A DNA stretch of 64,000 nucleotides from Chthoniobacter flavus (lineage in GTDB: Bacteria; Verrucomicrobiota; Verrucomicrobiia; Chthoniobacterales; Terrimicrobiaceae). This document shows positions 1-64,000 of the stretch, in pieces. The notes under the pieces were generated by a model. It ran no database searches and had not been told where the DNA came from. It saw only the letters and a list, made by a program, of their open reading frames with translations. The stretch lies in contig CAMCXK010000006.1 of the NCBI GenBank assembly GCA_945883435.1, forward strand, positions 1 through 64,000, written 5' to 3'. The position numbers were made by a program, and so were the translations under genes. Each line of letters begins with the position of its first letter. Position 1 is the first letter of the stretch.

Positions 1-1
1 C

Positions 2-112
2 ATGATTTTCGATTACATCGAGGGCTTTTACAACCGGTGGCGTTTACACTCGGCCCTCGGCTATAAATCCCCGCTGGACTTCGAATCCCCCCAGAACCAT
101 AAACCCGATTAA
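2..112 (+). pseudogene. IS3-family transposase OrfB, C-terminal fragment
   Basis: The reading frame open from the window edge gives the last 36 residues of an IS3-family OrfB integrase. It shows the hallmark end of the DDE domain ([20 protein letters not shown], then a KSPLDFE-like motif). This tail normally follows the catalytic glutamate. The upstream part lies outside the window, so I cannot tell whether the transposase is intact or a remnant. Its tail differs from the IS3-type remnant at 6900-7589, so the two are different elements. It marks the left edge of an accessory, A+T-richer segment. Confidence 0.85.
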
Positions 113-472
113 CAAAAAAGCCCCTCCACGCGTTTTCGAGGGAAGATCAGATGCCTGTCGACGCGTTGCCTCTTTGCTGGCGGTGAGTGAAGGTTCGCAA
201 GCAAGATCACTGGAGATCGTTGCATTAAGAATTGCCAGCCTTGTGGCGATTCAAAAGTCTCTGATCTCTTGATTTAAATCACCAAACTAACGGATTCGAC
301 GGCTTATTCGCCGGATTTACCGAATATTTGTGGATACATCGTCAGAATTTTAGCTATGTGTGAAATCGGAACTAGATTTCCAACGGACAAATCGATAAGC
401 ACAACGCCAACGACGCCGGACGAATTGTTTCCACCAACCAACCAACCAACCAACCAACCAACCATTCATTCC
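113..472. other. intergenic stretch with CCAA tract
   Basis: No convincing gene is seen between the transposase tail and the exported protein at 473. An ATG at 356 is in frame with that protein and would add 39 residues, including the peptide coded by the CCAA tract, but it would bury an obvious signal peptide. The right end of the upstream IS must lie in the first part of this stretch; I could not fix its terminal repeat without the left end. Confidence 0.5.
434..463 (+). repeat. (CCAA)n tetranucleotide tract, about 7.5 units
   Basis: Perfect CCAA repeats run for 30 bases and end about 10 bases before the ATG at 473. The frame from the upstream ATG at 356 passes through the tract as repeated Asn-Gln-Pro-Thr. 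A four-base unit is not a multiple of three. Slippage would therefore shift any frame that crosses the tract, or change promoter/leader spacing if translation starts at 473. Confidence 0.85.
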
Positions 473-973
473 ATGACCACCTATTCCCTGAAATGTCTCC
501 TCGCCGCCACTCTGCTCACGGCGGCAGGCGCTCTCTCCAACACAGCATTGGCCGAAGATTTGACCCTATACTCCAATGTTGTAAAACATGTCGACGGCCA
601 TAACGAAGCCAAAGATTTCGGCGTGGGGCATCGACGGATTCGCGAGAATGAACTCCGGTTCTCCGAGAATGGGAAGGTGGTTGGCAAAAGCTACTCAATT
701 ACTACCACCGTAAAGGTGAACAACAAGGCGGGCACTGGGACACGCGTTGCGCTTGGAGTGGTGCAACTACCCAAAGGCACTTTCTGGACTGAAACCACAG
801 TGTTTGATATGGCCCACAAGGCTGTGGTCGGGGCAGGTCACAAGCATAGCGGCATTATCCTCGGTGGAACCCGCGATTACGAAGGTGTGACTGGCACCTA
901 CGATCTTGAACTCAGCAAAGATGGAAAACATGCGGTCATCGTTTTCCACATCGTGCGGGGTAAGAAAAAATAA
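473..973 (+). CDS. exported protein, allene-oxide-cyclase/dirigent-barrel-like
   Basis: A 166-residue protein. The start at 473 is chosen because it gives a clean signal peptide: positive MTTYSLK, a hydrophobic core to about residue 20, then an ALA-type cleavage site before EDLTLYS. The mature part is beta-rich and carries GGTRDYEGVTGTYDL near the end. That motif resembles the closing strands of allene oxide cyclase/dirigent-type barrels, in which a GGTG-x-Y-x-G-x-x-G pattern is typical. No enzyme activity can be assigned. A strong hairpin follows the gene, and it appears to be a single-gene unit. An alternative start at 356 would read through the CCAA tract. Confidence 0.55.
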   Translation: MTTYSLKCLLAATLLTAAGALSNTALAEDLTLYSNVVKHVDGHNEAKDFGVGHRRIRENELRFSENGKVVGKSYSITTTVKVNNKAGTGTRVALGVVQLPKGTFWTETTVFDMAHKAVVGAGHKHSGIILGGTRDYEGVTGTYDLELSKDGKHAVIVFHIVRGKKK

Positions 974-1030
974 ACATCTTGGTGTTGTCCCGTTGAGTTT
1001 TCAACGGAGGCCTTAAGATTCGTCTTCTGG

Positions 1031-1057
1031 TTTCGGAGGGGAGACTCCCCTCCGAAA
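1031..1057 (+). terminator. 12-bp perfect hairpin after the exported protein
   Basis: TTTCGGAGGGGA and TCCCCTCCGAAA form a perfect 12-bp stem around a GAC loop, 58 bases after the stop at 973. Only a short TCTTT follows, so it is a hairpin with a weak U-tract. It probably separates the exported protein from the ligase-P450 gene. It could also be bidirectional, because the flanking A and T runs are symmetrical. Confidence 0.55.
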
Positions 1058-1165
1058 TCTTTACGAGGTTGGTTTTTTGGGACATTCATGTGAAACCGCG
1101 CTGGTGCTCCCATAAAAAAATACCCATCAATGTTTGAAAGTATATCCGGGTGACCTTTCCTCTTC

Positions 1166-4100
1166 GTGGATTCTTCCCATACTCATCCCCAATCCCTATC
1201 GCCCTTTGCTCTTTTTAGAGAGATTCTTCCTTCACATGTCTCACTGAAGCCAGATGCAACGGCTTATACTTTCCTTAAGGATGACAAGGAGGCGGTTTAC
1301 ATCTCCTATTTTGAACTCAATTTGGCCTCGTCCCGGATTGCCACAGAATTACTCAAGCGGGGAGGGGACGGTGGCAATGTGCTTTTGCTTTTTCCTCCGG
1401 GGATTGACTTCATAAAGGCATTTGTTGGCTGCGCGCTGGCTGGTTTTCCCTCCGTTCCGCTCAGTATCCCGAGGGCAAGGCAATCCCTCTCCGGGTTGGA
1501 AAAAATTGCGAATGATTGCGGTGCCAAAGTTGTCCTCTGCACCCAAGCCGTTTTCGGGATTCTCAGAAGCCGAATTCCTGAAGAATCTCCTCTCGCTCGC
1601 CTCGTTTGGATTAATGTCGATGAGCTTGATCATTCTGAACACGCGCTCTTCACGCCTCCTCCCGCCCAAGCTTCATCCCCTGTTTTTTTACAATACACAT
1701 CAGGTTCAACGGGTTCCCCCAAAGGCGTAGTGGTTGCCAATGAGAATCTCCTGCACAATCTTCAAAATATTGCTTCCCTCTACAACATGGCGGAAGGTTC
1801 CAAGGTCGTTTCTTGGCTCCCGCATTTCCACGATATGGGGCTGGTCGGGGCGATTCTGACCTCTCTCTACGCTGGGATCCCGTGCATTTTTTTTCCCCCG
1901 AACGATTTCATTCAGAAGCCCTATCGTTGGCTCAAAGCCATTAGTGATTATGGAGGAACATTGGGGGGAGCACCAAACTTCGCCTATGACCTCTGTGTCT
2001 CCAAAATCTCAGCCGCGGAAGTCGAGACCCTTGACCTGCGGAGCTGGAGACTCGCTTGGAACGGCGCGGAAACGATCCGCGCCTCGACACTCTCTGCTTT
2101 CGCTGAGCACTTCCGCAAAGCGGGCTTTTGGAAGAAGGCTTTTGCTCCCTGCTACGGATTGGCGGAAGCAACCTTGATGGTTACAGGCTGCGGCGCCAGC
2201 ACGGAAAATAAAATAATCAGCATCACGCGTTCCAGTCACCTCAGCGGCGAATCGGTCGACTTGGTGACAATCCCTTCCACCGAAACTCAGGAACTCGTCG
2301 GCTGCGGCAAAAGTTTTCCCGATCAAAGCGTGCGAATCGCTGATGCCACCTTGTCGCTTTCACTCCCAGATCTGCAAATCGGCGAGATCATGGTGAAGGG
2401 GCCCAGCATTTCCAAAGGGTATTGGAACAACACAGAGGCATCCGCTTTGGTATTTGACCATATCCTTGATGGCGAAGCGGGGTTTCTTCGCACGGGGGAT
2501 TTGGGATTTCTCTATGAAGGGGAGCTTTTTGTGGTTGGTAGGGTGAAGGAGACGATGAAGCTCAACGGAAAATCCTTCTACGCTTATGACATCGAATTTA
2601 CAGCCTGTGAGTCGAACCCTTGCCTGAAAAAGAATGGGGCCGCTGCTTTCTCCATACAAGGCGACGAGGGAGAGTCGCTTGTAGTGATCTGTGAAATTCG
2701 AAGGGATCGCCTGAAAGTTTTTGATGGAGAAAAAATCCGCAAGGCGATAGCGCAAGCGTTGATTGATGAACATAATGTGACTGTTCACGATATCGTTCTC
2801 ATCAAGCCAGCCATGCTGCCGATGACCTCCAGCGGCAAGATCAAGCGTCTCCAATGCCGCGAGCTCTATTTGCAAAACTCCCTCGAACCTCTTTATTCCT
2901 CACGCTCCTTACTTATGAATAAAAGCTCAAACCCTGCCGACTTGACTCATCAGTCCCTGGTGGATCTTCCCCCTCCTCTTCGCCAGAAAAGTCTTCTCGC
3001 CAAGCTCAAGGCTGTTACGGCTTCATTGGTCGGTTGCGATCCCCTCATGATCGATGCCTCGCAGAATCTGCACCAAGATATTGGTCTTGATTCAATCCGC
3101 TTGATCGAATTGAAAGTCCATCTTGATCTTTTGTTGGGCTACGATTTTCCCATTGAGAAAATGGCAGCAATAGAAACGCTGGGAGACCTTGCCAAGGAAT
3201 CGATCGAATATCTGAGCTTAGAGAATACGCCATCAAAGGTTTTATCGGAGATTTGCCCCGGACCATCCTACCCGCAGGATTTGGTTGTTCTGGAAAAGAT
3301 GCAAAATGGATTTTTCGATTACCTTCTGCAACTCCGCGAGCAATATGGCAGGTTCGTCCGATTTGTATGGGGTTCAAGGACTTTCTTCATGATCAGTGAA
3401 CCGGAAGATATCAGGGAAATTTTCGTCAAAAGGACGGAAGAGTTCATCCGAGGCGATTTCATTATCGGGATCAGGTTGACCTCGGATCATCAAAACCTCT
3501 TCTCCACTGAAGGCGCGGAGTGGAAGGTGCAGCGCGATCTGGCCCAACCGCTCTTCACCCGCGCCGCGCTGGAAGCCTTCTGTGATACGATCCCGGAGCG
3601 CGTCTTGGATTTCCTCTGCGATGAGGATGGGCGAAAAATTCCCAGAGAAGTAGATCTCACTGATGCCACCAAGGGAATTACGCTACGAATCATACTTGGC
3701 AAGTTGCTTGGCATAAATGATAAAAATAGAGTCAAATGTATTCTGGAAAGTCTGGCTGGTGTGGACAACTTTCAAGTCCCCTACTTCTACATATTTGCGC
3801 AAGAAAATTATAATGCGCCAGTTATTAACGAGAAGCTGCGTCTGCATTTTGATCCACTGATTTTTGAACATATCGATCAGCATCTCGACCATCCAGATCA
3901 ATACCAAGATATTCTCGCCTCCTACATAGCGACGGACTTCGTGAAGGCTATGCCAAGAGCAGAGCAGCGTATTTACCTGAGAAGTATGGTGTTCACTTAC
4001 ATCTTGGCGGGATTTGACTCAACAGGTAGCGGGCTTTTTTCGACTCTCTTCCTTCTGGCCAGCCATCCCGAAAAGCTCCGCAAAGTGAGGGAAGAGGTTT

Positions 4101-4573
4101 TGTCGGCTTTTCCAGACTCTCAATTGAAATCGCAAGACATTCTTTCAAAGCTTCCTTATACCTATGCTGCTGTGAACGAGGCGCTTCGTCTCTACCCTCC
4201 GGTGTGGTTCAATGGTCGGGAGGCAACCGTAGATACGACATTCCGCGGAATCCCGATTCAAAAAGGCGATTTCATGCTTGCCTCGGCCTACGTGATCCAA
4301 CGCAATCCCCTCTATTGGGAGAACCCCTCGGAGTTCCGTCCTGAGCGGTTTCTGGAAAAAAATGTCCCCATGGGTGCCTATGTTCCTTGGGGCTCTGGTC
4401 CAAGGCTTTGCGCCGGGAAATGGCTTGCGCTTTTCGAACTTATCCTTGCAACAGCCACGATCGTAAAGGACTATGATATCAATGTAACTTATGAAGGGGA
4501 ATTTGAACTCAACACATTCTTCACATTGAGACCCAAAAACACCTTCCAGGCCACGCTCACTCCGATTCCATAA
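1166..4573 (+). CDS. fatty acyl-AMP ligase / acyl carrier protein / cytochrome P450 fusion
   Basis: A 1135-residue three-domain protein with a GTG start; no ATG lies near the N-terminus. Residues 1-580 are a fatty acyl-AMP ligase: adenylation loop YTSGSTGSPKG near residue 175, YGLAEATL later, and a lysine in SSGKIKRLQ near the end. Residues 600-690 are a carrier domain with DIGLDSIRLIELK; Ser643 is the expected phosphopantetheine site. From about 700 there is a P450: I-helix LAGFDSTGSG, ExxR in NEALRLYPP, and haem loop PWGSGPRLCAG with Cys1082. The usual Phe at the start of the haem loop is Trp. Inferred role: activate a fatty acid, load it on the carrier, oxidise it in cis. The next gene starts on its stop codon (TAATG). 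Base composition is poorer in G+C than most of the window. Confidence 0.9.
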   Translation: MDSSHTHPQSLSPFALFREILPSHVSLKPDATAYTFLKDDKEAVYISYFELNLASSRIATELLKRGGDGGNVLLLFPPGIDFIKAFVGCALAGFPSVPLSIPRARQSLSGLEKIANDCGAKVVLCTQAVFGILRSRIPEESPLARLVWINVDELDHSEHALFTPPPAQASSPVFLQYTSGSTGSPKGVVVANENLLHNLQNIASLYNMAEGSKVVSWLPHFHDMGLVGAILTSLYAGIPCIFFPPNDFIQKPYRWLKAISDYGGTLGGAPNFAYDLCVSKISAAEVETLDLRSWRLAWNGAETIRASTLSAFAEHFRKAGFWKKAFAPCYGLAEATLMVTGCGASTENKIISITRSSHLSGESVDLVTIPSTETQELVGCGKSFPDQSVRIADATLSLSLPDLQIGEIMVKGPSISKGYWNNTEASALVFDHILDGEAGFLRTGDLGFLYEGELFVVGRVKETMKLNGKSFYAYDIEFTACESNPCLKKNGAAAFSIQGDEGESLVVICEIRRDRLKVFDGEKIRKAIAQALIDEHNVTVHDIVLIKPAMLPMTSSGKIKRLQCRELYLQNSLEPLYSSRSLLMNKSSNPADLTHQSLVDLPPPLRQKSLLAKLKAVTASLVGCDPLMIDASQNLHQDIGLDSIRLIELKVHLDLLLGYDFPIEKMAAIETLGDLAKESIEYLSLENTPSKVLSEICPGPSYPQDLVVLEKMQNGFFDYLLQLREQYGRFVRFVWGSRTFFMISEPEDIREIFVKRTEEFIRGDFIIGIRLTSDHQNLFSTEGAEWKVQRDLAQPLFTRAALEAFCDTIPERVLDFLCDEDGRKIPREVDLTDATKGITLRIILGKLLGINDKNRVKCILESLAGVDNFQVPYFYIFAQENYNAPVINEKLRLHFDPLIFEHIDQHLDHPDQYQDILASYIATDFVKAMPRAEQRIYLRSMVFTYILAGFDSTGSGLFSTLFLLASHPEKLRKVREEVLSAFPDSQLKSQDILSKLPYTYAAVNEALRLYPPVWFNGREATVDTTFRGIPIQKGDFMLASAYVIQRNPLYWENPSEFRPERFLEKNVPMGAYVPWGSGPRLCAGKWLALFELILATATIVKDYDINVTYEGEFELNTFFTLRPKNTFQATLTPIP

Positions 4574-5565
4574 TGCCCAGCGGGTTGCTCTCAGAAAATT
4601 CGGATGAAGCTCATCTGGGGAAACTAGGCCTCCTTCCAGACCGATTGATTTTTCTTCTCGGTCCCCACAGGTCGGGAACCACCTACCTGCATCAGGCGCT
4701 TGTGGATACGGGAGCTTTTGACTACATTTCTTATTACGATCTGGTCGAATTTGATCGATTGATCGTCAACCAAGAAACCGGCCGTCGGGAAGCTGTGATC
4801 CAATCGCTGAGGGAGGAAATGGAGAGCTTTGGACGCACTCGTGGCATCGACCATATGCCAATCAACCCCCTCCATGCGGAGGAGTATGGTTTCCTCCTCG
4901 AAAAGCGTTATCACAATATTCAACAAGCCTCCCACATTTCGAACACCAATTTCGAACCCCTCAAGACTCTCTGCCGCAAAAAGCGCTTCCTATCTCCCGA
5001 GCAGAAGCCCTTGATATTAAAAGACCCTATCGATTTCTACGATGGTTTTATCCGTATTGCAGAAAATTTCCCAACCGCCCAATTCATCTTTATCCACAGG
5101 CATCCCCTGACCGTCTTCAACTCGCATATTCAAATGTGGAGAAGTTTAATCAAAAGCAAAAACCCATGGTTGGCCAAAATCGATCACTCCTACGATGCGG
5201 TTTTCGATTCACCCCAACTGCTCCAAGCCATCCATCTGTCCACTCTCAGACCGCAAGGATTACAATTGGTTTTTGAGAAGCTCTACAATGCGTATAATTT
5301 TTATCTAAATCATATTCAGCACCTTGTCCCTGAGCAGGTCGTAAGCGTTCGCTATGAGGATCTCTGCAACACCCCCTCGGATGTTTTGCGTCTTATCATT
5401 CAGAAGCTGGATTTGCCCATCGCTGAGGAGTGCCTCGACGCCCGACCATCCCCCAGAAAAACGGCCATCCTACCTGAAGTGGAGCGCATCTATCGAGCCA
5501 ATGCCGAACGCATTGAACCCTACTTAAATCACCTCCACTATTCTCTTATGCCAGATGAGTCATAG
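4573..5565 (+). CDS. PAPS-dependent sulfotransferase family protein
   Basis: 330 residues. The N-terminal FLLGPHRSGTTYLHQAL is the 5'-phosphosulfate loop of the sulfotransferase family. RHPLTVFNSHIQMW fits the 3'-phosphate-binding region, and VVSVRYEDL matches the conserved segment before the C-terminal helices. It would move sulfate from PAPS to a hydroxyl or similar acceptor. Its start overlaps the stop of the ligase-P450 gene and its end overlaps the reductase start, so the three are translationally coupled. In context the acceptor is most simply a hydroxyl made by the P450 domain on the carrier-bound acyl chain; this is inference. No signal peptide is seen, so it should act in the cytoplasm. 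Confidence 0.85.
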   Translation: MPSGLLSENSDEAHLGKLGLLPDRLIFLLGPHRSGTTYLHQALVDTGAFDYISYYDLVEFDRLIVNQETGRREAVIQSLREEMESFGRTRGIDHMPINPLHAEEYGFLLEKRYHNIQQASHISNTNFEPLKTLCRKKRFLSPEQKPLILKDPIDFYDGFIRIAENFPTAQFIFIHRHPLTVFNSHIQMWRSLIKSKNPWLAKIDHSYDAVFDSPQLLQAIHLSTLRPQGLQLVFEKLYNAYNFYLNHIQHLVPEQVVSVRYEDLCNTPSDVLRLIIQKLDLPIAEECLDARPSPRKTAILPEVERIYRANAERIEPYLNHLHYSLMPDES

Positions 5566-6676
5566 CGAAAATGCTCCCTCTGATTCCTCCCCCGATATTG
5601 AAAACATTTTTTTGACCGGGGCGACTGGTTTCATAGGCGCGCATCTCCTCAAAAACATTCTGAACCATACGGACGCGAGAGTCTTTTGCCTGGTGCTTGG
5701 GGGTTCAATCCCCGCAGGCATCCAAAAAATCGCTGCGAACTTAGAGAGACACCATCTTTCCGTGGACTGGAGCAGGGTCAGCATCGTCTTGGGCGATCTC
5801 TCTCAACCTCTCTTTGGGATGAACCATGCTAAATATGATGCCCTTAAACAAGCAATCGATCTGATCATTCATGCCGGAGCTGGTGTCTCTCTATTTAGCG
5901 AATACGAAAAACTTAAAGCGGTGAATGTGGATGGCCTTGGAAGGGTGCTGGAATTAGCAAATGGGGAGCAGCGTATTCCCGTAACTCACCTCTCATCCTA
6001 CTCGGTCTTCAACGAGGCTTCGTATAGTGAAGTGCAGGAGGTCTTCGAGGAGCCTCTTCGCCGCACGGAGCCAATATTCCGGAGCGGATATGCAAAATCA
6101 AAGTGGATGGCTGAGTGTCTGTGCGAACAGGCGCATGCAGCTGGTGCCCCTGTCAAAATCCTCCGCCTGCCCTATATTTTGGGAGCAGCATCCACTGGGA
6201 TATGCAATCCGAATGGATATATAGAACTTATCTTGAAGGCTATGCTTCTCACCTCGTTGGCGCCGCAACTCGATTTTAGCCTGACTTGCCTGCCAGTCGA
6301 TATTTGCGCCGATCTCGTCGTCCGGATTTCTCTGCATTCCCAAGCTAACCCCTGCATCTTCCATCTCACGCCCTTCGCGCCGATTCCTTGGGCTGAAATC
6401 TGCGAAGCCGCAAGCAACTATGTCCACGATCTCGAGCATCTACCTCCCCTCGAATGGTATCATCATATCAAAAAATGTGCTTTGAACCACCGTGAGCTTT
6501 TTTCTGTTGTTGCTCTTCTGGCTCAAGACCCATCACTCATGCATTTCCGATCGAATATCTATCGACTCCGTTTTGATACCACTCACTTAACGCCCTATCT
6601 TGGCGAAGCCCCTGCTTTTCCTCAAGGTCGATCAACCTATCTGAGGCGTTACATGGAATCTGTCTCCAAGGTTTGA
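5555..6676 (+). CDS. thioester reductase-like extended SDR (NAD-binding 4)
   Basis: 373 residues. IFLTGATGFIGAHLLKNIL is the Rossmann dinucleotide loop, and YAKSKWMAE carries the Tyr-x-x-x-Lys catalytic pair, as in thioester reductase domains and fatty acyl-CoA reductases. The family releases carrier-bound acyl thioesters by NAD(P)H reduction to an aldehyde or alcohol. It overlaps the sulfotransferase by 11 bases. As the last gene of the cluster it is the natural off-loading enzyme for the ACP in the first gene. It is a free-standing protein, whereas many homologues are C-terminal domains of NRPS or PKS megaenzymes. The true substrate is unknown. Confidence 0.8.
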   Translation: MSHSENAPSDSSPDIENIFLTGATGFIGAHLLKNILNHTDARVFCLVLGGSIPAGIQKIAANLERHHLSVDWSRVSIVLGDLSQPLFGMNHAKYDALKQAIDLIIHAGAGVSLFSEYEKLKAVNVDGLGRVLELANGEQRIPVTHLSSYSVFNEASYSEVQEVFEEPLRRTEPIFRSGYAKSKWMAECLCEQAHAAGAPVKILRLPYILGAASTGICNPNGYIELILKAMLLTSLAPQLDFSLTCLPVDICADLVVRISLHSQANPCIFHLTPFAPIPWAEICEAASNYVHDLEHLPPLEWYHHIKKCALNHRELFSVVALLAQDPSLMHFRSNIYRLRFDTTHLTPYLGEAPAFPQGRSTYLRRYMESVSKV

Positions 6677-6689
6677 AATCTTGCTCACT

Positions 6690-6899
6690 TCAGTCGGCCT
6701 TGTAAATCGCGTCAACCAGACTGGTGCAGCGTTCACGCGGAAGGACTCCAGCTTCCCAATGGCTCATCAAATAAGCAAAGCCTGTTCCCCTTTCTGGATC
6801 GGCAAACCCTAGGCTGCCCCCCAAGCCGATATGGCCGAAAGCGGACAGCGAAGGCCCAAATAGAAAACGCATTTTTTGACCATTGTTATCAAGCGGATC
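6690..6899 (-). pseudogene. truncated beta-lactamase/serine hydrolase, C-terminal remnant
   Basis: About 65 codons in frame end at 6690. They include the AFGHIGLGGSLGFADPERG segment, which is typical of the C-terminal part of class C beta-lactamase-like serine hydrolases (EstB type), followed by a GFAYLM strand. The N-terminal part with the SxxK nucleophile is absent. The coding sequence is cut at the IS end beginning at 6900. It converges on the thioester reductase gene. Confidence 0.75.
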
Positions 6900-7589
6900 T
6901 GGAGTGCCCCCGAAATTTGATCCAATTGTTATGAGAGGATTTGTTCTTGTTTCGGGTTGGTTTCGCGGTCTTGCGGAGCGTAGGCCGTAGGCCGAAGCGT
7001 AGCAAGACAGTGTGCCGCAAACTCCCCCGGGGTCATCCCTTCCAGCGAGGAATGCGGTCTGTGGTTGTTGTATTTTTCGCGGTGTTCCGCGCTCAGGACC
7101 TTCGCCTCCACTTTGCTGGAAAAAAGTTCCACATTGAGGAACTCGTCCCTCAGCCTGGCGTTGAAGCTCTCCGTGTAGGAGTTTTGCCATGGCGCTCCGG
7201 GCTCGATGTAGAGCGTCTGAAACCCCTGTGATTGTATCCATTCCCTGACCTCCCGGGCGATGGATTCCGGGCCATTGTCGCTACGGATGAATTCCGGCGC
7301 TCCACGCTCCGCGACCAGCTTTTCGAGGGATGCCAACTACTTCCCGTGCCCCCATGGCGTGTTCCACCTCCAAGCCAAGGCACTCGCGCGTGTATTCGTC
7401 GAGAACCACCAGCCATTTCAATCGCCGACCTCCTTCGGTTTGGTCGAAAACAAAATCGTAGCTCCATACATGATTCCTGCGACCAGTTCCTAACCGCTGG
7501 GTCCCTTGATCCGTGCCCCCAAGTCGCCGCGGCTTGTGGGATTTGATTGGCAACCGCAATCCCTCTCTCTTACAAATCCGGTGCACCGG
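6900..7589 (-). mobile_element. 5'-truncated, frameshifted IS3-family element (OrfB)
   Basis: The minus strand codes for the middle and C-terminal parts of an IS3-family OrfB in two frames. The first (about 7589-7330) has HVWSYDFVFDQTEGGRRLKW and VVLDEYTREC with the first catalytic Asp. The second (7336-6929) has FIRSDNGPE, YTESFNARLRDEFLN with the catalytic Glu, and NNHRPHSSLEGM. A frameshift near 7330 breaks the gene, and OrfA and the N-terminus are missing. On the plus strand the element begins TGGAGTGCCCCCGAAATTTG at 6900, which looks like its terminal repeat. It is certainly dead. Confidence 0.85.
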
Positions 7590-7690
7590 TGGGGTATCAC
7601 CAAAGTTTGAGCCAGTTGTTATGAGAGTTTTGGTTGGTATTTCGGCTTGACGAGGCTGTTTTGCGGGGTAGTGCAACAATTCGTCTGTAA
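7590..7690 (-). mobile_element. 3' terminal remnant of a second related IS3 element
   Basis: This stretch resembles the last codons and right end of the neighbouring IS at 6900-6990. On the minus strand both share CTCATAACAA-TGG-TCAAA after a similar C-terminus (KPKYQPKLS here, NPKQEQILS there). Both begin, on the plus strand, with a TGG-G-T--C-CC end. Only the extreme 3' end is left. The truncated OrfB of the other copy abuts it at 7589/7590, as if one IS inserted next to, or recombined with, the end of another. Confidence 0.65.
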
Positions 7691-7709
7691 ATTGCCCTTA
7701 TCAACCCAT

Positions 7710-7815
7710 CCTGACTTTCGGAGACGAAGCAGAGTTGGCGCTGGCGCGGAAGTCGGCGTCTTTGATGTCACGGGTGCAGAATACGGTCCACGCGTCTGCC
7801 CCTGCACATGATGTG
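7710..7815 (-). pseudogene. remnant of the 3' end of an L-fucose isomerase gene
   Basis: On the minus strand the frame ending with TGA near 7710 reads AWTVFCTRDIKDADFRASAN. This aligns with [20 protein letters not shown] at the very C-terminus of the intact fucI at 14073. The DNA is also similar (GACGCCGACTTCCGCGCC here, GGCGCCGACTTCCGCGCC there). No upstream fucI sequence can be followed beyond about 7815. With the intact fucI it brackets the ATPase/VWA/repeat-protein block. Confidence 0.7.
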
Positions 7816-7865
7816 GCGGAAGGCAACCCGGTGAGTGGCGGCAAGATTTGCAATTTTCAGGGTCT

Positions 7866-7884
7866 GGCAGCTTTTGCGGCACCC
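7866..7884 (+). repeat. intergenic 19-bp motif, copy A
   Basis: GGCAGCTTTTGCGGCACCC lies 20 bases before the ATPase start. It matches copies B and C (11957, 13289) at 17 of 19 positions. Its function is unknown. Confidence 0.6.
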
Positions 7885-7903
7885 CTTGCTCCAAACTGCC
7901 GGC

Positions 7904-8914
7904 ATGAATCCACGACAACTTCAAAATTTCCTTTCGACTCTTGTTTCGCAAAACCTCCGCCAATCCGTGATGATTTGGGGAGCGCCGGGAATTGGAAAAT
8001 CCCAGACCGTTGCCGAGGTGGCCCGTGCGGCCAAAATCGAACTCGTCGACCTCCGTCTCAGTCAACTCGCGCCAACCGATCTCCGCGGTCTTCCCGTTGC
8101 AGACCACACAAACCGCACCGCCCGTTGGTATCCGCCGGAATTTCTTCCACGCGCGGGCCACGGAATTCTTTTTCTTGATGAACTGAACATGGCTCCGCCC
8201 GCCATGCAGGGCATCGCCCAGCAATTGGTCCTCGACCGTGAGGTCGGTTCTTACAAATTGCCCGACGGTTGGCATGTCTGGGCTGCCGGAAACCGCATCG
8301 AGGATGGCGCCTCCGTCTTTCAGATGCCCTCGGCGCTCCAAAATCGTTTCATCCACCTGACCGTCGAGCCGCATTTCGACAGTTTCCGTCATTGGGCACT
8401 CTCCCATGGGGTTCACGAGCGCATCGTCGCTTTTCTGGCGTTCCGTCCGCAACTTCTCCACAAACGGGACGCCATGCAAGCCGCCTGGCCCTCGCCGCGT
8501 GCGTGGGCCGTCGCGGGTGCCCTTTATCAAGCGGGACTGTCGGTTGAACCTGCCGTGGGCAAGGGCGCGGCGGGCGAGTTCTCCGCCTATGAACGCGTGT
8601 ATGCATCGCTCCCCGACTTGGATGCCATTCTCGCGGGCACGGGAAAATCCATTCCTTTTCCCGAATCGCCCGATGCCCGCTATGCCACTGTCATCGGGTT
8701 GGCAACCCGTTCCAAGGATCACAAATCCGTTAAAAGCGCGCTCGAATGGATCGTGGCCAAATCCGATCCCGAGTGGACTCAACTTTTCATTCATGCCAAG
8801 CTTGATACCGCAACCGCCGACAACTCCCTTGGCACTCTCGCCGCAACACTGGCTGCCAACCCGAAGGTGAAGAAATTTCTGGAGTCCTACCGCAAGCTGG
8901 TCCACGAACAATGA
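7904..8914 (+). CDS. MoxR-like AAA+ ATPase
   Basis: 336 residues from the ATG at 7904, giving the natural start MNPRQLQNFL. Walker A is WGAPGIGKSQT (residues 25-35), Walker B is GILFLDELNMA with Asp92-Glu93, and a sensor-like AAGNRIEDG follows. This is the pattern of MoxR/VWA-partner ATPases that remodel or activate target proteins. Its stop overlaps the start of the VWA gene (ATGA), so the pair is co-translated, as is usual for MoxR-VWA systems. The true partner substrates are unknown. It is the first gene of an apparent ATPase-VWA-repeat-protein unit preceded by copy A of the 19-bp motif. Confidence 0.85.
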   Translation: MNPRQLQNFLSTLVSQNLRQSVMIWGAPGIGKSQTVAEVARAAKIELVDLRLSQLAPTDLRGLPVADHTNRTARWYPPEFLPRAGHGILFLDELNMAPPAMQGIAQQLVLDREVGSYKLPDGWHVWAAGNRIEDGASVFQMPSALQNRFIHLTVEPHFDSFRHWALSHGVHERIVAFLAFRPQLLHKRDAMQAAWPSPRAWAVAGALYQAGLSVEPAVGKGAAGEFSAYERVYASLPDLDAILAGTGKSIPFPESPDARYATVIGLATRSKDHKSVKSALEWIVAKSDPEWTQLFIHAKLDTATADNSLGTLAATLAANPKVKKFLESYRKLVHEQ

Positions 8915-10041
8915 CATCCCGCACCTCCAGCAGGAGTGTCCATCCATTCGACCTTCCGCTCCTTGTTTTCCACTTGCGCAATGTCTCTCCCTTTTTCGGG
9001 GCACTCGCCCTTTTTGCGAAATCCATCGAGACCGAGTCCATTCCCACAGCCGCCACGGATGGACACAGCCTGCTTTTCAATCCTGGTTTCATGTCGACCC
9101 ACCCGCTGGACGAGCAACTCGGCATTCTTGTCCACGAACTCCTTCATGCCGCATTGCGCCACGTCGATCGCCGCGCCACAGCCGATCCGGATTTGTGGAA
9201 TCTCGCTGCCGACATCGTGGTGAACGGCATCATTGCGGAAACCTATGGTCTCAAGCTTCCGAAGTCCGCTCTGCGCGATGTGAAACTGGAAAAATTCCCC
9301 GTCGAAGAGGTCTACCAGATTCTCCTCAAACGTGATGGTCCCCCGAAACGACTTCAGTTCATCGGCGCGGATCTTCTCGCCTCTCCCAAGGGGGAAGTTG
9401 AACCGCCCGACACGGATTGGAACTCCGCCATGGCCCAGGCTGCCGTGGTGGCCCGCTTGGGTGCGAATGGAGTCGGAAACCTCCCTGCTGGCATCGAGCG
9501 TCTTATCATCGAGGCCACCGAACCACCGCTCGATTGGCGCACCCTCTTGTGGCGGCACCTCACCCGCACACCTGTCGACTTCACCTCGTTCGACCGCCGA
9601 TTTCTTGGCGAGGAACTCTACCTCGACGCCCTCGATGGCGAATCTGTTCGCGTCGCCGTCTGTGTTGACACGAGCGGATCGATCGGCGAGACGGAACTCG
9701 GGCGCTTCCTGAATGAAATTCGTGCCATTCTCGCCGCCTACCCGGTGATAACCGTTGACCTCCATACCTGTGAAACCGCCCTTAAGGGCCCTTGGAAACT
9801 GGATTCCCCCGATTGTCCGACTCCGAGGCTCCAAGGCGGCGGCGGCACCAGTTTTATCCCGTTCTTCAAGGCATTGGACACATCCAATCCCGTCCCCGAT
9901 GTCGCTGTCTACCTCACGGATGGCTTCGGTCCATTTCCAGATTCGCCGCCGCATTTTCCCGTTCTTTGGGTCGTCACTCCCGGCGGACTGCCTTCCGCGG
10001 AGTTTCCTTTTGGCGAAACCGCCCGAATGCTGGGCAGTTGA
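8911..10041 (+). CDS. DUF2201-type protein: putative metallopeptidase plus VWA-like domain
   Basis: 376 residues. The N-terminal half has LGILVHELLHAALRH with HExxH at residues 75-79, the zinc motif of the DUF2201 N-terminal domain. The C-terminal half is VWA-like with a MIDAS-type VCVDTSGSIG (Asp253, Ser255, Ser257), then GGGGTSFIPFF and AVYLTDGFG. Proteins of this form pair with MoxR ATPases. It overlaps the ATPase by four bases and is followed 10 bases later by a repeat protein. No signal peptide is visible, so a cytoplasmic role is likely. Whether the HExxH is proteolytically active is unknown. Confidence 0.85.
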   Translation: MTSRTSSRSVHPFDLPLLVFHLRNVSPFFGALALFAKSIETESIPTAATDGHSLLFNPGFMSTHPLDEQLGILVHELLHAALRHVDRRATADPDLWNLAADIVVNGIIAETYGLKLPKSALRDVKLEKFPVEEVYQILLKRDGPPKRLQFIGADLLASPKGEVEPPDTDWNSAMAQAAVVARLGANGVGNLPAGIERLIIEATEPPLDWRTLLWRHLTRTPVDFTSFDRRFLGEELYLDALDGESVRVAVCVDTSGSIGETELGRFLNEIRAILAAYPVITVDLHTCETALKGPWKLDSPDCPTPRLQGGGGTSFIPFFKALDTSNPVPDVAVYLTDGFGPFPDSPPHFPVLWVVTPGGLPSAEFPFGETARMLGS

Positions 10042-10051
10042 CTTTCCCCCC

Positions 10052-11899
10052 ATGAATACCGACTCCGAAAATCTTGCCCTCGCTAGCGATCCCTCCACAC
10101 CCGCTGAGACGCTGGCCGCTCTGGCAGAAGTTTCCGACGTGGCGGTTCGCCAGGCTCTCGCTGCGAACCCCAACACTCCCGAGGAGCTTCTCCACCTGCT
10201 TTGGGAAGACCATCCCGCGGGTTTGCTTGAGAATCCCATCCTCACGCTGTGGGAATTCAGTCGTGCGGGTTCAACACCTGATCTGATAGGTGACAGGCTG
10301 CTCCTCTGTCTTTTAAACCATTTGCGTTCCTCCGGGGCCGAACTTCCCGCGCACCTGTTCACCGCCGACTCCCTCTGCGGAATGGTCCGAAGCGCCCTGT
10401 CCCGTCAGGATCCCTCGATTTTCGCCTTCGTGCCTTTCGAAGAAAGGACTTCGTTGCGGATTTCTCTCTTGGATTCTCCCTCCCGTCGCATGCTCTTCGA
10501 ATTCTTCGAGGAGCATGCGCCCGATGCCGTCTGGATGCGTTTCGCCACCGACCCTTCTCCTGTGGTTCGGGAGGCTTTTGCCGATCTTCTCCGCTCCGCA
10601 CCCTCCGGAAACACGCCTCCCCGCCCGATTGTGGCCGAAGCCGCGCGCCTTCTTTTTCGAGACGGCCGCTCCGATCTTCTTGTCACACTCGCAAATTGCC
10701 GGATTCTTCCCGCGGATCTCATCGAACTTCTCGCCGACTCCCCTGTGGCCGAAGTGCGCGAACCCCTCACCCGCTGCATTTTTGCCGGGGTCTCCACTCT
10801 CAAGCGCCTCGCAGCGGATCCAGCTATTCCAGTGCGCCTGTCCCTCGCACGGAATTGCGAACTTGAGGAAATCCACCAAATTCTTGTCCGGGACCCAGCA
10901 CCCGATGTCCGCCGCCAGTTGGCGAAAAACAAATCCCTTTCCCGCAGGATTCTTGAATTGTTCGATTCCCACGACCTCCCCGAGGTCCTGCATGCCGTTT
11001 TTCTGGCCTGCCAAGCCGATTCCCGTCTGCGGGTCCGTCTTTTGCGCGAGGGCCGTGCGGAAATCCAGAGCGCGGTTCTCAAATTGGGCTCCGCCTACAC
11101 GCAGGCTTTCCATCGCGCGGTCGCATGCCTTCTCGCCGTCGAAACCCGCGCCTGCTTGGCGGAATGCCCCCGTCTGCCCCGCGCGATTGTCGAAGAACTT
11201 GCCCGCGACCCGGAATCCCGTGTGCGCCTCGGCGTGGCCCGCCGCCTTGGCAACTGTTTCAATCGGGGCTCCAGCCCGGCCAACCTCGCCTTGCTCAAGC
11301 TCCTCGCCGCGGATCCGCTGTCCAGTATCCGGTTGCAGGTTTGCAGCGACCCGCGCCTAGACAAGGAATCCACAGCCGCCCTCTTCAACGATCGAGACCC
11401 GGTCATTCAAAAAAAATGCGTTCAGTCGGTCCTTGGAGAATTCGAATCCCTTTTGACGACCCGCAAGCTCGAAACCTACGAGACCCTCTACAAGGAAAAA
11501 GCGGCGCTTCTCACGGCGATGGCCCACAACCCCGACCACCTTGTGCGTTTGGCCCTCGCCGAGGCTCGCGAGACTCCGCCCTCGGCGAAAGGCATCCTCA
11601 TGCACGACCCGGAGCCTTTTATTCGCGAGGCCTGCCTCAAGCAGTCCCACTGGCCCTATGGAGTCCTGATGGATCTTGAACATCGCCTTGGCGCAAATGC
11701 GGCAGCCCGCGCACTTCGCCATGGAGCCACCACGCCGTCATCCTCCGCCCTCCGCGCCCTTTCGGAATCCCACAATCCCTTTGAGCGCCTCCTGACCGCA
11801 CGCTGCCGCCGCACCCCGAAGGCCTCGCTTCAGCACCTCGCCCTGGATCCCCATCCGCCCATCCGCGAAGCCGCCATGGCACAACTTCAAAAAAAATAA
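10052..11899 (+). CDS. leucine-rich-variant (LRV/HEAT-like) repeat protein
   Basis: 615 residues built of about 25-residue helical repeats. The repeats follow the pattern of variant leucine-rich repeats: ALASDPSTPAETLAALA, AANPNTPEELLHLLW, and later LAADPAIPVRLSLARN and LVRDPAPDVRRQLAKN. Such solenoids bind proteins. There is no catalytic motif, signal peptide or membrane segment. The ATG at 10052 is chosen over longer in-frame extensions because those overlap the VWA gene. It follows that gene by 10 bases and is probably the third, substrate or adaptor, component of the MoxR-VWA unit. A shorter paralogue follows. The LENPI-T-WEFS segment near residue 65 recurs in the paralogue. Confidence 0.8.
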   Translation: MNTDSENLALASDPSTPAETLAALAEVSDVAVRQALAANPNTPEELLHLLWEDHPAGLLENPILTLWEFSRAGSTPDLIGDRLLLCLLNHLRSSGAELPAHLFTADSLCGMVRSALSRQDPSIFAFVPFEERTSLRISLLDSPSRRMLFEFFEEHAPDAVWMRFATDPSPVVREAFADLLRSAPSGNTPPRPIVAEAARLLFRDGRSDLLVTLANCRILPADLIELLADSPVAEVREPLTRCIFAGVSTLKRLAADPAIPVRLSLARNCELEEIHQILVRDPAPDVRRQLAKNKSLSRRILELFDSHDLPEVLHAVFLACQADSRLRVRLLREGRAEIQSAVLKLGSAYTQAFHRAVACLLAVETRACLAECPRLPRAIVEELARDPESRVRLGVARRLGNCFNRGSSPANLALLKLLAADPLSSIRLQVCSDPRLDKESTAALFNDRDPVIQKKCVQSVLGEFESLLTTRKLETYETLYKEKAALLTAMAHNPDHLVRLALAEARETPPSAKGILMHDPEPFIREACLKQSHWPYGVLMDLEHRLGANAAARALRHGATTPSSSALRALSESHNPFERLLTARCRRTPKASLQHLALDPHPPIREAAMAQLQKK

Positions 11900-11956
11900 C
11901 CACCCCTAAGCGGTGCCTTCCCAAAATGTCCGCCTCGCAGCAGGCCGGGACCCTGT

Positions 11957-11975
11957 GGCAGATTTTGCGACACCC
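11957..11975 (+). repeat. intergenic 19-bp motif, copy B
   Basis: GGCAGATTTTGCGACACCC, preceded by CCCTGT, lies 19 bases before the start of the second repeat protein. It is identical over 19 bases to copy C. Confidence 0.75.
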
Positions 11976-11994
11976 TTTTTGACAGACTCCCCCC

Positions 11995-13188
11995 ATGGTT
12001 CAATCGATCACACCCTCCGCTGTTGATGCCCACCCGACGCAAGTCTTGCCGGCAGGCGCGGATCGGCTTGCGCTCGCCGCCGATCCCGGGACACCTCCCG
12101 ACCAGCTTGTTGAAATTCAAAAACAATTTGCATCGGACCCCTCCATCCAAGCCACACTCGCCCGCAATCCGGCCACGCCACAAAAACTGCTTCTCCGCCT
12201 CTGGAGGAACGACCCCGCCGCCATTCTCGAAAACCCCATCGTCACTTTTTGGGAGTTTTCGAAACCCGGTTCGGCGAAGCAGCACATCTCCTTCGATATC
12301 CAGTTCGCTCTTTACCAGCACCTTCTCCTTCAACCCGATTTCGAACCGAGTCCCCACCTCGTCGACCCCAAGCACCTTGTCGCCTGTTTGGGCCGCCCCT
12401 CCCGCCATGCCCTTCAAATCCCGCTTCATCTGGTGCTGCGGGACAACCGGCCGAAAATCCGGTTTGAGCTCCTTGAGTATCAAGTCCCACACGCCAGCCG
12501 CAAGCTTGGGCGGCCTGTCGGATTTCCGCACGACGACCTCGTGGCGCTCGCTTCCAGCGGGGATCGCGGGATCCATGAAGCCCTCGCTGCCGCGATCGGC
12601 GGGGATTTTTTGCGCCCCGATCCACTGGACATCCCGTTTTTGGGCCGTCTCGCCAGACTTCTTCTGGAACAACGTGGCCAGAGTTTTTCCATTCCCAGGA
12701 ATATCGCCAAGTGGCCGTGTATCGATTCGGACATTGTTGAAAAGCTCGCCCGCCTCGCCGACGATCATTTTCTGTCCGTGCTTGCCGCGCACCCGCAGGC
12801 CTCACACGCCTTGCAGGAACGCCTTGCCACCCATCCTTCCGAGTCGGTCCGCGCGGGCCTCGCGGCCGCCACGCCCCTGGACCACTTGATTCAAAGGCTG
12901 TCTTTGGATCCGAACCCGATCGTGCGCGCCGCTCTCGCCTCCTCGCCCCATATCCAGACCGAAATTCAGCAACGCCTCTTTGAGAAAAAGGATCCGCGCA
13001 TCCTTCAATCGCTTCTCGAAAATCCGCACACCGCGCCTGAAATCCTTGCGGCTTGTTCCCGGCTCCGTTTCCTTTCCATCGAGCACCGCTTGCGCACACA
13101 TCCCAACACCCCTCCGGATGTCCTTGCGCGTCTCTCCCGCCAGGCCCTCCAGGTCGCTGCACCGATGCCCCCCGGAACGATTCGCTAA
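11995..13188 (+). CDS. LRV-type repeat protein, paralogue of the preceding gene
   Basis: 397 residues. After about 25 variable residues it runs RLALAADPGTPPDQLVEIQ and LARNPATPQKLLLRLW, then AILENPIVTFWEFSKPGS. The last segment corresponds to GLLENPILTLWEFSRAGS in the previous protein, so the two N-terminal halves come from one ancestor. More LRV repeats close the protein (LAAHPQASHALQERLATHP, ALASSPHIQTEIQQRL). The gap to the previous gene is 95 bases and contains copy B of the 19-bp motif. No catalytic motif or export signal is seen. It could be an alternative adaptor for the same ATPase. Confidence 0.8.
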   Translation: MVQSITPSAVDAHPTQVLPAGADRLALAADPGTPPDQLVEIQKQFASDPSIQATLARNPATPQKLLLRLWRNDPAAILENPIVTFWEFSKPGSAKQHISFDIQFALYQHLLLQPDFEPSPHLVDPKHLVACLGRPSRHALQIPLHLVLRDNRPKIRFELLEYQVPHASRKLGRPVGFPHDDLVALASSGDRGIHEALAAAIGGDFLRPDPLDIPFLGRLARLLLEQRGQSFSIPRNIAKWPCIDSDIVEKLARLADDHFLSVLAAHPQASHALQERLATHPSESVRAGLAAATPLDHLIQRLSLDPNPIVRAALASSPHIQTEIQQRLFEKKDPRILQSLLENPHTAPEILAACSRLRFLSIEHRLRTHPNTPPDVLARLSRQALQVAAPMPPGTIR

Positions 13189-13288
13189 AAGCCGAGGGGC
13201 TCTGCCCGGCCGCTCACACAAGCTGTTTTTTCGTGTGCGCTGAGCTGTTGCCTGCCGCACCGCGCCATTAAAAAAACCTCGTCCCTCA

Positions 13289-13307
13289 GGCAGATTTTGC
13301 GACACCC
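13289..13307 (+). repeat. intergenic 19-bp motif, copy C
   Basis: GGCAGATTTTGCGACACCC, preceded by CCCTCA, lies 101 bases after the second repeat protein and before the YubB-like gene. It is identical to copy B. Confidence 0.75.
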
Positions 13308-13409
13308 TGATCGGCATCCTCGGCTCCGGAATTCCATTTTTTGCCGCGTTGCTCCCACCGATGGTCGCATCCGCGTGGAATGGCAGTTCCAGAATCACCA
13401 ACACATTCC

Positions 13410-13961
13410 ATGGCCGACGACTGTAAAAATGCCATTTCAACTCCCCGGTTGCCCGATTTCAAGGCGGCCATCAGCCCTTACTTGCGATCCATGGTCAGAC
13501 GGGTGCGGAAAGAGATCGACCACGGAACACACAGCGATTGGCAAGATGTCATTCTCCCCTCGGGAATCCCCCAGCTCGAGCGGACCATCGAACTCGATTT
13601 CAACTGCATTATTCCCATGCCGGAACCCATTAAACGCACGATGAGAGAGGAGCTTTCGGATGACTCCCCGAAGGGGATCGCCCTGCGAAAGAGAAATTTG
13701 GCACAGTTCGGGTTTGAGGACTGGTATGGTTGGTCGAGCAAAATCTGGGGCACAAAATGGAACTCCTACCACGGCAGATTCTTTGACAATGAGAAGGTTT
13801 TCACCTTTTGCACGGCTTGGGCACCGCCTTTTCCAGTATTGAGCAAGCTTGCGGAACTTCTGAACTCACCCCTTCACCTCGAGTATTATGATTACGAAAT
13901 TGAGGGCCGTGCCTTGTTCCTGCCCAACGGTGAAATGGAACATTCCAAATGGAGTTCCTGA
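13410..13961 (+). CDS. YubB/Api92-like ferredoxin-fold protein
   Basis: 183 residues from the ATG at 13410; earlier in-frame starts at 13341 and 13380 are possible. The core shows WYGWSSKIWGTKWNSY, then FTFCTAWAPPFPVLSKLAE and LEYYDYEIEG. This is the pattern of the YubB/Api92 (DUF1281) family found on plasmids and phages (W-GTKW-A-, then FDTAWSPP-P-I). The biochemical role of that family is not established. It lies downstream of the repeat proteins and runs toward the fucI gene on the other strand. It may be mobile-element cargo or a component of the local block. Confidence 0.7.
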   Translation: MADDCKNAISTPRLPDFKAAISPYLRSMVRRVRKEIDHGTHSDWQDVILPSGIPQLERTIELDFNCIIPMPEPIKRTMREELSDDSPKGIALRKRNLAQFGFEDWYGWSSKIWGTKWNSYHGRFFDNEKVFTFCTAWAPPFPVLSKLAELLNSPLHLEYYDYEIEGRALFLPNGEMEHSKWSS

Positions 13962-14072
13962 CCCTTGCCCGATGATGGAAAGAGAGGAAAGATTCCCCTC
14001 ATTTCGGAAAATCGGCTGGAACAGGCCATGTCGGAAAAAATTTCCATGTCCTGCCGCTGGGGCGGGTCGGCG

Positions 14073-15836
14073 TCAGTAGAGCGGACCGAAGTTCGAACAG
14101 GCGCGGAAGTCGGCGCCTTCAAGGTCATGGGTGCCGAAGGCGCTCCACGCAGCGGGGCGGAAGACTTGGGCCCGGTCCACGTTGTGCATGTAAACCGGGA
14201 TGCGGAGGATGCTCGCCAGCGAGAGCAGATCGGCTCCGATGTGGCCGTGGCTCATCACACAGTGGTTGGCCCCCCAGCTGTTCATCACCGAGTAGGTGTC
14301 GCCGAAGGATCCTTGGCCCGTGAGACGGGGAACGAACCATGTGGTCGGCCAGGTCGGGTTGGTGCGCTCTTCCAGAACGCGGTGGGTTTGGGCTGGAAGT
14401 TCGATGGTTTCGCCTTCGGCGATTTGCAAGGCGGGGCCAAGTCCGTCCACGAGATTGAGACGGTAGATGGTTGCGGGCATGCCGCCGCGGGTGGCAAAAC
14501 GGGTGCTCCAGCCTCCACCGGGGAAATACTCGGTGATCGAGGGGTGCCAAGTGGTGGCCCCCAGACAGGCTTTCACCTCGCGGTCGGTGATATCCCAGAA
14601 AGGCTTGATCGCCGGGCGGCCATCGAGGGATTGTTCGCCACAGCCGTCCAACGCGGCGGGACCGGAGTTGATCAGGTGCAGCAGGCCGTTGCGGGCCGCC
14701 TCGGGCACCTTCTCGCCACCGACACGGGCGATGGCATCCGGACTCCAGTAGGTGCGCAGGTCGGCGAAAATCTGGGCGGAATTCGTTAGAAGCAAACCGA
14801 ACAACATCGCCGCTCCGTTGAGGGCGTCGTTCTCGGTGGCCACGATATAAGGGGCGCGTCGCCCGTTCCAATCGAAGGAGGAATTCAGGATGGCCTCGAG
14901 AAAATCACCGTTCGGCATGTGGTCGGTCCACTGGCGCTGGCCTTGAAAGCCCGAGGCGAGGGCATGGTGGCCGTGGGCCTCTTCGCCGAAACCCAGTTTT
15001 GCGAGCTTTGGATTGCCGACCATGAGATCCCGGGCGATCAGGGACATTTTGATGCTGGTGTCCCACTCGGCATCGAGTTGTTTGCGGGAACGTTTCTTGC
15101 CCTTGGCGTTCCAGTCCTTCCCCTCCGTGCAGTGGGCTTTGACCCATTTTTGCGCCTTGGAAAATTCGGCGGGGTCGAAGATTCCGCGTTCGATGCGGCG
15201 GATGAACTCCGTCATGTCCACCGATTCGACCCGCATGCCGAGCCATTTTTCAAAAAGCGAGGGATCGACGATCGAGCCGGCGATGCCCATCGAGGTGCCT
15301 CCCATGGCGAGGTAGGAGCGTCCGCGCATCGAGGCGGTGGCCAGTCCGGCCCGGGCGAAGCGCAGGATCTTTTCACGGACATCGGCAGGAATCGACTCGT
15401 CGCCGCCGTCTTGCACATCGCGCCCGTAAATTCCAAACGCCGGAAGTCCCTTCTGGGTGTGGGCTGCCAGGACGGCAGCCAAATAAACCGCGCCCGGACG
15501 CTCGGTGCCGTTGAAGCCCCAAACCGCCTTCGGGGTGAGGGGGTCGGTATCCATGGTTTCGGATCCGTAGCACCAGCAGGGAGTGACCGTGATGGAAACG
15601 CCCACGTTCTCGCGGCGGAATTTGTCGGCGCAGGCGGCCGCCTCCCGAATGCCGCCGATGCAGGTGTCGGCAATCACGCATTCCACGGCCTCCCCCGTGT
15701 GATGGCGCAATTCCTTCGTCAACAGCTTGGCGGTATTGCGGGCCATGCGGAGTGTTTGTTCCTCGAGCGATTCGCGCACGCCGCCGAGGCGGCCGTCGAT
15801 TGTCGGGCGGATTCCAATTTTGGGTAGCGTTGTCAT
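14073..15836 (-). CDS. fucI: L-fucose isomerase
   Basis: 587 residues, close to the 591 of E. coli FucI. It interconverts L-fucose and L-fuculose with Mn2+. The N-terminus ([20 protein letters not shown]) and [12 protein letters not shown] are typical. The metal ligands Glu335 (in ATENDALNG) and Asp359 fall two residues from the E. coli positions (337 and 361). SHGHIGADL supplies the late His. It heads toward the YubB-like gene and is the last of three minus-strand fucose genes. Its 3' end is partly duplicated at 7710-7815. Related aldoses such as D-arabinose could also be substrates. Confidence 0.95.
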
Positions 15837-15873
15837 AGATGGGATTGATGCGGGTCGGGATGGGGCGGGTTGT

Positions 15874-16632
15874 TTAGTTCGTTTGGGCGATCTGGGCGCG
15901 GCGGTGGTGTTCGTCCGGTCGGGTGTCGATGCGGTCGCTTACGGCCTCGGGCAGAAACCGCGGTCCACCCATGGCCAGCGTCTGGCCGAGAATGCGTGCC
16001 CATTTGTCGAGCATGAGAAGAATGTTGAGCACCTCGACCGGACTTGCCCCCAAAGCCACCGGGCCATGGTTTTCAAGCAAGACGACTTTGGGCGGGATGC
16101 CGTGGGCTTCGCGGTGGCCTTGCAATGCCCGGCGCACGCCGCGGGCGAGTTCCAGGCCCGGATCGATGTAGGGAACCACAGCCACATGGCGTCCACACAC
16201 CACTATGGCATCGGGGAAGAGGTGGTTCAAAAACGGCTGCGCTCCGTGTTGCGAAGCCAAAATGGCAAGCACCGACTCGGCATGGCAATGGCCGACCCAC
16301 TTGGCTCCTCCCTCGGAGAGGCAGATGGCGTGCATGAACGTCTCAACCGACGGGAGTTTCGCGGAGGAGTCCGTGCGCGAGGATTCAAGAATTCTCCGCA
16401 CCTCCGGATCGCCGATGGACGGATCGTCCAGCGCTTCAAGCGCGGTGGCCATGTTCACGCGGGTGAGGTCGCCGGGTTGTAGCGTCGACAGGCTCGATCC
16501 CGAGGCTTTCACGAGAAATGTGCCGTCACCGAGGTCGGCGCTGGTGTTTCCCTCGCCGAGGATGGCGAGTCGGCGTTCTTCGCGGCCGATGTCGTGGGAG
16601 AGGCTGAGGAGTTTGTCTTGGATGGCGTTCAT
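15874..16632 (-). CDS. class II aldolase, L-fuculose-phosphate-aldolase-like
   Basis: 252 residues from the ATG at 16632; longer in-frame extensions overlap the permease region without homology. It carries [20 protein letters not shown], the substrate loop of class II aldolase/adducin proteins, and [12 protein letters not shown] plus [12 protein letters not shown], which provide the His zinc ligands. In the fucose pathway it would split L-fuculose-1-phosphate into DHAP and lactaldehyde. It lies between fucI (37 bases) and the permease (19 bases). No fuculokinase is seen nearby, so either the kinase is elsewhere or the aldolase works on an unphosphorylated or different sugar. Confidence 0.85.
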
Positions 16633-16651
16633 AAAACAAGTGGCGGTGCAA

Positions 16652-18004
16652 TCAATGACCGGCGGGGCCTGGCAGTGGCATGGTGCCGATCGATCCGCTG
16701 AGCCTCGGCCACAAAAAGCCATAGGCCGCGACCACGACGAAGCACCCCAACGGGACCAAAAAAGCCGCCGACATGCCCCGCACGTCGCCGACCCACCCCA
16801 TTAACTTCGGCACCAGCGCGCCACCCATGATGGCCATGACGATGAACGAGGCAGCTGTCTTTGATTTTTCCCCGAGCCCGTGGATGCCGAGAGCGAAGAT
16901 CGTCGGAAACATGATCGACATGAAAAAGAAACTGAGAAAAAGCGCCACGAGGGAGATCCAGCCGAGCTTCAGGGCGATGACTCCCATGAGGAAGACATTC
17001 GCCGTGGCGTAGATTCCCATCACAGTGCCGGCGGGGAATTTCGACAAAATCCATGAACCCGAGGCCCGTCCGAGGAGAAACAGCGTGAATCCAAAGTAGG
17101 CCAAGAGCTTGGTGGCTCCCTGCTCGCTTACAAACCAGTCGCCATCGCGCTGCGTGACTCCGGCCGATCCACCGAGCCAGAAGCTCTCGCACCAGGCCGC
17201 TCCAACAGCTGGAATTTCCGAGACCACGTAGTTGATGAAAAACGCAAAAATCCCGGCTTGGGCCGCGACGTAGAAAAACTGTGCCGGCACGGCCATGACA
17301 AAATGCGGGCACTGCCAAATCGATTTTTCAAGGGACACCCCATCGCCATTCCCGGAATGATCCACCGGGGTGATCTCGGGCAAACGGACGAACCAAAAGA
17401 CAACAGCCAGCAGGCCGACTCCCGCGGCGATCCCGGCATAGGGAATCCAGAGCGTCTGCTGCGCCGCCTCCGCGCCATGCTCGGAATAGAAGAAAAGGCC
17501 GCCGATGATCGGGCCGAGAATCCAGCCCACACCGTTGAAACTTTGGGCGATGTTGATGCGGACCGCGGCGTGGCGGGAGTCTCCGAGCACGGTGGCGTAG
17601 GGGTTCGCAATGGTTTCAAGGAAGGTCAGCCCCATGGAGATGACACAGACTCCCACAAGGAAGGCCCAGAATGTCGAAATCCTTGTGGCCGGAATGAACC
17701 AGAGGCACCCCGCCGCCACAGTCGCCAGCCCCACCAGAATGCCTCCCTTGTAGCCAAGCTTGCGAGCGATCCAGCCGGCCGGCAGCGCCATGAGGAAATA
17801 GCCGAGGTAGTGGGCGAACTGCACCCAGGCCGACTGCGCTTTCGTGAGGTGGAGGAAGTCCTGGAAATGCTTGTCCATGACATCGATCATCCCGTTGCAA
17901 AGCGCCCAGAGGAAAAACAGCGAACTCACGAGTCCGAAAACAACAGCGTGGTTCCGTCCATCCGGAGTGCGAAAGAGGGAGGAGTGGGTCACGTCGTCAA
18001 ACAT
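16652..18004 (-). CDS. fucP: FucP-type major facilitator sugar permease
   Basis: About 450 residues with 12 predicted membrane segments. FFLWALCNGMIDVMDKHFQD in the first helix corresponds to the FFLWGFA-N-LND-L--HFQ signature of FucP-type proton symporters. FLETIANPYATVLG is a second conserved family motif. The ATG at 18004 is preferred over an upstream TTG at 18028. It is first in the fucose transcription unit and diverges from an AraC regulator, so import of L-fucose or a related sugar by proton symport is the likely role. Confidence 0.88.
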   Translation of the reverse strand: MFDDVTHSSLFRTPDGRNHAVVFGLVSSLFFLWALCNGMIDVMDKHFQDFLHLTKAQSAWVQFAHYLGYFLMALPAGWIARKLGYKGGILVGLATVAAGCLWFIPATRISTFWAFLVGVCVISMGLTFLETIANPYATVLGDSRHAAVRINIAQSFNGVGWILGPIIGGLFFYSEHGAEAAQQTLWIPYAGIAAGVGLLAVVFWFVRLPEITPVDHSGNGDGVSLEKSIWQCPHFVMAVPAQFFYVAAQAGIFAFFINYVVSEIPAVGAAWCESFWLGGSAGVTQRDGDWFVSEQGATKLLAYFGFTLFLLGRASGSWILSKFPAGTVMGIYATANVFLMGVIALKLGWISLVALFLSFFFMSIMFPTIFALGIHGLGEKSKTAASFIVMAIMGGALVPKLMGWVGDVRGMSAAFLVPLGCFVVVAAYGFLWPRLSGSIGTMPLPGPAGH

Positions 18005-18067
18005 GGTCGATGGGACGTGCTTCGCCAATAGACAAGCTTGACGGGATCATGGATAAAATTGACTTGC

Positions 18068-18943
18068 ATGTCTCATGTCCCGCCGCCCGATTTTTTATCC
18101 CGCCGAATTCTTCGCGGACGGTATCTCTTCTTCGAGCAAGGCCGGAGCGTTGGACCGGGATGTCGCATTGTGTGCGCTGGATGGGAGGAATGTCACACGG
18201 ACTTCTCGCTGGTGCGCGGAGCCTTTGAATTCGAGGCGGTCGAGCTTCTGGTGTCCGGCGAGTGGGTGGTCACGCAAAACGGCCAGGCAGCGCATTGTGG
18301 AGCAGGCACGCTCGTCGCTTATGGCCCTCGAACGCCGGTGGCGCTGCAAGCGGCGGGTCCGGGTCCGCACCGGAAGTATTTTCTCGATTTGCGGGGGCGT
18401 GCGGCGCATGTCCGGTCAGGTGATCTCTGTGCCCGCAGCCCGATTTTCTTCCCGGCGGGTTCCACGGATGTGCTGGCCGGTCTGTATGAGCAAATTTTGT
18501 CCTGTGTGCAATTGCCGGAGGCGGCCCGGATGCGCCTGGCGAATCTTTTGGCGGAGGTTCTACTGGAGCGCTTGAAGGTTGAGATGCCGCTTCGGCAGGC
18601 CGAGTGGGTGCCGCGCTCCGGCGAGACGTTCCGCAAGTGCCGCGATTTCCTGGATGCGCACTATCCGTCGGTGGAATCGATCCGTTCCGCAGCGGCGGCC
18701 TGCCATGTCTCGCCCGAGTATTTCGCGCGGTTGTTTCGGAGGTTCGCCGGGGTCACGGCGGAGCATTATCTGGCCACGCTGCGCATCAACCACGCGACCC
18801 GCCTGCTTCAGCAAACCGGCATCAGTGTGAAGGCCGCCGGGTTGAGCGTGGGTTTCAAGGATCCGTCGCACTTTTCCCGCTGTTTCAAAAAACTCCGCGG
18901 AGTCCCGCCGGGAGCGGCGGCGCGTTGGGCCCGCCAGGACTGA
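18068..18943 (+). CDS. AraC-family transcriptional regulator of the fucose genes
   Basis: 291 residues from the ATG at 18068. The N-terminal half is a cupin-like sensor (VSGEWVVTQNGQAAHCGAGT). The C-terminal third is the double helix-turn-helix of AraC proteins, with IRSAAAACHVSPEYFARLFR and then VKAAGLSVGFKDPSHFSRCF. It is divergent from the permease gene with a 63-base gap, so it most likely senses the imported sugar and activates the fucose genes from that gap. No operator repeats could be fixed by eye. Confidence 0.88.
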   Translation: MSHVPPPDFLSRRILRGRYLFFEQGRSVGPGCRIVCAGWEECHTDFSLVRGAFEFEAVELLVSGEWVVTQNGQAAHCGAGTLVAYGPRTPVALQAAGPGPHRKYFLDLRGRAAHVRSGDLCARSPIFFPAGSTDVLAGLYEQILSCVQLPEAARMRLANLLAEVLLERLKVEMPLRQAEWVPRSGETFRKCRDFLDAHYPSVESIRSAAAACHVSPEYFARLFRRFAGVTAEHYLATLRINHATRLLQQTGISVKAAGLSVGFKDPSHFSRCFKKLRGVPPGAAARWARQD

Positions 18944-19005
18944 AAATCGGGCCCCCCGCATATTGTGGTGGATTTTTAGAGCCTCTGCCGATTACCAAAC
19001 TATCC

Positions 19006-19497
19006 ATGCGTTGCCCGAAGTGTGGGACCCTCGAGGACAAGGTGATCGATTCGCGACTGTCGAAGGACGGTGCGACAACCCGCCGTCGCCGCGTGTGCCT
19101 GGAATGCGACACGCGATTCACCACCTACGAGGTTCTCGAGCGGGTGGAGTTGCATGTCGTCAAGCGGGATGGGCGCCGTGAATTGCTCGACCGGGCAAAG
19201 ATCATGTCCAGCATCACGAAAGCCTGCGAAAAACGGCCGGTGCCGATCGAAAGTATCGAGGCGGCGGTCGAGGATGTGTTGCAAGACATCGACAACCTCC
19301 AAGCCCTCGAAGTCTCGTCCAAGTATCTTGGAGCGGTGGTCATGGCGCGGCTTCACGCCCTGGATCCGGTCGCCTACGTGCGGTATGCCTCTGTCTACCG
19401 GCAGTTCCAGGAGGTCGGCGACTTCATCGAGGAAATCCAGTCGCTCGAGCGCCGGGTGGCGGCCAGTCCCGACCAGACCGAGCTTTTCAGTTCGTGA
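19006..19497 (+). CDS. nrdR: transcriptional repressor NrdR
   Basis: 163 residues, normal for NrdR. It starts MRCPKCGTLEDKVIDSRLSK; the zinc ribbon is completed by CLECDTRFTTYE. An ATP-cone follows (VVKRDGRRELLDRAKIMSSI, then VEDVLQDIDN). NrdR binds ATP/dATP and represses ribonucleotide reductase genes through NrdR boxes; no reductase gene lies in the window. Its stop overlaps the GTG start of the next gene (GTGA), so the two are coupled. Confidence 0.95.
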   Translation: MRCPKCGTLEDKVIDSRLSKDGATTRRRRVCLECDTRFTTYEVLERVELHVVKRDGRRELLDRAKIMSSITKACEKRPVPIESIEAAVEDVLQDIDNLQALEVSSKYLGAVVMARLHALDPVAYVRYASVYRQFQEVGDFIEEIQSLERRVAASPDQTELFSS

Positions 19498-20051
19498 TCG
19501 CCTTCCGAAACGACTACCCGCTGGTGCGGTTCGACGACGGCAGCGTGATGCACTACGACCGCGTGTGGCTCGCCAAGGAGGTGGTTCACGCCGCCGAGAG
19601 GGCGGGCTACAAAAAGTGGTGGCTCACCCCCCATGTCACCGAGAGCATCTCCACGTTTCTCCGCCGGGAGTTCCAAGGCAGCATCGTGCAGATCGACCGG
19701 TTGGAGCAGGCGGTGCGCTCCGTGCTTCAGGTGATCGGATACTCGGATGTCGCCCGTTTTTTCCAAACCCTGCCGCCGCCCGTTTGGATCGTGCTTTCCG
19801 ACGTGGCGCGCCAGGCCGGAACGGCTTATGAACTCCGCTTTTTTGGATTGCTGAGGGAGCGGTTGGCCGCGGTGCTCGACTCGCCGGCACGCCAGCTTGA
19901 ATTGCGGGATCTGAACGAGGCGATCAAGTCCCTCTGTGGTTCGAAATATTGGACCTTTGAATGTTCGATCTTGCGCGACGAGGTTGTCGCATTTATCCGG
20001 GCCGAGATCGCCGCCTCCAAGCGGCGCGACCTTCACCTCACACTTCGATGA
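19494..20051 (+). CDS. uncharacterised protein coupled to nrdR
   Basis: 185 residues, with a GTG start that overlaps the nrdR stop. I do not recognise the family with certainty. The N-terminal third (DRVWLAKEVVHAAERAGYKK, then TPHVTESISTFLRREFQGS) is helical and faintly recalls an ATP-cone layout, in which a nucleotide-binding helical domain is followed by VEDLV-like segments. No catalytic motif, export signal or membrane segment is visible. Overlap with both nrdR and the HIT gene argues that it is real and functions with one of them. A co-regulator of nucleotide reduction is a guess. Confidence 0.7.
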   Translation: MIAFRNDYPLVRFDDGSVMHYDRVWLAKEVVHAAERAGYKKWWLTPHVTESISTFLRREFQGSIVQIDRLEQAVRSVLQVIGYSDVARFFQTLPPPVWIVLSDVARQAGTAYELRFFGLLRERLAAVLDSPARQLELRDLNEAIKSLCGSKYWTFECSILRDEVVAFIRAEIAASKRRDLHLTLR

Positions 20052-20386
20052 CGTTGTTTGAAAAAATCGTGGCCCGGGAAATCCCGGCCGACATCCTTCA
20101 CGAGGACGACCTTTGCATCGCATTTCGCGACATCGCCCCCCAGGCTCCAGTGCATGTGCTGGTCGTTCCCAAGCGGCCGCTGCCGCGTGTGGCAGAGGCC
20201 CGCCCCGGCGACGAACCGCTTCTTGGCCACCTTTTGCTCACGGCAAGCCGTCTGGCTGCCGGCCTGGGAATTGCAGAGTCGGGATTCCGCGTGGTGATCA
20301 ACAATGGACGCGATGGAGGCGAATCGGTGCCTCATTTGCACGTGCATGTCCTCGGCGGCCGCCCGCTGGAATGGCCTCCCGGCTGA
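20048..20386 (+). CDS. HIT-family purine nucleoside phosphoramidase (HinT-like)
   Basis: 112 residues. It starts TLFEKIVAREIPADILHEDD and ends with the histidine triad PHLHVHVLGGRPLEWPPG; the triad His are residues 96, 98 and 100. This is the classic HinT length and ending. Such enzymes hydrolyse AMP-lysine or aminoacyl-AMP type phosphoramidates. It overlaps the previous gene by four bases (ATGA) and lies 36 bases before dsbD. Confidence 0.93.
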   Translation: MTLFEKIVAREIPADILHEDDLCIAFRDIAPQAPVHVLVVPKRPLPRVAEARPGDEPLLGHLLLTASRLAAGLGIAESGFRVVINNGRDGGESVPHLHVHVLGGRPLEWPPG

Positions 20387-20422
20387 TTGCGCGGCGGGGC
20401 GGCCGTTGTTAGCGTGCCTCCC

Positions 20423-22426
20423 ATGAGGTTCCGTCTGATTTTTTCCGCGCTCGTTTTCTGGTTCGCCTGCACGCATCCCCTGGCGGCGCAGGTTCGGGAC
20501 GGGCGCTCGTTGGTGAAAGCTTCTTTGATCGCGGATACGACGGCTGTGGTTCCCGGCAGGGCGTTTCAAGCCGCCTTGGTGCTGGAGATGGCCGAGGGCT
20601 GGCACACCTACTGGGAGTATCCGGGCGATTCGGGCCTGGCCACCTCGCTCGATTGGAGCCTGCCCGAAGGATTTATTGCCGGTCCGCTGGAGTGGCCGCT
20701 TCCGGATGCCAAACTTGAGCCGGGGGACATTCAAATCTACGGCTACAGCGGCCGCGTCGTAATTCCCGTGACACTCACACCGCCGGCGACCCTCTCCGGT
20801 GACAGTGTGACGTTGAGGGCCAAAGCCTCTTGGCTCGTCTGCGCCGAGATTTGTGTGCCGGGCGACGAGGCGCTGGAGTTGGGCCTTCCAGTGGCAACCT
20901 CGGCCTTGCCGGCGAACGGGGAACTTTTCGATGCTGCACGGCGGTTGGTCCCCTCCGCGTTGCCGCCGCCTTTTGAGCTCCGCTGGGCACGCTCCGGCGC
21001 GGATGTGTTGATCGGTGCTCCCGGGCGGGAGATCTCGTTTTTTCCGCTGCCGCGAGAAAATGAGGCGGTGGGGCATCCGGTTGCGGTCGCTGCAGGAGAG
21101 GTGCGCCTCTCGATGCCGTTTCCGGCCCGCGGTGTTCTAGCCTCGGGATTCGGATCGGAACGGCGGGGGTGGCTCGTGGTCGAACCCGCGGAGCCGCCAG
21201 CGTTGCCGCTTTCGCTCGGATGGGCCCTCTTTTATGGATTTCTGGGGGGCTTGCTTCTCAACCTGATGCCCTGTGTGTTGCCGGTGATCTCGCTCAAGAT
21301 TTTTGGATTTATCCGCCAGGCGGGCGAATCCCGTTGGTCGATTTTAAGTCATGGCCTTGCCTTTACCGCCGGGATTTTCGCATGGTTCCTTCTCTTGGGG
21401 AGTGTGGTGGTCGGACTCCGAGCGGGTGGCGGCGAGGTGACGTGGGCGTTTCAGTTTCAAAACCCGTGGTTCAACATGGCCATCGGTTCGATCGTGTTTG
21501 TCTTCGCTCTGAATCTGGCCGGGGTTTTTGAATTCGTGTTGCCCGGCAAGGCGGCTGGAGCGCTGGAGGCGACCGGCAATCGGGAAGGCCTGGCCGGGTC
21601 TTTTTTTCAAGGAGTCTTTGCCACTTTGTTGGCGACTCCTTGCACAGCACCCTTCCTCGGGACAGCCTTGGGCTTTGCGTTCAGCCAATCGGCCGCTGTG
21701 ATTCTGGGAATGTTTGCGGCTGTCGCAAGCGGCATGGCGCTGCCCTATGTGATGCTGAGCGCCCAGCCATCCTGGCTGAAAATCATTCCCAAGCCCGGGG
21801 CGTGGATGGAACGCCTCAAGCAATTCATGGCTTTTCCGCTTTTTGCCACGCTGGTGTGGATTCTTTCGATCCTGGGGGGGCAACGCGGCGTTGAGGGGGT
21901 CGTTTGGTTTTGTGCGTTTCTTTTGTGCCTTGGCCTCGCTTGCTGGATCTTCGGGGCATTTTGCGGACCGCTTTCCAAGCCGGCGGTCCGGTGGTTCGCT
22001 TTGGCACTGATCGCGTGCCTGGTGGCTGGAGGGGCGGGGTATTTTCTGCCGCACCGGGCGGAGGGAACCAGTTCGGAGGATGCGATTGAGTGGGTTGGGT
22101 TCACTCCGGGGCGATTGCAGGCGGAGACTGCGGCCGGCAGGACGGTCTTTGTGGATTTTACGGCCGACTGGTGCATCACCTGCAAGTTCAACGAGCGCAC
22201 GGCGATCAACACCCCTTCGGTGCGGCGTATCTTGCGGGAGCGCGGGATCGTGGCCATGAAAGCCGATTGGACCAACGCGAATCCCGAAATCACCGCCGCA
22301 CTCAAATCATTTGGCCGTGTCGGTGTTCCGTTTTACGTGATTTATCCAGGCACGGGGATGCCTGTTCCACTGCCGGAGTTGCTGACCGAGAACCTTCTTC
22401 TGGAAGCCTTGGAAAACGCCCGTTGA
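20423..22426 (+). CDS. dsbD: cytochrome c biogenesis / thiol:disulfide interchange protein DsbD
   Basis: 667 residues from the ATG at 20423, which opens a signal peptide. The periplasmic alpha-like domain has ASWLVCAEICVPG. The membrane domain (about residues 265-535) carries GLLLNLMPCVLPVISLKIFG and LATPCTAPFLG, the conserved transmembrane cysteines of DsbD/CcdA. The C-terminal thioredoxin domain has DFTADWCITCKFNE with Cys584 and Cys587. It moves electrons from cytoplasmic thioredoxin to periplasmic partners. Its N-terminal domain looks like the ScsB/DipZ variant. It is tail-to-tail with the next gene, with stops on adjacent bases. Confidence 0.92.
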   Translation: MRFRLIFSALVFWFACTHPLAAQVRDGRSLVKASLIADTTAVVPGRAFQAALVLEMAEGWHTYWEYPGDSGLATSLDWSLPEGFIAGPLEWPLPDAKLEPGDIQIYGYSGRVVIPVTLTPPATLSGDSVTLRAKASWLVCAEICVPGDEALELGLPVATSALPANGELFDAARRLVPSALPPPFELRWARSGADVLIGAPGREISFFPLPRENEAVGHPVAVAAGEVRLSMPFPARGVLASGFGSERRGWLVVEPAEPPALPLSLGWALFYGFLGGLLLNLMPCVLPVISLKIFGFIRQAGESRWSILSHGLAFTAGIFAWFLLLGSVVVGLRAGGGEVTWAFQFQNPWFNMAIGSIVFVFALNLAGVFEFVLPGKAAGALEATGNREGLAGSFFQGVFATLLATPCTAPFLGTALGFAFSQSAAVILGMFAAVASGMALPYVMLSAQPSWLKIIPKPGAWMERLKQFMAFPLFATLVWILSILGGQRGVEGVVWFCAFLLCLGLACWIFGAFCGPLSKPAVRWFALALIACLVAGGAGYFLPHRAEGTSSEDAIEWVGFTPGRLQAETAAGRTVFVDFTADWCITCKFNERTAINTPSVRRILRERGIVAMKADWTNANPEITAALKSFGRVGVPFYVIYPGTGMPVPLPELLTENLLLEALENAR

Positions 22427-23080
22427 TCAGGCTGACGGTGAGGGCGTGGGAGTCGGAGTGGGCGTGGGAGTCGGAGTGGGGCCTGGAATTCCGCGGTTGG
22501 AGAGAAGAATCCCCAGAAAGTTGAGAGCGCCTGCCCCGTCGAGTGATTGGCTGTTGGCCTGGCGGGTGAGGTTGGGATTGTAGGTCGCTGCGGCGCGATC
22601 CGAGCCGGCGAAGCCATATTCAAAAGTGGTCACTGTGCCGTTCCCACCGCTGGTGCTTTCGGGTGAGGAGGCCAGAAGGAATCCGCGAAGTTTTTCCGAA
22701 ACATCCGCGCGCAGTTTGCCTCCAACATTGCGGTTCGAGTCGATCGGGCCCAGGACCTGCAGGGCGGCGTTGTCGCCGGATGAGGAGGCTCCGAACAATA
22801 CCGCGTGAACCCGGCCGGAGTAATCGCGGGTCAGGCTGTAGGAACCGCCCACAAAGCCGGGGGCTTGATAAGGTGCGAAGGTGTTCGGATCGTTGGCCAC
22901 GATGAGCGAGTCGAATGTTGCAGCGGTGGTGTCCACAACAAGGTAACCACCCTCGAAGTTCGCGAAATTCACCGAACGACCGGTTTTTTCGAGGGCCAGA
23001 TCGTAAATCAGCAGCTGGGCCCCTGCCGGGGCGACGGTGGCGGCCAGTGCCGCCGCAAAAAAGGCGAGGAACGCTTTCAT
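22427..23080 (-). CDS. exported protein with Pro-Thr tail
   Basis: 217 residues from the ATG at 23080, chosen because MKAFLAFFAAALAATVAPAGAQ is a clear signal peptide. The mature part begins LLIYDLALEKTGRSVNFANF and continues with beta-rich sequence, including GSYSLTRDYSGRVHAVLFG. The last 18 residues are almost pure Pro-Thr (TPTPTPTPTPTPSPSA), coded in part by a perfect 2 x 18-bp repeat. I do not recognise the family. Similar short exported proteins occur in Verrucomicrobiota. The tail may be an extended surface linker. Confidence 0.7.
   Translation of the reverse strand: MKAFLAFFAAALAATVAPAGAQLLIYDLALEKTGRSVNFANFEGGYLVVDTTAATFDSLIVANDPNTFAPYQAPGFVGGSYSLTRDYSGRVHAVLFGASSSGDNAALQVLGPIDSNRNVGGKLRADVSEKLRGFLLASSPESTSGGNGTVTTFEYGFAGSDRAAATYNPNLTRQANSQSLDGAGALNFLGILLSNRGIPGPTPTPTPTPTPTPSPSA
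22443..22478 (+). repeat. perfect tandem 2 x 18-bp repeat coding for Pro-Thr
   Basis: GGCGTGGGAGTCGGAGTG occurs twice without mismatch in the 3' end of the exported protein gene. Eighteen bases is six codons, so a change in copy number would keep the frame and only change the tail length. Confidence 0.85.
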
Positions 23081-23112
23081 CAAGTCACCGCTAACCACGC
23101 CCGAGGTGTTCG

Positions 23113-23817
23113 TCAACCCGGGAGTCGTGAACTTCGCTGGCGACGTCGTTTGAAATGAACCACCCACTCTCCCTCTTCCAAGCGTTGCGACACGAGGCGG
23201 AAATCGCGTGGCGCCGGAAGAAAATCACCGGGTGTCCCGGTGAGAGTGGGGGCGGAATGACCGCCGAATATCACCGGTGCGATTGTCAGATGGATTTCAT
23301 CCAGCAAATCGAGGCGGGCCAATCCATGCAGCAATTCCCCACCGCCTTCGCACACAAGCGAGCGAACTCCATGGTCGCGGCGCAGGATCGCAAGCATGGC
23401 CGGCAGCGGCACCCCCGGGGAGTCGAAAAGAAACAACTCACACCGCGGGGCGATGGCCTCGCGGACGTCCTCCGGCATCCGCACGGTGGAAAACACAAGC
23501 AGTGGCGAGCCGTGATGTTGAAAAATCTTCCACTCTGGGTCGAAGACGCCGGAGCGACTGACCACGATGCGCAGTGGTTCGGCAGGAAGTCCCCGTTCGA
23601 CACGCCGGGCCCGGAGTTCGGGGTTCGACAGGCGCATCGACATGGAGTCGGCGGCAACCGTGCCACGGCCTGCGAGAATGGCATCATGGGCTGCGCGAAT
23701 GGCGTGGAGCCGGGCCTTGTCCGCGGGGGAGGTGAATTGGGAGGGGGTGCGGCGAACCGTGCTGATCTTGCCGTCCACCGTCATGGCAAAGTGCGCATGA
23801 ATTCTTGGCCGGATCAT
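23113..23817 (-). CDS. RibD C-terminal-type (dihydrofolate reductase-like) reductase
   Basis: 234 residues from the ATG at 23817, which overlaps the stop of the flippase gene. The sequence HAHFAMTVDGKISTVRRTPS, the AILAGRGTVAADSM loop and SLVCEGGGELLHGL are those of the RibD_C/bacterial DHFR fold. In riboflavin synthesis this fold reduces 5-amino-6-ribosylamino-uracil phosphate with NADPH. There is no attached deaminase domain, so it is a stand-alone reductase; the substrate cannot be set from sequence. It is the last gene of the minus-strand run that begins at glmS. Confidence 0.8.
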   Translation of the reverse strand: MIRPRIHAHFAMTVDGKISTVRRTPSQFTSPADKARLHAIRAAHDAILAGRGTVAADSMSMRLSNPELRARRVERGLPAEPLRIVVSRSGVFDPEWKIFQHHGSPLLVFSTVRMPEDVREAIAPRCELFLFDSPGVPLPAMLAILRRDHGVRSLVCEGGGELLHGLARLDLLDEIHLTIAPVIFGGHSAPTLTGTPGDFLPAPRDFRLVSQRLEEGEWVVHFKRRRQRSSRLPG

Positions 23818-24791
23818 TCCTTCAGCGGAGCGGATGGTTGGTCGCTCGATCGGTAGAATAGGTAAACCGCTCCCCCGATGAGGCTCCAGGCCACTTGGAT
23901 TAAAAAGCCCGAAAGCGAGACCAGCGTGGCGATCGGCTCGGGAGTCGCGTAAAGAGCGCCCAGAATCTGGATGAACAATCCCTCGCGCACGCCGGTGCCT
24001 CCCACGCTGATCGGCAGCGCGGTCACTGTCGCCACAATCGGCATCACACAATAAATGCTGAGCAAGTGCAGCCCGGCGGAAAACGCCATCGATCCGAACC
24101 AGAAGGTCGAAAACATGAGAAGATGGGCCGGAATCGAAACCAGAAACGCCTTGCCCACGGATCCCCCGGCTTGGCCGCATTGGGCGAAGGCGTCGGCAGC
24201 CTCGATGATTTTGGCACGCGCGGGAAGCCACGCGGGAAGCGCGTCTGCGAGGCGGAAGTGTCCGGTGACCCAGGCCACCACGATGAAGGCCAGCGAGCCA
24301 CCAAGGATGAACGCGGCGGTGCCGATGCCGTAGCGCGTCACCTCGTGGGCCATCAATTCGTCCCAGCGAAGCATGATGACCACCGCCGAAACGGCCACCA
24401 GTGCAAGCACACCGACCACCCGGTCGATAAACACACTCAGCAGCGCGCCCGCTTTTTTGTCGGGCGCCTCGCGCATGATGAGGAAAATCTTGAGGATGTC
24501 GCCGCCCGTGGAACCAAGCAGAAAAAGGTTGAAAAACATTCCGACGAGGAGAATCCGCAGGCTGCGCAGATACGGAATGAAAATGCCCTGCACGCGGAGC
24601 AGGATCTGCCAACGGAAGGCTTGCAGAAGAAGACCACAGCCCATTGCAAGAAATGCGGGCAATAGCCACCATTCATTCGCCTCCTCAAGAGCCTCAAGCA
24701 ACTTCCGGTTTTGCTCCGGGTTGCGAAAAATCCACCAGAGCAGGCCGACAGTAATGGCGACTTGGAGGACGGTCAGGACGTGTTTTTTCAT
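23814..24791 (-). CDS. flippase-like membrane protein (LPG synthase TM / UPF0104)
   Basis: 325 residues from the ATG at 24791, which overlaps the stop of the isomerase gene. It has about eight hydrophobic segments. FRWQILLRVQGI and LRSLRILLVGMFFNLFLLGSTGGDILK are the conserved segments of the lysylphosphatidylglycerol synthase TM family, and SVGGTGVREG is the late motif. Members act as lipid flippases or glycolipid exporters. There is no aminoacyl-transfer domain, so it is not MprF itself. The substrate is unknown. Confidence 0.85.
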   Translation of the reverse strand: MKKHVLTVLQVAITVGLLWWIFRNPEQNRKLLEALEEANEWWLLPAFLAMGCGLLLQAFRWQILLRVQGIFIPYLRSLRILLVGMFFNLFLLGSTGGDILKIFLIMREAPDKKAGALLSVFIDRVVGVLALVAVSAVVIMLRWDELMAHEVTRYGIGTAAFILGGSLAFIVVAWVTGHFRLADALPAWLPARAKIIEAADAFAQCGQAGGSVGKAFLVSIPAHLLMFSTFWFGSMAFSAGLHLLSIYCVMPIVATVTALPISVGGTGVREGLFIQILGALYATPEPIATLVSLSGFLIQVAWSLIGGAVYLFYRSSDQPSAPLKE

Positions 24792-25696
24792 GGATATCGG
24801 CGTTTCCACTCGGCGGCAGCGGCCAAAATCTGCCCCTTCTCCGCACGGGGAGACATTTCCAGCACGCGCACGGCATGAGGAGGGATCAACGGAGCTAGGT
24901 CATCGAACGGAGTGGATCCCTGGAAGGGGGGACGGTGGTCGCGGAATGGCGGTTGGGTATCGTGAATGTGACATCCCACCAACCGGGAGGCCATGCGCTC
25001 CAGATGCTCGCGATGGTCGATCAAGCCCAGGTTGTGCTTGATCTGGGCATGGCCGAAGTCGTGCCAGTAGCCGGCGTGCGGTCCCAGCGAATCGAGAAAC
25101 GACTCGAACTCCCGCTCCAGTGGAACCGCCTCGTAATACTCGCGGTTTTCGATGCCAAGCCGGACGCCCAGTTTTCCGGCGTGTGCAACCGCCTCTTGCA
25201 CCAGAGCCAAAACCCGTTGCGAGTGGGCCGCCGCAACCGCCTCGCGGGCGCGCACCGCCGCGATTTTTTTTGCCACAAAATTCCGGCTGTGAACCTCCCC
25301 CATCTCAACCATTTTGCGGAGGGGTTCGGTCAAATTGAGCGAGCGGATGCGACCGGTGTGAACCACCACATACGGGGCTTTCAGCTTCGCGGCCCAGTCC
25401 ACCGTGGCTTGCGTGAGCTTGAGGGCGCGCTCCCGGTCTTTCGGGCGGTGGGAGGTGAATTCGTAGCAATCCGGCGAATCAGTGGTCACCTCGATCGGCA
25501 TCGGCAGGAAGTTGTGAACACTCGAGACGGTGAAACGGTGCTTTTCCCAAGCCGCCAGAATTCCCTCCAGTTGCGATGAGCGGAGGCCGTGGCTGAGCTC
25601 GATCGTATCGAATCCAAGATCCAGGATTTCCTCGATCAAGGCGCGGCCGTCCTGGTGTCTCCAGGAATTCCAGCATGTCGAGAGGGCGAGGTTCAT
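24788..25696 (-). CDS. sugar phosphate isomerase/epimerase (AP endonuclease 2 family TIM barrel)
   Basis: 302 residues. LDLGFDTIELSHGLRSSQLEG opens the barrel. YVVVHTGRI, LGIENREYYEAVP, GYWHDFGHAQIKHN and GCHIHDTQPPFRDH carry the His, Glu and Asp residues that bind the divalent metal in this family. The reaction cannot be named. The gene is translationally coupled to the flippase gene and lies 9 bases after the FAD oxidoreductase. Confidence 0.85.
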   Translation of the reverse strand: MNLALSTCWNSWRHQDGRALIEEILDLGFDTIELSHGLRSSQLEGILAAWEKHRFTVSSVHNFLPMPIEVTTDSPDCYEFTSHRPKDRERALKLTQATVDWAAKLKAPYVVVHTGRIRSLNLTEPLRKMVEMGEVHSRNFVAKKIAAVRAREAVAAAHSQRVLALVQEAVAHAGKLGVRLGIENREYYEAVPLEREFESFLDSLGPHAGYWHDFGHAQIKHNLGLIDHREHLERMASRLVGCHIHDTQPPFRDHRPPFQGSTPFDDLAPLIPPHAVRVLEMSPRAEKGQILAAAAEWKRRYP

Positions 25697-25705
25697 TGGT
25701 CGAGA

Positions 25706-26962
25706 TTAAGAAATTCCGCGGACATGGGAAGCCGCTTGGCGCGCCGCCTCCAAGCCCGATGTCAGTGCATTTTCAATACAGGCCCCGCGCCGCCAGTCTC
25801 CGCAGGCGATGAATCCGGAAGGCAGCTCGGCAGGGCGCTTGACCGCGAAGCCGGGTGGTTGCAAAGGCACCGCATAGGGCACATCGATCACCGCCAACGG
25901 CTTCGTCGGTGAACCGGGGAAAAGGGCGGCGATTTCCGCGGCGGCTGTGTCTGAAAGGGCTTCGTGATCGAGGCCCTGAGGATCCAAAACCGTTGCGGAC
26001 ACAAGGAAACGTCCATCCGGGGCGCTCTCCGGATCGATGTTTGAAATTTGAACAAAGTGCCGCACGAGGCGGTTGGCCCCCTCGGGAAGAACCAGGCATT
26101 TTTCGCGGTAAAGCGGGCGTGAAGATTCCAGATAGACCACCGTTACAGCCCGTCCCGAGGGCGAAGGTCCGCCTCCGGTCAGGCGTTGAAGCGAGGGTTC
26201 GTCCAGCGCCAGAACCACGCAGGAGGCCTGAAAAACCTCTCCGGAACGCGTCACCACCGCAGGCAGGCTCCGCCCTCCGGGGCGAAGGCTCACCACATGC
26301 TCGTTGAAGCGCAGGAAAGGCAAGGGGAGGGGACGGGCCAATTCCCCGGGCAGACATTGGATTCCCCCGCTTGGAATCCACGCATGACCGGTGAGAAACT
26401 TTTTCAAATAGTAGCAAAAAAGTCCCGCACTGGTCTCCAAGGAGGCATCCAGCAAGACGCCGCCAAAGAATGGAATGGCAAACCGCTCGAAAAAGACGCG
26501 GGAGAAGCCATGTGAAGACAAAAAGCCGGCTGTCGAAACATCGCTGGAAGTGGCGCACCGGGCGAGCAGGGCGGCATCCGTTGTCGCGAAAAGCCGCATC
26601 GACAGCCATGCCAGGCGGACTTGATCCGGCAAAGGCAGGGCGCGGCTGAGGAGCGCGGTCGGGCGCTCGAGCGGATTCCCGAAATACCGCATTCGGGCTC
26701 CATCATGAAGCCATGCTCCGGAGTCGAAGCGGCGAGGTATGATCCTTCCAGCCGGAAGAAGCCGTTGAAGCGTGGGGTAGGAACTCAAGACCACCTGAAA
26801 ACCGTGATCGAGACGGAATCCATCGATCAAACGGGTTTTTTGGCGGCCTCCAGGCTGCGAGTCGGCTTCCAAAATCAAAAACGACACTCCCAAGCGCTGG
26901 AGTTCCCGCGCGCAGGCCAGGCCCGACAAACCCGCGCCTACGATAACCACTTGAGGGCTCAT
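25706..26962 (-). CDS. FAD-dependent amine oxidase/phytoene-desaturase-like oxidoreductase
   Basis: 418 residues. VVIVGAGLSGLACARELQRL is the FAD Rossmann motif, followed by LILEADSQPGGR, the second FAD contact. LDHGFQVVLSSYPTLQRL is typical of bacterial protoporphyrinogen oxidase/desaturase-like proteins, and the C-terminal GFIACGDWRRGACIENALTS closes the FAD site. No signal peptide is seen. Its start overlaps the recQ stop (ATGA). The substrate is unknown; carotenoid or porphyrin genes are absent nearby. Confidence 0.85.
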   Translation of the reverse strand: MSPQVVIVGAGLSGLACARELQRLGVSFLILEADSQPGGRQKTRLIDGFRLDHGFQVVLSSYPTLQRLLPAGRIIPRRFDSGAWLHDGARMRYFGNPLERPTALLSRALPLPDQVRLAWLSMRLFATTDAALLARCATSSDVSTAGFLSSHGFSRVFFERFAIPFFGGVLLDASLETSAGLFCYYLKKFLTGHAWIPSGGIQCLPGELARPLPLPFLRFNEHVVSLRPGGRSLPAVVTRSGEVFQASCVVLALDEPSLQRLTGGGPSPSGRAVTVVYLESSRPLYREKCLVLPEGANRLVRHFVQISNIDPESAPDGRFLVSATVLDPQGLDHEALSDTAAAEIAALFPGSPTKPLAVIDVPYAVPLQPPGFAVKRPAELPSGFIACGDWRRGACIENALTSGLEAARQAASHVRGIS

Positions 26963-28788
26963 GGCGGTCCGGAAAATGAGACTTTGGGATAAGTGCGGAG
27001 ATAGTCTGCAATCTCACCCAGAAAGGCGTCGCCGAAGGCAGCGGCCTTCTTTTCACTAACTCCGGCGATCGTGCCGAGTTGGGCGGACGAGGCCGGATAT
27101 TCCCGTGCCATGAGGCGAAGGGTGTTGTCACCGAAGACCACATAAGCCGGCACCCCGCGCTCGTCGGCAAGGCGCTTGCGAAGACGGCGGAGACGGTCGT
27201 AGAGCGTTTCGTCACACTCGATCGCGCCGGCGCGGGGTTGAACGCTTTTTGCGGGTGCCATCGCCTTGGTCAGGTGGATGACGCGCCGTGACTTGAGGGC
27301 CTCCAGCCCTGCTTGAGTCAGCGAGATGGTCGGAAATTGCCCGCTGTCCTGCGCCAGATAACCCGTGCGGAGGAGTTCGCGGCCGATGGCGGCCCATTGG
27401 GAGCGGGTGAGTTCCTTTCCAATGCCGTAGGTGCTCAAGCGGTCGTGGCCCCAGCGGAGGATTTTTTCGTTCTGGGATCCGGTCAGGATTTCGATGAGGT
27501 GGTTCATGCCCACACCGAAGCGGCCGCACTGCCTGACGCGGTAGGCGCAGGACAGGAGCTTCTGGGCTTGGGTGGTCGCGTTGTAGCTTTCCCTCGGTTG
27601 CAGGCAATTGTCGCAGGCGCCGCAATTTTCGAAATCCGTGGACTCCGCAAAATAGTGGAGCAACTCGCGTCTGCGGCAGGTCGGGCAGTCCGCGTAATGA
27701 AGCATGAGGCGGAGTTGTTCGCGGGCGATCCGTTGCTCGTGGGCATCGCTCATCTCGTCGATAAAATGCGTCTGTTTGGCCGCATCGCCCGCGCTGAAGA
27801 GCATCAGGCAATCCGCGGGAAGTCCATCGCGCCCGGCCCGGCCGGTTTCCTGGTAGTATCCCTCGATGTTTTTGGGCAGGTCGTGGTGGATCACCCATCG
27901 GACGTTGGGTTTGTTGATGCCCATGCCGAATGCGATCGTGGCGCACACGATGCGGGTCTCGTCCCGGATGAACAAATCCTGATTCGCCGCACGCTCGGAA
28001 TTGGTGAGGCCCGCATGGTAGGGCACGGCCGGAAATCCGCGCTCCGTGAGGCTTTCGGCGAGGCGGTCCACAGCCGATCGCGTGGCGCAATAAACGATAC
28101 CACTGTCCACGGGGCGGCGGCGGACGAACTCGGTGATCTGGCGCAGTGGCTGGTCTTTGGGAACCACGCGGTAGGAGAGGTTGGGCCGGTTGAAGCTGGC
28201 GACAAAGATCGAGGGATCACGCAGCCTCAGATGCTGGACGATGTCTTTTCGCACCCGCTCCGTGGCGGTCGCGGTCAGGGCCATGAATGGCACTTCGGGA
28301 AGCCACTCGCGAAGCTTGGCGATCTGGCGGTATTCCGGCCGGAAGTCGTGGCCCCACTCCGAGATGCAGTGTGCTTCGTCGATGGCCACGGCTGAGATGT
28401 TCCACTGGCGGAGGTTTTCCTGCCAATGGTCGAGCATGAGGCGCTCGGGCGCGGCGTAGAGAAGTTTGTAGCGGGCCTCGTGAAGGCCTGCGATCCGGGA
28501 TTTGGACTCCTTGGCGCCGAGCGATGAGTTCAGGAATGTCGCCTCGACTCCGGCGGCTTCAAGCTGGTTGACCTGGTCCTGCATGAGGGCGATCAGCGGC
28601 GAGACCACCAGCGTCAGGCCGTCGCGAACGAGGGCCGGGAGTTGGAAGCAAAGGGATTTTCCACCTCCCGTGGGAAGCAGGGCGAATGTGTCCAGGCCGC
28701 TCAGCGAGGCTTCCATGATCTCCCGTTGCAACGGGCGGAAGGTGTCGTAACCGAAGGTTGACTTCAGCGCGCGCTGCAGCGGATCCAT
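26959..28788 (-). CDS. recQ: ATP-dependent DNA helicase RecQ
   Basis: 609 residues from the ATG at 28788, close to E. coli RecQ. Walker A is in LLPTGGGKSLCFQLPAL (residues 38-54), and the DEAH box is AIDEAHCISEWGHDFRPEY (DEAH at 137-140). ALTATATERVRKDI, GIVYCATR and QETGRAGRDG are the remaining helicase motifs. Four cysteines around CPTCRRRELLHYF and CGACDNC form the RQC zinc site, and a C-terminal HRDC-like region ends it. It starts 2 bases after the glmS stop. Confidence 0.95.
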   Translation of the reverse strand: MDPLQRALKSTFGYDTFRPLQREIMEASLSGLDTFALLPTGGGKSLCFQLPALVRDGLTLVVSPLIALMQDQVNQLEAAGVEATFLNSSLGAKESKSRIAGLHEARYKLLYAAPERLMLDHWQENLRQWNISAVAIDEAHCISEWGHDFRPEYRQIAKLREWLPEVPFMALTATATERVRKDIVQHLRLRDPSIFVASFNRPNLSYRVVPKDQPLRQITEFVRRRPVDSGIVYCATRSAVDRLAESLTERGFPAVPYHAGLTNSERAANQDLFIRDETRIVCATIAFGMGINKPNVRWVIHHDLPKNIEGYYQETGRAGRDGLPADCLMLFSAGDAAKQTHFIDEMSDAHEQRIAREQLRLMLHYADCPTCRRRELLHYFAESTDFENCGACDNCLQPRESYNATTQAQKLLSCAYRVRQCGRFGVGMNHLIEILTGSQNEKILRWGHDRLSTYGIGKELTRSQWAAIGRELLRTGYLAQDSGQFPTISLTQAGLEALKSRRVIHLTKAMAPAKSVQPRAGAIECDETLYDRLRRLRKRLADERGVPAYVVFGDNTLRLMAREYPASSAQLGTIAGVSEKKAAAFGDAFLGEIADYLRTYPKVSFSGPP

Positions 28789-28790
28789 CG

Positions 28791-30638
28791 TCACTCGACC
28801 GTCACGCTTTTCGCCAAATTCCGGGGCTTGTCGACATCGCATCCCAGCTCCACGGCAATATGGTAGGCCAAAAGTTGAAGCGGAATTGCGGTCAAAATCG
28901 GCGCGAGGTAATGCGGAGCCTCGGGGACGAGAATCACATCATCGCAGATTTTCGAAAGCGTGGTGTCCCCCTCGGTTCCGATGGCGATGACCGGGCCTTT
29001 GCGAGCCTTGACCTCCTCGATGTTGCTGAGGTTTTTTTCAAACACCGCATCCTGCGGAGCGATGAACACCGAGGGCGTCTCTCCCGTGATGAGGGCGATG
29101 ACTCCGTGTTTGAGTTCCGCGCTCGGATATCCCGAGGCGGAGATGTAGCTGATCTCCTTCAGCTTCAGTGCCCCCTCCAGCGCGACAGGGTAGTGCGCCT
29201 GGCGTCCCATGAAGAGGAAATTCGAGGCCCGGCAGTATTTTTTTGCCACGGCCGCGACCTGGGATTCCACTTCGAGGGTTCGCGCCACCAGGTCGGGAAG
29301 GGATTCCAGGGCGGAGATGATGTCGCGGCCATCGCTGTGCGAAAGATGCCGGATGCGTCCGAGCAATAGGGCGAGCAGTGCGAAAATGGTGAGCTGGGAA
29401 GTAAATGATTTGGTCGCGGCCACGCCGATTTCGGGGCCGGCGTGCATGTAAACGCCACCATCGCTTTCACGGGCGATCGTGCTCGCCACATTGTTGCAGA
29501 TGCCCAGTGTCCGGTGTCCTTTGCGGCGGCTTTCACGCAAGGCGGCCAGCGTGTCGGCGGTTTCACCGCTTTGGCTGATGACAAAAACCAGCGTGTCGCG
29601 CTGCAGGGGAATGTTGCGGTAGCGGAACTCGCTGGCAAACTCGCATTCGACCGGGATGTGTGCGAGGGACTCGATGAGGTATTCGCCGGTGAGAGCCGCG
29701 TGGAAGGCGGTGCCGCAGCCGGTCAGAACGATCCTGTCGACTGCCCGGAGGTCGCCGTTCGACATGTTCAAGCCGCCCAGTTTGGCGGTGGCCTCCTCGA
29801 TCGACAACCTGCCCCGGAGCGCGTCCCGGGCGGTGTGTGGTTGCTCGTGGATTTCTTTGAGCATGTAGTGCGGAAATTGGCCCTTGTCCACCGAGGCCGG
29901 GTCGAAATCCACACGGCTGATCCGGTAGTCGCTACCGGTGCCCGAGAGGGTGGAAATCTCAAACTCCCCGGCGCGAAGGCGCACGATTTCGTAGTCGTTC
30001 AGATAAACGACATCGCGGGTGTGCGATGCGATGGCGCTCACGTCGCTGGCCAGGAAGTGCTCGTTTTTTCCAATTCCCAAAACCAGCGGGCTTCCCCGGC
30101 GGGCTCCGATCAAAACGCCCGGAACATCCGCATGCACGATGGAAATGCCATAAGTCCCGATCACCTGCCGCAAGGCGGTCCGCAAGGCCTCGACCAAGGC
30201 GCCTTCGCCCTTGGTCCCAGAATTGTCGTAAGCCTCTCCCACAAGGTGGGCGAGAACCTCGGTGTCCGTTTGGGAGTGAAACTCGTGTCCCCGCTCGATC
30301 AGTTGCTCGCGGAGGGTGAGATAGTTTTCGATCACCCCGTTGTGGACCAAGTGAAGACGTCCCGAGCGATCGCTGTGGGGGTGTGCATTCTCACGGGTCA
30401 CCGCCCCATGGGTGGCCCAGCGGGTGTGGCTGATGCCGCAATTTCCGGCGAGCGGGTTTTGGTCGATTTCGGCGGCCAGATTGGCGATCCGTCCAACAGC
30501 TTTTCTCACAGAGATGCCCGAGTCACCGGCCAACGCCACTCCCGCGGAGTCGTAACCGCGATATTCCAATCGCCTCAATCCATCCAAGAGCACCGGCAAG
30601 GCGTCCGCGCGGCCGACATAAGCAACAATTCCACACAT
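28791..30638 (-). CDS. glmS: glutamine--fructose-6-phosphate aminotransferase (isomerizing)
   Basis: 615 residues, starting MCGIVAYVGR with Cys2 as the N-terminal nucleophile. RRLEYRGYDSAGVAL, HTRWATHGAVTRENAHPHSD and HNGVIENYLTLR are the glutaminase motifs. Two SIS domains follow (GCGTAFHAAL, then VFVISQSGETADTLAALRE), and it ends with the usual KSVTVE. It makes glucosamine-6-phosphate for peptidoglycan and LPS. It is first in the minus-strand run and divergent from glgC across 48 bases. I see no ribozyme-like leader there. Confidence 0.97.
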   Translation of the reverse strand: MCGIVAYVGRADALPVLLDGLRRLEYRGYDSAGVALAGDSGISVRKAVGRIANLAAEIDQNPLAGNCGISHTRWATHGAVTRENAHPHSDRSGRLHLVHNGVIENYLTLREQLIERGHEFHSQTDTEVLAHLVGEAYDNSGTKGEGALVEALRTALRQVIGTYGISIVHADVPGVLIGARRGSPLVLGIGKNEHFLASDVSAIASHTRDVVYLNDYEIVRLRAGEFEISTLSGTGSDYRISRVDFDPASVDKGQFPHYMLKEIHEQPHTARDALRGRLSIEEATAKLGGLNMSNGDLRAVDRIVLTGCGTAFHAALTGEYLIESLAHIPVECEFASEFRYRNIPLQRDTLVFVISQSGETADTLAALRESRRKGHRTLGICNNVASTIARESDGGVYMHAGPEIGVAATKSFTSQLTIFALLALLLGRIRHLSHSDGRDIISALESLPDLVARTLEVESQVAAVAKKYCRASNFLFMGRQAHYPVALEGALKLKEISYISASGYPSAELKHGVIALITGETPSVFIAPQDAVFEKNLSNIEEVKARKGPVIAIGTEGDTTLSKICDDVILVPEAPHYLAPILTAIPLQLLAYHIAVELGCDVDKPRNLAKSVTVE

Positions 30639-30686
30639 AAATCCAACGTGACAATCCGCTCCGGCGGGCGCAAGCTTTCGCGTGCG

Positions 30687-31982
30687 ATGACCGTTCAACC
30701 ATCCTCCTCCTTCAAATCCGACACCTTGGCGATCATCATGGGCGGCGGTGCGGGTTCCCGCCTCTTTCCGCTGACCAAGGAGCGCTCCAAGCCCGCTGTT
30801 CCCCTCGGCGGAAAATATCGCCTGGTGGACATTCCCATCAGCAATTGCCTGAATTCCGGGCTGCGCGGGATTTACATTCTGACGCAGTTCAACAGCGCCT
30901 CGCTTCACAGCCATATCAACGAAAGCTACAAGTTCGACAATTTCACTCCGAGTTTTGTCGAGATTCTGGCCGCCCAGCAGACTCCGGAGGGGGCCCGCTG
31001 GTATCAAGGCACGGCCGATGCGGTGCGTCAAAACCTCCGCTACTTCCTCGAGCACCCCTGCAAATATTTTATCATTCTCAGCGGCGACCAACTTTACCGA
31101 ATGGATTACCGCGACATGCTCCGCCAGCATGTGGAGAGCGGCGCCGACTTGACCATCGGCACGATCCCGGTGGAACGCCGCGCCGCGCCGGGTTTTGGAA
31201 TCATGGTGACCGACAGCGAACGCCGCATCCGCGAATTCGTTGAGAAGCCCAAGGATCCCGCTGTTCTGGAGTCCCTGCGCATTCCGCCCGCGCTGCTCGG
31301 GGCGATCGGCCATCCCGAGGGCGAGGAACTTTACCAGGCCTCAATGGGAATCTACATCTTCAACCGCGAGGCGCTGGTTTCGAGTCTCGACAACGACCTC
31401 GTTGATTTCGGCAAAAACATCATTCCCGCCGCGATTCAGAATCGCAAGGTCATGGCGCACATCTTTCAGGGTTACTGGGAGGATATCGGAACCATTCGAT
31501 CATTTTTCGATGCCAACCTCGAAATGGCCGACATCCAGCCGAAGTTCAGCTTCTACGTTCCCGGTGCGCCGGTTTATTCGCAGCCTCTCTGCCTTCCGGC
31601 GAGTGTTATCGAGGGTGCCACGTTGCACCGCGCCATGATTTCCGACGGTTGCATCCTCCGCAATGTCACGATCGAGCGCTGTGTGCTCGGCATTCGCAGT
31701 CTGGTGGGCGACGGTTCCACGCTCCGCAACGTGGTGATGATGGGGGCCGATCTCTATGAATCCACCCGCGATCCGCGGCCTGACGGGGTTCCCCACATCG
31801 GGGTGGGGAAAAATTGCGCTATCGAGGGTGCCATCATCGACAAGAACGCCCGCATCGGCGATAACGTGGTCATCACTCCCAAACCCGCCAACGAATCCGC
31901 GGACGGTGACGGATACTACATCCGCGACGGGATCGTGGTGGTGCCGAAAAACAGTGTCATCCCCGCCGGTGCGAGGATATGA
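30687..31982 (+). CDS. glgC: glucose-1-phosphate adenylyltransferase
   Basis: 431 residues from the ATG at 30687. LAIIMGGGAGSRLFPLTKER and SKPAVPLGGKYRLVDIPISN are the nucleotide-binding and regulatory segments of ADP-glucose pyrophosphorylase. WYQGTADAVRQN, LSGDQLYRMDY, FVEKPKD and YWEDIGTIRSFFDAN complete the catalytic domain. A left-handed beta-helix with hexapeptide-like repeats follows. It commits glucose-1-phosphate to glycogen. It overlaps the following lipoprotein gene by four bases. The FVEKPKDP / WEDIGTI spacing is as in plant-like and verrucomicrobial GlgC. Confidence 0.95.
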   Translation: MTVQPSSSFKSDTLAIIMGGGAGSRLFPLTKERSKPAVPLGGKYRLVDIPISNCLNSGLRGIYILTQFNSASLHSHINESYKFDNFTPSFVEILAAQQTPEGARWYQGTADAVRQNLRYFLEHPCKYFIILSGDQLYRMDYRDMLRQHVESGADLTIGTIPVERRAAPGFGIMVTDSERRIREFVEKPKDPAVLESLRIPPALLGAIGHPEGEELYQASMGIYIFNREALVSSLDNDLVDFGKNIIPAAIQNRKVMAHIFQGYWEDIGTIRSFFDANLEMADIQPKFSFYVPGAPVYSQPLCLPASVIEGATLHRAMISDGCILRNVTIERCVLGIRSLVGDGSTLRNVVMMGADLYESTRDPRPDGVPHIGVGKNCAIEGAIIDKNARIGDNVVITPKPANESADGDGYYIRDGIVVVPKNSVIPAGARI

Positions 31983-32575
31983 CAGGCGCTATGAACCGAC
32001 CGATCCTCGCCTTTTTTTGTGGATGTTTGCTCCTGCTGGGTGGGTGCCGTTACTCCAATCCGCTTACGTCCGCCCCCTCGGAGGATGTTAACACGTGGCT
32101 TCTGGGCGAGTGGCAGCGCAAGGAAAAGTCGGGTGTTTCGCGTGTGATCATCTCTCCGGCGGGGACCGACCGCTACCGCGTGCAACTCTCTCTGGCTCCC
32201 CGTCGCGGAGCTTCCCGAAGGGATGCGGACTTCGAAGCCTGGGCTTCGCGCGTCGGCAACGCCACGTTCTTCACCTTGCGCAGCCTGAGGCCGGCAGCCG
32301 GCCTTGCCGAGGGTGATCATGTGTTTGTGCACGCCGAAATGGTCGACCAGTTGACGGTTCGTTTCCGTCCGCTGCAAATCTCCGCTCCGGTGGATTCCAG
32401 CAGCAAGTCGCTCCGTGCCGAGGTCCGCTCGCTCTTGAATGGCGGGGGATTGTTCGGACCCGATGAGGAGTGGACCCGCATCGCGGAGGTTTATGAAACC
32501 CGCGACGGTCAAACCGGTCTTTTTCAGCCGGTGCGCTACGTCAAACCCGAGCAACCCGCGCGGATCAACGACTGA
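31979..32575 (+). CDS. putative lipoprotein
   Basis: 198 residues from the ATG overlapping the glgC stop; an ATG four codons later is equally possible. The N-terminus ILAFFCGCLLLLGGCRYSNP has a lipobox ending at Cys23. The rest is soluble and beta-rich (VNTWLLGEWQRKEKSGVSRV, then YRVQLSLAP), without a recognised domain. WLLGEW-RKE recalls proteins that measure departure from a baseline, but I assign no function. It is coupled to glgC and its 3' end overlaps the convergent MauE-like gene by 11 bases. Confidence 0.75.
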   Translation: MTGAMNRPILAFFCGCLLLLGGCRYSNPLTSAPSEDVNTWLLGEWQRKEKSGVSRVIISPAGTDRYRVQLSLAPRRGASRRDADFEAWASRVGNATFFTLRSLRPAAGLAEGDHVFVHAEMVDQLTVRFRPLQISAPVDSSSKSLRAEVRSLLNGGGLFGPDEEWTRIAEVYETRDGQTGLFQPVRYVKPEQPARIND

Positions 32576-33035
32576 TTCCGGGCTCCGGCGTTGCGGAAGG
32601 CCGCACCAAAAGCAAGGCCGCCGCCCCGGCGAGAATTCCGGCGTCGCGGATCATTGCCATCGCCATCGCCGCGCGAGTGGGGGGCTCGTCGCCACCGAAA
32701 CATCCGCACGAAACCACGATCCCGTTGGCCATCGCCCAGCCGAGAACGGCCATAAAGACAACAGACAAGCCGCCAACCATCGCGGCGCCCGCCGTCCAGA
32801 CGCGGGGCGCGAGCAGCAGGGCCCCGGAGATGATTTCGATCCAGGCAAGACCAATTGCCAGGGGACCCGTCCACGCTCCCGGCACGAAGGTGAATGGCAG
32901 CAGGGCCGTGGCAAATGCACGGCTGTCCGAGGCCTTCACGATGCCGGCATACAGAAAAACCGCGCCCAATAAAATCCTGAGGACGACCCGCCAATACCGC
33001 CAAAAATTCGAAATGCATCCCATGCCATGTCCCAT
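32565..33035 (-). CDS. MauE/DoxX-family membrane protein
   Basis: About 156 residues from the ATG at 33035. It has four hydrophobic segments starting with VVLRILLGAVFLYAGIVKAS, then GLAWIEIISGALLLAP, and the cysteine pair in GIVVSCGCFGGDEP. This order is that of MauE/DoxD-like proteins, in which a CGCFG motif sits after the third helix. Family members are linked to disulfide or quinone redox in the membrane. No partner is apparent here. It runs convergent to the lipoprotein gene. Confidence 0.8.
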   Translation of the reverse strand: MGHGMGCISNFWRYWRVVLRILLGAVFLYAGIVKASDSRAFATALLPFTFVPGAWTGPLAIGLAWIEIISGALLLAPRVWTAGAAMVGGLSVVFMAVLGWAMANGIVVSCGCFGGDEPPTRAAMAMAMIRDAGILAGAAALLLVRPSATPEPGISR

Positions 33036-33154
33036 GAGAACGACTCTCCCTCCCGGCTCCGGGGCATCCAATCAAAATCCGCAGCATCTTGGTCTGCCGG
33101 TCGCGCTGGTTTGGGATTGAAGGGATCCAGGCGGTTTTACAAATTCATGCCGGC

Positions 33155-33469
33155 ATGATTTCCTCCGCGCAACAATTGGCGTTTGATCTGGCACCCAAGT
33201 CGTCGGGGGACCTTCCACCTGTGGATGGGCTCGACGGTTGGCGCGAGACCCGCAAATTGGAACAGGCGGGGATGGCGGGAAGGCATGGTCTGCCGATCGG
33301 GCGACGTGTGCGGGTCGATTTTGCAAACAGTCCCTCGCTGGAGGGGATGCTTTTTGCGGCCGATCCGTCGCAGCAGGTCTCCCGTGGACGGAGGGGCGGT
33401 CTGACTCTCCGGATCGGAATCGCGGTTTTCAGTGCCGACGAAATCTCGGCTTGTGTGGCCTTGGATTGA
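33155..33469 (+). CDS. small uncharacterised protein
   Basis: 104 residues from the ATG at 33155; a start at 33089 is possible. The sequence is soluble. Its C-terminal half, SLEGMLFAADPSQQVSRGRR then LTLRIGIAVFSADEISACV, is beta-rich and looks like a compact domain. I do not recognise the family, and there is no signal peptide. It lies 72 bases before the DUF2760 gene on the same strand, separate from its neighbours. A minus-strand frame here is judged to be a shadow. Confidence 0.5.
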   Translation: MISSAQQLAFDLAPKSSGDLPPVDGLDGWRETRKLEQAGMAGRHGLPIGRRVRVDFANSPSLEGMLFAADPSQQVSRGRRGGLTLRIGIAVFSADEISACVALD

Positions 33470-33541
33470 GCGGCTTGGATTTTTGTCAGGGTGAGGAAAA
33501 CCCATTGCCAACGCGGCGGGGCTTCCCCACATTTCCGGCCC

Positions 33542-34162
33542 ATGCAAAAGCCTGTTCTGATTGTCGCCGGCGGAGTCCTTCTGGCCGTTAATGCGGTCGC
33601 CGTGTTTCTGCCCTCGCCGAACTCCATCCTTGCCGCGCAAACCCTCTCCGCCATCGCGGGGATGGTTCTTGTTTTCGTGGCCATTCGTCCGCAAGCGCCG
33701 GTTCCGGTGGCCACGCAGTCGCCAGTTGCGGTTCCGTTGCCGAAGGATCCGGTTGCTCCGCCTCCCCGCGCAGAGGCCGAGGTCGTGGCCCTGCTCGGAT
33801 TGTTTCAGGAAGGCGGACGTTTGGTGGACTTTCTGATGGAGGATATCTCATCCGCCCCGGATGCCCAGTTGGCCCCTGCCGCGCGTGTGGTGCACTCGGG
33901 CTGCCGAAAGGTGCTGCAGGACTATTTTGAAATCTCACCCCTGCGTTCCGAAGGCGAAGGGGCCCGCGTGACCTTGCAGAAGGGATTTGAGGCGGACCAA
34001 TACCGGTTGATTGGAACGGTGGGCGACCAGGAGGTTCACCACGGGAAGTTGCTGCATCACGGGTGGGAGGCAAACAACGTCAAACTGCCGCGCATTTCCG
34101 GCTTGGCTCCCGGAAAACGCTGGCCGGTGCTTGCTCCGGCGGAAGTCGAGGTTGCGTCCTGA
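33542..34162 (+). CDS. DUF2760 protein, partner of an Hsp70-like gene
   Basis: 206 residues from the ATG at 33542. Two hydrophobic segments at the start (LIVAGGVLLAVNAVAVFLPS and AQTLSAIAGMVLVFVAI) suggest a membrane anchor. The C-terminal domain has LGLFQEGGRLVDFLMEDIS, VHSGCRKVLQDYFE and KLLHHGWEANNVKLP, the hallmark of DUF2760. This family is regularly found just before Hsp70-like genes, as here with 7 bases between. The function is unknown; a chaperone adaptor at the membrane is an inference. Confidence 0.85.
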   Translation: MQKPVLIVAGGVLLAVNAVAVFLPSPNSILAAQTLSAIAGMVLVFVAIRPQAPVPVATQSPVAVPLPKDPVAPPPRAEAEVVALLGLFQEGGRLVDFLMEDISSAPDAQLAPAARVVHSGCRKVLQDYFEISPLRSEGEGARVTLQKGFEADQYRLIGTVGDQEVHHGKLLHHGWEANNVKLPRISGLAPGKRWPVLAPAEVEVAS

Positions 34163-34169
34163 TCAAGCC

Positions 34170-35909
34170 ATGAGTCACGCCATCGGAATCGACCTCGGCA
34201 CGAGCAACTGCGCGCTCGCCCTCGCAGGGGAGGGGTTGGAAATCCTTCCGGTTACACAAATCCTGGGTCCTCAATCCGTCGGAGAAAGGAATCTGTTGCC
34301 CTCGGCGGTGTTTCTTCCCGCCGAGGGTGCCTCCCCCTCCGCCACCCTGCCTTGGACGGGGGAGGGGACGGGGATTTTCGCCGGAACCCACGCCCGTGAT
34401 CTCGGGGCCTTGCAGCCCGAGCGGCTTGTTGTCTCCGCCAAAAGCTGGCTCTGTAATCCCCACATCGATCGCCGCGCAGGCGTTCTGCCGTGGCAATCGA
34501 CAGTGGTTCCGGAGAAGTTGTCGCCAGTCGAGGTTTCGCGGGCTCTGTTGGCGCATTTGCTCTCCAACCTGCGCCACCACCATTCATCGGTGGATGGACT
34601 GAATGTGGTCGTCACGGTGCCGGCATCCTTCGACGAGGTGGCGCGTGTTCTCACGCAGGAGGCCGCCCGGCAAGCCGGCTGGGGACAGGTGACGCTTTTG
34701 GAGGAGCCGCAAGCCGCATTCTATGCCTGGCTGGAAAACAACTCTGTCTCGTGGCGCTCGCAAGTCGGCGAGGGTGATCTGGTGCTGGTCTGCGATGTGG
34801 GCGGGGGAACGGCCGATTTCAGCTTGATCGCCGTTGGCAAGCGGGACGGGGATCTCGACTTGGAGCGGGTTGCCGTGGGGGACCATCTTCTTCTTGGCGG
34901 TGACAACATGGACCTCGCTCTGGCCCATGATGTGGCTCGGGACCTGGAGGGAGTGGCTTTGGACGAATGGCAGTTTCTTTCGCTTCTTCATGCGGTCCGC
35001 AGCGCCAAGGAGGCCCTTTTTTCACGCCCGGATCTCGGGGAGGTGCCGATCGCCATTCCCAGCAGGAGCAGCCGCCTCCTCGCGTCCTCGATCGCCGCCA
35101 CGCTCCGGCGGGATCGTTTGGAGTCTGTCCTTGTCGAAGGCTTTTTTCCTATGGTGGAGCCCGATGCCGTGCCGACGGTGCGACGGGCTGGAGGTCTCCG
35201 TGAATCGGGGCTGCCCTATGCCGCCGATGCGGCTGTGACGCGGCACCTGGCGCGATTTCTCCAGCGCGCCCGGTCCGCAACGGGTGTTTCCGCGATGCCC
35301 ACGCGGGTGCTTTTCAACGGCGGGGTGTTTCATGCGAATGTTCTTCGTCAGCGGGTGCTTGACCAACTCGCCGCTTGGGCGGGGCATCCTGTGCGCGAAC
35401 TGGAGGGAGGCAGCCCTGATCATGCGGTGGCCCTGGGTGCTGCCGCCTATGCCCGGCTCTGCCAATCGGGACGCGGTTTGCGCATCAAATCGGGGACGGC
35501 CCGCTCGTATTATCTGGGTTTGGAGTCCTCCGCCCCTGCTGTCCCCGGCCGTCCAGTCCCCATCAAGGGGCTTTGCATCGCGCCGAAGGGCCTTGAGGAA
35601 GGCAGCCACGTGGACCTCCCCGGGGAGGAATTCCTTCTTTACACCGGCGAGCCGTGCGATTTCCGTTTTTTCCAATCCGCCGCTCGTCCGCTGGATCAGA
35701 CGGGAGACGTCCTGCCAACGGTCAACGATCTTGAGGAATCCGCCCTGCTGACGGTTTGCATTCCACCACCCGCCGGGCACTCACCGGGAGAGGAAATTCC
35801 AGTCCACCTCCAGTCGGGCCTCACCGAGTTGGGCAACCTCGAACTCCACTTTTCACACCGGCCCAGCGGAGAGCGTTGGAAGATGGAATTCCGCGCACGC
35901 CTGGAGTGA
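34170..35909 (+). CDS. Hsp70 family (DnaK-like) protein
   Basis: 579 residues from the ATG at 34170. IGIDLGTSNCALALAG is the phosphate-1 loop, and NVVVTVPASFDEVARVLTQE, VTLLEEPQAAFYAWLE and VLVCDVGGGTADFSLIAVG complete the actin-like ATPase. RVLFNGGVFHANVLRQRV is the adenosine motif. The C-terminal beta part is shorter than in DnaK and lacks an obvious lid, as in specialised Hsp70s. It follows the DUF2760 gene. In similar loci a second, larger Hsp70-like gene usually follows, but here an M23 peptidase on the other strand comes next. Confidence 0.9.
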   Translation: MSHAIGIDLGTSNCALALAGEGLEILPVTQILGPQSVGERNLLPSAVFLPAEGASPSATLPWTGEGTGIFAGTHARDLGALQPERLVVSAKSWLCNPHIDRRAGVLPWQSTVVPEKLSPVEVSRALLAHLLSNLRHHHSSVDGLNVVVTVPASFDEVARVLTQEAARQAGWGQVTLLEEPQAAFYAWLENNSVSWRSQVGEGDLVLVCDVGGGTADFSLIAVGKRDGDLDLERVAVGDHLLLGGDNMDLALAHDVARDLEGVALDEWQFLSLLHAVRSAKEALFSRPDLGEVPIAIPSRSSRLLASSIAATLRRDRLESVLVEGFFPMVEPDAVPTVRRAGGLRESGLPYAADAAVTRHLARFLQRARSATGVSAMPTRVLFNGGVFHANVLRQRVLDQLAAWAGHPVRELEGGSPDHAVALGAAAYARLCQSGRGLRIKSGTARSYYLGLESSAPAVPGRPVPIKGLCIAPKGLEEGSHVDLPGEEFLLYTGEPCDFRFFQSAARPLDQTGDVLPTVNDLEESALLTVCIPPPAGHSPGEEIPVHLQSGLTELGNLELHFSHRPSGERWKMEFRARLE

Positions 35910-35948
35910 ATGTCGGCTTTCAAAAGCGGCAGCCGCGACCACCGGACC

Positions 35949-36962
35949 TCAGCGAGACATCGATCCCAACAACTCTAAAAACCGCCTTCCCGAGTCGCTG
36001 AGTCGTGGCGAACCTTTGGGGCCGGTGATGATTCCCCGCGTGGCCGCATGATAGGCGTAGGGGGTTTCCCGCACCCACTCGAGTTTGGGCTCTGCAGGCG
36101 CATCCGGTGCGGCAACGGCTTTAACCGGAACCCCGTGTTCTGTGAAGGAAATCGTCCAGGCCCTTGGAGACGCCGGTTCGCCATCGGGCACAAGCCACGG
36201 GTAGTCGCGCAGGATGTTCAAATCGGCTGTCGCCGGGAATGTCACCTCATAGGCCGGCGGAAGCGATCGCAGGTGGGTGGAGAGCCGGAAGTCCGGTGAC
36301 GTCGAACTGGCCAGAAGAACAGACGCGGGTTCGAATCCGACCAGATTGAATCCATGGTAGATGCCGTGCTTGTTGGGGCTGCCGGGGAAGTGCCGCGCAT
36401 ACCAGTTTTCGAAATCCCGGCTGAGCCGCAGGCAGATTTCAAAGTGCAAGTGGGAGCGTTCACGGTTCAATCCGGCGCCTGTGAAGCCCATTGTTCCGAG
36501 CACCTCGCCTTGGGAAACATTCTGTCCGGGCGTCACGGAAACTTTCGCCAGATGCGCATAGAGAGTGTGAACGGGACTGTTTTCGATGCGATGCTCGAGC
36601 ACCACATAGCGGCCGTAGTTTGAGGCTCCCGCTTCATGGCTTGCGTGCACGACGACACCATCCGCGCTGGCGAAAACCTCGTCGAGCGGGTTGCCTGCGG
36701 AGTCCCTGTGCACCGGCGCGATATCGATTCCCTCGTGAAGCGAGGTGAAAACGACGTCGCCCCCGACACGTTGGGGACCTCTGACATAGCCGAAGGTGCC
36801 GCCCTCCCACGGTTTCGTGGCGACACCTTCAAAGTTGCGGTCGACATACATGTAAAAATCCTCCGGGCGTCCCTCGGCCAACGCGCGGTTGGCGGTGGGC
36901 CAATCGAATTCCACGGCTTGAACCGGAAGAGCCAGGGCCAACGCGGCCGACATCCACTTCAT
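35949..36962 (-). CDS. M23-family metallopeptidase, exported
   Basis: 337 residues with a short signal peptide (MKWMSAALALALPVQAVEF). The lysostaphin-type fold shows SLHEGIDIAPVHRDSAG with His76 and Asp80 as zinc ligands, HTLYAHLAKVSVTPGQNVSQ, and RSHLHFEICL with the last ligand. It should cut or bind peptidoglycan in the periplasm. A C-terminal region of about 120 residues is not recognised. It overlaps the next minus-strand gene (ATGA). Confidence 0.88.
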   Translation of the reverse strand: MKWMSAALALALPVQAVEFDWPTANRALAEGRPEDFYMYVDRNFEGVATKPWEGGTFGYVRGPQRVGGDVVFTSLHEGIDIAPVHRDSAGNPLDEVFASADGVVVHASHEAGASNYGRYVVLEHRIENSPVHTLYAHLAKVSVTPGQNVSQGEVLGTMGFTGAGLNRERSHLHFEICLRLSRDFENWYARHFPGSPNKHGIYHGFNLVGFEPASVLLASSTSPDFRLSTHLRSLPPAYEVTFPATADLNILRDYPWLVPDGEPASPRAWTISFTEHGVPVKAVAAPDAPAEPKLEWVRETPYAYHAATRGIITGPKGSPRLSDSGRRFLELLGSMSR

Positions 36963-37480
36963 GGCTTTGGCGCGGGCCGGGATTTGTTCAAAACCGCCCT
37001 TCCATCCTCGCCGATCACCGGAAATATTTGCTGCAAGGCGAGAATCTCGGACGGCAAGAGACCTCCGGGCACATACAAAACCCCGTCGCGGACAGCTCCG
37101 TCGATTTTCACCCGCGCGACGATCCGTCCGTTGATCAGAATGAATGCGGCGCGGCCATTCTCCTCAGTGGTGAATTGCATGAGCTTGTTCGCCCCGTGGG
37201 CGTCCAACCGGAAATAAGCCCCAGCCAGGCCGTCATGCCCCGGAAAGGGATAGAATGACTTGATGTCGCGTTCGTTCACCTCCGGCACCTTTTTGATGAA
37301 TGTCTTTCCATGGGGCGGGCCGGTGTCGATCTCGGAGACAAAAGACGGTCCGTCGGTGGCCGATCCTTCGCCATGAAGGCGGATGGCCACCCCGGGAGGC
37401 TTTTTTCCACCGGCAAAGAGCGGGGCTGAAGCCAGAGTGAAGAGAAAGGCAAGGGCGAGCAACGGGTAGCGGGCAATCAC
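36959..37480 (-). CDS. exported uncharacterised protein
   Basis: 173 residues with a GTG start. A signal peptide (MIARYPLLALAFLFTLASAP) precedes a soluble domain including GVAIRLHGEG, SFYPFPGHDGLAGAYFRLDA and AFILINGRIVARVKIDGAV. I do not recognise the family. The gene is coupled to the M23 peptidase by a four-base overlap, so the pair may act together in the periplasm. Its promoter must lie in the 67-base gap it shares with the divergent BsuPI gene. Confidence 0.7.
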   Translation of the reverse strand: MIARYPLLALAFLFTLASAPLFAGGKKPPGVAIRLHGEGSATDGPSFVSEIDTGPPHGKTFIKKVPEVNERDIKSFYPFPGHDGLAGAYFRLDAHGANKLMQFTTEENGRAAFILINGRIVARVKIDGAVRDGVLYVPGGLLPSEILALQQIFPVIGEDGRAVLNKSRPAPKP

Positions 37481-37547
37481 AGGCTGGAAAAATGAAATGA
37501 CCCGATAGGATTTGCAACCATCCGCTCGATTCGGTTAGCAAATCGTT

Positions 37548-38198
37548 GTGAAATCGTCCCTGAATGCCCTTTTTCTAATACTTGCCATCTCCTGCCCCGA
37601 TGGGTTGGCCCGCGCGCAAGACGCTTTTGCGGAAATCCCGCCCGATGAATCCACACCGTTTTTCATTTCCGGCAACGACGAGGCGTTCATGATCCGCCAG
37701 ACCGATCTTCGGAGATCGCCGTCCACGTCCTATCCAAAAACGGGAACTCCCGGCTCCTCGAGCATGTTTCTGGAAAAAACGGGTGCGTGGTTCACCGGCT
37801 TGGCTCCCCGCATGAAATGGGGATCCCGCGAGACGCCAACCGACAAGGCCTCTTTAAAACTCGACCCCTCCGCTCCCGTTTTACCCGGCGAACGGGAGGT
37901 TTCAGCAACCTATGTGGTTCGCAACACGTCCCGCGAGATGTCCCGCATCGAGTTTCCCACCTCGCAGCGTGTGGAATTCCTCACCCTCGACGAGTCGGGC
38001 TCCGTCGTGGATCGCTGGTCCGACGACCAGCCGGTCACCCGCGAGGAGGGCATCGTGGTCATCAATCCCCGCGAACGAATCGAATTTCAGGAAAAACTTC
38101 CGACTCGCGACTTGAAAAAAGGTCGTTCGTATGAGGTTCGAGCCAGCCTGGCCGGGGACGAACCCCACACCGCCACCACACCGCTCGATCCCCAATGA
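37548..38198 (+). CDS. exported protein with BsuPI-like domain
   Basis: 216 residues. A signal peptide (MKSSLNALFLILAISCPDGL) is followed by a domain with ATYVVRNTSREMSRIEFPTS, VEFLTLDESGSVVDRWSDDQ and KLPTRDLKKGRSYEVRASL. This is the pattern of intracellular proteinase inhibitor BsuPI domains (a beta sandwich with V-D--W-W). No inhibitory partner can be named. It overlaps the next gene by four bases (ATGA). Confidence 0.75.
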   Translation: MKSSLNALFLILAISCPDGLARAQDAFAEIPPDESTPFFISGNDEAFMIRQTDLRRSPSTSYPKTGTPGSSSMFLEKTGAWFTGLAPRMKWGSRETPTDKASLKLDPSAPVLPGEREVSATYVVRNTSREMSRIEFPTSQRVEFLTLDESGSVVDRWSDDQPVTREEGIVVINPRERIEFQEKLPTRDLKKGRSYEVRASLAGDEPHTATTPLDPQ

Positions 38199-38746
38199 TT
38201 CCGCGGTCCGGGTGCAGCCTCGCCATGGCACTGGCAGCTCTCTTTTGTTGCGGCGCCGGCTTGGAGGTGTCCGCCCAGCAGCAGGAGCGCAAGCTGCTGG
38301 AGCGCATTCAGCGCCCGGATATGACGCTTGGGAGCCCTCTTCAAAACAAGCCGTTCTCTTCGGCCGGCCGTTTTGGTTCTAAAGACGCCAGTTTTGCCTC
38401 CAGGAGTTTCAGCACCGGTTCGGCGCTTCTTGGCCGGGATACCCTCTCAACGCGTTCCTTTTTCGGAATCCGCAACCCGTGGTTTGGTCGTCGGGAGTTC
38501 GCCACGAAGCCGTTCGCCACTGAGAAATCCGGCTCTTTTTCAAGCCGCAAATTTTCAGCCCGTTCGTTTGCCGCCGAACCATACCGTCCCGCCGGCCGCG
38601 GTTCGGATTGGGGCGGAATGTCGCTCCCGGTGAAGGCGCATGTCCCCGCGCCGGCAGCTCCGGGAGCCGTTCAGCAACTTTCGGAACGGATCTCCAAGGA
38701 CTTGACGATTGACGAAGTGCGGGAGTTGTTGAACAAACCGCGATAG
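38195..38746 (+). CDS. exported low-complexity protein
   Basis: 183 residues coupled to the BsuPI gene. A signal peptide runs to about AQQQE. The middle is rich in Ser, Phe and Arg, with loose repeats of F-S-S/A-R-S-F (SFASRSFSTG, SFSSRKFSARSF). It ends with a charged helix, DLTIDEVRELLNKPR. I do not recognise the family. The low-complexity middle suggests a flexible surface or periplasmic protein. It ends 9 bases before tyrS. Confidence 0.65.
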   Translation: MIPRSGCSLAMALAALFCCGAGLEVSAQQQERKLLERIQRPDMTLGSPLQNKPFSSAGRFGSKDASFASRSFSTGSALLGRDTLSTRSFFGIRNPWFGRREFATKPFATEKSGSFSSRKFSARSFAAEPYRPAGRGSDWGGMSLPVKAHVPAPAAPGAVQQLSERISKDLTIDEVRELLNKPR

Positions 38747-38755
38747 CCTCCGACC

Positions 38756-39925
38756 ATGACCGATATTGATTTTCTACTGCGCGGCTCGGCCAAGATTCTA
38801 AGCCGTGAAGACCTTGCCTCCAAACTCGCCGAGGGCCGCCCGTTGCGGGTCAAGCTGGGGGTCGATCCCACCGCTCCCGATATTCATTTGGGCCATGGTA
38901 TTTCCTTGTCGAAGCTCCGCGATTTTCAAGATGCCGGGCACGAAGGGATTCTGATCATCGGGGATTTCACCGCGATGATCGGCGACCCCAGCGGTCGATC
39001 GGCGACGCGTCCCCAGTTGTCGCATGCGCAGGTGCTTGAAAACGCCCGCAGCTTTCAGGACCAGGCATTCAAAATCCTCGATCGTGAAAAGACGCGTGTG
39101 GTTTTCAACGGCGAGTGGTTCCAGTCCATGCGCTTCGAGGACGTGATCCGTCTGAACAGTCGTGTAACCCTGCAGCAGATGTTGGTGCGCGAGGATTTCC
39201 GCGACCGCATCGACAAGGGACATCCTGTGCGCGCCCACGAAATCCAATACCCGATCATGCAGGGCTGGGATTCGGTCATGACGAGGGCCGACGTCGAACT
39301 CGGAGGCACCGACCAGTTGTTCAACATCCTCGTCGGCCGCGATCTCCAGCGCGAAGAAGGCATGCCCCAGCAGGTCGCCCTTGTGATGCCGATTCTGGAG
39401 GGCCTCGACGGGCACCAGAAAATGAGCAAAAGCCTGGGCAATTACATCGGTCTCACAGACCCGCCGGTCGAGATGTTCGGAAAAATCATGAGCATCAGTG
39501 ATGCCCTCATGAACCGCTATTACGACCTTCTTTTGCACGAATCCGTGCCGACGGGACATCCGATGGACGCAAAAAAAGAGCTTGGCCGCCGCTTGGTGGC
39601 GCGTTTCCACGGGGAGTCTGCCGCCCGCAGTGCCCTGGAGGATTTTCAAACCCGTTTCAGCGCGCGCGATTTGGAATCGGCCGAACTGCCCGCGTTCCAT
39701 CCCCAAGGACCTCTCGATGTGGTGAGCTTGGCGGTCGAGGCCTTCTCTGTTTGCTTCGGACTCTCCCGCTCGCGGGGAGATGTGCGCCGCCTTGTCGAAG
39801 GAGGCAGTGTGCAGTGGCGCGGTGAAAAAATGTCCGATCCCAAATCCACACTTTCGATCGACGCCGGGGGCGTTCTCAAGCTCGACAAGACCCGCGCCGT
39901 GCGGATCCAGCCCCTCGTTTTGTGA
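38756..39925 (+). CDS. tyrS: tyrosyl-tRNA synthetase
   Basis: 389 residues. KLGVDPTAPDIHLGHGISLS contains the HIGH-type motif HLGH, and KMSKSLGNYIGLTD (from residue 222) is the KMSKS loop. The C-terminal S4-like domain has SRSRGDVRRLVEGGSVQW. The type is the TyrZ-like (class 2) form, which has this length and the EIQYPIMQGWD segment. It charges tRNA-Tyr. It overlaps the next gene by four bases (GTGA). Confidence 0.96.
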   Translation: MTDIDFLLRGSAKILSREDLASKLAEGRPLRVKLGVDPTAPDIHLGHGISLSKLRDFQDAGHEGILIIGDFTAMIGDPSGRSATRPQLSHAQVLENARSFQDQAFKILDREKTRVVFNGEWFQSMRFEDVIRLNSRVTLQQMLVREDFRDRIDKGHPVRAHEIQYPIMQGWDSVMTRADVELGGTDQLFNILVGRDLQREEGMPQQVALVMPILEGLDGHQKMSKSLGNYIGLTDPPVEMFGKIMSISDALMNRYYDLLLHESVPTGHPMDAKKELGRRLVARFHGESAARSALEDFQTRFSARDLESAELPAFHPQGPLDVVSLAVEAFSVCFGLSRSRGDVRRLVEGGSVQWRGEKMSDPKSTLSIDAGGVLKLDKTRAVRIQPLVL

Positions 39926-41691
39926 GGCCGGTTTTTTACGAACGCAAGCTCCGTCCCAATTACGGAATCAGTCGCAAGGTCTTTTGGCGCGTTTTGCAAA
40001 TCGCCTTGGCAGCCTTTGTGATCTACCAGATTGGCGGTTGCGTTCATCGGGGCATTTCGAACCGCGAGGCCACCCGTCTTGTCCGCCTCGCCGGGGAGGA
40101 TCTTGCCCGCAATGACCTCGAGGCGGCCCGTGCCAATCTGAAAGTGGCTCTTGCGCTCTCTCCTGACCATCTCGACGGGGCGCGCGCCGCCGCCGATCTG
40201 GCCGATCGCGAGGGCGACGCGCGCGCTCTCGAGTATCACGCGATTGTCACCGCCAACCGCCGCGCCAACGGCGCCGATTTTCGCCGGGCGGCCTTCTCCG
40301 CTGCCGATCACAAAAACCAGAGCCTTTCCGACAAGTGGGCGGGGCGGGTCGCCGTCCTGGAGGATTCGCCCGCCTTTCCCGATTTGATCCGTGCCCGACT
40401 CTTTGCAGCCCGTGGCGAAAAGTTCGAGCAAGAGAAGTTTCTGCGCGCCGCCCTGGACAGGTCGGAGAATGTGGAGACCCTCTCCGCACTTGCCACCTTT
40501 CTTCTGGCAGGATCGGACGATCTTTCCCTGCAAGCCGCCGAATCCGCCTCGCTCCTGCGGCGCATCGCCGAAATCAACAACGGTCCCAAGGGCCTCTCCG
40601 CCCTGAAAACCGCATTGCAAGCCGACTTGGTCGAGGATGCCGAACTCGCATCGTGGCTTCAGCGCGTCCGCAACCATCCTGCAGCCGACGAGGAGGCCCG
40701 TCTTTTTGCCGATGGATTTGCGATCAAAAAAAACGGCGACTCCAGCGCCCAGGTGGTGGAGTCTCTGGTGGCCCGCCAACTGCGATTGCCGCCCGCGGAG
40801 CGCTTGGAGTCCGCACGCTGGTTGATCGACCGGGGCCAAGCGGCCAAGGTCTGGACCTTGTTTTCAGAAGAAGAGTCTCTGGGCAATCCGGAGGTTCTCC
40901 GCTTGCGCGTCGAGGGTGGATTGGAATCGGGCCGTTATGTCGAGGTCGAAGACTTGTTGTCCCAGTCTTCAAACCCGCTTCCGGTCCACGAGAAGCTGGC
41001 GTTGCGCGCGCAAGCCGCCGCGCGGCGGGGAGACGAACCGTCGGCCCTTCAATTCTGGAACTCCGCTTTTGACGCGGTTCGTCAACAACCCGCCGCCTCC
41101 CTGGATTTGCTCCGGCGGGCCGCCGCGTCAAAGGCCTGGCCGGTGTTTCATGACGAATTGCCTGCCTTGCTGCACAACCCCGACTGGGCTTTAAAGTCGG
41201 TGCAGACGCTCCTGCCAGTGCTCCGCAAGCACCGGGACTCGGAAATCATGCGGGATTTTTACGAGCGCACACGAAAAACACGCTTCTTGGCCCGCGAGGC
41301 ACTTCCCGGAGACCGATACGACTACACCTGTCTGATTCTTGGCAATCCGGTCTCTTCCGAACAAATCGAGGCCCGCGTGAAAAAATTTCCCGAGTCCGTC
41401 CCCTTGCGTATCACCCGCTCGCTGGATTTGCTCCAGCAGGGAGCGAAGGTGAGAGCGCTCTTCGAACTCGAAAGCACAGATCCCCCCGTGGACTTCACAC
41501 AACTCGAGACACACCAGAAAGCCGTCGTGGCCTCGATCCTCGCCGCCAACAACCGCCGCCCTGAGGCCGAGGCCTTGGCAGCGAGCCTTCCGATCGAACT
41601 ACTGACCGTTCAGGAGGTCGCATTCCTTGAAACAAATCTCGGGTCTCCCGTCGCCTCGGACAGTCAACCGCCGGAAAGGGGAGGGGAGTGA
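39922..41691 (+). CDS. membrane-anchored TPR-like repeat protein
   Basis: 589 residues from a GTG overlapping the tyrS stop. One N-terminal membrane segment (VLQIALAAFVIYQIGGCV, residues 24-41) is followed by helical repeats such as ARNDLEAARANLKVALALSP, AAARRGDEPSALQFWNSA and an Arg/Glu-rich middle. It looks like a tetratricopeptide scaffold facing the periplasm. There is no catalytic motif. The function is unknown. A 46-base gap separates it from the ACT gene. Confidence 0.75.
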   Translation: MRPVFYERKLRPNYGISRKVFWRVLQIALAAFVIYQIGGCVHRGISNREATRLVRLAGEDLARNDLEAARANLKVALALSPDHLDGARAAADLADREGDARALEYHAIVTANRRANGADFRRAAFSAADHKNQSLSDKWAGRVAVLEDSPAFPDLIRARLFAARGEKFEQEKFLRAALDRSENVETLSALATFLLAGSDDLSLQAAESASLLRRIAEINNGPKGLSALKTALQADLVEDAELASWLQRVRNHPAADEEARLFADGFAIKKNGDSSAQVVESLVARQLRLPPAERLESARWLIDRGQAAKVWTLFSEEESLGNPEVLRLRVEGGLESGRYVEVEDLLSQSSNPLPVHEKLALRAQAAARRGDEPSALQFWNSAFDAVRQQPAASLDLLRRAAASKAWPVFHDELPALLHNPDWALKSVQTLLPVLRKHRDSEIMRDFYERTRKTRFLAREALPGDRYDYTCLILGNPVSSEQIEARVKKFPESVPLRITRSLDLLQQGAKVRALFELESTDPPVDFTQLETHQKAVVASILAANNRRPEAEALAASLPIELLTVQEVAFLETNLGSPVASDSQPPERGGE

Positions 41692-41737
41692 CAAATCCCC
41701 GGTTGGCGTGGTAGTTGTCACATATTAGGAATCCACC

Positions 41738-42199
41738 ATGACCGCAGCCACCACCGAAAAACTTAATAGCCCCCAAGTGCGCCAATTCTCCGTTTTTCTA
41801 CAAAACAAGGTGGGCGCCCTTTTGGAAATCGTGCGTTTGCTCGATGAGAACAATATCGTCGTGCTCGCCCTGAGCATCGCGGAGTCCTACGAGTCGGCCA
41901 TCAGTCGCATCATCGTGAGCGATCCCGAGCGCACTTCCGAGCTGTTTCACGAGCACGACATCCCGCACAGTTCCTGCGAACTGATGGTGGTGGAGTTGTC
42001 CAACGGTCCCTCCGATCTGTCCGGGGTTCTGGCCGCTTTGCTCATGGCGGAGGTGAACATCCACTTCAGCTACCCGCTGCTGGTGCGTCCGCGGGGCCGG
42101 GCCGTTCTGGCCCTTCACCTCGACGACATCGAGTGTGCCACCTCGGTGCTGATCGGCGAGGGATTCAAGCTTCTCACCCAGGGCGATCTTTCCCGCTGA
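41738..42199 (+). CDS. tandem ACT-domain protein
   Basis: 153 residues with two ACT folds. The first has FSVFLQNKVGALLEIVRLLD and ALSIAESYESAISRIIVSD; the second begins VVELSNGPSDLSGVLAALLM. ACT domains bind amino acids or similar ligands and regulate enzymes. There is no catalytic domain, so it is a stand-alone sensor. It lies 3 bases before the symporter gene, which suggests it monitors an amino acid or dicarboxylate moved by that transporter; this is inference. Confidence 0.85.
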   Translation: MTAATTEKLNSPQVRQFSVFLQNKVGALLEIVRLLDENNIVVLALSIAESYESAISRIIVSDPERTSELFHEHDIPHSSCELMVVELSNGPSDLSGVLAALLMAEVNIHFSYPLLVRPRGRAVLALHLDDIECATSVLIGEGFKLLTQGDLSR

Positions 42200-42202
42200 C
42201 CG

Positions 42203-43495
42203 ATGGCGGGGAATTCCGGCAGGCAGGCCGCATGGATGCTTGGCGGACTGGCAGCGGGTGTCGCCACCGGTTTGGCCGCCCACCTTTTGCTTGATTCCGA
42301 GCAGCGTGAGGTGGTGGGCGGATGGACGGATGGCACCATCCTGCCTCTTGGCCGTGTTTTTCTCCGGATTATCTTTATGGTCGTTGTGCCGTTGATTTTC
42401 TCGGCGATCGTTCTCGGCACGTTGGAACTCGGCGACCCCCGCAGGCTAGGACGGGTGGGGCTGAAAGCCCTTGCGGCCACCCTCGGACTCACCACCGCCG
42501 GTGTGCTGGTGGCCTTGATTCTCGTGAACACGCTGGAGCCGGGCAAATCGCTTCCTGCGGCCGAGCGGGAGCGGCTTCTCGCGAATTACAGTGCGGGGGC
42601 GCAGGCTTCGGTCGAACGAGGAAAATCCGCGCCAGGTCTCATAGCCACACTTGTTCAACTCATTCCGGAAAACCCGCTGGCGGAGGCTGTGAACGCCTTC
42701 AATGGATCCCACCAGGGCGGGGGGCTTCTTGCGGTCATGGTCTTTAGTTTGTTCAGCGGTGTGGCCATGGCTCTCGCTCCACCGGAGCGGATCGCCGTCT
42801 TGCGCGGTGCGGTGGAGGGTGTCTTCGAGGTATGCATGATCATCATTCGCGGAGCGCTCTGTTTGGCTCCGTTCGGGGTGGCCTGCATCGGATTCGCCAT
42901 GGCTTTCCGCCTTGGCCCCGGGATTTTTCAAACCCTTGGGGCCTATACGGGAATCGTGGTGCTCGGTTTGGGAATCCAGTTTTTCGTGGTCTACGGAATC
43001 ACCTTGCGTTGTTTTGCCAACCAGAATCCGTTGGCGTTTTGGTCCAAGGCGCGCGAGGCGCTTGCCACCGCCTTCTCCACGGCTTCCAGCAATGCCACTC
43101 TGCCGGTGGCCCTCCGGGTTGCGGAGGGAAGCTTGGCGATTCCGCCGAAAGTCTCCCGCTTTGTGCTGACCATCGGTGCGAGTGCGAACCAAAACGGCAC
43201 GGCTCTTTACGAGGGGATCACGGTTTTGTTTTTGGCGCAGGTCTTCGGTGTGGAATTGAATCTCGCCTCCCAAGTCACCGTGGCTCTTTTGTGTATTCTT
43301 GCAGGCGTCGGCACCGCAGGTGTCCCTGGGGGGTCGCTACCGCTGGTGGCCGGCGTGCTGGTCGCCATTCAAGTCCCGCCGGAGGCCATCGCCATCGTCC
43401 TTGGGGTGGACCGCCTCCTGGACATGTGCCGCACGGCTGTGAATGTCGGCGGGGATCTGGTCATTGCGGCAGTGGTTGCCAAGGAGGATGTGTGA
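42203..43495 (+). CDS. dicarboxylate/amino acid:cation symporter (DAACS)
   Basis: 430 residues with about eight membrane segments and re-entrant loops. IIFMVVVPLIFSAIVLGTLEL, TASSNATLPVALRVAEGS and ANQNGTALYEG correspond to the SS--TLP and NMDGT signatures of GltP/DctA/EAAT proteins; Met-Asp of NMDGT is replaced by Gln-Asn. DRLLDMCRTAVNVGGD is the final conserved helix. It takes up acidic amino acids or C4-dicarboxylates with Na+ or H+. The changed NMDGT loop makes the ion preference uncertain. Coupled to the CoaX gene (GTGA). Confidence 0.9.
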   Translation: MAGNSGRQAAWMLGGLAAGVATGLAAHLLLDSEQREVVGGWTDGTILPLGRVFLRIIFMVVVPLIFSAIVLGTLELGDPRRLGRVGLKALAATLGLTTAGVLVALILVNTLEPGKSLPAAERERLLANYSAGAQASVERGKSAPGLIATLVQLIPENPLAEAVNAFNGSHQGGGLLAVMVFSLFSGVAMALAPPERIAVLRGAVEGVFEVCMIIIRGALCLAPFGVACIGFAMAFRLGPGIFQTLGAYTGIVVLGLGIQFFVVYGITLRCFANQNPLAFWSKAREALATAFSTASSNATLPVALRVAEGSLAIPPKVSRFVLTIGASANQNGTALYEGITVLFLAQVFGVELNLASQVTVALLCILAGVGTAGVPGGSLPLVAGVLVAIQVPPEAIAIVLGVDRLLDMCRTAVNVGGDLVIAAVVAKEDV

Positions 43496-44232
43496 GGGAT
43501 TTCCTCTTGATCGACGTCAGCAACACGTTCACCAAGGCCGTGCGCGTGAACGGACGGAAGTGGGGGCGCCTTTGGAAGGCCCCCACCGCTTCATTGGATG
43601 CGGATTCGCTCGCATCACTTGCCCGCCCGCATTCCCCGGAGCTTGTGGTTTTTTGCTGTGTGGTTCCCGCAATGGCTGACGTGGTGAGGATGGTTTTTCC
43701 CTCCGCGGTTTCCATGGATCATTTGTCGCCTCTCGGCTTTCCGTTGGATTATCCCGAACCGGCCTCGATCGGTGCCGATCGCCTCGCCAATACGGCCGGG
43801 TGCCTCGCATTGGGACTTCGCAGTGCCATTGCCGTTGATTTTGGAACGGCCATTACATTCGACGCGTTGCATCCGAAGCGCGGTTTTGTCGGGGGAGTGA
43901 TCGCGCCGGGCAGTTGCCTCTTGGCTGAAGCCTTGCATTTGAAGACTGCGCAACTCCCGCTGGTCGACTGCCGGCCTCCGCGGCACGCCCTCGGTCGATC
44001 CACGCGACAAGCCATTGCTTCGGGCGTCGGCTTTGGCGCGGTGGGAATGGTCCGCGAAATCCTCGACCGCCTCCGCCGCGAGGTTTTCAACGGAGAGCCT
44101 CATACTCTCATCGCCACCGGCGGCGATGCCCGCTTTTTTGCCCGGCAAGTTGCGGTTTTCGACCGCATCGATCCCCGCCTCACGCTTCGCGGACTCTTGC
44201 ACATCGCACGGCAGTGCGGTGCGCTTCCCTGA
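43492..44232 (+). CDS. coaX: type III pantothenate kinase
   Basis: 246 residues from a GTG overlapping the symporter stop. LLIDVSNTFTKAV is the phosphate loop, with Ser where the usual DxGNT motif has Gly. IGADRLANTAGCLAL contains the catalytic Asp, and AVDFGTAITFDAL and GGVIAPGSCLLAEALH are the acetate-and-sugar-kinase/actin-fold motifs. It phosphorylates pantothenate as the first step of CoA synthesis. This family is not inhibited by CoA. Confidence 0.88.
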   Translation: MRDFLLIDVSNTFTKAVRVNGRKWGRLWKAPTASLDADSLASLARPHSPELVVFCCVVPAMADVVRMVFPSAVSMDHLSPLGFPLDYPEPASIGADRLANTAGCLALGLRSAIAVDFGTAITFDALHPKRGFVGGVIAPGSCLLAEALHLKTAQLPLVDCRPPRHALGRSTRQAIASGVGFGAVGMVREILDRLRREVFNGEPHTLIATGGDARFFARQVAVFDRIDPRLTLRGLLHIARQCGALP

Positions 44233-44301
44233 ATCTCCGGGCATTTTTTCTGTCCCGCTGATTCGAGTTTTTCCTGACCTTCTCTTTTTTTAATTTTATT
44301 G

Positions 44302-44328
44302 TTGACTGAATCAATAAAGTGATAGATT
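44302..44328 (+). promoter_or_regulatory. possible sigma-70-type promoter of the sulfate locus
   Basis: TTGACT (44302-44307) and TAGATT (44323-44328) are separated by 15 bases, in an unusually A+T-rich gap before the YezD-like gene. The spacing is short of the ideal 17, so this is only a candidate. Confidence 0.35.
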
Positions 44329-44344
44329 TTCGTTCATCAATTCT

Positions 44345-44575
44345 ATGAACTCTCAAACGAACGTTGCGAGCAAAGAGACTCGAGTGATTCCCGAGGGGCA
44401 AATCTTGAAGGCCATTCGTGAGATTTGTTTTGGAAATGTGGAAGTCATTGTTCATGAATCTCGGGTAACTGAGATTCGCCAGACGCGCCGGTTTCGGTCA
44501 TTTGGCGGGGAGTCTTCAACAGTATCCGCCGACCCGACACCGGGAGGTTTTGAAAGCGAGAGTCGAATTGCCTGA
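44345..44575 (+). CDS. YezD-like (DUF2292) small protein
   Basis: 76 residues. ILKAIREICFGNVEVIVHES and RVTEIRQTRRFR match the DUF2292/YezD core (I--AL--I-FGSV-I-VHDGRV-QIE-TEK-R). Members are often found with sulfate-assimilation genes and act in sulfur regulation or metabolism; the mechanism is unknown. It is the first gene of the sulfate locus, 32 bases before the porin. The Ser/Gly-rich tail is specific to this copy. Confidence 0.8.
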   Translation: MNSQTNVASKETRVIPEGQILKAIREICFGNVEVIVHESRVTEIRQTRRFRSFGGESSTVSADPTPGGFESESRIA

Positions 44576-44607
44576 CGAACAGGATTTGACCATTAAAAAT
44601 AACTAAA

Positions 44608-46185
44608 ATGATAAACAATAAATTCAACTCTGTTATTCGCGTCTGGCGGACCCGTTGGTCTGCCGGACTGTTGGTCCTTCTCACGGTGGGTGACATGGCA
44701 CGTGCCTCCGACGAGTTGGAATCCCTGAAACAGCAATTAAAAGCCTTGGAGGCCAAAGTGGCCGCTTTGGAAGCGCGGCGAGAAACGCCCTCGCCCGACG
44801 AGGAGCGGTTGAGAGAGAAGCTTGAGAAGTTGCCGTCGGTGTCCCTGGATTCCAAGGGCGTTAATTTCTCGAGTCCTGGCATTCGCACGACGCGAACCGA
44901 GGTGGGCCCCGATGGAATCCCGGTCGAGACCACCAGTGTGACCGAGGAGGGGGCGTTCAAGTTCCGCATCGGTGCCCTCCTGCAGCCGCAGTCCCGCAAC
45001 TTCCTCGACACACCCGACGCCACCTCGACCTTTCTGATGCGCCGGGCGCGTCTGAATCTGGAGGGCAACGTGTTTTCCAGTTTTGATTGGAAGCTGCAAG
45101 CCGACCTTCAGACCAATGGTGTGGACAACACGACCTCCACAACAGTTCAGGACGCTTACATCGGCGCGAAGGGCTTTGATTGGCTCCAGCTCAGGGTTGG
45201 AAAAATGAAAAGTCCGATCGGTGTCGAGCGCTGGCAATCCGCCCACGCCCGCTGGTTCACTGATTTGATTACGACCACCTATTTGGTGCCGAACCGCACA
45301 GTGGGTGCGATGCTTTGGGGCAACGTGGGCGATGGTCTCGGCGAGTATTACGCCGGTCTCTTTAACGGTGCTCCCGATGGCGGAAGCTCAAATGTTTCCT
45401 CCTCCGGTCAAGACACGAAAGACTTCGAAGCACGCCTGGCCGTGACGCCATTTGCAAAATCCAGTCTGGTGCCCCTGAAAAAACTCACGGCCGGAGCGGG
45501 CGTGACCTATGCCCCTCAATTGAACGGGCTGGGCACCTATGCCACCGCCAACCAGCAGTCGTTTTTCCGATATCGGTCCTCCACAATCAATGCCACGGCC
45601 TCGAACCCCGGCGAACAGAACCGCTTCGTTCCCAACCTTCAGTATTTCTGGGGTCCCTTCGGCCTCTATGCCGAGGCGGCCTGGTCGACAGTGGGTGTGA
45701 GCGGCACGACCAGTTCCACGAAATCCGTGGCCAAGAAAACGAATGTTGTGGACTCGAAGGGGAAAACAATCGGCACCTTCACGACCACGTCAAATGTCAC
45801 CACCACGCAGCGTCAGTCTGCGGACTTGACCAACTTCGGATGGCAAATCGCCGCCTCCTACATGCTCACCGGGGAGGAAAATTCGTTCCGCGCAATCTCG
45901 CCCCGGCGAAAATTCAGTCCATCCACCGGTGGGTGGGGAGCCCTGCAAATCACGGCGCGGGTCGGGCAACTCGAAGTCGATACCTCCGCCTTTCCCGTTT
46001 ACGCGGACCCGAACACCCAAGCCCGGCAGTCCACAACGTTTGGAACCGGTTTGAACTGGATACTGAACGACAATACTAAGCTCACCTTGCAATACGACTT
46101 CACGAGCTTCCTCGGCGGTGCGCCCGATGGCGGAGACCGTCCCGACGCGAACGCCATCACCACTCAGTTCCAACTTTATTTCTAA
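44608..46185 (+). CDS. OprP/OprO-like outer membrane porin
   Basis: 525 residues with a signal peptide ending near ARA, a coiled coil ([20 protein letters not shown]), then a beta barrel. [38 protein letters not shown] and [20 protein letters not shown] are typical of phosphate-selective porins. The C-terminus ends TQFQLYF, an outer-membrane insertion signal. In this locus the passenger is probably sulfate rather than phosphate. It lies 5 bases before the sulfate-binding protein gene. Confidence 0.88.
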
Positions 46186-46190
46186 CACCT

Positions 46191-47189
46191 ATGAAAAACA
46201 TCAGGACCCTTGCGGCGATTGCCGCTCTCACTGGAGCCACTGTGCTCCATGCCAACCAATCCATCTTGAACGTGTCATATGATCCCACCCGGGAGCTTTA
46301 CAGCGAACTCAACAAAAATTTTGCGAAGCAGTGGGCTTTGAAAAACGGGTCTTCGCTCGCCATCGACCAGTCCCACGGTGGCTCCGGCAAGCAGTCCCGA
46401 TCTGTCGTCGACGGTTTGGAGGCCGATGTGGTCACGCTCGCCTTGGCGTATGACATCGATGCCATCGCCGATCAATCGGGACTTTTACCGAAGGATTGGC
46501 AAAGCCGCCTGCCCGACAACAGTTCGCCTTACACGTCGACAATCGTCTTTGTCGTTCGCAAGGGGAATCCGAAGGGCGTGAAGGATTGGGGCGACCTTGT
46601 GAAGGATGGTGTCAAGGTGATCACTCCCAATCCCAAAACCTCCGGAGGCGCCCGCTGGAACTACCTCGCCGCTTACGCCTATGCCCTTCGCCAAAACGGC
46701 GGGGATGAGAAAAAAGCCAAGGAATTTGTTTCGAAGCTCTATTCGAATGTCCCTGTTTTGGACACCGGGGCGCGCGGTTCGACCATCACATTCACCGAGC
46801 GCCGCCTTGGTGACGTTTTCCTGTCCTGGGAGAACGAGGCGCACCTCATTCAGAAACAATATCCCGGACAATACGAGATTGTTGCTCCCTCGCTCAGCAT
46901 TCTTGCGGAGCCTCCCGTGGCATTGGTGGACAAGGTGGTTGACCGGAAAGGCACCCGCGAGGTCGCTCAAGCCTACCTGGAGTTTCTCTACACTCCGGAG
47001 GCGCAGGACATCATCGGCCGGCATTTCTACCGCCCCCGCAATGCAGCGGCGGCGGCGAAGCACGCCGGTCACTTTCCAAAAATCGACCTTGTCACCATCG
47101 AGGATTTCGGTGGCTGGAGAAAAGCGCAGAAGGAGCACTTCAACGATGGCGGGACTTTCGACCGCATATACAAACCTTACCGTCCCTAG
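46191..47189 (+). CDS. sbp: sulfate ABC transporter, periplasmic binding protein
   Basis: 332 residues with a signal peptide ([20 protein letters not shown]). [39 protein letters not shown] and [12 protein letters not shown] are the sulfate/thiosulfate-binding-protein signatures. [20 protein letters not shown] and [11 protein letters not shown] also match Sbp. It delivers sulfate to the CysTWA membrane complex coded downstream. It lies 4 bases before the M14-like gene. Confidence 0.95.
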
Positions 47190-47193
47190 CCCC

Positions 47194-48072
47194 ATGGATT
47201 CAATTGGCCGCATCCGGCAGGCGTTTTGCCGGGGCGGCCGAATCTCCGACACCACGATGAATGCCCTTTACAGTCCCGCAGTTCGGGAAATTCCCATCCG
47301 TTCCACGGTGGAAGCTTTGTTGAAGGAATTGGAACTCCTCGCGCGCCATTCGAGTAGTCTCTTCCACGCTCCTTTGGAGTTCAGCAATGCCTGTGGAGCC
47401 ACCATCAAGTTGCCCCGCTTTCTCTTCACAGGTCCTGGCGACCGGGGAAGTTTTCTGAGGGTTGGCATTTTTGCCGGCATCCACGGGGACGAAGAGAGTG
47501 GAGTGTTGGCAGCATTGGACTTGATCCAAACCCTGCACAGGGACCCTGCTCCAGCCTTGGGCTATGAGCTTTTCGTCTACCCGGTGTGCAATCCATGGGG
47601 ATTATCGCGCCGCGTGCGCTGGCTCAAGAGTGGGGCGGACATGAATCGAGAATTTTGGCGGGGCTCGAGCGAGATCGAGGTTCTCATGCTGGAGGGACAG
47701 CTCATGAAACTCGCCTTCGATGGCATTATCGCCTTGCATGCGGATGACACGAGCGAAGGGATTTATGGTTTCGCTAAGGGAAACCAACTTACTCGCCATG
47801 TGCTGGAACCCGCCCTGGAACAGTCATCACGGTATCTCCCGCGCAACTTCGACCGCAGCATCGACAATTTCAACGCCAACATGGGAATCATAGAGAATGG
47901 CTACACCGGCATTCTCGGAGCGCCTCCCACCCAGAAACCAAGGCCCTTCGAGATCGTTTTCGAAACGCCCCAGGCCGCCCCGCTGGATGCCCAGATCAAA
48001 GCCCACACGGTTGCCGTTGCCACCATGCTCGAGCGCTTTCGCGTGCTCATTTCGGAGGCGCAGAACATCTGA
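47194..48072 (+). CDS. M14-type zinc carboxypeptidase / desuccinylase-like hydrolase
   Basis: 292 residues from the ATG at 47194; the ATG at 47257 is an alternative. GIFAGIHGDEESGVLAALDL has the HxxE zinc pair of the M14/AstE-AspA superfamily. VCNPWGLSRRVRW and SGADMNREFWRG carry the substrate Arg and Asn-Arg motif, and IIALHADDTSEG supplies the third zinc ligand region. The protein has no signal peptide. Its position inside a sulfate transporter operon, overlapping cysT by one base, is unusual. The substrate is unknown. Confidence 0.8.
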   Translation: MDSIGRIRQAFCRGGRISDTTMNALYSPAVREIPIRSTVEALLKELELLARHSSSLFHAPLEFSNACGATIKLPRFLFTGPGDRGSFLRVGIFAGIHGDEESGVLAALDLIQTLHRDPAPALGYELFVYPVCNPWGLSRRVRWLKSGADMNREFWRGSSEIEVLMLEGQLMKLAFDGIIALHADDTSEGIYGFAKGNQLTRHVLEPALEQSSRYLPRNFDRSIDNFNANMGIIENGYTGILGAPPTQKPRPFEIVFETPQAAPLDAQIKAHTVAVATMLERFRVLISEAQNI

Positions 48073-48896
48073 TGCGGAAGCGCCATGTCCTGCCCGGCTT
48101 CGGGCTTTCGCTGGGCTACACGCTTGTTTACATGGGGCTCATTGTCCTCATTCCAATGAGCGCTCTCTGCCTTCGCACATTTGCCGGCAGTTGGGGGCAC
48201 TTTTGGCAAACAATCACCGACCCGCGCGTGCTGGCATCCTTCCAAGTGAGCTTTGGGCTGTCTCTACTGGCCGCGCTTTTGAACGGTGTGTTCGGCGTGA
48301 TGGCTGCATGGGTTCTGGCCCGCTACCACTTTCCGGGACGTCGGATCTTGGATGCCATGGTGGACCTCCCCTTTGCGTTGCCAACGGCCGTGGCCGGCAT
48401 CGCGCTCACCGCCATCTACGCTCCGAACGAATGGATTGGCGGATTGCTGGAACCCTATGGAATTCGCATCGCATTCACCCGGTTGGGCATTTTCATCGCT
48501 CTCACATTTATCGGCTTTCCCTTTGTCGTGCGCACCGTTCAACCGGTCATTCTTCAGCTTTCGGCGGAACTTGAGGAGGCCGCCGCCTGTCTCGGTGCCA
48601 GTCGCTGGCAGACATTTCGGCGGGTCATTTTTCCGGCGCTTCTCCCCTCGATTCTGACCGGCGTGACATTGGCCTATGGCCGTGCAGTGGGCGAATTCGG
48701 TTCGGTTGTGTTCATCGCCGGCAACATCCCCTACGAAACGGAAATAACTCCTTTGCTCATCATCACAAAGCTTGAGCAATACGACTACCCCGGCGCGGCG
48801 GCCTTGGGATTCCTGATGCTGTGCGTCTCACTCGTCATTCTCATTATCTCAAACGGCCTCCAAGCCTGGAACAACTCCCGCAACGGCACCGTCTGA
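48072..48896 (+). CDS. cysT: sulfate ABC transporter permease CysT
   Basis: 274 residues with six membrane segments. LPFALPTAVAGIALTAIYAP and EEAAACLGASRWQTFRRVIFPA (the EAA loop that contacts the ATPase) are typical. FGSVVFIAGNIPYETEITPL is the CysT/CysU signature. It forms the membrane channel with CysW. It shares one base with the preceding gene and lies 15 bases before cysW. Confidence 0.95.
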   Translation: MRKRHVLPGFGLSLGYTLVYMGLIVLIPMSALCLRTFAGSWGHFWQTITDPRVLASFQVSFGLSLLAALLNGVFGVMAAWVLARYHFPGRRILDAMVDLPFALPTAVAGIALTAIYAPNEWIGGLLEPYGIRIAFTRLGIFIALTFIGFPFVVRTVQPVILQLSAELEEAAACLGASRWQTFRRVIFPALLPSILTGVTLAYGRAVGEFGSVVFIAGNIPYETEITPLLIITKLEQYDYPGAAALGFLMLCVSLVILIISNGLQAWNNSRNGTV

Positions 48897-48911
48897 GCCT
48901 ATCTTTCAACC

Positions 48912-49799
48912 ATGCCCGGTTCCACAACCCTCCATCTTAAGCTCCACCGCCCACTGCGTGCTACCGGGGACCGTCCCGCCGTGCGCCGGTTTCTTATCGG
49001 ATCGGTGCTGGTTTTTTTTATTTTGTTTCTGCTTTTGCCGCTGGTCGTGGTTTTTCAAGAAGCCTTTTCGAAAGGCCTTGCCGCTTTTGTCGAGACCTTC
49101 CGGGATCCCTACACGCAGCACAGCATCGTTCTCACACTCGTGATTGCGTTGATCAGCGTCCCGCTGAACACCGTGCTCGGCATCGCAGCTGCATGGAGCG
49201 TGACGCGCTATCGCTTCAGGGGGCGCTCGCTCCTGATAACACTTTTGGACCTCCCTCTATGGGTATCGCCTGTGATTGCGGGCCTGCTTTATGTGCTCGT
49301 GTTTGGCGCCCAGGGTTGGCTGGGACCGTGGCTCCGCGAGCATGAAATCCGGATCATCTTTGCCGTTCCCGGAATGGTTCTCGCGACCCTTTTTGTGACC
49401 TTTCCCTTCGTGGCTCGCGGCCTGATCCCACTCATGCAGGCCCAAGGAATGAAGGAGGAGGAGGCGGCACTCACCCTCGGCGCAAACGGATGGCAGATTC
49501 TCTGGCGTATCACCCTCCCGAAAATCAAATGGGGCCTGCTCTATGGAGTTATCCTCTGCAATGCCCGGGCTATGGGCGAATTCGGTGCCGTATCGGTGGT
49601 CTCCGGCCACATCCGTGGAAAAACCAACACGATGCCGCTCCATATCGAAATTCTCTACAACGAATATCAATTTGCATCGGCGTTCGCCGTTGCCTCGGTC
49701 CTCGCACTTCTTGCGATCGTCACCCTCATCCTCAAAACCCGTGCGGAATGGCGCGCCGAGCAGGAGCTTCGCGCCTCCCGCCCCTCAATCACACCATGA
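48912..49799 (+). CDS. cysW: sulfate ABC transporter permease CysW
   Basis: 295 residues with six membrane segments. [20 protein letters not shown] and [20 protein letters not shown] (the EAA loop) are typical. [20 protein letters not shown] is the CysW signature. It pairs with CysT in the membrane. Its stop overlaps the ATG of the ATPase gene (ATGA), giving tight coupling. Confidence 0.95.
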
Positions 49800-50521
49800 G
49801 TATCGCCGTTAAAAACATCAGCAAACGCTTCGACTCCCATCCCGCCTTGAGCGATGTCTCGCTCGACATTCAAGAGGGTGAACTGATCGCGCTCCTCGGG
49901 CCGAGCGGTTCGGGCAAAACGACCTTGCTCCGCGTGATTGCCGGTCTGGAATTTCCCGATGCGCACGATGGTCGCATCTTATTTCATGGCAGGGACGTAA
50001 GCGGCCTCTCGGCTTATCAGCGCAAGGCCGGCTTCGTATTTCAGCACTATGCGCTCTTCAACCACATGAATGTCTTTGAGAACATCGCGTTCTCCTTCCG
50101 GGTTCTGAAACGCTCCCAACGCCCTTCGGAATCGGTCATTCAGGACCGCATCGACGGGCTTCTCCGCGCGGTGCAACTCGAAGGCTATGAAAAACGCCTG
50201 CCCACCCAACTCTCCGGCGGTCAGCGCCAGCGGGTCGCCTTCGCCCGCGCCCTAGCAAACAAGCCCGAAGTCCTTCTGCTCGACGAACCCTTCGGTGCCC
50301 TTGATGCCAAGGTTCGCAAAGACCTCCGTCGCTGGCTGCGCGAGTTCCACGACTCCACCCAACTCACCACCATCTTTGTCACGCACGACCAGGATGAGGC
50401 CTTTGAGGTCGCCGACCGGGTCGTGCTCATCGACAAGGGCGGTATTCAACAAACTGGCACTCCTGCCCAAGTTCGTGAGCATCCCGCCAATGACTTCGTA
50501 GCGGATTTTCTCGGATTGTGA
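49796..50521 (+). CDS. cysA: sulfate ABC transporter ATPase CysA
   Basis: 241 residues. Walker A is [14 protein letters not shown], the Q-loop is [19 protein letters not shown], the signature is [15 protein letters not shown], Walker B is [12 protein letters not shown], and the H-loop is FVTHDQDEA. It powers CysTW. E. coli CysA has about 365 residues; this protein stops just after the nucleotide-binding domain and lacks the C-terminal regulatory domain. The CysA assignment comes from its place in the operon as well as from FSFRVLKR-type helical sequence. Confidence 0.92.
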
Positions 50522-50573
50522 GCACCCTCCAGCTCCGGTTGCGCATTCCGCCGGGCAGCGCTTTGATACAGGG

Positions 50574-51377
50574 ATGAAACGGATTCTTTTCTGCCAGCAT
50601 GGTTCGGTGGACGGTCCCGGTCTTGTTTGTGAAGAGGTCTTGGCGGCAGGGGGATCCTTGGATGTCTGGAATGCCTGGGGCGCCGGGAATCCCCCCGATG
50701 TCCTCGTTTACGACGCGCTTGTTCTGGGTGGCGGTGGGCAGAGTGCTTGGGATGATGCGGCGCATCCGCACCTGGCGGTTGAGGTGGGAATGATTCGATC
50801 CATGCTCAGGAATGAAAAACCGGTTCTTGGCTTGTGCCTGGGCGCCCAGCTTCTCGCGAGGGCGCTTGGAGCACGCCTCTGGCGTGCCACCCAACGGGAA
50901 GTCGGATTTTTTCCGGTGACGCTTGGCGGGGATGGAATCGCTGACGAATGCGCCGCCGCTTTTCCGCCTGTTTTTCAAGCCGCGCATTGGCACTCCGACC
51001 ATTTCGATTTGCCAACGGGAGCCGTGTCCTTGGCCTCAAGCGCCCTGACCCCCGCCCAAATCTTCCGCGCTGGCCGCGGTGTGTATGGATTCCAGTTTCA
51101 TCCCGAGATGACCCCGGGGTTGTTCCACGAACTGGCCGAAGATGGCAGGGAGGATCTCGCCGGGGAGGACATCGAGATGCTTCTCCGCGAGTCGCAAGAA
51201 GTTCTTCCAGTTCTGGAGCCTGCGGCCAGGGAATTTTTCAGGCGCTGGCTTTCCACGATGGATGGCGGATCCTTGCCCTCTGCTGCGCCCCCGCGTCATT
51301 CATCTTCGATCCATTGCGCCCAAGATTCTTCAAAGACTTTAGGAACGCCTTCTTTTGAGCAGACTCGGATTGTGTGA
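50574..51377 (+). CDS. class I glutamine amidotransferase (GMP-synthase-like)
   Basis: 267 residues. VLGLCLGAQLLARALGARLW has the nucleophile Cys88, and GVYGFQFHPEMTPGLFHEL has His176 and Glu178 of the triad. It is a stand-alone domain of the GuaA/YLR126-like type, not a fused synthase. It may release ammonia or cleave a gamma-glutamyl compound. The last 30 residues are Ser-rich and do not look like the family. A small hairpin follows the stop. Confidence 0.85.
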   Translation: MKRILFCQHGSVDGPGLVCEEVLAAGGSLDVWNAWGAGNPPDVLVYDALVLGGGGQSAWDDAAHPHLAVEVGMIRSMLRNEKPVLGLCLGAQLLARALGARLWRATQREVGFFPVTLGGDGIADECAAAFPPVFQAAHWHSDHFDLPTGAVSLASSALTPAQIFRAGRGVYGFQFHPEMTPGLFHELAEDGREDLAGEDIEMLLRESQEVLPVLEPAAREFFRRWLSTMDGGSLPSAAPPRHSSSIHCAQDSSKTLGTPSFEQTRIV

Positions 51378-51402
51378 CCGGTGTCCCTTCCACCGGGTTT
51401 TC
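51378..51402 (+). terminator. possible terminator after the amidotransferase
   Basis: CCGGTG and CACCGG can pair around a seven-base loop directly after the stop at 51377, followed by GTTTTC. The stem is only 6 bp, so the assignment is tentative. Confidence 0.4.
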
Positions 51403-51563
51403 GATTCTTACTCACAAGAGAGCGCATATGGGCTTTCAGTAAATCCGAAACCACATTTCAAGTATTGCAACCACTAAAGAGATTGGGCGTCGCAAAAGTC
51501 ACGCTCGAAAGGCGATCTGATAACCAAGCAAGATCTTGATAATCTCCGTGAATGCCTCAAAAA

Positions 51564-53084
51564 TCAGTTGAAACTTTTCCATCCAGACCGAAGAGTCCTG
51601 CTGAGCTCATCCACAATATCTTTCGCACTTGGTGCTTCTGCGATGTTGAAGTTTTCCATAGGGTCTGTTTTATGGTCGAACAACATTCTATGGGTGACCT
51701 TGTTGCCTGCTGTCCATTCCGTATACAAGTAGCGATCAGTTTTAACGGCCTCACATCCTGACCACTTGCAGAACACTGCAGATTTCCATTCTTGTTCCGG
51801 TCTATTCATCAAGGTCATGAAGCTCTTGCCCTGAACGTGGCTTGGAATTGGAAGGCCTGCAAGTTCACAGAGACTTGGATAAATATCTACAAATTCAACC
51901 AATTGTTCGGTTTTATTGTTTTTCTTTGTTCGGGGGGCGCAAACAATAAGGGGTGAGTGGAGCGAATTGTTTAGCGTGTTGTGCTTCCCCCAGAGGTTAT
52001 GTTCGCCTAGATTAAAACCGTGATCTCCCCAGAGAACAATGATCGTATTCTCAGCAAGACCAAGAGCATCCAGCTCTCTGATAATCCTGCCGATTTGAGC
52101 GTCCACATAGCTGACGCAGGCGTAATAGGCATGCCTTGCCTCCCTGTGGAACTCATCGGACTCTTTGCGCGAACCTGTCAGTGCGTAGGTATCAATCTCT
52201 TTATAAGTGCTAAAAGAAGAGGGAAGGTCTTCGGGCGCGAATCGATTGGTAGCTGGTTTCACGTTTGCACGATCATACATGTCCCAATACTTCTTGGGGG
52301 CATTAAATGGGAGATGGGGGCGCCAGAATCCACAGGCTAGGAAGAAGGGCTTATTCATCTCTCTGAGCATTCTCAAGTCGGCTATGGCTTTGTCTGCAAC
52401 TTTGCCATCTTCATAGGCGTTATCAGGCACATCCGCCGCTTCGAAATAAGGTCCACGTTTTGTCTTGGGATTAACGCTCTCGGCCGAAGCCGGGTCCTGC
52501 CACACGCCATAGTTGTTGTAACCAGCCCAATCTTGCTTTCCATGATAAATCTCAGCAGATCGCCATGGAGGTTCCGACCAGTCATCTTTACGGTCTTCCA
52601 TATGATGGAATACCTTGCCATTCGAAATGGAATAATAGCCATGCTGCGAGAAATACGCTGGCAACGTAGAAAAATTTGTTTTTAAACTGGATGTTTTCCA
52701 CTGATTTGATGTCGTTCGAATGCCGGTCATGACACTCACCCGTGACGGACCGCACACAGGAACATTGCAGTAGGCTCGCTGAAAGACGGTTCCTCGCTCT
52801 GCAAGATTATCGATGTTTGGGGTGATCATCTCACTATGGCCGTAACAACCAAGTTGTGGTCTTAGGTCATCAACAGCGATGAACAAAAAATTGGGTTTTC
52901 GCCCGCCCTCTTGGCCGTCATCCCGGTTTGGATCGCTGCCAGAGACCGGGAGGATGCCCAAGAGCAAACTCACGATGGATGCCAGATTCCAGAGTGCCTT
53001 TGTTGGCGATATTGCAAGCCACTTCAGGAACGAGACTTGTGAAGAATATTGATTTTTAAATTCAGAAGGCAGGTTTTTCTCCAT
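51564..53084 (-). CDS. formylglycine-dependent sulfatase (iduronate-2-sulfatase-like)
   Basis: 506 residues. An N-terminal hydrophobic stretch (ALWNLASIVSLLLGILPVSG) suggests export. FLFIAVDDLRPQLGCYG supplies the Asp metal ligands. The active-site motif is CGPSRVSVMTG with Cys111 as the residue converted to formylglycine. LWGDHGFNLGEHNLWGKHN supplies the late Asp and His. The form is that of iduronate-2-sulfatase-like bacterial sulfatases. It would remove sulfate from a polysaccharide or glycosaminoglycan. Base composition is clearly A+T-richer than its neighbours, as if recently acquired. No maturation enzyme is nearby. Confidence 0.9.
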   Translation of the reverse strand: MEKNLPSEFKNQYSSQVSFLKWLAISPTKALWNLASIVSLLLGILPVSGSDPNRDDGQEGGRKPNFLFIAVDDLRPQLGCYGHSEMITPNIDNLAERGTVFQRAYCNVPVCGPSRVSVMTGIRTTSNQWKTSSLKTNFSTLPAYFSQHGYYSISNGKVFHHMEDRKDDWSEPPWRSAEIYHGKQDWAGYNNYGVWQDPASAESVNPKTKRGPYFEAADVPDNAYEDGKVADKAIADLRMLREMNKPFFLACGFWRPHLPFNAPKKYWDMYDRANVKPATNRFAPEDLPSSFSTYKEIDTYALTGSRKESDEFHREARHAYYACVSYVDAQIGRIIRELDALGLAENTIIVLWGDHGFNLGEHNLWGKHNTLNNSLHSPLIVCAPRTKKNNKTEQLVEFVDIYPSLCELAGLPIPSHVQGKSFMTLMNRPEQEWKSAVFCKWSGCEAVKTDRYLYTEWTAGNKVTHRMLFDHKTDPMENFNIAEAPSAKDIVDELSRTLRSGWKSFN

Positions 53085-53509
53085 GGAAAATGTGATTTCC
53101 GGACATTAAAGTATGAGAGCGAGACACCGTCAAATACTAATGATTTATTTCTAAGAAAAACGCAATGTAGCATTTTTGTTGGGGTTGGAATTCTGATTGG
53201 AAAGATGACCGAAAAGATCATAGAAGCTGGATTTAAATAATTGTATTCAATTTGTTTAAGGCAAATGCTCGAAAGGCCCAATATTGACGGCAGGTGGTGG
53301 TGTTTTGAAGGCAGTCTGCGGTAGCAGTTCGAAAACTGCTGGTAAGCCGTGGGGACCTCTTCCATGATTGTGAGCAAGGTGGGCGTGCCTCTCTTGAGAT
53401 TGCCTTTCTGGTTCCTTTACTGTATTTTAAACATCAATGGTTTGTAAATAATATTGGTTCTGCTTGATTTCTACAAACACCTCCGCGAATGTTTGTCCTG
53501 ATCTCAAAC
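53085..53509. other. A+T-rich intergenic stretch
   Basis: No gene is supported here. The composition continues that of the sulfatase. The sulfatase promoter must lie in the left part. Confidence 0.5.
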
Positions 53510-54270
53510 ATGACGCGTTGGAAATCCCAGGCCGCCCTTGCGATTTTCCATTTGCTGGCAGTTGCCCCGGGGATTTTCTGGTTATCCGTGCCGCAGGACC
53601 GAAATGACCGCCGTCGGGCCCGCGCAACCCCGGGAGTCCGGATCAATCTGTTATGAACGGCCTGCGCGATGCCTTGAAGGCGAATTCCCGTTCATTCTCC
53701 TTCCGGTGTCCGACCGACGATGGCCGCATCAAGCCCGACCTTGTGGCCAACGGCGATGGAGCCTGCTCCGCGCTCAACGGCAGCAACTCGGCCTACGGCA
53801 CGCTCAGTGGCGCAGCATGTCACCACCGAACGCCGCCGGCGCCGCCGCGCAGTTCGTCGAGGAAATACCGCCGCCTCTTTCCCGGCTCGGATATGCGGTC
53901 GAGCACGCTCAAAGCTCTTTTTCTCGACACTGCCGACGACCGCGCCGATCCGTGCTGCGCTGGTCTGGACCGATCCCGCAGGCACTTCCACCATCACGAG
54001 CGACCTTCGCTCCTCCCGCCTCCGCCACAATCTCGATCTCAAAATTCTCGCGCCCGACGGGACCACCCACCTGCGCTCCACGGATTCGCTTGAATCGGGA
54101 TGGACCGGGTTCAGTGACCTCACGATCGAATCGGCCGCCGGATCGGCGCGGTGTCAAATTCCTGCGACAGGCGACCGGTTTTTCCTGCGCCTTGACTACG
54201 AGTCGCCATCCGAAAACGGACACCCAAGGGGGGGGATTGAGCGGCGCGGGATTCGAATCCAGCAAAGACC
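53510..54270 (+). pseudogene. decayed S8 (subtilase) peptidase gene
   Basis: Three frames each hold part of one S8 peptidase. From 53510 there is a signal-peptide-like start (MTRWKSQAALAIFHLLAVAP) that soon stops. From about 53700 a frame reads DDGRIKPDLVANGDG then NGSNSAYGTLSG. A second frame continues with the catalytic-serine segment SMSPPNAAGAAAQFVEE, where GTSMSSPNAAG is expected. The first frame returns with RRLFPGSDMRSSTLKALFLD. A third frame gives IRAALVWTDPAGTST and NLDLKILAPDGTTHLRSTD. Much of the catalytic domain is deleted. It is surely inactive and ends just before tRNA-Thr. Confidence 0.85.
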
Positions 54271-54293
54271 GATGGGACGTGGGTTGTGGAGGG

Positions 54294-54365
54294 AGCCGAC
54301 AGTCGGATTCGAACCGACGACCAGCGGTTTACAAAACCGCTGCTCTACCACTGAGCTATGTCGGC
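54294..54365 (-). tRNA. tRNA-Thr (anticodon UGU)
   Basis: The minus strand folds as a complete cloverleaf: acceptor GCCGACA/TGTCGGC, D-stem GCTC/GAGC, anticodon stem GCGGT/ACCGC with loop TTTGTAA (anticodon TGT), T-stem GTCGG/CCGAC with loop TTCGAAT. A short variable loop is present. The discriminator base would be U. CCA is not encoded. It reads threonine ACA/ACG codons. Confidence 0.95.
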
Positions 54366-54507
54366 GTGGCAAGTCGCAACATCGGAGGACGGAGAAATGA
54401 AATCAAGCGCGGAAATGCGATTTTCGCCCGCAATGACTCCAATGAATAAGCCGGAGAGTGGGAAAAGTATCTGAGTTCGAAGGCCTGATTTTCCGGGTTT
54501 CGGGGGA

Positions 54508-55605
54508 TCAGTCGAGTGATCCGGGATGGGGATGGGATCCCCGGTATGTGTTTTCGAGACGGATGCGGTCCCGGGCGTTGGCAACGGCTTCCTCTTTGGA
54601 AATGGCGCCGGAGAGATAGAGGCCGGAAAGTTCGTCGTCGATGGTGTGCATGCCGTCCGGACCTCCGATTTCGATGAGGCCGGTGAGTTGCTCCCACCGT
54701 CGATCGCGGAGGCAGGCGCGCACGCCATTGTTCATCACAAGCAATTCGGTGGCCAGCACGCGGCCGCAACCGTCCTCCCGCGGCAGGAGGCGCTGAGAAA
54801 GCACGGCGGCCAGCGCGTTTGAAATTTGGGCGATGATCTGGGGTTGTTGATCCCCGGGGAAAACGTCCACCATGCGGTCGATCGACTTCGGCGCGTCGAT
54901 GGTGTGGAGCGTGGCGATCACGAGGTGGCCGGTTTCCGCTGCGGTGATGGCTGCGGCAACAGTTTCCCGATCGCGCATTTCACCCACGAAAATGACATCC
55001 GGGTCCTGTCGAAGCGCCCGTCGAAGGGCTTCGGCAAAGGAGCGTGTGTCGCTCCCGACCTCGCGCTGTTTCACAACGCCGGTGGTGTTTTGAAAAACGA
55101 ATTCCACTGGATCTTCGATGGTGACGATCACGCCGGCGCGGTGTTCGCTGATGTGGCGGATCATCGCCGCCGAGGTGGTGCTTTTTCCCGATCCGGTGAC
55201 TCCGGTGACCAGCACCAGGCCGCGTTGAAGGCCGCACAGTTCGAAGATTTTTTTGCGATGCCCGAGGCTTCCGAGTTCCGGAATGGCGGCGGGAATGTGG
55301 CGGAAAGCGGCCTCCCAGGCCCCCCGGCACGAATGAAGATTCCCGCGGAAGCGCCCCAAGCCTTCGATTTGGAGGGCGAGGTCGAGTTCCCACTCGCTTT
55401 CCAAGCGGGCTTTTTGATGCTCGGAAACCGTGCCGTCGATCAGCGCCCGGATGAACGCCGGCGTGAGTGCGCGGTCGCCGATCGGTTGCAATACGCCATG
55501 CACCCGCATCATGGGGGGGGCATCCACGCACAAATGCAGGTCGGAGGCGTTGGACTCCACCACTGTCCGGAGCAGGGTGATCAAATCAAACGGGTTTGTG
55601 TTCAT
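54508..55605 (-). CDS. pilT: type IV pilus retraction ATPase PilT
   Basis: 365 residues. GVTGSGKSTTSAAMI (Walker A, residues 135-149), VTIEDPVEFVFQNTTGVV (Asp box), DVIFVGEMRDRETVAAAIT (Walker B), and the His-box HLVIATLHTIDAPKSIDRMV define the PilT/GspE family. The N-terminal domain has SDLHLCVDAPPMMRVHGVL, as in PilT. It powers pilus retraction. It overlaps the stop of the second PilT-like gene (ATGA), so the pair is an operon. Confidence 0.92.
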   Translation of the reverse strand: MNTNPFDLITLLRTVVESNASDLHLCVDAPPMMRVHGVLQPIGDRALTPAFIRALIDGTVSEHQKARLESEWELDLALQIEGLGRFRGNLHSCRGAWEAAFRHIPAAIPELGSLGHRKKIFELCGLQRGLVLVTGVTGSGKSTTSAAMIRHISEHRAGVIVTIEDPVEFVFQNTTGVVKQREVGSDTRSFAEALRRALRQDPDVIFVGEMRDRETVAAAITAAETGHLVIATLHTIDAPKSIDRMVDVFPGDQQPQIIAQISNALAAVLSQRLLPREDGCGRVLATELLVMNNGVRACLRDRRWEQLTGLIEIGGPDGMHTIDDELSGLYLSGAISKEEAVANARDRIRLENTYRGSHPHPGSLD

Positions 55606-56690
55606 CGGCGGGTGGCGGCGGGATGCGAGGCGATGCCCCGGAGGCGGCGTTCGAGGTTCTGGGGCCTCAGACAGTGCAGAAGAGCCTCTTCGGCGGCAAC
55701 TGTTCCGGATTTGACCAGACTCGCAAGGGCTTCATCCAAGGCTTGGGAGGCGCCGCTTGGATTCCGGTCGATAAAGTCGGCGATTTCGGGAAACCGGCCC
55801 CCGGTGATTAAAACCCTCGAGGAGGCGGCGTTCGTAAAGAACTCGCAAGCCGCCACCCGGCCGCTGGAAGTGGCGGGCAGGAGGCGTTGGCACAGGATAC
55901 CGCGAAGTTGGGAAGCCAACGCTTGACGCATGCACTCCCGCTCCCCCTCGCTGAAAAACAGCTCCAATCGCTCCAAAGCCTCCGGAGCCGAAGCGGAATG
56001 CAGCGTGGTCAAGACCAGATGACCGGTTTCCGAGGCTTGAAGAGCGGTGGCCGCACTTTCGGAATCGCGGATTTCCCCGAGAAAAATCACATCCGGCGCT
56101 TGCCTCAGGGAACGCCTCAGTCCCTCGGCAAAACTGGGGGTGTCGATTCCAACCTCCCGTTGGGTGAAGACCGCGCGGGCATCCCGGAAGAGATATTCCA
56201 CCGGATCCTCAATAGTGACGATGTGGCGGGGGAGGGTTTGATTGATGTGCTCTAGAATGGCCGCCGCGGTGGTGGATTTTCCCGAGCCTGTGGGTCCCGA
56301 AAGAATGACCAGGCCCGAGCGGGCTTCCATCCAGTTCAGTATCACTTGAACTGGCAGACCAAGCGACTCGAGGGCGGGAATCTCGGGACGGATGCGGCGC
56401 AAAACAGCTCCCGGGCGGCCGAGCGATTGATGGAAATTCACGCGGAACCGCCCGCCGCCGGGCCAGGCAAAGCTGGCATCGGCATCCGCAGATTCTCCGG
56501 GGATCGCACACACGCCAGCCAAGCTCGCGATATCGGCAGGTTCCACGGCGGGAGTGGCGGCTTCCAGCCACTCGCCGTTCACGCGCAAGCGCGCAGGAGA
56601 GCCGGTTTTCAAAACCACATCGGAGGCACCACAGGCAATCGCCTGCGAGAGGATGTCGCAAACCAAATCAGAGGGCACAAATCCCAACAT
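55602..56690 (-). CDS. second PilT/PilU-type ATPase
   Basis: 362 residues from the ATG at 56690; a TTG at 56753 would add 21 residues without homology. GPTGSGKSTTAAAILEHI is Walker A, VTIEDPVEYLFRDARAVF the Asp box, DVIFLGEIRDSESAATALQA Walker B, and HLVLTTLHSASAPEALERLE the His box. The N-terminal ASDVVLKTGSPARLRVNGEW matches the PilT N-domain. It resembles PilT more than PilB. It may be an accessory retraction motor like PilU. Coupled to pilT. Confidence 0.88.
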   Translation of the reverse strand: MLGFVPSDLVCDILSQAIACGASDVVLKTGSPARLRVNGEWLEAATPAVEPADIASLAGVCAIPGESADADASFAWPGGGRFRVNFHQSLGRPGAVLRRIRPEIPALESLGLPVQVILNWMEARSGLVILSGPTGSGKSTTAAAILEHINQTLPRHIVTIEDPVEYLFRDARAVFTQREVGIDTPSFAEGLRRSLRQAPDVIFLGEIRDSESAATALQASETGHLVLTTLHSASAPEALERLELFFSEGERECMRQALASQLRGILCQRLLPATSSGRVAACEFFTNAASSRVLITGGRFPEIADFIDRNPSGASQALDEALASLVKSGTVAAEEALLHCLRPQNLERRLRGIASHPAATRR

Positions 56691-56810
56691 TCCGTTGGAG
56701 GAGCCTGCTGTCGAGATCGTTTGGCATCCCGGGCCATACTTGGGAATTTGCAACCCCTGCCTGGTGGATTTTGCGTTGCGCCTGATGGCCGGCGGAGCAA
56801 AAGTCCCTTC

Positions 56811-58580
56811 ATGCTCTCCCCGCGATGGCTTCTTGGCGTTCTTTTCGCTTGGATTGTCTGTTTACCCGCACCCGTATCGGCGTCGCTTTTGCGGGAGGTG
56901 GATTTCGAGCATGCGCAGGATGTTGGTTATGGATTCGAGGTCTGCGTGACAGGTCCCCATCCGGCGCTGGGGGGCGGAGATGTCTCGAGGGCAAAAAAGC
57001 TTTATTGGTCGCCTGGGAACATCTGGCGTGCCCGGATCGCGCTGCCGGCGGGGGGTATGTTTGTGCATCGCTTTTTAAAGCGCCCGGCGAACGCGTCCCA
57101 GTGGGCGGGAACCACCGGGGATCAATTTTTAACCACCAATCTCACTCTGACTTCGCCGGACGCGCCTCCCCCGCCGTGGCGCGGAAAAACGGTGTTCCTC
57201 CATGCGGCCGGCGAAAATGCCTCGATTCTTTACCGCGACCTGACCGGCGGTGGATCCTGGCTTGGGGCCCCGCTCCGGCGTATCGGCGCCGGTCGCAACG
57301 TCGGTGAGCATCTTCACCAAGGCACGCTGGCGATTCCCGAAGGGCATGAGTGGGAGTTTGTTTTCAACGACGGGTCGTGGATCAATGCGCCATCTCCACC
57401 GCAAAACCCGCCTCAGGGTGCCGCTCCGGCTGTCCCGGCTCCCTACGCCGCATCCCCGGCGCCTTACAATTTCCGGACCTTGCTGGATGTGGTGTTTGTT
57501 CAGGACGGGGAGATTTTTTCGTATCGCCCTCCGGTCGTCGTTTCACCTCCGCGCACGGAAATGCGACAGATTGGATCCACGGTGGATGGGATTCCCGGGC
57601 GCCCGGTGCAAATACGCCTGCCACGCGGGTATGACCAGAACGCCTTCAAGCGGTATCCGGTGCTTTATTTCCACGATGGTCAAAATGTGTTTTTTCCAGG
57701 CGGGGCCTTTGGCACTTGGGATGCCGACCGGATTGCGGATTACGAAACGTCCCAGGGACGGATGCGCGAGTGCCTTCTTGTCGCGGTGCCGAACGGAAAC
57801 ACCTACGGGTCGAACCGGTTGAACGAATATCTCCCGGATGGCGACACGATTCCGAACTATGCTGGCCAATCCTATGCCGGACGCGCCTCGGATTACCTGC
57901 GTTTCCTGCTTGAAAACGTCACGCCCACACTGGATGCGCATTACCGCACGTTTGGTCCCGTCGCCGCCGAGACGTTCGTGGCGGGATCCTCGATGGGCGG
58001 TTTGGCCAGCGATTTTATCGGCCTGACCCGGCCTGACCGCTTCGGCGGGGTCGGGATTTTCTCGCCGGCCTATTGGGCCGCTCCCAGGTTCTTGCAAAAC
58101 CGCAGTCTGCCCGGAGGGGCCCACAGAGTGTTTTTGTCAATGGGCACCAGCGAGTCGAGCACTGGAGAGTCGAGTTCCGACGTTTATTGGCGAGGGGCTT
58201 TGGATTCCTACAACGCCTACCTTTCCTCGGGCCGGGTGCTTGAAAAGTCGCTGTGCTTCGAGGGGGTTGCCGGCGGTCGCCACACGGAGGCCGACTGGGC
58301 GCGGCTTTTGCCTGTCTTTTATCGATTCCTCCTGGATCCCCGCCGGGAGGCCCAGCATCTGGCGATGGAGGAGTTCCCCCCGCAATTGTCTCTGAATGCC
58401 TCCGGATTGGAGGTGGACTTGCGGACGGGGTTTCGTGGAGTTTTGGAATCGAGTCCGGATCTTCGGATTTGGAATGCAGACCCTCTGGCTGACACCGGTG
58501 AGGCGTGGGAAAGGCGGGTGGTTCCAGTGGCATCTGGAACGGGTTCCCGATTCTGGCGGGTGCGCCATTTCCCACATTGA
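56811..58580 (+). CDS. exported esterase (enterochelin esterase/EstD-like) with N-terminal beta domain
   Basis: 589 residues from the ATG at 56811, which opens a signal peptide (WLLGVLFAWIVCLPAPVSAS). Residues 30-240 are beta-rich and end in a Pro-rich linker; the segment ILYRDLTGGGSWLGAPLRRI and EWEFVFNDGSWINAP resemble starch/glycogen-binding folds (CBM20/48-like). From about 265 an alpha/beta hydrolase follows: KRYPVLYFHDGQNVFF, VAGSSMGGLASDFIGL with Ser394, and GGRHTEADWARLLP with the catalytic His. The C-terminal 70 residues look like a FIGVF-type tail. A role in sugar ester cleavage is inferred. Confidence 0.85.
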   Translation: MLSPRWLLGVLFAWIVCLPAPVSASLLREVDFEHAQDVGYGFEVCVTGPHPALGGGDVSRAKKLYWSPGNIWRARIALPAGGMFVHRFLKRPANASQWAGTTGDQFLTTNLTLTSPDAPPPPWRGKTVFLHAAGENASILYRDLTGGGSWLGAPLRRIGAGRNVGEHLHQGTLAIPEGHEWEFVFNDGSWINAPSPPQNPPQGAAPAVPAPYAASPAPYNFRTLLDVVFVQDGEIFSYRPPVVVSPPRTEMRQIGSTVDGIPGRPVQIRLPRGYDQNAFKRYPVLYFHDGQNVFFPGGAFGTWDADRIADYETSQGRMRECLLVAVPNGNTYGSNRLNEYLPDGDTIPNYAGQSYAGRASDYLRFLLENVTPTLDAHYRTFGPVAAETFVAGSSMGGLASDFIGLTRPDRFGGVGIFSPAYWAAPRFLQNRSLPGGAHRVFLSMGTSESSTGESSSDVYWRGALDSYNAYLSSGRVLEKSLCFEGVAGGRHTEADWARLLPVFYRFLLDPRREAQHLAMEEFPPQLSLNASGLEVDLRTGFRGVLESSPDLRIWNADPLADTGEAWERRVVPVASGTGSRFWRVRHFPH

Positions 58581-58599
58581 GCAGGCAGGTCGACCGAGA

Positions 58600-59208
58600 T
58601 CAGGAATCCAGTTCGTCGAGTCCCTCCAAAACGATCTGCGACCAGGTTTCGAACGACTCCCGGCGCTGGAGAAGTTCGTGGCGCGGGGCAAATCCCAGAC
58701 TGGCAATCGCCGCCTCGCCGGCACGCACGGAGTCGCTTTCCAAATCGACGATGTGCACGATGCCGAGGTGCACGCGTCCGACCTCGGTCGAGTCGTCATT
58801 GATGAGGGCCACTGGGCGGTGGGTGAAACCGCCTTCGAGGTGCAGTTCCTCGCGGATTTCGCGTTGCACGGCGTTGAGGTAGGCCGCCTCGTCGAAGGAT
58901 GCCGTGGCGAGATCGCTGTCGTTGATATGGCCTCCAATGCCGATCGACGACTTTGCCACCAGGCGCTGCTCGCCCGACTTGCCACCTCGCGTGTAGTGCA
59001 GGAGGCGTCCGGCATGCCGGAAGACCGCGTAGGGAATGATCTGCTTCAGCGCGGGATTGGTTTCAGCAGGGCTTCGCGGCGTAAAGAAATTGTTGCCCGG
59101 AATGAACAACGAAGGCAGGTAGTCTTGAATTCCGCGGTGGAGTCCCTGGAACTCTCCGATCTTGTCGAACAGGGAGCGGGGAATGACGAGAATTTGCTCT
59201 TCGGGCAT
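58600..59208 (-). CDS. Nudix-fold hydrolase
   Basis: 202 residues. GIGGHIN near residue 91 and YLNAVQREIREELHLEGGF form a Nudix box (GX5EX7REUXEEXGU) with a longer spacer than usual. The N-terminal segment with ILVIPRSLFDKIGEFQGL and RGGKSGEQRLVAKSSIGIGG is typical of phosphoesterase-like Nudix proteins near MutT. The substrate, probably a nucleoside diphosphate derivative, is not defined. It lies 84 bases downstream of the nitric oxide synthase gene, on the same strand. Confidence 0.85.
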   Translation of the reverse strand: MPEEQILVIPRSLFDKIGEFQGLHRGIQDYLPSLFIPGNNFFTPRSPAETNPALKQIIPYAVFRHAGRLLHYTRGGKSGEQRLVAKSSIGIGGHINDSDLATASFDEAAYLNAVQREIREELHLEGGFTHRPVALINDDSTEVGRVHLGIVHIVDLESDSVRAGEAAIASLGFAPRHELLQRRESFETWSQIVLEGLDELDS

Positions 59209-59292
59209 GGTGCCCGAGTGAAGGCGGGATTGAAGGGTTGCTCAAGAAGGAATTTGAGCGGTGAAAATGGCGCGGTTTCCGGGGGAGGGCAT

Positions 59293-60414
59293 TCACGCGG
59301 GAGCGAAGGGCGCGGCATGAAAATCCTCCCAAGCCGGTTTTTGCAACAGGTAGTCGGGCAGCAGGTGGCGGTTTTGCCACACCTTGTGGAAGACCGGCGT
59401 CGCGGATCCCGAAAGCGGGGGCACAATCCAAGACCAATCGCCGGACACCGCGCGTCCGGCCTTGGCCTCGCGCGCGGCAAACTCCATGAACTCCGACGAG
59501 GCCCGGTGGTGGTCGACGATCCGCACTCCGGCTTGCTCGAACGAGTGGAGCACGGCGGCATTGAGTTCGACCAGCGCCCGGTCCTTCCAAAGTGGATCGT
59601 TTGAAAAACCGAATATTTCAGCCACAGCGGGGAGCAAATCGTAGCGACCGGTGTCGCCGAGGTCGCGGGAGCCGATTTCCGTCCCCAGATACCACCCGTT
59701 GAACGGGGCTGCGGAAAAATCCACCCCGCCGATCCGCAAGCACATGTCGGCAAGCACAGGCACGGCATACCAACGCCATCCCCGTTCAGCAAAGCAAGGC
59801 TCGCGGGGGTGGGAGAGGAAAACCTCGAGGCAGCGACCGGTCGGAGGCGGATACAAACGGGGTGGGGCGCCCCGTTTTTGAACAATCCATGGAAGCAGAT
59901 CGAAAGCCGTTCCCGCCCCCTTCCAACCAAGAGCCATGGCTTGGCGCGTGAAGACCTCGTTTTTCGGATCGCCAAGAACCGAACCGTCCGCCTGCCGGTA
60001 TCCCGCGTAGCCGAGGAGTTGGTGGTTCCAGATGCGCACGCGTGGACCCTCGCGGTCCGACGGGGCAAAGACCGTGATGAGTGGAATGATCTTCCCGCCG
60101 TTCGTTGCCAGATCGAGGTGCTCGCCCAGCGCGACGGCGATGCCATCGGGATCGTCCAGATGGCGCAGGTCCCGGACTTTCAGCGACGGCCAGAAAAGGC
60201 GGCCGATACAGCGGGCATTGTTGCGCCATGCCATGCGGGCTCCATGCTCGAGTTCCTCGAACGCCGGTTGCCAGCTGCCTGTGGCAGCCATGTCCCCGCG
60301 CATGCGGGCCAGGCGGGTTTCAAGGTCGTTAGTCGCCCGCTCCGCGACAAAGGTTGTGAGAAACTCCTCCGCCCCGGCGGTGCGGGTGTCACCACTCGAT
60401 GATCGAGCTGGCAT
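59293..60414 (-). CDS. nos: bacterial nitric oxide synthase, oxygenase domain
   Basis: 373 residues, the usual size of bacterial NOS (B. subtilis about 363). EHGARMAWRNNARCIGRLFW has Cys69 as haem-thiolate ligand. PFNGWYLGTEIGSRDLGD has Glu246, the arginine-guanidino ligand, within two residues of the B. subtilis site. HHRASSEFMEFAAREAK and DWSWIVPPLSGSATPVFH contribute the pterin site. It would convert L-arginine to citrulline and NO with electrons from a separate flavodoxin-type donor; there is no fused reductase. Its start lies inside the fabH 3' end (26 bases of overlap), so it is part of the fatty-acid gene run. Rare outside Firmicutes and Deinococcus. Confidence 0.93.
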   Translation of the reverse strand: MPARSSSGDTRTAGAEEFLTTFVAERATNDLETRLARMRGDMAATGSWQPAFEELEHGARMAWRNNARCIGRLFWPSLKVRDLRHLDDPDGIAVALGEHLDLATNGGKIIPLITVFAPSDREGPRVRIWNHQLLGYAGYRQADGSVLGDPKNEVFTRQAMALGWKGAGTAFDLLPWIVQKRGAPPRLYPPPTGRCLEVFLSHPREPCFAERGWRWYAVPVLADMCLRIGGVDFSAAPFNGWYLGTEIGSRDLGDTGRYDLLPAVAEIFGFSNDPLWKDRALVELNAAVLHSFEQAGVRIVDHHRASSEFMEFAAREAKAGRAVSGDWSWIVPPLSGSATPVFHKVWQNRHLLPDYLLQKPAWEDFHAAPFAPA

Positions 60415-61405
60415 ACGTCAATCCTCCGCCGAAGACCACAAGCAGGACCGGGGCGCCGCGATGAAGACGGCCGGAGCGGGCGGCTTCGTCCAGCGCGATG
60501 GCAACGGCGGCTGCAGAGGTGTTGCCGTATTTTTCCAAATTGATGTGGAAGCGGTCCATGCCGATGCCCATGCGTTCCGCCATGGCCTCGATGATCCGGA
60601 TGTTCGCCTGGTGGGGGATGACGCAGTGGATGTCATCCGGCGAGAGGCCGGTGCGCTCGAGAACAATGTTCGCAGCCCGCATCATCGAGGTCACCGCCTG
60701 TTTGAAGGTTTCACGGCCGTTCATCTGAAGCGTGTTCAGCTTGGCGTCCACATTTTCGCGGGTGATAGGGATCGCGCAGCCGCCACCCGGCATGTGCAGG
60801 ATGTCGGCGTGGTTGCCATCGCTTCCCATGTAGGTCGCGATGATCCCCCGGGACTCGGGGTTGTGACGCAGAATCGCGGCCCCCGCCCCGTCGCCGAAGA
60901 GCACACAGGTGTTGCGGTCCTGCCAGTTCACGATGCTGCTGAGTTTGTCGGCTCCGATGACCAGGACCGTTTCAGCTGCGCGGTTGGCTATGAATTGGCG
61001 CGCGATTTCGACGCAATACAAAAAACCCGAGCAGGCCGCGTTGACATCCATGCAGGCCGCATTCACAGCCCCGATATGTCGTTGGACATGGCAGGCGGTA
61101 GAGGGGAAAACGGTGTCGGGTGTGATCGTGGCCACCAGGATCAAATCGATCTCTGCAGGTGCGACACCTGCGTTTTTCATGGCCTGTCGCGCGGCTTCTG
61201 CCGCCATGTGGCTGGTGCATTCGCCATCGGCGGCGATGCGGCGTTCCACGATGCCTGTGCGCTCCACGATCCATTGGTGGTTCGTTTCCACCATCGACTC
61301 GAGTTCGGCGTTTGTGAGAACCCGTTCCGGCACATGGCTTCCGGTGCCGATGATCGATGCGGAGCGGTTAGGCGGCAGGGGATTCACGGTGGAGTGGGTT
61401 TTCAT
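60389..61405 (-). CDS. fabH: 3-oxoacyl-ACP synthase III
   Basis: 338 residues from the ATG at 61405. VNAACSGFLYCVEIARQFIA has Cys125; IPHQANIRIIEAMAER has His265; EKYGNTSAAAVAIALDEAA has Asn295, the complete triad of FabH. SIIGTGSHVPERVLTNAEL is the usual start. It condenses acetyl-CoA with malonyl-ACP to begin fatty acid synthesis. It overlaps plsX by 38 bases at its start and nos by 26 at its end. Confidence 0.96.
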   Translation of the reverse strand: MKTHSTVNPLPPNRSASIIGTGSHVPERVLTNAELESMVETNHQWIVERTGIVERRIAADGECTSHMAAEAARQAMKNAGVAPAEIDLILVATITPDTVFPSTACHVQRHIGAVNAACMDVNAACSGFLYCVEIARQFIANRAAETVLVIGADKLSSIVNWQDRNTCVLFGDGAGAAILRHNPESRGIIATYMGSDGNHADILHMPGGGCAIPITRENVDAKLNTLQMNGRETFKQAVTSMMRAANIVLERTGLSPDDIHCVIPHQANIRIIEAMAERMGIGMDRFHINLEKYGNTSAAAVAIALDEAARSGRLHRGAPVLLVVFGGGLTYASSIIEW

Positions 61406-62402
61406 GAAGAGGTTGCATCGCTTCCACGATGCGGGAGTTGATCGAATTTTTAACCGCGCTGCGGGCGGCCCGGATGGCATTGCGAATCGCCACGGGCGAG
61501 GAGTTGCCGTGGGCCTTGATGCAAATGCCATTGACTCCGAGCAACGGGGTGCCGCCATACTCCTCCGTGCTGGTTCGGGATTTCACCGCCTGGAAAGCGC
61601 CTTTGCAAAGCAGTGCCCCGGCGATGCGAACAGGTGATTTTTGCACCTCATCCTTGATCCAGCCCACCATCGCCTTGGCGAGGCCCTCGATCGATTTCAG
61701 AAAAATATTTCCGGTGAATCCGTCGCACACAACCACCTCGACAGGTTTTTTGAAAATCCCGTGTCCCTCAATGTTGCCGGAAAAGAGAATCGGCGCCTCT
61801 TGAAGACGGGCGAAGCATTGCTTGGCGAATTCGGTGCCCTTGGTCGGTTCGGTGCCGATGTTCAAGAGCCCCACCCGGGCGCGGTTGCCCCCAAGAATCG
61901 CCTGATAGTAAACGCTTCCCATGACTGCAAACCCGACGATGTGTTCGGGGGAGGGGTCGAGATTGGCCCCGCCGTCGATCAGCAAAAACACCCCACCGTC
62001 CGCGGGGATGAGAACCCCCAGGGCGGCGCGGTCAATGCCTGGCAGGGTGCGCAACTTGATCGTGGCCGCGGCAACCAGGGCACCGGTATGGCCCGCTGAG
62101 ACCACCGCTTCAGCTTCGCCGGATTTCACCAGGTCAATCGCCCGGCTGATCGAGGAATCTTTTTTGCGCCGCACGCTGTCAAGGCCGCTGTCGGCCATGT
62201 CAACGACCTGCGAGGCATGCCGGATTTGGAGGCGTGCTTGCAAGGCACGCGTATCGTGCCGGGAAAGTTCGGATTGAAGGCGTGTCTGATCCCCGACAAG
62301 GAGAATCTCCACATCGGGAAAGTCGCGTAGGGCCTCAACCGCGCCGGCAACCGGACTTTGCGGGGAATGATCCCCTCCCATGGCGTCGAGGGCAATTTTC
62401 AT
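61368..62402 (-). CDS. plsX: phosphate acyltransferase PlsX
   Basis: 344 residues from the ATG at 62402. MKIALDAMGGDHSPQSPVAG is the signature start. DSSISRAIDLVKSGEAEAVV, VSAGHTGALVAAATIKLRTL, DGFTGNIFLKSIEGLAKAMV and YGGTPLLGVNGICIKAHGNS are the remaining family motifs. It makes acyl-phosphate from acyl-ACP for phospholipid synthesis. It starts 25 bases after rpmF and runs into fabH, as in many bacteria. Confidence 0.96.
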   Translation of the reverse strand: MKIALDAMGGDHSPQSPVAGAVEALRDFPDVEILLVGDQTRLQSELSRHDTRALQARLQIRHASQVVDMADSGLDSVRRKKDSSISRAIDLVKSGEAEAVVSAGHTGALVAAATIKLRTLPGIDRAALGVLIPADGGVFLLIDGGANLDPSPEHIVGFAVMGSVYYQAILGGNRARVGLLNIGTEPTKGTEFAKQCFARLQEAPILFSGNIEGHGIFKKPVEVVVCDGFTGNIFLKSIEGLAKAMVGWIKDEVQKSPVRIAGALLCKGAFQAVKSRTSTEEYGGTPLLGVNGICIKAHGNSSPVAIRNAIRAARSAVKNSINSRIVEAMQPLHENPLHRESPAA

Positions 62403-62427
62403 TCCGGATGTCGGGACGGTCGGCCGT

Positions 62428-62610
62428 TTAATCGACGCCGATGGTAAGAACTTGGCGTTTGTTGTAATAGCCGCAGCTCGGGCATGCCGTGTGGCCGGGG
62501 AGGGCGGCCCCACATTGCGGACATTTGCTGAGTTTGGGGGCCTGCCAGCGGTTGGCGGCCCGGCGCGTGCGAAGGCGCATTTTCGAGGTTTTGCGTTTGG
62601 GAACTCCCAT
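62428..62610 (-). CDS. rpmF: 50S ribosomal protein L32
   Basis: 60 residues. It starts MGVPKRKTSKMRLRTRRAAN and has four zinc cysteines at 30, 33, 43 and 46 (KCPQCGAALPGHTACPSCGY). This is the C+ form of L32. It lies 3 bases after the YceD gene and before plsX, the classic order. Confidence 0.96.
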   Translation of the reverse strand: MGVPKRKTSKMRLRTRRAANRWQAPKLSKCPQCGAALPGHTACPSCGYYNKRQVLTIGVD

Positions 62611-62613
62611 AGG

Positions 62614-63078
62614 TTACGTGTTTTTAATTGTGATCTGACTTAAAGCGTCCCAAACCGGTGAAGGCGGAACAGGGTTCTGCTTGGCCGCACCGGAGTCGGT
62701 TGTAAGACGGGCCGGGCAGGGCCGGTAGCCGTCGTGGTCGCATTTCGGGTGAGCTGGCAGGAGCAGATGCATATCCTCCCGCACCGAGGGGGTCAAGTCC
62801 ACAGACTCGCCGTTTCCGATTTCGACTTGTGTTGAAAAATCATCCACGGCGAGCGTCCACGGGAACTCCTCCAGACAATTCACGCATGTCAGTGTGCCAT
62901 CGCATTTCAAACGGCCTGTGGCAAAAATTCCCTGGCCGCTTTGGCCGGCATCGAGTTCGTAGGCGAGGGGGCCGGTGGGCTTGAAGCCTCCCAGTTCAAG
63001 TTCCAACGGGGCGGCATCCTCTTCTCCTTCGATGTGAAGAGTGTCACCCTCCGGGATTTGGCGGAGGTGGATTTTCAT
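62614..63078 (-). CDS. yceD: YceD/DUF177 family protein
   Basis: 154 residues. The C-terminal half has GRLKCDGTLTCVNCLEEFPW and the acidic stretch GESVDLTPSVREDMHLLLPA, followed by CDHDGYRPCP. These are the markers of the DUF177/YceD family, which is almost always just before rpmF, as here. It is implicated in 23S rRNA accumulation. It begins 45 bases after the phosphatase gene. Confidence 0.9.
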   Translation of the reverse strand: MKIHLRQIPEGDTLHIEGEEDAAPLELELGGFKPTGPLAYELDAGQSGQGIFATGRLKCDGTLTCVNCLEEFPWTLAVDDFSTQVEIGNGESVDLTPSVREDMHLLLPAHPKCDHDGYRPCPARLTTDSGAAKQNPVPPSPVWDALSQITIKNT

Positions 63079-63123
63079 GCGGGCAGGTTAAAATGCCCCG
63101 ACCGCGTGTCAATCCGGTCCGGG

Positions 63124-64000
63124 TTACAACGCTTCACGGAGAATTTCGAAAACAAGGGTGTTGTCACGGAAGCCGCTCAGTTGTTCCGTTCCGGGCCCTT
63201 GTCCCACGGCAAGGAGATCTTCGGCGGTTTCAATACCCGCGGCGCGCCGGCTGGCGGCGGGTTCGTTGGAGACCGGGCCTTGGGTGCCAGTGTGGGTGCC
63301 GGATTCAGGGCCGGTGGACCACGTGATCGAGGGGACTCCTTGAGGATTGATGCCGAGAATGGCGGCACCCTTGTCGTTGCGGAAAGGAAATCCGTTCAAA
63401 CGCAAACCGCCCACGCTGCGCTTTCCCGCGACCACGACCAGGGCATCCTTGCCGGCGTAGCGCAATGCATCTGCAACCGCCTGATCAAGTGCCAAAATCT
63501 CCCGAAGTGTGCGTTCCCCCTCGTTTTGAGCCGCTGATTTGCCGGCGAGACCCGCGTCCACGACAAGAAGGTAGCCGCGTGGATTGTATTGAAGGAGACG
63601 GATGGCCTGGCGAACGAGCGAGGCGAGGTCGGGTTGGCCTGCCCCTCCGATGAGTTCATCGGCAAAATGGAGGTTTCCCATGCTGAAAAGCCCCACGGTT
63701 TTTGGAGCCCTCCAGGACGGCAGGGCTTCCAGCTCCGGTTCGCTGCGGACGACATCGACGCCCGACTTCACGGCTTCCGACAGAAGATCGCGCTCGTCGG
63801 TGCGCCGCCCGCCGGAAGCCACCGGAAGAAAATCCGCCGCGCCGCCTCCGAGAAAAACATCGGCCCGAAACGACTCGAGCAGTTGACGGGCGATCAAGGG
63901 ATAATCCAGCGGGTCGGGAGTGTCCGCGTAAAAAGCCGCCGCTGCGGCGTCGGTGATCGAGGCATTCGAAACAAGGCCGGTGGCCCGACCGCTTTTGCGG
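63124..64000 (-). CDS. alkaline phosphatase, C-terminal part (runs off the window)
   Basis: At least 291 codons are open to the window edge. ATGLVSNASITDAAAAAFYA is the segment after the active-site region in PhoA-type enzymes (normally ATGLVTTA-ITHATPAAF). ADVFLGGGAADFLPVASGGR, DERDLLSEAVKSGVDVV and LVVDAGLAGKS also match. The latter stands where the metal-binding MIE--HIDW motif usually is, and its His and Asp are not obvious, so this may be a divergent or inactive member. SGTHTGTQGPVSNEP resembles the late H-G-DV region, with His present. The N-terminal catalytic serine is outside the window. Confidence 0.75.
   Translation of the reverse strand, partial: RKSGRATGLVSNASITDAAAAAFYADTPDPLDYPLIARQLLESFRADVFLGGGAADFLPVASGGRRTDERDLLSEAVKSGVDVVRSEPELEALPSWRAPKTVGLFSMGNLHFADELIGGAGQPDLASLVRQAIRLLQYNPRGYLLVVDAGLAGKSAAQNEGERTLREILALDQAVADALRYAGKDALVVVAGKRSVGGLRLNGFPFRNDKGAAILGINPQGVPSITWSTGPESGTHTGTQGPVSNEPAASRRAAGIETAEDLLAVGQGPGTEQLSGFRDNTLVFEILREAL

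Follow-up and report, generated by a model that had tools for sequence, protein, structure and literature searches.

The first 64,000 nucleotides of a Chthoniobacter flavus contig (hereafter the window), which form the start of that contig in a 2.84-Mb MAG, carry a cassette of three overlapping genes for a fusion of fatty acyl-AMP ligase, carrier protein and cytochrome P450 (FAAL-ACP-P450), a PAPS-dependent sulfotransferase (ST) and a stand-alone thioester reductase (TR). That the three proteins serve one pathway is well supported because their linkage is conserved across three phyla. The best explanation of the set, held with middling confidence, is oxidation and sulfation of a carrier-bound fatty acyl chain, which a reductive step then sets free as a sulfated aldehyde or alcohol. 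The enzyme families are known; their combination and the FAAL-ACP-P450 fusion appear to be new.

Gene and domain organization of the cassette

The open reading frames in the window overlapped by 1 nt (fusion/ST) and 11 nt (ST/TR), which bore out the two overlapping, translationally coupled genes described in the sequence-only reading. The fusion protein consists of a FAAL (residues 11-577), an ACP (613-677, with Ser643) and a P450 (709-1118, with Cys1082), and its Pfam matches were AMP-binding (25-420; 7.8e-58), a DIP2-like C-domain (461-574), PP-binding (613-677; 2.1e-8) and P450 (709-1118; 5.3e-62). Across six full-length homologues, which came from three phyla, Ser643 and Cys1082 did not vary, nor did the ExxR motif (E1005/R1008) and the I-helix threonine T953 of the P450; next to the carrier serine the cyanobacterial homologue has GS and not DS. 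The ligase-carrier-P450 fusion recognized earlier, including its carrier serine and heme cysteine, was thus confirmed both by Pfam and by the invariant residues. The solved sequences listed for the ligase at E<=1e-60 were of the FAAL type (FadD23, FadD32, Legionella FAAL and a PKS-loading FAAL), and the alignment spanned the whole ligase, including the FAAL-type insertion region 340-395, with gaps of only 1-3 residues. The nearest solved relatives of the P450 domain were a bacterial P450 (7wzl) and CYP3A/CYP102-like enzymes.

The second protein matched Sulfotransfer_3 (Pfam, 5.9e-19), and its PAPS motifs HRSGTT (5'-PSB loop) and R176-x7-S184 (3'-PB) were invariant in seven homologues. The third matched NAD_binding_4 (Pfam, 4.9e-51) and passed the cut-off of the thioester-reductase family TIGR01746 (NCBIfam, 235.9 vs 213.35 bits), its Rossmann motif TGxxGF and residues Ser147/Tyr179/Lys183 being invariant in homologues from three phyla; its best solved relative was the reductase domain of MxaA, aligned over nearly the full length (E 9.7e-74). 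The earlier assignment of a PAPS sulfotransferase and a reductase of the kind that frees acyl chains from a carrier therefore stands. No redox partner, exporter or PPTase was present within the cassette.

Table 1. Positions and properties of the cassette genes and flanking features in the window.
Feature	Position	Strand	Remarks
FAAL-ACP-P450 fusion gene	1166-4573	+	1135 aa; GTG start; frame uninterrupted; all domains intact
PAPS-dependent sulfotransferase (ST) gene	4573-5565	+	330 aa; frame uninterrupted
Stand-alone thioester reductase (TR) gene	5555-6676	+	373 aa; frame uninterrupted; NAD(P)-dependent, SDR type
End of second integrase/transposase reading frame	1-113	+	Read from sequence, at contig start
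Asparagine-synthase-type gene, C-terminal remnant	150-269	+	77.5% over 40 aa; full length upstream in L009
Small secreted protein gene	473-973	+	~165 aa; signal-peptide-like N-terminus; upstream in four Chthoniobacterales loci
Strong hairpin, 14 pairs	1029-1059	+	Between secreted-protein and fusion genes; -24.9 kcal/mol, z -3.2
Beta-lactamase-fold serine hydrolase (PF00144), 3' remnant	6690-6911	-	Complete in L009 and L010, where it is convergent
IS3-type transposase gene (rve)	6929-7600	-	Pfam; interrupts downstream flank

The P450 of the cassette was the only one found in genomes G000, G093, G122 and G128, both partial P450 matches in G509 were pieces of its fusion protein, and none was found in the 13 congeners lacking the cassette. 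The host bacteria have almost no other P450s, and the enzyme would therefore have to draw its electrons from general ferredoxins. APS kinase, and with it a supply of PAPS, was available in G000 and in the majority of carriers. Non-carriers had the kinase too; its co-occurrence is therefore uninformative and its presence only permissive. The sole ACPS-family match in G000 was short and partial.

Occurrence, exchange and genomic context

The search covered 197 genomes of the order and a scan of public genome contigs with short peptide patterns taken from the window protein, while the profile searches covered about 1,200 genomes, mostly of Verrucomicrobiota and Cyanobacteria; the true range of the cassette is probably wider than found. 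The linkage on which the sequence-only reading depended was recovered in three phyla. Within the window's order, five more genomes contained the cassette, one of them as a deletion remnant, and the fusion, ST and TR genes were all recognized in the congener G125 (L003/L009), G128 (L004/L010), G093 (L005/L088) and G122 (L006/L089), the L089 copy being cut by the contig end. Outside the order the set was found on one Eremiobacterota contig (L011) and one cyanobacterial MAG contig (L012), corresponding to 1 of 18 genomes of the Eremiobacterota class and 1 of 200 genomes of the cyanobacterial order. At both loci the ST-TR pair lies on the strand opposite to the fusion gene, convergent in L011 and divergent in L012, and still adjoins it; the ST/TR overlap is kept in all three phyla, even where the pair and the fusion gene are read in opposite directions. 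Two more cyanobacterial ST matches (L102 and L103) had no adjoining cassette. A separate P450 gene, not fused, stands immediately upstream of a FAAL gene in a different family of the order (L007, 257-3180).

The contig CALPNT020000125.1 (L012) is titled Bifidobacterium breve, but because the bin encodes photosystem II proteins the title is wrong and the genome is a cyanobacterial bin. The contig itself may still be foreign to this MAG, although the bin has those photosystem II genes and the tetranucleotide make-up of the contig was close to that of 1 of 4 other bin contigs compared. Several carrier genomes are MAGs with short contigs, in which single contigs may be contaminants, most so L012.

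Among 79 FAAL loci from public genomes, all four with a fused P450 had ST and TR alongside, whereas the remaining 75 included no related ST, five with TR and one with a weak P450 match. The probability of such a split for ST is 1 in 1.5 million if the loci are independent, a figure to be taken as a guide only because two of the four fused loci belong to one order.

The cassette is horizontally acquired or moving; it is AT-rich (GC 49.5% against a background of 60%; in the verrucomicrobial relatives 48-52% against 54-63% in the surroundings), patchy in distribution and flanked by IS-type genes. An IS3-type gene is also located near the L012 cassette (1461-2486). A plasmid or viral origin was rejected, no relatives of ST having been found in the plasmid collection or in viral contigs. 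The cassette is under purifying selection, with dN/dS among the four best loci of 0.11-0.36 for ST and TR and, in those fusion comparisons that allowed an estimate of dS, of 0.14-0.18.

Comparison of L088 (2363-8581) with the window (473-6676) revealed that the fusion-ST core had been replaced by an allele resembling that of L089, which belongs to another family, with the flanks unchanged. The identity between the window and L088 was about 83-90% in the secreted-protein gene, fell to about 54-72% roughly between 1200 and 5400 and returned to 83-92% through TR; overall, the divergent block was about 64% identical to the window and the flanks about 88%. Within 1301-5200, two-versus-two site patterns grouped the window with L009 at 145 sites and with L088 at 59, whereas outside this interval the numbers were 32 and 106, respectively. 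In turn, L088 and L089 were 90% identical in the P450 and 84% in ST, but only 53% in TR. Since identity and site patterns switch together, with breakpoints near 1000-1300 and 5200-5400 of the window, the fusion and ST were replaced as one block and TR was not. Joint exchange of the P450 and ST is as expected if ST must match the P450 product. The cassette also decays, as follows from L090 (6941-8177, G106), where an internal deletion has joined the N-terminal part of FAAL to the C-terminal part of TR. This remnant adjoins the same neighbors as L089, which by eye are fabD-like and tatA-like.

The cassette is rare: 3 of 16 genomes in the genus carry it, and among 384 sampled members of the class only the window's own genome does. 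Such patchiness would be compatible with a chance neighborhood of three ordinary enzymes lacking a common pathway. This explanation is, however, highly improbable: it is already contradicted by the linkage conserved in three phyla despite rearranged orientation, and purifying selection and the exchange as a block speak against it as well.

The small secreted protein is 68-84% identical across four loci (dN/dS 0.19-0.33) and matched no Pfam or NCBIfam family and no credible PDB profile, and its AlphaFold model was unusable (pLDDT 36). A resemblance to the allene oxide cyclase/dirigent barrel was supported by no tool and was dropped. The protein is possibly an accessory part. The hairpin downstream of its gene is terminator-like and may act as a terminator or attenuator; a similar inverted repeat occupies the same place in L009, L010 and L088, and a terminator scan made no call there. 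The serine-hydrolase gene, convergent and downstream of the cassette in Chthoniobacterales-type loci, was truncated in the window by the downstream transposase gene. Further downstream (7835-13188), genes for a MoxR-type ATPase, a DUF2201 VWA/metallopeptidase and leucine-rich-repeat-variant proteins stand in a row, with nothing to connect them to the cassette.

In several relatives the cassette is bordered by an asparagine-synthase-type gene and by the genes for the secreted protein and the serine hydrolase. It might therefore supply no more than the lipid moiety of a larger molecule, its aldehyde or sulfated chain being an intermediate for conjugation by other gene products to an amine, a sugar or a protein. 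Such a role is improbable, as none of these three genes was matched at the loci from Eremiobacterota and the cyanobacterial MAG and the asparagine-synthase-type gene (asnB) is decayed in both the window and L088. By their absence from the same two loci, the secreted protein and the hydrolase are non-core.

Proposed order of reactions

We infer that the chain would be oxidized on the carrier by hydroxylation and sulfated before its release by one or two reductions. The FAAL would adenylate a free fatty acid and load it onto the fused ACP through the phosphopantetheine on Ser643, the C-terminal P450 would hydroxylate the chain held in cis on this carrier, supplied with electrons by a housekeeping ferredoxin system, and ST would sulfate the new hydroxyl using PAPS. 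TR would then cleave the thioester with NAD(P)H to yield a sulfated fatty aldehyde, which a second reduction may convert to the corresponding sulfated alcohol, an alkyl sulfate of amphiphilic character. The same sequence of hydroxylation, sulfation and release as aldehyde or alcohol had been put forward from the DNA alone and is plausible. The location of FAAL-ACP on one polypeptide with the P450 argues for an acyl substrate rather than menaquinone.

The likely acceptor of ST is ambiguous. The two best solved matches in the profile search were the CurM ST (5.4e-11) and an olefin-synthase (OLS) ST (4.8e-8), with the likeness mostly confined to one C-terminal stretch of 50 residues, whereas a fold search with a medium-confidence AlphaFold model of ST (pLDDT 78) favored the mycobacterial Stf9/Stf1 and tyrosylprotein sulfotransferases, CurM ranking below Stf9/Stf1 with a TM of 0.41. 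In view of this ambiguity, retention of the sulfate was ranked first and its use as a leaving group second.

As a leaving group, the sulfate would be placed by ST on a beta-hydroxy (or other) acyl-ACP made by the P450 and lost on release, which would give an unsaturated product such as a 2-alkenal, an allylic alcohol or an alkene, the final lipid being sulfate-free. The CurM and olefin-synthase STs, the best solved profile matches, act on carrier-bound beta-hydroxyacyl chains (PMC3903477), and on chemical grounds a beta-sulfated aldehyde would readily eliminate. This outcome is a serious rival, though the less likely one: no KS-AT-KR extension module or thioesterase was detected in the cassette (Pfam) or among its conserved neighbors, the releasing enzyme is a reductase, and the likeness to CurM and OLS is mainly that of the short C-terminal stretch and did not come top in the fold search. 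The alkene-type fate named as a second option in the sequence-only reading hence gained some support from the profile matches, while neither the PKS extension module of such a route nor its thioesterase was present.

Alternatively, TR might act before ST and reduce the chain to a primary alcohol, with ST sulfating that hydroxyl (or an omega-hydroxyl) off the carrier to alkyl sulfates or diol monosulfates and the P450 modifying another site. Consistent with this order, ST is a separate, unfused protein, and MxaA, the closest solved relative of TR by sequence, is a terminal reductase that makes primary alcohols. We consider it unlikely, since the block exchanged in L088 contained the P450 and ST and not TR, in keeping with an ST whose substrate is the product of the P450 and not that of TR.

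The chances are about even that the cassette stands for a hitherto undescribed class of bacterial sulfated lipids (hydroxy-fatty alcohols or aldehydes), or of unsaturated lipids formed by a sulfation-driven reaction, made by a minimal carrier-bound route free of PKS and NRPS modules, with cis oxidation by a fused FAAL-ACP-P450 and an oxidation/sulfation core exchanged between lineages as a block. If so, a compact route encoded in 5.5 kb would lead from free fatty acids to functionalized sulfated lipids, and the covalent link between a P450 and the carrier presenting its substrate would offer a ready-made tool for oxidizing fatty acids. The small size of the cassette would allow a test of the whole set in E. 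coli.

Comparison with known systems

No description of a combined FAAL, sulfotransferase, P450 and thioester reductase was found in the literature searched, in agreement with the earlier statement that no described cluster has just this set; subscription journals were mostly outside the coverage, and an earlier description elsewhere is possible. A cyanobacterial cluster combines a P450 and a sulfotransferase with a halogenase and has no carrier protein nearby (PMC8406957), and the main text of a 2025 review of FAALs makes no mention of P450s. Didomain FAAL-ACP loading proteins are represented by HapA of hapalosin, NocH of nocuolin and AmbG of ambruticin biosynthesis (PMC11837247), which resemble the cassette protein in having a FAAL fused to its own ACP and differ in that no fused P450 has been described for them.

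A precedent for a P450 followed by a sulfotransferase acting on a lipid is the mycobacterial sulfomenaquinone pathway, in which hydroxylation by CYP128A1 precedes sulfation by Stf3 and the two genes are adjacent (PMC7404182); in contrast to the cassette, its substrate is a free quinone, and FAAL, carrier and reductase are lacking. The olefin synthases share with the cassette the loading of a fatty acid by FAAL and ACP with a subsequent sulfotransferase, and the OLS and CurM domains are the nearest solved STs by sequence; however, their beta-hydroxyl is formed by KS-AT-KR and release is achieved by a thioesterase, while the cassette has the P450 as its sole oxidizing enzyme and release by a reductase. 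The reductase of MxaA, closest to TR among solved structures, ends a PKS/NRPS assembly line, whereas TR is a stand-alone protein in what would be a single-carrier lipid pathway. Finally, P450s such as BioI oxidize acyl chains tethered to a carrier protein, and in the cassette this carrier is covalently fused to the P450.
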